Below are positions 1-64,000 of a DNA stretch of 64,000 nucleotides, in pieces; position 1 is the stretch's first letter, and each line of letters begins with the position of its first letter. The notes below the pieces were generated by a model. That model was not told the DNA's origin and made no database searches. It saw nothing but the letters and a program-made list of their open reading frames with translations. The stretch is from Terebella lapidaria. Its lineage: Eukaryota; Annelida; Polychaeta; Terebellida; Terebellidae. Location: positions 100,769,645 through 100,833,644 of the forward strand of contig OX424555.1 of the NCBI GenBank assembly GCA_949152475.1, in the 5' to 3' direction. A program made the position numbers and the translations under genes.

Positions 1-596
1 CTTCCCAGGACAGTCTCTATGTTTCCATCCATTGAAGTCAGTTTACGTTTATGCAGGAAACATTAAACATGTAGGGTCTGACCAAGTAATCGGCTTTCGC
101 GTCTGTTGTCAAAGACACTTAACGGTTCTCAGAGAAGATATCAAAGTCTGGTCGCTGAGGTTAGAATCTGACCTTACACGTTGTAGATATTATATTCCGA
201 CTGTGGACAGACATCAAAGATTTCTGGGGAACTGAACTTGTCACATGCGACTTGTTCATGTTCAAGCACCGAGTCTTCGTGAAACTAGCACTGCTTACTG
301 TCCTGTGGGCAATCTCTTAATGACAGAAAGTGTGTCTGACATGTCCGGTTATCTCAGTGCTGACAAGATTTACCAACTTTACAATATCAGTAATGGGAAC
401 CAACCGCACTTTGTAGCTTCTACATTGGATTCCGTATTAAGTATTATGTGATCTTCAAAAGCATTCAAGTCAGCACATAGGCCTACATATATTATTGCTT
501 TACCATTGAACAGAGAAATATTTAATGACTGTTTACTTTGATCGGCATCACAGTTTGCAAATAACATAATCATTTTGCTTGTAGGTATTAGTGAAG
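1..596. other. 5' flank of the guanylyl cyclase gene, no recognised gene
   Basis: Two short open frames (32-235 and 245-451) resemble nothing I know and are probably non-coding. A pyrimidine-rich stretch ending in AG at 583-584 lies just before the start codon at 597. It could be the acceptor of an intron in the 5' UTR, which would place the promoter and first exon further upstream or outside the window. No TATA box or other promoter element is convincing. Confidence 0.4.
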
Positions 597-42514
<41,918 letters not shown>

Positions 42515-42590
42515 AACTATAATTATGCGTTTTAGGATGACTTTTAACAAATGTTCATTGATATACAATTTGACAAGTGGGTATTAAATT

Positions 42591-42596
42591 AATAAA
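42591..42596 (+). terminator. Poly(A) signal of the guanylyl cyclase gene
   Basis: AATAAA 77 bases after the stop codon, followed by an A-rich stretch. Confidence 0.7.
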
Positions 42597-42609
42597 AAAA
42601 ATCAAGTGT

Positions 42610-43920
42610 CAAAGTACGGTTTTAAGTTATTTCAGAACACGAATATTATTTGCTAGCACGACATCTATGTAAAATTCTATGTCTAAATGGTGAATATCTA
42701 AAATTGTGGCCGTGCATATTTCATTGTAAGGAGTAATCCATTGATGAATCACATACGAATATAGGTACTCCAAATCGGATTGTACCGCTCACACACATGT
42801 AGATAGGATAGGATATTTTTTATTTAGCAACTTGAAATGAAATGATATGAAATAATAAGCAATAAGTGAAAAATGATAGTGGAATATACTGACAAAATAT
42901 GAGATAACAGACATAATTGCACAGGAAAAAAAAAATTGATACATGTGAGTTGCTGAAGAGACCATACAAAGCCTGAGGGCTGTATTATGTATGGCCTCAA
43001 AAAAAGAAGAAAAAGATAGATAGATACATGGCAAGAAAACATAAACCAAGGAAAGAAAATACTAATCGAAAATACAGGTAATGAGAAATCATAAAACAAA
43101 GGAAATAACATACTAATCAGATGTACATGTAATGAGTAAGAAAATAAAGAGAAAAAAAAACACTTGAGTGTGACATTTTGGTGGGTGGAACTACTGGGAA
43201 CCCCGACGACCCTAGGTGTCAATTTTATTAGCATTATAATGTAGATGTGTAATTGGAAAAGAATGTTTTGTCTTTGGTTGGAAAATTACTGACCCAAGAA
43301 AAGTTAAAAAGCCATGGAACAACAATGAAACTATGAATTTATGATTCAATTTCAGAATGAACTGGAAAATTAAAGTTGGAATCAATTTTAACATCAGCCA
43401 AATTTAACATTTGTGTTTGTCACGCAAACTTGAAAGTACATCTCGAGAAAGTCGGGAATATATAGGAAATATGCACAGTTCGACAACAGATACTCAGAAA
43501 ATTGCCGTTAATCGTGCATGAAAACAGTGAATAGAGAATGATCGGCCTGCCTACATTGCCGGTTGCCACAGTATCTAGACAAATACCAATGACGTCATCA
43601 GACTGTGTATAGAACTCGCCCACAAGGCGGGCCGCTTTGAGGAAAAAATTGATGCGCCCGAATTTGTATCTTGATTTGGAAACTCAATTTAGGCACATGA
43701 AACACATTTTCAGACCCAAATTTGTACGATTTCTCATTCTATAGACAAAATAAAGCTATCGCAGAATTTGTCAATTCTAAAAGTGATTATAGCTTTAAAG
43801 AATAACAGTAATGTGGGTTGTAAAAAGATCCACGGATCCAACCCGTACTAGAGATCATTGATAGTGTAAGCCGATGGATATAAATATATATTTGTTTCAA
43901 GATAAAGATATATTTCCACA
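42610..43920. other. Downstream intergenic region, nothing recognised
   Basis: Overlapping minus-strand open frames (43234-42789) are AT-rich, low in complexity and unlike any family. No gene call. Confidence 0.45.
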
Positions 43921-43929
43921 CACATAAAA

Positions 43930-44345
43930 AATGGCGAATAGGCCATCAGATTAGTGTGCCCTGACCCATGTTACAAACACATATACAAAAGGTTCTGTGG
44001 TGATTTAGTGATAAACGATACGTGTATATGTATGTATACGTTATGATATTAGCCAAGTCACGATCAGAGATCATAATGCTTGAAACAAGCCCACGAATCC
44101 CACCCGCCCTAGAGACCCTTGAAGATGTAATGCCCATTAATATACAATCCCAAGATATATACCAGTATATATATCCTGAAATTGTATATCAATTTAGTGT
44201 GATCTGATTCAACTTAGCTAACACATACACATAGGATATAAGACACCCGTTATAGCATGATTTGTAATAACCAATGTGTGTATGTGCATACATACGTTAT
44301 GATACATATTAGCCCAGTCATCAGAAGAGATGATATTGGTTGTAG
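43930..44345 (+). repeat. Imperfect direct duplication
   Basis: About 43930-44090 and 44195-44345 share ATCAGATTAGTGTG-like, ATACGTTATGAT and TTAGCCAAGTCA/TTAGCCCAGTCA landmarks in the same order. The right copy abuts the 3' end of LINE D. Confidence 0.5.
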
Positions 44346-46190
44346 GTTCACATACAGTCTTTGCAGGTAGGATTTGAGCACCATACAATGTTTTTATAAT
44401 TAGATAGCATTGCGTGTCTGAGATATGTTTTAATTTGATTTATTGACATGGAGTTATGGTCTGGCAAAAGTGATTGCCATTTATTCCAGATGTGAGGAAA
44501 ATTGAAAATAGGAAACCTGCCAGCAAAGTCACTTGTGGCACGTCGGACATAAAGCTGCTCTGATTGTCTGGTGATATGATGTGATTGAATTTCATGATTG
44601 ACAACAAACATGCCATTGAAAGATGCAGGTAGTTTATTTTTAAGATATTTCGCCATAAATATGGTAATTTCACATTCATACTGATCTGAGAGTTTGAGAA
44701 TATTTAGTTTTATGAATAATGGCTCAGTATGACTATTATAATTAGCCCCACCTATAACTGTAATTGCTCATTTTTGCAATATTGAAATGGAATTTAAAAG
44801 AGATGTGGAGGCATTACCCCATGCTAATAGGCCATAAGTAAGATATGGATGTATTAGAGAAAAGTATAGGGTTCTCAGGCGCTTCTGTGGAAGAAAGTTT
44901 CTAACTTGCCTAATAATAAATAGGGCATGAGATATTTTAGTTTTGATATGTTTAATGTGGTCTCCCCAAGAGAGATGATCATCTATTTTGACACCTAAAA
45001 ATTTAGTACTAGTTTCCATTTGGTCTTTACCAACTCTCTCAAGGACTGTGCCATTTATAGATATATTATTGTGTGATAAATTTATGTTGGCTCTGGGTGA
45101 TCTGATGTGGACATATTTGGTTTTTTTTGGCATTTAACGATAATCTATTTGCACAAAACCAATTATATAGATTATTAACTTCCTTGTTTGCATTGAGATA
45201 CAAATTGTCTATACTACTATCAGAATTATAAAGTGAAGTGTCATCTGCAAATGAGAGGATTTTTCCTTGTGAGACAGAGTGACCTATATCATTTACATAG
45301 ATGAGATACAGTAGAGGGCCCAGTATTGATCCTTGTGGAACACCATATTCCAAAGGTAATGTGTCAGAAACTGAATCATCAAAAGCCACATATTGGGTAC
45401 GCATAGTCAAATAGTTTGTTAACCAGTCTTTAATTTTGCCTCTTAGTCCATAGTATTCAATTTTGGTTAGAAGTATATCTCTGTTTATCACATCAAAGGC
45501 CTTAGAAAGATCACACAATATGGTTATGGTAGATTGCTTGGGTGTCACATTATTTGCTTCCGCGCAGTCATCAAGTAAGTGCAAAATGGGATGGATTGTA
45601 CTGTGACTGGATCTGAAACCATACTGGTGATTATAGAAGAGATTGTTTTTTTAGAAGTAATCTGTGATTTTGTTGAAAACAATTTTCTCAAAAATTTTGG
45701 AAAATGAAGGTAATAAGCTAATTGGTCTATAGTTATTTAGAATTGTGTTGTCACCGGATTTATAAATTGGAACCACTTTAGCAATTTTAAGGGTATTGGG
45801 GACTATGCCTGTCAGTAAGGATCTATTAATTATGTGTGTCAGTGCTATAGGGATGTTATGAATGCTTTGCTTTATTATTTTCATTAGGATAAGGTCATGA
45901 CTAAAACTAGTTTTGGGTTTGAGTTTAGATACTACATTCAGTACTTCTAGTGGTGTGACAGGTTCAATAAACATGCTTGATTTATATGGTGTTTTGAGAT
46001 AGTCCTTATAGGATGTGTTTGTAACTGGTATGCTGTTACTTGTCTTAACACCAATTTCGGCAAAAAAATCTATTAAATGCTTGAGCAATATTCATTTTGT
46101 TTGATACTAGGCTGTTATCGATATTGAAGAATTGTGGCAAAATGGGTTTTGTTTTATTCGGATTGATTGCATTTGTAAGTATTTTCCATG
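44346..46190 (-). mobile_element. LINE D, reverse-transcriptase region, broken
   Basis: Minus-strand frames from 46190 downward start with NAINPNKTKPILPQFFN and an RT start region (LNNYRPISLLPSFSKIFEKI at about 45720). The RT core (45584-45066) has LCDLSKAFDVINRDILLTKI, YGVPQGSILGPLLYLIYVND and FADDTSLY. The 3' part (45133-44768) has TKFLGVKIDDHLSWGDHIKH and LIHPYLTYGLLAWG. The C-terminal end (44656-44348) has FPHIWNKWQSLLPDHNS. Frameshifts separate the parts and the endonuclease is missing. It differs from LINEs A-C and is closest in style to Jockey/CR1-group elements. Confidence 0.8.
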
Positions 46191-46395
46191 CGGCCAGCAC
46201 GAAGACGCATGTACGGCGGACGAGCCCTGGATCAGCACAGTCTCCCTCCTGGGCTCCCGATTGGAAGTCGTCCCTGAGGCCTGACTGGCCTTTACTCGAA
46301 CTGGGACAAGGAGTTCTTGACGTGAGCTCAACTGTTGTGTTCTTGCTGTGAACGACTCCTTCCACACCTGTGGACGAGAGATGGCTTAAAAGTCA
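46190..46395 (+). repeat. GC-rich repeat related to 40490-40600
   Basis: Carries GGCCAGCACGAAGACGCATG at 46192, which recurs inverted near 46990 and 47925. A stretch at 46220-46310 is alignable with 40490-40600. It is attached to the truncated 5' end of LINE D. The family is unknown. Confidence 0.45.
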
Positions 46396-46486
46396 CTGTT
46401 TAGAATAATGGATAGAGAGAAGGACGGAGAGAGCGTTCACAGTCGTCAACGTGCGTACAGTATTCCTGTAGCGGAGTTACAGCAGG

Positions 46487-47213
<727 letters not shown>

Positions 47214-47532
47214 TCGGTGTGTCGTTTTACAAAACTTTCAAAATATAGGTCCCCAAGTTTAATACAAAACTTATAGGTCCCCAAGTTTAAAACAAAACAC
47301 GGTTTCAATCTGCGGCCTACAATAGGCCTATGAGTGAATGAAGAGACGAATAAGCACTCGCAAAAATAGGACCCAAGTTTAAAAAAAAATGTGTAGCTAA
47401 AAATAGGCTCCCTAGTTGAAACAAAACTGTGCATCGTTTTCGTGAGAATTGGGACCTATTTTTTCTTGCTGGGCCTGTGGGCCTAGGGCTGCAGCCCCAA
47501 TAGCCCCTACGTTAATCTGGCTCTGGTTTCAG
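47214..47532 (+). repeat. Spacer with short ATAGGTCCCCAAGTTTAA repeats
   Basis: AGGTCCCCAAGTTTAA-like units recur at about 47248, 47275, 47367 and (degenerate) 47407. Nothing else recognised. Confidence 0.5.
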
Positions 47533-48147
47533 AAAGCCTGCAAAAAACAACAACATAATCTGATAAAATTGATGGTAGGTGGGTATTTTTGGTTGGAAAC
47601 ACATCCCAAACGAGGTTTCCAGCAAAAGGAGATAGACTAGCATAATGATATTATTTTGCTTGGTAGTATATATATATATATATGTTTTTGCTATGTCGTA
47701 CTCAATTTTAATCAATCTCCAGATGTTTTGCGCATGTATATTGTGCAGCTCACATTTCGTCCACTGAGCGGCGTCGGATCCTGCGGGATCTGGCGCGGCC
47801 AGCGTTTGGGATGTGAGGGTTTTACCAGTAGCATATCCCCGCCGGGTGCTGGTCGCCGAGGATGTGTGTATGTGCGGGTATCTGCCTTGGCGGGTATCCG
47901 CCGTACATGCGTCTTCGTGCTGGCCGGCTGGGTAGGTATGCAGGACACTGGTGCCAATGCGGCTTGCCGCGTTGGCGTAGCTAGCTATCTTCTCGGCGGT
48001 GGAAGACGGCTGTCTGCGGATACGTTCGCATGACGTGCCGGAGTCGCTTTTGGGCGGCTCCGCCGTACCTTGGGCCATCACAGGTCTGAGGTGCCGGTCG
48101 GCGCGGCGACCAGCAACACTTTTCAGAGGTACTACCACTTTTGATTA
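47533..48147 (+). repeat. Duplicated segment, copy 2
   Basis: Second copy of 46487-47213, differing at a handful of positions plus the shortened AT tract. A third, diverged, partial copy of its left end is at about 48665-48800. Confidence 0.8.
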
Positions 48148-48664
48148 CTCGGTGTGTCGTTTTACAAAATTTTCAAAATTTTAAGTTTAACCTTAAAGAT
48201 CTTCCAAAGACTCGGCACACCGTCTCTTTCGGCAGATGACCTTTCAAGGTCATCACCCTTTCTGGAACACCTCGCTCAAAATTGTAGTTTGTTTATTAGG
48301 GTTATTCAAAATTCAGGAGCGCGTTCAGTATAGTCAGAAGTCCAGGGGTCGTTCCCCATTTCTTCCAAAACGGACCCTTATGTCTGAGTCTTTTGCGTCG
48401 CGACTTCCGGGTGTTGTCCACCTTGCTTCCTTCCGGTTCTGACATGTGATGCCTTCGTCGTGTTTCCCAGTTTTGGGCGGGCCGAGCATGTTGGGGACCA
48501 ACATTGTAAGAAGGGGGGAAAATGGCGATTTTGCCCAAAGATCGCGGTAGGAGATTCTTTCTAAACACTTTCTTGTTTCTGGCCGCTTCGTGTTCGAAGC
48601 ACGATCGTTGCGTAGCAACGCCACAGTCGTCAACGTGCACACAGTATTCTTGTAGCGGAGTTAG
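48148..48664. other. Unassigned, locally GC-rich
   Basis: Contains GTTGCGTAGCAAC at about 48608 (a 13-bp palindrome). Open frames on the minus strand (48691-48302) have no recognised homology. Confidence 0.4.
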
Positions 48665-48810
48665 AGGAAGCCTGCAAAAAACCAACAACATAATCTGAGA
48701 AAATTTATGGTAGGTGGTTATTTTAGGTGGCTCTTCCCAAACGAGGTTCCAGCAAAGGGACTTAGCAGACTAACATAATGATATTCTTTTGCGTTGTAGT
48801 TTCATTTCTT

Positions 48811-49201
48811 GTTGACACCTCTTTTCTTATTTACTATAAACATATGAAATGAGATTATTCCTCAATTATTGTCCGATTGCCTTTTTGTCTACATGTAATC
48901 ACCATATAATGGAACTTTTGCCCACTGCTAATGTGCATGGGGGTTGATTGGTTCACAGTTGAACAAATTCATCAGTTAATGGGAGGTGACACTCGTCTGT
49001 TTGTGTTTGTCGAGCAATTGTTTATCGTAGCGCACACAAGATATGTGCTGTCACCTCCCATTAACTGATGATTTTGTTCAACTGTGAACCAATCAACCTC
49101 CATGCACATTAGCAGTGGGCAAAAGGTCCATCATATGGTGATTAGTAGACAAAGAGGTAATCGGACGATAATTGAGGAATAACCTCACATCATGTGTCAA
49201 C
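48811..49201. mobile_element. Foldback element with arms of about 145 bp
   Basis: The arms at about 48811-48990 and 49050-49201 are inverted copies with few differences. They share GTTGACAC ends, ATTATTCCTCAATTAT, TTTTGCCCACTGCTAATGTG and CAGTTAATGGGAGGTGACA. A loop of about 60 bp separates them. No coding frames. The right end touches the first unit of the 76-bp satellite. Confidence 0.85.
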
Positions 49202-52200
49202 AACAAAAAACAGCGAGTTTAAGAGAAAAATGCGTTGTCAAATTTTGGAAAAAAAATAGCAGCAGCACAACAACAAAAAACAATTTTGGAAAAAAAATAG
49301 CAGCAGCAGCACAGCAACAAAAAACAGCGAGTTTAAGAGAAAAATGCGTTGTCGAATTTTGGAACAAAAATAGCAGCAGCAGCAGCACAGCAACAAAAAA
49401 CAGCGAGTTTAAGAGAAAAATGCGTTGTCGAATTTTGGAACAAAAATAGCAGCAGCAGCAGCACAGCAACAAAAAACAGCGAGTTTAAGAGAAAAATGCG
49501 TTGTCGAATTTTGGAACAAAAATAGCAGCAGCAGCAGCACAGCAACAAAAAACAGCGAGTTTAAGAGAAAAATGCGTTGTCGAATTTTGGAACAAAAATA
49601 GCAGCAGCAGCAGCACAGCAACAAAAAACAGCGAGTTTAAGAGAAAAATGCGTTGTCGAATTTTGGAACAAAAATAGCAGCAGCAGCAGCACAGCAACAA
49701 AAAACAGCGAGTTTAAGAGAAAAATGCGTTGTCGAATTTTGGAACAAAAATAGCAGCAGCAGCAGCACAGCAACAAAAAACAGCGAGTTTAAGAGAAAAA
49801 TGCGTTGTCGAATTTTGGAACAAAAATAGCAGCAGCAGCAGCACAGCAACAAAAAACAGCGAGTTTAAGAGAAAAATGCGTTGTCGAATTTTGGAACAAA
49901 AATAGCAGCAGCAGCAGCACAGCAACAAAAAACAGCGAGTTTAAGAGAAAAATGCGTTGTCGAATTTTGGAACAAAAATAGCAGCAGCAGCAGCACAGCA
50001 ACAAAAAACAGCGAGTTTAAGAGAAAAATGCGTTGTCGAATTTTGGAACAAAAATAGCAGCAGCAGCAGCACAGCAACAAAAAACAGCGAGTTTAAGAGA
50101 AAAATGCGTTGTCGAATTTTGGAACAAAAATAGCAGCAGCAGCAGCACAGCAACAAAAAACAGCGAGTTTAAGAGAAAAATGCGTTGTCGAATTTTGGAA
50201 CAAAAATAGCAGCAGCAGCAGCACAGCAACAAAAAACAGCGAGTTTAAGAGAAAAATGCGTTGTCGAATTTTGGAACAAAAATAGCAGCAGCAGCAGCAC
50301 AGCAACAAAAAACAGCGAGTTTAAGAGAAAAATGCGTTGTCGAATTTTGGAACAAAAATAGCAGCAGCAGCAGCACAGCAACAAAAAACAGCGAGTTTAA
50401 GAGAAAAATGCGTTGTCGAATTTTGGAACAAAAATAGCAGCAGCAGCAGCACAGCAACAAAAAACAGCGAGTTTAAGAGAAAAATGCGTTGTCGAATTTT
50501 GGAACAAAAATAGCAGCAGCAGCAGCACAGCAACAAAAAACAGCGAGTTTAAGAGAAAAATGCGTTGTCGAATTTTGGAACAAAAATAGCAGCAGCAGCA
50601 GCACAGCAACAAAAAACAGCGAGTTTAAGAGAAAAATGCGTTGTCGAATTTTGGAACAAAAATAGCAGCAGCAGCAGCACAGCAACAAAAAACAGCGAGT
50701 TTAAGAGAAAAATGCGTTGTCGAATTTTGGAACAAAAATAGCAGCAGCAGCAGCACAGCAACAAAAAACAGCGAGTTTAAGAGAAAAATGCGTTGTCGAA
50801 TTTTGGAACAAAAATAGCAGCAGCAGCAGCACAGCAACAAAAAACAGCGAGTTTAAGAGAAAAATGCGTTGTCGAATTTTGGAACAAAAATAGCAGCAGC
50901 AGCAGCACAGCAACAAAAAACAGCGAGTTTAAGAGAAAAATGCGTTGTCGAATTTTGGAACAAAAATAGCAGCAGCAGCAGCACACAGCAACAAAAAACA
51001 GCGAGTTTAAGAGAAAAATGCGTTGTCGAATTTTGGAACAAAAATAGCAGCAGCAGCAGCACAGCAACAAAAAACAGCGAGTTTAAGAGAAAAATGCGTT
51101 GTCGAATTTTGGAACAAAAATAGCAGCAGCAGCAGCACAGCAACAAAAAACAGCGAGTTTAAGAGAAAAATGCGTTGTCGAATTTTGGAACAAAAATAGC
51201 AGCAGCAGCAGCACAGCAACAAAAAACAGCGAGTTTAAGAGAAAAATGCGTTGTCGAATTTTGGAACAAAAATAGCAGCAGCAGCAGCACAGCAACAAAA
51301 AACAGCGAGTTTAAGAGAAAAATGCGTTGTCGAATTTTGGAACAAAAATAGCAGCAGCAGCAGCACAGCAACAAAAAACAGCGAGTTTAAGAGAAAAATG
51401 CGTTGTCGAATTTTGGAACAAAAATAGCAGCAGCAGCAGCACAGCAACAAAAAACAGCGAGTTTAAGAGAAAAATGCGTTGTCGAATTTTGGAACAAAAA
51501 TAGCAGCAGCAGCAGCACAGCAACAAAAAACAGCGAGTTTAAGAGAAAAATGCGTTGTCGAATTTTGGAACAAAAATAGCAGCAGCAGCAGCACAGCAAC
51601 AAAAAACAGCGAGTTTAAGAGAAAAATGCGTTGTCGAATTTTGGAACAAAAATAGCAGCAGCAGCAGCACAGCAACAAAAAACAGCGAGTTTAAGAGAAA
51701 AATGCGTTGTCGAATTTTGGAACAAAAATAGCAGCAGCAGCAGCACAGCAACAAAAAACAGCGAGTTTAAGAGAAAAATGCGTTGTCGAATTTTGGAACA
51801 AAAATAGCAGCAGCAGCAGCACAGCAACAAAAAACAGCGAGTTTAAGAGAAAAATGCGTTGTCGAATTTTGGAACAAAAATAGCAGCAGCAGCAGCACAG
51901 CAACAAAAAACAGCGAGTTTAAGAGAAAAATGCGTTGTCGAATTTTGGAACAAAAATAGCAGCAGCAGCAGCACAGCAACAAAAAACAGCGAGTTTAAGA
52001 GAAAAATGCGTTGTCGAATTTTGGAACAAAAATAGCAGCAGCAGCAGCACAGCAACAAAAAACAGCGAGTTTAAGAGAAAAATGCGTTGTCGAATTTTGG
52101 AACAAAAATAGCAGCAGCAGCAGCACAGCAACAAAAAACAGCGAGTTTAAGAGAAAAATGCGTTGTCGAATTTTGGAACAAAAATAGCAGCAGCAGCAGC

Positions 52201-53654
52201 ACAGCAACAAAAAACAGCGAGTTTAAGAGAAAAATGCGTTGTCGAATTTTGGAACAAAAATAGCAGCAGCAGCAGCACAGCAACAAAAAACAGCGAGTTT
52301 AAGAGAAAAATGCGTTGTCGAATTTTGGAACAAAAATAGCAGCAGCAGCAGCACAGCAACAAAAAACAGCGAGTTTAAGAGAAAAATGCGTTGTCGAATT
52401 TTGGAACAAAAATAGCAGCAGCAGCAGCACAGCAACAAAAAACAGCGAGTTTAAGAGAAAAATGCGTTGTCGAATTTTGGAACAAAAATAGCAGCAGCAG
52501 CAGCACAGCAACAAAAAACAGCGAGTTTAAGAGAAAAATGCGTTGTCGAATTTTGGAACAAAAATAGCAGCAGCAGCAGCACAGCAACAAAAAACAGCGA
52601 GTTTAAGAGAAAAATGCGTTGTCGAATTTTGGAACAAAAATAGCAGCAGCAGCAGCACAGCAACAAAAAACAGCGAGTTTAAGAGAAAAATGCGTTGTCG
52701 AATTTTGGAACAAAAATAGCAGCAGCAGCAGCACAGCAACAAAAAACAGCGAGTTTAAGAGAAAAATGCGTTGTCGAATTTTGGAACAAAAATAGCAGCA
52801 GCAGCAGCACAGCAACAAAAAACAGCGAGTTTAAGAGAAAAATGCGTTGTCGAATTTTGGAACAAAAATAGCAGCAGCAGCAGCACAGCAACAAAAAACA
52901 GCGAGTTTAAGAGAAAAATGCGTTGTCGAATTTTGGAACAAAAATAGCAGCAGCAGCAGCACAGCAACAAAAAACAGCGAGTTTAAGAGAAAAATGCGTT
53001 GTCGAATTTTGGAACAAAAATAGCAGCAGCAGCAGCACAGCAACAAAAAACAGCGAGTTTAAGAGAAAAATGCGTTGTCGAATTTTGGAACAAAAATAGC
53101 AGCAGCAGCAGCACAGCAACAAAAAACAGCGAGTTTAAGAGAAAAATGCGTTGTCGAATTTTGGAACAAAAATAGCAGCAGCAGCAGCACAGCAACAAAA
53201 AACAGCGAGTTTAAGAGAAAAATGCGTTGTCGAATTTTGGAACAAAAATAGCAGCAGCAGCAGCACAGCAACAAAAAACAGCGAGTTTAAGAGAAAAATG
53301 CGTTGTCGAATTTTGGAACAAAAATAGCAGCAGCAGCAGCACAGCAACAAAAAACAGCGAGTTTAAGAGAAAAATGCGTTGTCGAATTTTGGAACAAAAA
53401 TAGCAGCAGCAGCAGCACAGCAACAAAAAACAGCGAGTTTAAGAGAAAAATGCGTTGTCGAATTTTGGAACAAAAATAGCAGCAGCAGCAGCACAGCAAC
53501 AAAAAACAGCGAGTTTAAGAGAAAAATGCGTTGTCGAATTTTGGAACAAAAATAGCAGCAGCAGCAGCACAGCAACAAAAAACAGCGAGTTTAAGAGAAA
53601 AATGCGTTGTCGAATTTTGGAACAAAAATAGCAGCAGCAGCAGCACAGCAACAA
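49202..53654 (+). repeat. 76-bp satellite, about 58 units, very homogeneous
   Basis: Unit: AACAAAAAACAGCGAGTTTA, AGAGAAAAATGCGTTGTCGA, ATTTTGGAACAAAAATAG and (CAG)n with CACAGC. The first two units are divergent and shortened (49202-49320). From 49400 the units look identical except for a 2-base insertion near 50983. Open frames of 71 residues repeating every 76 bases are a by-product. The array joins the 1899-bp satellite without a spacer at 53655. Confidence 0.97.
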
Positions 53655-54130
53655 GTTTGGTAATGTAAACACCATTCTACAAGTATCCATTTGGGCTCGG
53701 AATTACTAAGTTCCAGTGGTACCAGGACTTGGAATTTGGAAGAAAACCTGCTGCAACAGGGAGTAACAACTAAATTTAGAGAAAATTTGGGTAAAAAACC
53801 CAGAACGGGGATTTGGGGGATAGCTCCTGATCTAAGGACCATTGCAGTGGTTTTGAAAAGCTGATTTCCATAGAGCGCCAAGATGGTGGAGGTCGAGACT
53901 TACGGCAGATTGAAAACCTACAGTTTAACCCTGAGATGCTTCAAATATATACAACGGGAGTGGACTTACTTGGGACCACACCAGCGGGAGGTTAAGATAA
54001 GAGTGCAATTACTCTACATAAAATAATGTAAGAGTACTTATCTTTCTCCATGGTGTTGTCCCGCCGGGTTAAGAGATGAATGCTGGTCCAGGTGTGCTGG
54101 TCCAGGTGGTGACTGTAGCTTGTAGTCGGT

Positions 54131-54171
54131 GCCCCGACCGGTTTCGCGTCCTGCAACGCTCATCAGGAGGC
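54131..54171 (-). ncRNA. Type I hammerhead ribozyme motif, unit 1
   Basis: Read on the minus strand from 54171: stem I 5' strand GCCUC, core CUGAUGA, stem II GCGU, loop UGCAGG, stem II ACGC, core GAAA, mini stem III (A-C with G-U around a CG loop), cleavage triplet GUC, and stem I 3' strand GGGGC. Stem I has 5 bp with one G-U, stem II has 4 bp, stem III has 2 bp. All invariant core residues are present. Predicted cleavage is between 54136 and 54135. Very short stem III is typical of Penelope-like-element hammerheads. Activity is inferred. Confidence 0.8.
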
Positions 54172-56029
54172 CTTGTGGTTTCAGAGAAGATGTTGTGTCT
54201 CTGGAGCTGTGTGGATGTCTGTGAAAAAACACTGCATGTAAGGGCCTTAAATAGCATGGTTTGGCCTTGGAGGCACAGGGGCGGGGCAAGGCACGGGGAC
54301 AGTGAAAATCTACAGCTTGAATGGAGGCTAAGAGATGTGTGAATACCTTGGGCTTAGTACAAACAACAAGTGCAATTAGCCAGGGTTGCTGGCGCCTGGG
54401 GACTGACGGCAGTGGGCGATTGGTGATAGTGTAAACATAGCTGTTTTGTGACACCAAAAAGTTAAAAGAAAGATGTGGATATTTGATAAATTTTGAATTT
54501 GGGGAAGAATAGAGGCCGAAAAATGGATAAAAGTGATTCTAAGTAAATAATGACAGCGAGGATAACCCCCTGAAGCCAAACTACTTAGATATAGTACGAG
54601 AGATATTGTAGATTGTAAATGACCATAGAAAACCCCTACGACCATGTAGTTTATGAGAAAGATATAACTATTGAGCTGCAGATTTCACGGGAACCATGTA
54701 CTATAATAAAAACCTTGACACCGTATCATTTCAACCAACATTTTAAGGTAAATTGCATGTAAATTGCAATTGGGGTTACGTGAAGGGAATTTTTGTGACA
54801 CCTTTTTGAGTTAAAGTGAGAACCTTGTATTACACATTGTGGGAATGCAGTGAGAGCGCTGGCGGTCCGCACATGCACTAGGGACACTGCACCCACGATA
54901 ACACCATGATTTACACCAGGATATACCTCAGGGATCATAGGGATCCAAGTTAACAAAGGATATTGGGTCGAAAAGTAACTATGGAAATTTTGACCGTGCT
55001 AACCACGGGTTAAGGCCTAAATGGGGATATTGAGAATTCCGTGATCCTTGGGACAGGATATAAGGCCGAAAAAAGGAGAGTACACTCCGCTGAAGATGAA
55101 ACAACTGGGTTAAAGCAGGGATTTACATACTTGACTGACCTGCATAATACCTCACTTGCATTATACCATAAGGTGAGCTCCGTCCCTAACAACCTTAGTT
55201 TTAGGAGCTAGGTGTGTACTAAGATCTAGATCGTACACTTGGGACCCGTACCACTGCCGTTCTCTACCCCCGCCTGGCATACAGGAGAAGGTGCGGCCCG
55301 TCACTTCCGGATAATGATCCGAGAGACATCAAATGATCATGGACACCCAAAGAACAAAATGTTACGAAAATTTGTTGTGTATGAAGCAAAATTTAGGGCG
55401 CGGGAACAGCGCGGGCGTGTACCTGGGCGCGGGCGCAGCGCGGGCGTAAGTAGGGCGCGGGAACAGCGCGAAAATGTGCGTGTTTGTAGAGTGGCTCTAA
55501 GGGGCCATGGCCAAAATAATGTCCCTGGATCCCGGTGGACGGTAAGGTAAGAGGTTTGGTAATGTAAACACCATTCTACAAGTATCCATTTGGGCTCGGA
55601 ATTACTAAGTTCCAGTGGTACCAGGACTTGGAATTTGGAAGAAAACCTGCTGCAACAGGGAGTAACAACTAAATTTAGAGAAAATTTGGGTAAAAAACCC
55701 AGAACGGGGATTTGGGGGATAGCTCCTGATCTAAGGACCATTGCAGTGGTTTTGAAAAGCTGATTTCCATAGAGCGCCAAGATGGTGGAGGTCGAGACTT
55801 ACGGCAGATTGAAAACCTACAGTTTAACCCTGAGATGCTTCAAATATATACAACGGGAGTGGACTTACTTGGGACCACACCAGCGGGAGGTTAAGATAAG
55901 AGTGCAATTACTCTACATAAAATAATGTAAGAGTACTTATCTTTCTCCATGGTGTTGTCCCGCCGGGTTAAGAGATGAATGCTGGTCCAGGTGTGCTGGT
56001 CCAGGTGGTGACTGTAGCTTGTAGTCGGT

Positions 56030-56070
56030 GCCCCGACCGGTTTCGCGTCCTGCAACGCTCATCAGGAGGC
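56030..56070 (-). ncRNA. Type I hammerhead ribozyme motif, unit 2
   Basis: Identical to the motif at 54131-54171, one repeat length (1899 bp) further on. Confidence 0.8.
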
Positions 56071-57928
56071 CTTGTGGTTTCAGAGAAGATGTTGTGTCTC
56101 TGGAGCTGTGTGGATGTCTGTGAAAAAACACTGCATGTAAGGGCCTTAAATAGCATGGTTTGGCCTTGGAGGCACAGGGGCGGGGCAAGGCACGGGGACA
56201 GTGAAAATCTACAGCTTGAATGGAGGCTAAGAGATGTGTGAATACCTTGGGCTTAGTACAAACAACAAGTGCAATTAGCCAGGGTTGCTGGCGCCTGGGG
56301 ACTGACGGCAGTGGGCGATTGGTGATAGTGTAAACATAGCTGTTTTGTGACACCAAAAAGTTAAAAGAAAGATGTGGATATTTGATAAATTTTGAATTTG
56401 GGGAAGAATAGAGGCCGAAAAATGGATAAAAGTGATTCTAAGTAAATAATGACAGCGAGGATAACCCCCTGAAGCCAAACTACTTAGATATAGTACGAGA
56501 GATATTGTAGATTGTAAATGACCATAGAAAACCCCTACGACCATGTAGTTTATGAGAAAGATATAACTATTGAGCTGCAGATTTCACGGGAACCATGTAC
56601 TATAATAAAAACCTTGACACCGTATCATTTCAACCAACATTTTAAGGTAAATTGCATGTAAATTGCAATTGGGGTTACGTGAAGGGAATTTTTGTGACAC
56701 CTTTTTGAGTTAAAGTGAGAACCTTGTATTACACATTGTGGGAATGCAGTGAGAGCGCTGGCGGTCCGCACATGCACTAGGGACACTGCACCCACGATAA
56801 CACCATGATTTACACCAGGATATACCTCAGGGATCATAGGGATCCAAGTTAACAAAGGATATTGGGTCGAAAAGTAACTATGGAAATTTTGACCGTGCTA
56901 ACCACGGGTTAAGGCCTAAATGGGGATATTGAGAATTCCGTGATCCTTGGGACAGGATATAAGGCCGAAAAAAGGAGAGTACACTCCGCTGAAGATGAAA
57001 CAACTGGGTTAAAGCAGGGATTTACATACTTGACTGACCTGCATAATACCTCACTTGCATTATACCATAAGGTGAGCTCCGTCCCTAACAACCTTAGTTT
57101 TAGGAGCTAGGTGTGTACTAAGATCTAGATCGTACACTTGGGACCCGTACCACTGCCGTTCTCTACCCCCGCCTGGCATACAGGAGAAGGTGCGGCCCGT
57201 CACTTCCGGATAATGATCCGAGAGACATCAAATGATCATGGACACCCAAAGAACAAAATGTTACGAAAATTTGTTGTGTATGAAGCAAAATTTAGGGCGC
57301 GGGAACAGCGCGGGCGTGTACCTGGGCGCGGGCGCAGCGCGGGCGTAAGTAGGGCGCGGGAACAGCGCGAAAATGTGCGTGTTTGTAGAGTGGCTCTAAG
57401 GGGCCATGGCCAAAATAATGTCCCTGGATCCCGGTGGACGGTAAGGTAAGAGGTTTGGTAATGTAAACACCATTCTACAAGTATCCATTTGGGCTCGGAA
57501 TTACTAAGTTCCAGTGGTACCAGGACTTGGAATTTGGAAGAAAACCTGCTGCAACAGGGAGTAACAACTAAATTTAGAGAAAATTTGGGTAAAAAACCCA
57601 GAACGGGGATTTGGGGGATAGCTCCTGATCTAAGGACCATTGCAGTGGTTTTGAAAAGCTGATTTCCATAGAGCGCCAAGATGGTGGAGGTCGAGACTTA
57701 CGGCAGATTGAAAACCTACAGTTTAACCCTGAGATGCTTCAAATATATACAACGGGAGTGGACTTACTTGGGACCACACCAGCGGGAGGTTAAGATAAGA
57801 GTGCAATTACTCTACATAAAATAATGTAAGAGTACTTATCTTTCTCCATGGTGTTGTCCCGCCGGGTTAAGAGATGAATGCTGGTCCAGGTGTGCTGGTC
57901 CAGGTGGTGACTGTAGCTTGTAGTCGGT

Positions 57929-57969
57929 GCCCCGACCGGTTTCGCGTCCTGCAACGCTCATCAGGAGGC
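57929..57969 (-). ncRNA. Type I hammerhead ribozyme motif, unit 3
   Basis: Identical copy in the third satellite unit. Confidence 0.8.
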
Positions 57970-59827
57970 CTTGTGGTTTCAGAGAAGATGTTGTGTCTCT
58001 GGAGCTGTGTGGATGTCTGTGAAAAAACACTGCATGTAAGGGCCTTAAATAGCATGGTTTGGCCTTGGAGGCACAGGGGCGGGGCAAGGCACGGGGACAG
58101 TGAAAATCTACAGCTTGAATGGAGGCTAAGAGATGTGTGAATACCTTGGGCTTAGTACAAACAACAAGTGCAATTAGCCAGGGTTGCTGGCGCCTGGGGA
58201 CTGACGGCAGTGGGCGATTGGTGATAGTGTAAACATAGCTGTTTTGTGACACCAAAAAGTTAAAAGAAAGATGTGGATATTTGATAAATTTTGAATTTGG
58301 GGAAGAATAGAGGCCGAAAAATGGATAAAAGTGATTCTAAGTAAATAATGACAGCGAGGATAACCCCCTGAAGCCAAACTACTTAGATATAGTACGAGAG
58401 ATATTGTAGATTGTAAATGACCATAGAAAACCCCTACGACCATGTAGTTTATGAGAAAGATATAACTATTGAGCTGCAGATTTCACGGGAACCATGTACT
58501 ATAATAAAAACCTTGACACCGTATCATTTCAACCAACATTTTAAGGTAAATTGCATGTAAATTGCAATTGGGGTTACGTGAAGGGAATTTTTGTGACACC
58601 TTTTTGAGTTAAAGTGAGAACCTTGTATTACACATTGTGGGAATGCAGTGAGAGCGCTGGCGGTCCGCACATGCACTAGGGACACTGCACCCACGATAAC
58701 ACCATGATTTACACCAGGATATACCTCAGGGATCATAGGGATCCAAGTTAACAAAGGATATTGGGTCGAAAAGTAACTATGGAAATTTTGACCGTGCTAA
58801 CCACGGGTTAAGGCCTAAATGGGGATATTGAGAATTCCGTGATCCTTGGGACAGGATATAAGGCCGAAAAAAGGAGAGTACACTCCGCTGAAGATGAAAC
58901 AACTGGGTTAAAGCAGGGATTTACATACTTGACTGACCTGCATAATACCTCACTTGCATTATACCATAAGGTGAGCTCCGTCCCTAACAACCTTAGTTTT
59001 AGGAGCTAGGTGTGTACTAAGATCTAGATCGTACACTTGGGACCCGTACCACTGCCGTTCTCTACCCCCGCCTGGCATACAGGAGAAGGTGCGGCCCGTC
59101 ACTTCCGGATAATGATCCGAGAGACATCAAATGATCATGGACACCCAAAGAACAAAATGTTACGAAAATTTGTTGTGTATGAAGCAAAATTTAGGGCGCG
59201 GGAACAGCGCGGGCGTGTACCTGGGCGCGGGCGCAGCGCGGGCGTAAGTAGGGCGCGGGAACAGCGCGAAAATGTGCGTGTTTGTAGAGTGGCTCTAAGG
59301 GGCCATGGCCAAAATAATGTCCCTGGATCCCGGTGGACGGTAAGGTAAGAGGTTTGGTAATGTAAACACCATTCTACAAGTATCCATTTGGGCTCGGAAT
59401 TACTAAGTTCCAGTGGTACCAGGACTTGGAATTTGGAAGAAAACCTGCTGCAACAGGGAGTAACAACTAAATTTAGAGAAAATTTGGGTAAAAAACCCAG
59501 AACGGGGATTTGGGGGATAGCTCCTGATCTAAGGACCATTGCAGTGGTTTTGAAAAGCTGATTTCCATAGAGCGCCAAGATGGTGGAGGTCGAGACTTAC
59601 GGCAGATTGAAAACCTACAGTTTAACCCTGAGATGCTTCAAATATATACAACGGGAGTGGACTTACTTGGGACCACACCAGCGGGAGGTTAAGATAAGAG
59701 TGCAATTACTCTACATAAAATAATGTAAGAGTACTTATCTTTCTCCATGGTGTTGTCCCGCCGGGTTAAGAGATGAATGCTGGTCCAGGTGTGCTGGTCC
59801 AGGTGGTGACTGTAGCTTGTAGTCGGT

Positions 59828-59868
59828 GCCCCGACCGGTTTCGCGTCCTGCAACGCTCATCAGGAGGC
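59828..59868 (-). ncRNA. Type I hammerhead ribozyme motif, unit 4
   Basis: Identical copy in the fourth satellite unit. Confidence 0.8.
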
Positions 59869-61726
59869 CTTGTGGTTTCAGAGAAGATGTTGTGTCTCTG
59901 GAGCTGTGTGGATGTCTGTGAAAAAACACTGCATGTAAGGGCCTTAAATAGCATGGTTTGGCCTTGGAGGCACAGGGGCGGGGCAAGGCACGGGGACAGT
60001 GAAAATCTACAGCTTGAATGGAGGCTAAGAGATGTGTGAATACCTTGGGCTTAGTACAAACAACAAGTGCAATTAGCCAGGGTTGCTGGCGCCTGGGGAC
60101 TGACGGCAGTGGGCGATTGGTGATAGTGTAAACATAGCTGTTTTGTGACACCAAAAAGTTAAAAGAAAGATGTGGATATTTGATAAATTTTGAATTTGGG
60201 GAAGAATAGAGGCCGAAAAATGGATAAAAGTGATTCTAAGTAAATAATGACAGCGAGGATAACCCCCTGAAGCCAAACTACTTAGATATAGTACGAGAGA
60301 TATTGTAGATTGTAAATGACCATAGAAAACCCCTACGACCATGTAGTTTATGAGAAAGATATAACTATTGAGCTGCAGATTTCACGGGAACCATGTACTA
60401 TAATAAAAACCTTGACACCGTATCATTTCAACCAACATTTTAAGGTAAATTGCATGTAAATTGCAATTGGGGTTACGTGAAGGGAATTTTTGTGACACCT
60501 TTTTGAGTTAAAGTGAGAACCTTGTATTACACATTGTGGGAATGCAGTGAGAGCGCTGGCGGTCCGCACATGCACTAGGGACACTGCACCCACGATAACA
60601 CCATGATTTACACCAGGATATACCTCAGGGATCATAGGGATCCAAGTTAACAAAGGATATTGGGTCGAAAAGTAACTATGGAAATTTTGACCGTGCTAAC
60701 CACGGGTTAAGGCCTAAATGGGGATATTGAGAATTCCGTGATCCTTGGGACAGGATATAAGGCCGAAAAAAGGAGAGTACACTCCGCTGAAGATGAAACA
60801 ACTGGGTTAAAGCAGGGATTTACATACTTGACTGACCTGCATAATACCTCACTTGCATTATACCATAAGGTGAGCTCCGTCCCTAACAACCTTAGTTTTA
60901 GGAGCTAGGTGTGTACTAAGATCTAGATCGTACACTTGGGACCCGTACCACTGCCGTTCTCTACCCCCGCCTGGCATACAGGAGAAGGTGCGGCCCGTCA
61001 CTTCCGGATAATGATCCGAGAGACATCAAATGATCATGGACACCCAAAGAACAAAATGTTACGAAAATTTGTTGTGTATGAAGCAAAATTTAGGGCGCGG
61101 GAACAGCGCGGGCGTGTACCTGGGCGCGGGCGCAGCGCGGGCGTAAGTAGGGCGCGGGAACAGCGCGAAAATGTGCGTGTTTGTAGAGTGGCTCTAAGGG
61201 GCCATGGCCAAAATAATGTCCCTGGATCCCGGTGGACGGTAAGGTAAGAGGTTTGGTAATGTAAACACCATTCTACAAGTATCCATTTGGGCTCGGAATT
61301 ACTAAGTTCCAGTGGTACCAGGACTTGGAATTTGGAAGAAAACCTGCTGCAACAGGGAGTAACAACTAAATTTAGAGAAAATTTGGGTAAAAAACCCAGA
61401 ACGGGGATTTGGGGGATAGCTCCTGATCTAAGGACCATTGCAGTGGTTTTGAAAAGCTGATTTCCATAGAGCGCCAAGATGGTGGAGGTCGAGACTTACG
61501 GCAGATTGAAAACCTACAGTTTAACCCTGAGATGCTTCAAATATATACAACGGGAGTGGACTTACTTGGGACCACACCAGCGGGAGGTTAAGATAAGAGT
61601 GCAATTACTCTACATAAAATAATGTAAGAGTACTTATCTTTCTCCATGGTGTTGTCCCGCCGGGTTAAGAGATGAATGCTGGTCCAGGTGTGCTGGTCCA
61701 GGTGGTGACTGTAGCTTGTAGTCGGT

Positions 61727-61767
61727 GCCCCGACCGGTTTCGCGTCCTGCAACGCTCATCAGGAGGC
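61727..61767 (-). ncRNA. Type I hammerhead ribozyme motif, unit 5
   Basis: Identical copy in the fifth satellite unit. Confidence 0.8.
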
Positions 61768-63625
61768 CTTGTGGTTTCAGAGAAGATGTTGTGTCTCTGG
61801 AGCTGTGTGGATGTCTGTGAAAAAACACTGCATGTAAGGGCCTTAAATAGCATGGTTTGGCCTTGGAGGCACAGGGGCGGGGCAAGGCACGGGGACAGTG
61901 AAAATCTACAGCTTGAATGGAGGCTAAGAGATGTGTGAATACCTTGGGCTTAGTACAAACAACAAGTGCAATTAGCCAGGGTTGCTGGCGCCTGGGGACT
62001 GACGGCAGTGGGCGATTGGTGATAGTGTAAACATAGCTGTTTTGTGACACCAAAAAGTTAAAAGAAAGATGTGGATATTTGATAAATTTTGAATTTGGGG
62101 AAGAATAGAGGCCGAAAAATGGATAAAAGTGATTCTAAGTAAATAATGACAGCGAGGATAACCCCCTGAAGCCAAACTACTTAGATATAGTACGAGAGAT
62201 ATTGTAGATTGTAAATGACCATAGAAAACCCCTACGACCATGTAGTTTATGAGAAAGATATAACTATTGAGCTGCAGATTTCACGGGAACCATGTACTAT
62301 AATAAAAACCTTGACACCGTATCATTTCAACCAACATTTTAAGGTAAATTGCATGTAAATTGCAATTGGGGTTACGTGAAGGGAATTTTTGTGACACCTT
62401 TTTGAGTTAAAGTGAGAACCTTGTATTACACATTGTGGGAATGCAGTGAGAGCGCTGGCGGTCCGCACATGCACTAGGGACACTGCACCCACGATAACAC
62501 CATGATTTACACCAGGATATACCTCAGGGATCATAGGGATCCAAGTTAACAAAGGATATTGGGTCGAAAAGTAACTATGGAAATTTTGACCGTGCTAACC
62601 ACGGGTTAAGGCCTAAATGGGGATATTGAGAATTCCGTGATCCTTGGGACAGGATATAAGGCCGAAAAAAGGAGAGTACACTCCGCTGAAGATGAAACAA
62701 CTGGGTTAAAGCAGGGATTTACATACTTGACTGACCTGCATAATACCTCACTTGCATTATACCATAAGGTGAGCTCCGTCCCTAACAACCTTAGTTTTAG
62801 GAGCTAGGTGTGTACTAAGATCTAGATCGTACACTTGGGACCCGTACCACTGCCGTTCTCTACCCCCGCCTGGCATACAGGAGAAGGTGCGGCCCGTCAC
62901 TTCCGGATAATGATCCGAGAGACATCAAATGATCATGGACACCCAAAGAACAAAATGTTACGAAAATTTGTTGTGTATGAAGCAAAATTTAGGGCGCGGG
63001 AACAGCGCGGGCGTGTACCTGGGCGCGGGCGCAGCGCGGGCGTAAGTAGGGCGCGGGAACAGCGCGAAAATGTGCGTGTTTGTAGAGTGGCTCTAAGGGG
63101 CCATGGCCAAAATAATGTCCCTGGATCCCGGTGGACGGTAAGGTAAGAGGTTTGGTAATGTAAACACCATTCTACAAGTATCCATTTGGGCTCGGAATTA
63201 CTAAGTTCCAGTGGTACCAGGACTTGGAATTTGGAAGAAAACCTGCTGCAACAGGGAGTAACAACTAAATTTAGAGAAAATTTGGGTAAAAAACCCAGAA
63301 CGGGGATTTGGGGGATAGCTCCTGATCTAAGGACCATTGCAGTGGTTTTGAAAAGCTGATTTCCATAGAGCGCCAAGATGGTGGAGGTCGAGACTTACGG
63401 CAGATTGAAAACCTACAGTTTAACCCTGAGATGCTTCAAATATATACAACGGGAGTGGACTTACTTGGGACCACACCAGCGGGAGGTTAAGATAAGAGTG
63501 CAATTACTCTACATAAAATAATGTAAGAGTACTTATCTTTCTCCATGGTGTTGTCCCGCCGGGTTAAGAGATGAATGCTGGTCCAGGTGTGCTGGTCCAG
63601 GTGGTGACTGTAGCTTGTAGTCGGT

Positions 63626-63666
63626 GCCCCGACCGGTTTCGCGTCCTGCAACGCTCATCAGGAGGC
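63626..63666 (-). ncRNA. Type I hammerhead ribozyme motif, unit 6 (partial unit)
   Basis: Identical copy in the last, incomplete unit of the window. Confidence 0.8.
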
Positions 63667-64000
63667 CTTGTGGTTTCAGAGAAGATGTTGTGTCTCTGGA
63701 GCTGTGTGGATGTCTGTGAAAAAACACTGCATGTAAGGGCCTTAAATAGCATGGTTTGGCCTTGGAGGCACAGGGGCGGGGCAAGGCACGGGGACAGTGA
63801 AAATCTACAGCTTGAATGGAGGCTAAGAGATGTGTGAATACCTTGGGCTTAGTACAAACAACAAGTGCAATTAGCCAGGGTTGCTGGCGCCTGGGGACTG
63901 ACGGCAGTGGGCGATTGGTGATAGTGTAAACATAGCTGTTTTGTGACACCAAAAAGTTAAAAGAAAGATGTGGATATTTGATAAATTTTGAATTTGGGGA

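Follow-up and report, generated by a model that had tools for sequence, protein, structure and literature searches.

Type I hammerhead ribozymes of animal repeats have been tied to retrozymes and Penelope-like elements. Penelope-like elements and Terminons are described as carrying a minimal type I hammerhead with almost no helix III, possibly acting as a dimer (PMC7761336, PMC6155905, PMC11167929), and minimal Penelope-like variants have been reported without helix III or loop-loop contacts (PMC7761336). According to one account, the Penelope-like open reading frame begins within the hammerhead and reverse transcription begins in an AC-rich stem loop (PMC11167929). Metazoan non-LTR retrozymes are portrayed as 150-450-bp repeats with type I hammerheads, many copies and highly self-paired circular RNAs (PMC7229834). 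The W-element hammerheads of Schistosoma mansoni, which have an extremely short stem III, are reported from transcribed, single-chromosome tandem satellites, with functional evidence for cleavage (PMC8490949). For a newt satellite with a weak helix III, the double hammerhead is described as far more efficient than the monomer (PMC6155905). The role of the minimal hammerhead class is still termed a mystery (PMC7761336).

The window analysed here, a 64,000-nucleotide stretch of Terebella lapidaria DNA, ends in a satellite that is private, highly homogeneous and 1.9 kb in unit length, and one component of its apparently composite unit bears a hammerhead motif. The array and its motif copies are located as follows:

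49282..53654, plus strand: adjoining 76-bp satellite, 57.6 copies with 99% matches, abutting the 1.9-kb array
53655..64000, no strand assigned: tandem array of exact 1899-bp units, which matches itself at lag 1899 without a mismatch from 53655 onward
54131..54171, minus strand: minimal type I hammerhead, copy 1, repeated every 1899 bp
56030..56070, minus strand: hammerhead copy 2
57929..57969, minus strand: hammerhead copy 3
59828..59868, minus strand: hammerhead copy 4
61727..61767, minus strand: hammerhead copy 5
63626..63666, minus strand: hammerhead copy 6

The preliminary description had claimed a complete minimal type I hammerhead on the minus strand, of the class with very short stem III found in Penelope-like elements and retrozymes. 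Pair-by-pair inspection confirmed the complete core letters and three stems in all six copies of the window and supports the class assignment. In copy 1, stem I joins 54171-54167 to 54135-54131 (GCCUC/GGGGC, 5 bp including one G-U), stem II joins 54159-54156 to 54149-54146 (GCGU/ACGC, 4 bp, loop UGCAGG), and stem III joins 54142-54141 to 54138-54137 (A-U and C-G, 2 bp, 2-nt loop CG). The core consists of CUGAUGA (54166-54160) and the GAA (54145-54143) of the GAAA box, and the cut is predicted after GUC, between 54136 and 54135. The CUGANGA, GAAA and NUH core letters, the three helices and the opening at stem I are those of type I. An extended stem I for loop-loop contacts is absent, the 5 bp being followed by a G-A mismatch and the folds showing no outer helix.

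Like metazoan retrozymes as described, the satellite consists of tandem repeats that each carry a type I hammerhead, but its unit measures 1899 bp (1898 bp on contig C84) instead of 150-450 bp, it occupies few contigs with no dispersed insertions among the matches listed, and its unit RNA has a paired fraction no higher than that of shuffled sequences, though a somewhat lower energy, whereas retrozyme RNAs are reported to be highly self-paired. The hammerhead-bearing W families have reported units of 332-428 bp, so that the Terebella unit is 4.4-5.7 times longer, and they include full-length autosomal copies, whereas no dispersed full copy of the satellite is among the matches listed (PMC8490949). 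The newt hammerhead also sits in a tandem satellite, but one with a described repeat of a few hundred bp (PMC6155905). Of the features described for Penelope-like elements, the minimal motif and the tandem units occur in the satellite, where a short, only putatively coding frame begins in the hammerhead, while the telomerase-like reverse transcriptase and GIY-YIG domain of canonical elements were not found in the unit. The features around the hammerhead that bear on this comparison are:

54038..54163, minus strand: 41-aa reading frame whose sole ATG lies inside the hammerhead CUGAUGA; coding is not claimed
54246..54253, minus strand: TATA-like site TATTTAAG, preceding the hammerhead by about 75-82 nt, a promoter by resemblance only
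54278..54286, minus strand: GC-box-like site CCCCGCCCC, upstream of the TATA-like site, by resemblance only
53978..54069, minus strand: strong stem-loop in the RNA, downstream of the cut site by about 66 nt (101-nt stretch at -32.7 kcal/mol, z -3.8)

The stop-to-stop frame containing the 41-aa frame matched no Pfam family at E 0.1. A coding unit was considered and rejected, as the two longest minus-strand frames, which were those scanned, matched no Pfam family at E 0.1. A Penelope-like remnant was likewise rejected: when two host Penelope-like ORFs served as tblastn queries, no match in the unit had an E below 2.1, and the window as a whole had no match at E 0.01. The Pfam scan of the two frames and the tblastn search thus support the earlier statement that the unit has no detectable reverse transcriptase. 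There were 0 tRNA genes in the window. The TTAGGG telomere pattern (5 units) had 0 matches; a scan for bacterial-type promoters and terminators is uninformative in a eukaryote.

The array stops at window base 64000, the last base of contig C1, and has the character of satellite DNA, with head-to-tail units, homogenisation and tandemly amplified deletion derivatives. Matches to the unit were listed only on C1, C31, C84 and C96, together with two partial relics without hammerhead, and the genome search listed no dispersed full unit elsewhere (candidates scored in the dispersed-copy searches: 15 of 15, 16 of 16, 40 of 82 and 18 of 19). The 1898-bp form on C84 has 11 differences, all at unit positions 902-1493, the first 901 positions being unchanged. 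A 600-bp derivative, made of unit positions 1525-1899 plus 1-225, has also been amplified, its 225-bp half being present in at least 25 copies among the matches listed (17 on C31 and 8 on C96, with 40 of 82 candidates scored). The motif is absent from this derivative, and the claim that every unit carries it holds for the 1899/1898-bp form alone. The two relics correspond to these parts of the unit:

54797..55372, plus strand: part with a dispersed relic on C3, in two pieces, 97.5-99% identical
54618..54671, plus strand: 54-bp part whose dispersed copy, on C15, is 96% identical to the window unit and 100% to the C84-type unit

As the relics match parts of the unit only, the unit appears to be a composite. 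The adjacent unit segments that lie collinear and about 20 kb apart on C3 resemble exons, and a spliced host transcript was considered as their source. We rejected it because the 19,894-bp insert on C3 has inverted ends that match perfectly for at least 60 bp, together with an 8-bp duplication, CTCAGGGA. The 19.9 kb that split the C3 relic are accordingly an element with terminal inverted repeats and the target duplication CTCAGGGA, whose empty site is represented by the satellite unit.

The host genome also contains Penelope-like elements with hammerheads, as a check suggested in the preliminary description revealed. Hammerhead families were sorted among the 65 entries of a genome pattern listing: family A (28 entries), family C (6 entries at 3 places) and family B (7 places), all dispersed. 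A GIY-YIG domain was present in both ORFs given to Pfam, one from the family A locus L057 and one from the family C locus L038. Family B is retrozyme-like and has a 2-nt stem III loop, as in the satellite; one of its four fetched loci, L062, contains two motifs 523 bp apart in 301-bp direct repeats that are 94% alike. Contig C5 carries a tandem 1770-bp Penelope-like derivative with a hammerhead. Nucleotide similarity of the unit to the 24 loci L038-L061 was limited to a 15-bp match at E 0.8.

We consider it unlikely that the letters of the unit fit a hammerhead by chance and were fixed through array homogeneity alone. The motif copies are no independent evidence on this point, because the units are identical throughout and the C84 form spares the first 901 positions, motif or not. 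A descriptor scan of both strands of the non-redundant window, strict and relaxed, matched nowhere but the motif site. First-order Markov sequence totalling 480 Mb contained 1 strict and 14 relaxed matches, which gives a chance per window of about 2e-4 strict and 3e-3 relaxed and, in favour of coincidence, an expectation for the 761.6-Mb genome of about 3 strict and 44 relaxed matches, the strict figures resting on 1 simulated match. Against it, the canonical 17 letters, calibrated on a reversed-pattern control, are expected to yield about 0.004 complete motifs in the genome and 3e-7 in one window. Searched genome-wide, the exact geometry gave 15 matches, all 15 of them in the satellite, and the reversed-pattern control gave 0. 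The 17-letter pattern found 10 stretches in a prokaryotic contig collection of 257 billion bases. None of the 10 has the stems (0-2 pairs at stem I, 1-3 at stem II), which also argues against coincidence, and the pattern had 0 matches in IMG/VR. Low covariance-model scores point the other way. The check on the unit proposed earlier gave no match at threshold: no Rfam hammerhead reached the gathering score in the window or appeared in two units up to E 10, and the best weak matches required very short stretches (HH9, 12.3 bits, E 1.5, 111 bases, gathering 52; Hammerhead_3 on the 41-base motif, 17.4 bits, E 0.056, gathering 48.5). However, low Rfam scores are no argument for chance, because the host families miss the threshold too, with five family B matches at 21.3-23.4 bits versus 34, and no Rfam hammerhead match up to E 5 in the five family A and C loci given. 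A whole-genome search with Rfam Hammerhead_1 is uninformative here: it gave 0 matches at E 0.001 (73 of 196,455 candidates scored), and no control genome gave a signal. A model built from five host family B hammerheads found no match in the window with default filters at E 10; with filters off, the motif was the best of 15 matches in one unit (9.3 bits, E 0.13). This model is not discriminating, since over 17 loci a chance prokaryotic locus (L015, 18.6 bits) outscored the host family A and C motifs (13.7-17.7 bits).

It is rather improbable, in our judgement, that the satellite is an RNA-mobilised element. Such an element would be a retrozyme of great length or a Penelope-like derivative lacking autonomy, and its minus-strand RNA would be cut into single units, circularised, reverse-transcribed in trans and inserted as tandems. 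The layout is Penelope-like, with the TATA-like and GC-box-like sites upstream, an ATG in the hammerhead and a stem-loop shortly downstream, host Penelope-like elements could act in trans, and a tandem Penelope-like derivative with a hammerhead is present on C5. Yet the matches listed include no dispersed full-length copy, only the two partial relics, the 600-bp form was amplified without the ribozyme, and the unit contains no reverse-transcriptase or GIY-YIG remnant. Moreover, the circular minus-strand unit RNA has a paired fraction no higher than that of shuffles (0.555 versus 0.554, and 0.617 versus 0.610 for the plus strand, 13 shuffles each), although it lies somewhat below them in energy (z -2.5 minus, -1.9 plus, 13 shuffles each). 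These paired fractions led us to reject a viroid- or delta-like rod on either strand, and they weigh, with the absence of Pfam matches from the two longest frames of the minus strand, against an integrated circular RNA replicon of either kind whose rolling-circle genome gave rise to tandem DNA. In size the unit comes close to the hepatitis delta circle (~1,700 nt), and hammerheads are reported from the delta-like RNAs of a toad and a termite (PMC7936874), but those are type III, whereas the satellite has a type I motif on one strand only, and we regard such an origin as extremely improbable.

We favour instead, with a probability of about 0.6, a genuine hammerhead of the Penelope/retrozyme class captured in a composite, DNA-amplified satellite, any cleavage being co-transcriptional or dimeric. 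A retroelement, or a transcript resembling one, was probably the source from which the hammerhead was captured; descent from a retroelement lacks sequence support, because the 181-bp hammerhead region has no relative beyond the satellite (with 15 of 15 candidates scored). The array probably grew and became homogeneous as DNA, through unequal exchange or rolling-circle copying of DNA, since a ribozyme-less deletion derivative was amplified and the units are near-identical. That the ribozyme-less form multiplies too argues that the ribozyme is not required for amplification, and a long hammerhead satellite spreading as DNA beside such a sister would be a natural test of the role of the ribozyme in this process.

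Folding places a competitor at the cut site:

54124..54139, minus strand: competing 6-bp hairpin GGUCGG-GGCA-CCGACU, covering the cut site and the 3' strand of stem I

This hairpin is predicted to prevail once 9 further nucleotides are transcribed, and the free 63-nt fold conceals the cut site, ribozyme stems I and II together making up <1% of the ensemble. With this competition, the covariance scores below threshold, the amplified ribozyme-less form and the absence of a dispersed full unit among the matches listed, the non-autonomous RNA-processing satellite stays a proposal. If the minus strand is transcribed, the putative hammerhead cleavage would be slow and incomplete. Hammerhead cleavage leaves 5'-OH and 2',3'-cyclic phosphate ends, and here it would free 1899-nt pieces with such ends, the predicted unit-length RNAs. 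Tentatively, and we think it unlikely, each full unit of this locus-restricted satellite may have its own minus-strand promoter, hammerhead and downstream stem-loop, its transcripts being cut, partly through double hammerheads, to 1899-nt monomers and perhaps circularised by a host ligase, which would make it a source of long circular satellite RNA from a DNA-amplified array and not a mobile retrozyme. For the captured hammerhead that we favour, one route to cleavage would be the short interval before the downstream hairpin forms; alternatively, two copies could form a double hammerhead by sharing the palindromic stem III hexamer, ACCGGU in the satellite and ACGCGU in host family B. For the bare satellite 41-mer, the double hammerhead is the dimer of lowest predicted energy; as a flanked 63-mer, the satellite dimer favours another fold, whereas family B with flanks retains the double hammerhead.

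The sequence from position 53655 up to the window's end repeats without a mismatch at a period of 1899 bp. Since the window ends at the terminus of contig C1 (100,833,644 bases, within a 761.6-Mb genome of 438 contigs), this array continues off the contig; on its other side it adjoins a 76-bp satellite at 49282-53654. Each full unit carries the following motif:

54131-54171, minus strand, hammerhead copy 1, with five further copies at 1899-bp steps

Stem I (GCCUC/GGGGC, including one U-G pair) is followed by CUGAUGA, stem II (GCGU/ACGC, loop UGCAGG) by GAAA, and stem III consists of an A-U and a C-G pair around a CG loop, with GUC as the cut site. The preliminary description of a complete minimal hammerhead per unit was therefore accurate, as judged from the lag-1899 identity and a pair-by-pair reading of the strands. 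Other tandem arrays in the window include about 10 copies of a 57-bp repeat at 41430-41994 (96% matches) and a 58-bp repeat at 29973-31687, where longer periods of 231 and 289 were also called.

When the non-redundant window was scanned with a descriptor, the satellite hammerhead was the sole place matched. The same descriptor, applied to 480 Mb of Markov sequence, gave 1 strict and 14 relaxed matches, with corresponding expectations of ~2e-4 per window and ~3 per genome (strict) and ~3e-3 per window and ~44 per genome (relaxed). For the canonical-letter pattern CTGATGAG..CGAAAC..GTC, calibrated with a reversed-pattern control (6 matches over 210 geometries) and stem probabilities sampled from the window, the expected number is 3e-7 for one window and 0.004 for the whole genome. 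Restricted to one geometry, the pattern matched 10 stretches in GTDB contigs, used as an empirical background, none of which formed the stems; in the worm's own genome it matched 15 times, always in the satellite, and its reversed control 0 times.

The relaxed pattern returned 65 rows from the host genome, 15 from the satellite and 50 from elsewhere. The latter comprise family A (CTGATGAGTCCCACC.GGACGAAAC and variants; 28 rows), family B (CTGATGAGTCCCCTTGAGGGACGAAACGCGTC and near variants; 7), family C (6, from 3 places with two matches each), 2 rows from one place on contig C58 and 7 others; in the five distinct strings evaluated from these 7, stem II has 1 pair in three and 5-6 pairs in two. 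Among ten loci whose frames were inspected, several have a Penelope-like protein adjoining the hammerhead, called by eye from YIDD and GIY-YIG-like motifs, and others, such as L045, have none. Pfam identified a GIY-YIG domain in both ORFs searched and reported no reverse-transcriptase family for either: the ORF of L038 (family C) lies upstream of the hammerhead, and that of L057 (family A) spans it and continues past. Penelope-like elements with hammerheads, which the preliminary description proposed to look for, are thus present in this genome. L057 and L058 (C5:38762399 and 38764169) form a 1770-bp tandem Penelope-like derivative; the 496-aa open frame with the GIY-YIG domain also contains the hammerhead-like motif. 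Judging by sequence, family B looks retrozyme-like in one of four fetched loci, L062, with two hammerheads 523 bp apart inside 301-bp direct repeats that are 94% alike. The repeat at L064 is 73% alike and comes with one pattern match, and L053 and L063 have a single motif each.

The Rfam covariance match suggested as a check did not reach the gathering score. The satellite motif fell below it in the whole window, was absent up to E 10 in a search of two units, and on short stretches scored 12.3 bits with HH9 (111 bases) and at best 17.4 bits with Hammerhead_3 (41 bases). Family B scored 21.3-23.4 bits where 34 are required, the dispersed loci L062, L063, L064 and L053 all remaining below gathering score, and five family A and C loci gave no Rfam hammerhead up to E 5. 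Rfam therefore overlooks minimal hammerheads of this kind here, so that its lack of a match to the satellite motif is weak evidence either way. A covariance model built from family B decides nothing, since it gave the satellite motif 9.3 bits and a chance prokaryotic locus 18.6 bits.

The state with stems I and II accounts for 55% of the ensemble predicted from the 41-mer. In chains ending 0-3 nt past stem I its share is 31-49%, falling to 15% with 6 nt more and to <1% with 9 nt more, because a hairpin (GGUCGG-GGCA-CCGACU, 54124-54139, minus strand) forms over the cut site between 54136 and 54135. Cleavage would therefore have to take place early, during transcription, in a dimer or with the help of a protein, the last of which has been reported for a Penelope-like hammerhead (PMC11167929). 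As for dimers, the satellite and family B both have a stem III loop of 2 nt, and the stem III hexamer of each is palindromic (ACCGGU and ACGCGU, respectively), so that two copies could pair as a double hammerhead whose stem III has 6 bp. This is the minimum-energy dimer of the bare satellite 41-mer (-31.7 versus 2 x -13.8 kcal/mol), whereas the flanked 63-mer favours a different fold; conversely, family B retains the double hammerhead with its flanks but not as the minimum for its bare core. We judge cleavage activity of the satellite motif to be plausible but weak.

Upstream of the hammerhead, on the same strand, are sites resembling a GC box and a TATA box, and a strong stem-loop lies downstream; the longest minus-strand frame has its sole ATG inside CUGAUGA, opening 41 codons. 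The resemblance to the start of a Penelope-like element is one of layout only. Neither Pfam on the two longest minus-strand frames nor two host Penelope-like ORFs used as queries detected a coding remnant, which supports the earlier statement that the unit encodes no reverse transcriptase, and comparison with 24 host loci found nothing similar past a 15-bp match. We consider the motif likely to be a genuine minimal hammerhead of the retroelement class, and infer that it was captured from a retroelement.

The 181-bp hammerhead region occurs at 15 places, six on C1, six on C84 and three on C31. The C84 unit is 1898 bp long, with 11 differences, all within unit positions 902-1493. On C31, two full units and partial ones are set within runs of a 600-bp derivative that joins unit positions 1525-1899 to 1-225 (junction 225|1525) and lacks the hammerhead. 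C96, where no hammerhead was matched, has the 225-bp half recurring every 600 bp, so we read it as the same form; with 40 of 82 candidates scored, this half has at least 25 copies (17 on C31, 8 on C96). The ribozyme is thus not needed for amplification. The preliminary description had proposed an RNA-processing satellite: its hammerhead is likely genuine, but RNA-mediated spread is disfavoured, the ribozyme-less 600-bp form having been amplified. Its view that 1899 bp is unusually long agrees with the sizes given for known animal hammerhead repeats (150-450 bp, PMC7229834) and Schistosoma W elements with hammerheads (332-428 bp, PMC8490949); we found no hammerhead satellite near 1.9 kb in the literature covered, which lay mostly outside subscription journals.

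Beyond C1, C31, C84 and C96, the only matches listed are two partial relics, one of 54 bp on C15 and another of 576 bp on C3. As they match parts only, the unit is composite. The C3 relic passes through unit position 1525 without a break, which marks the 600-bp form as a deletion derivative. The C15 relic (C15:4840264-4840317; 365-418 of locus L065) is identical to the C84-type unit within unrelated surroundings. On C3, a 19,894-bp element (C3:13803750-13823643, flanks L066 and L067) is inserted in a satellite-unit relic. Its terminal inverted repeats (CACAGTCACATG...) match perfectly for 60 bp or more, the target duplication CTCAGGGA is 8 bp long, and the satellite unit retains the empty site.
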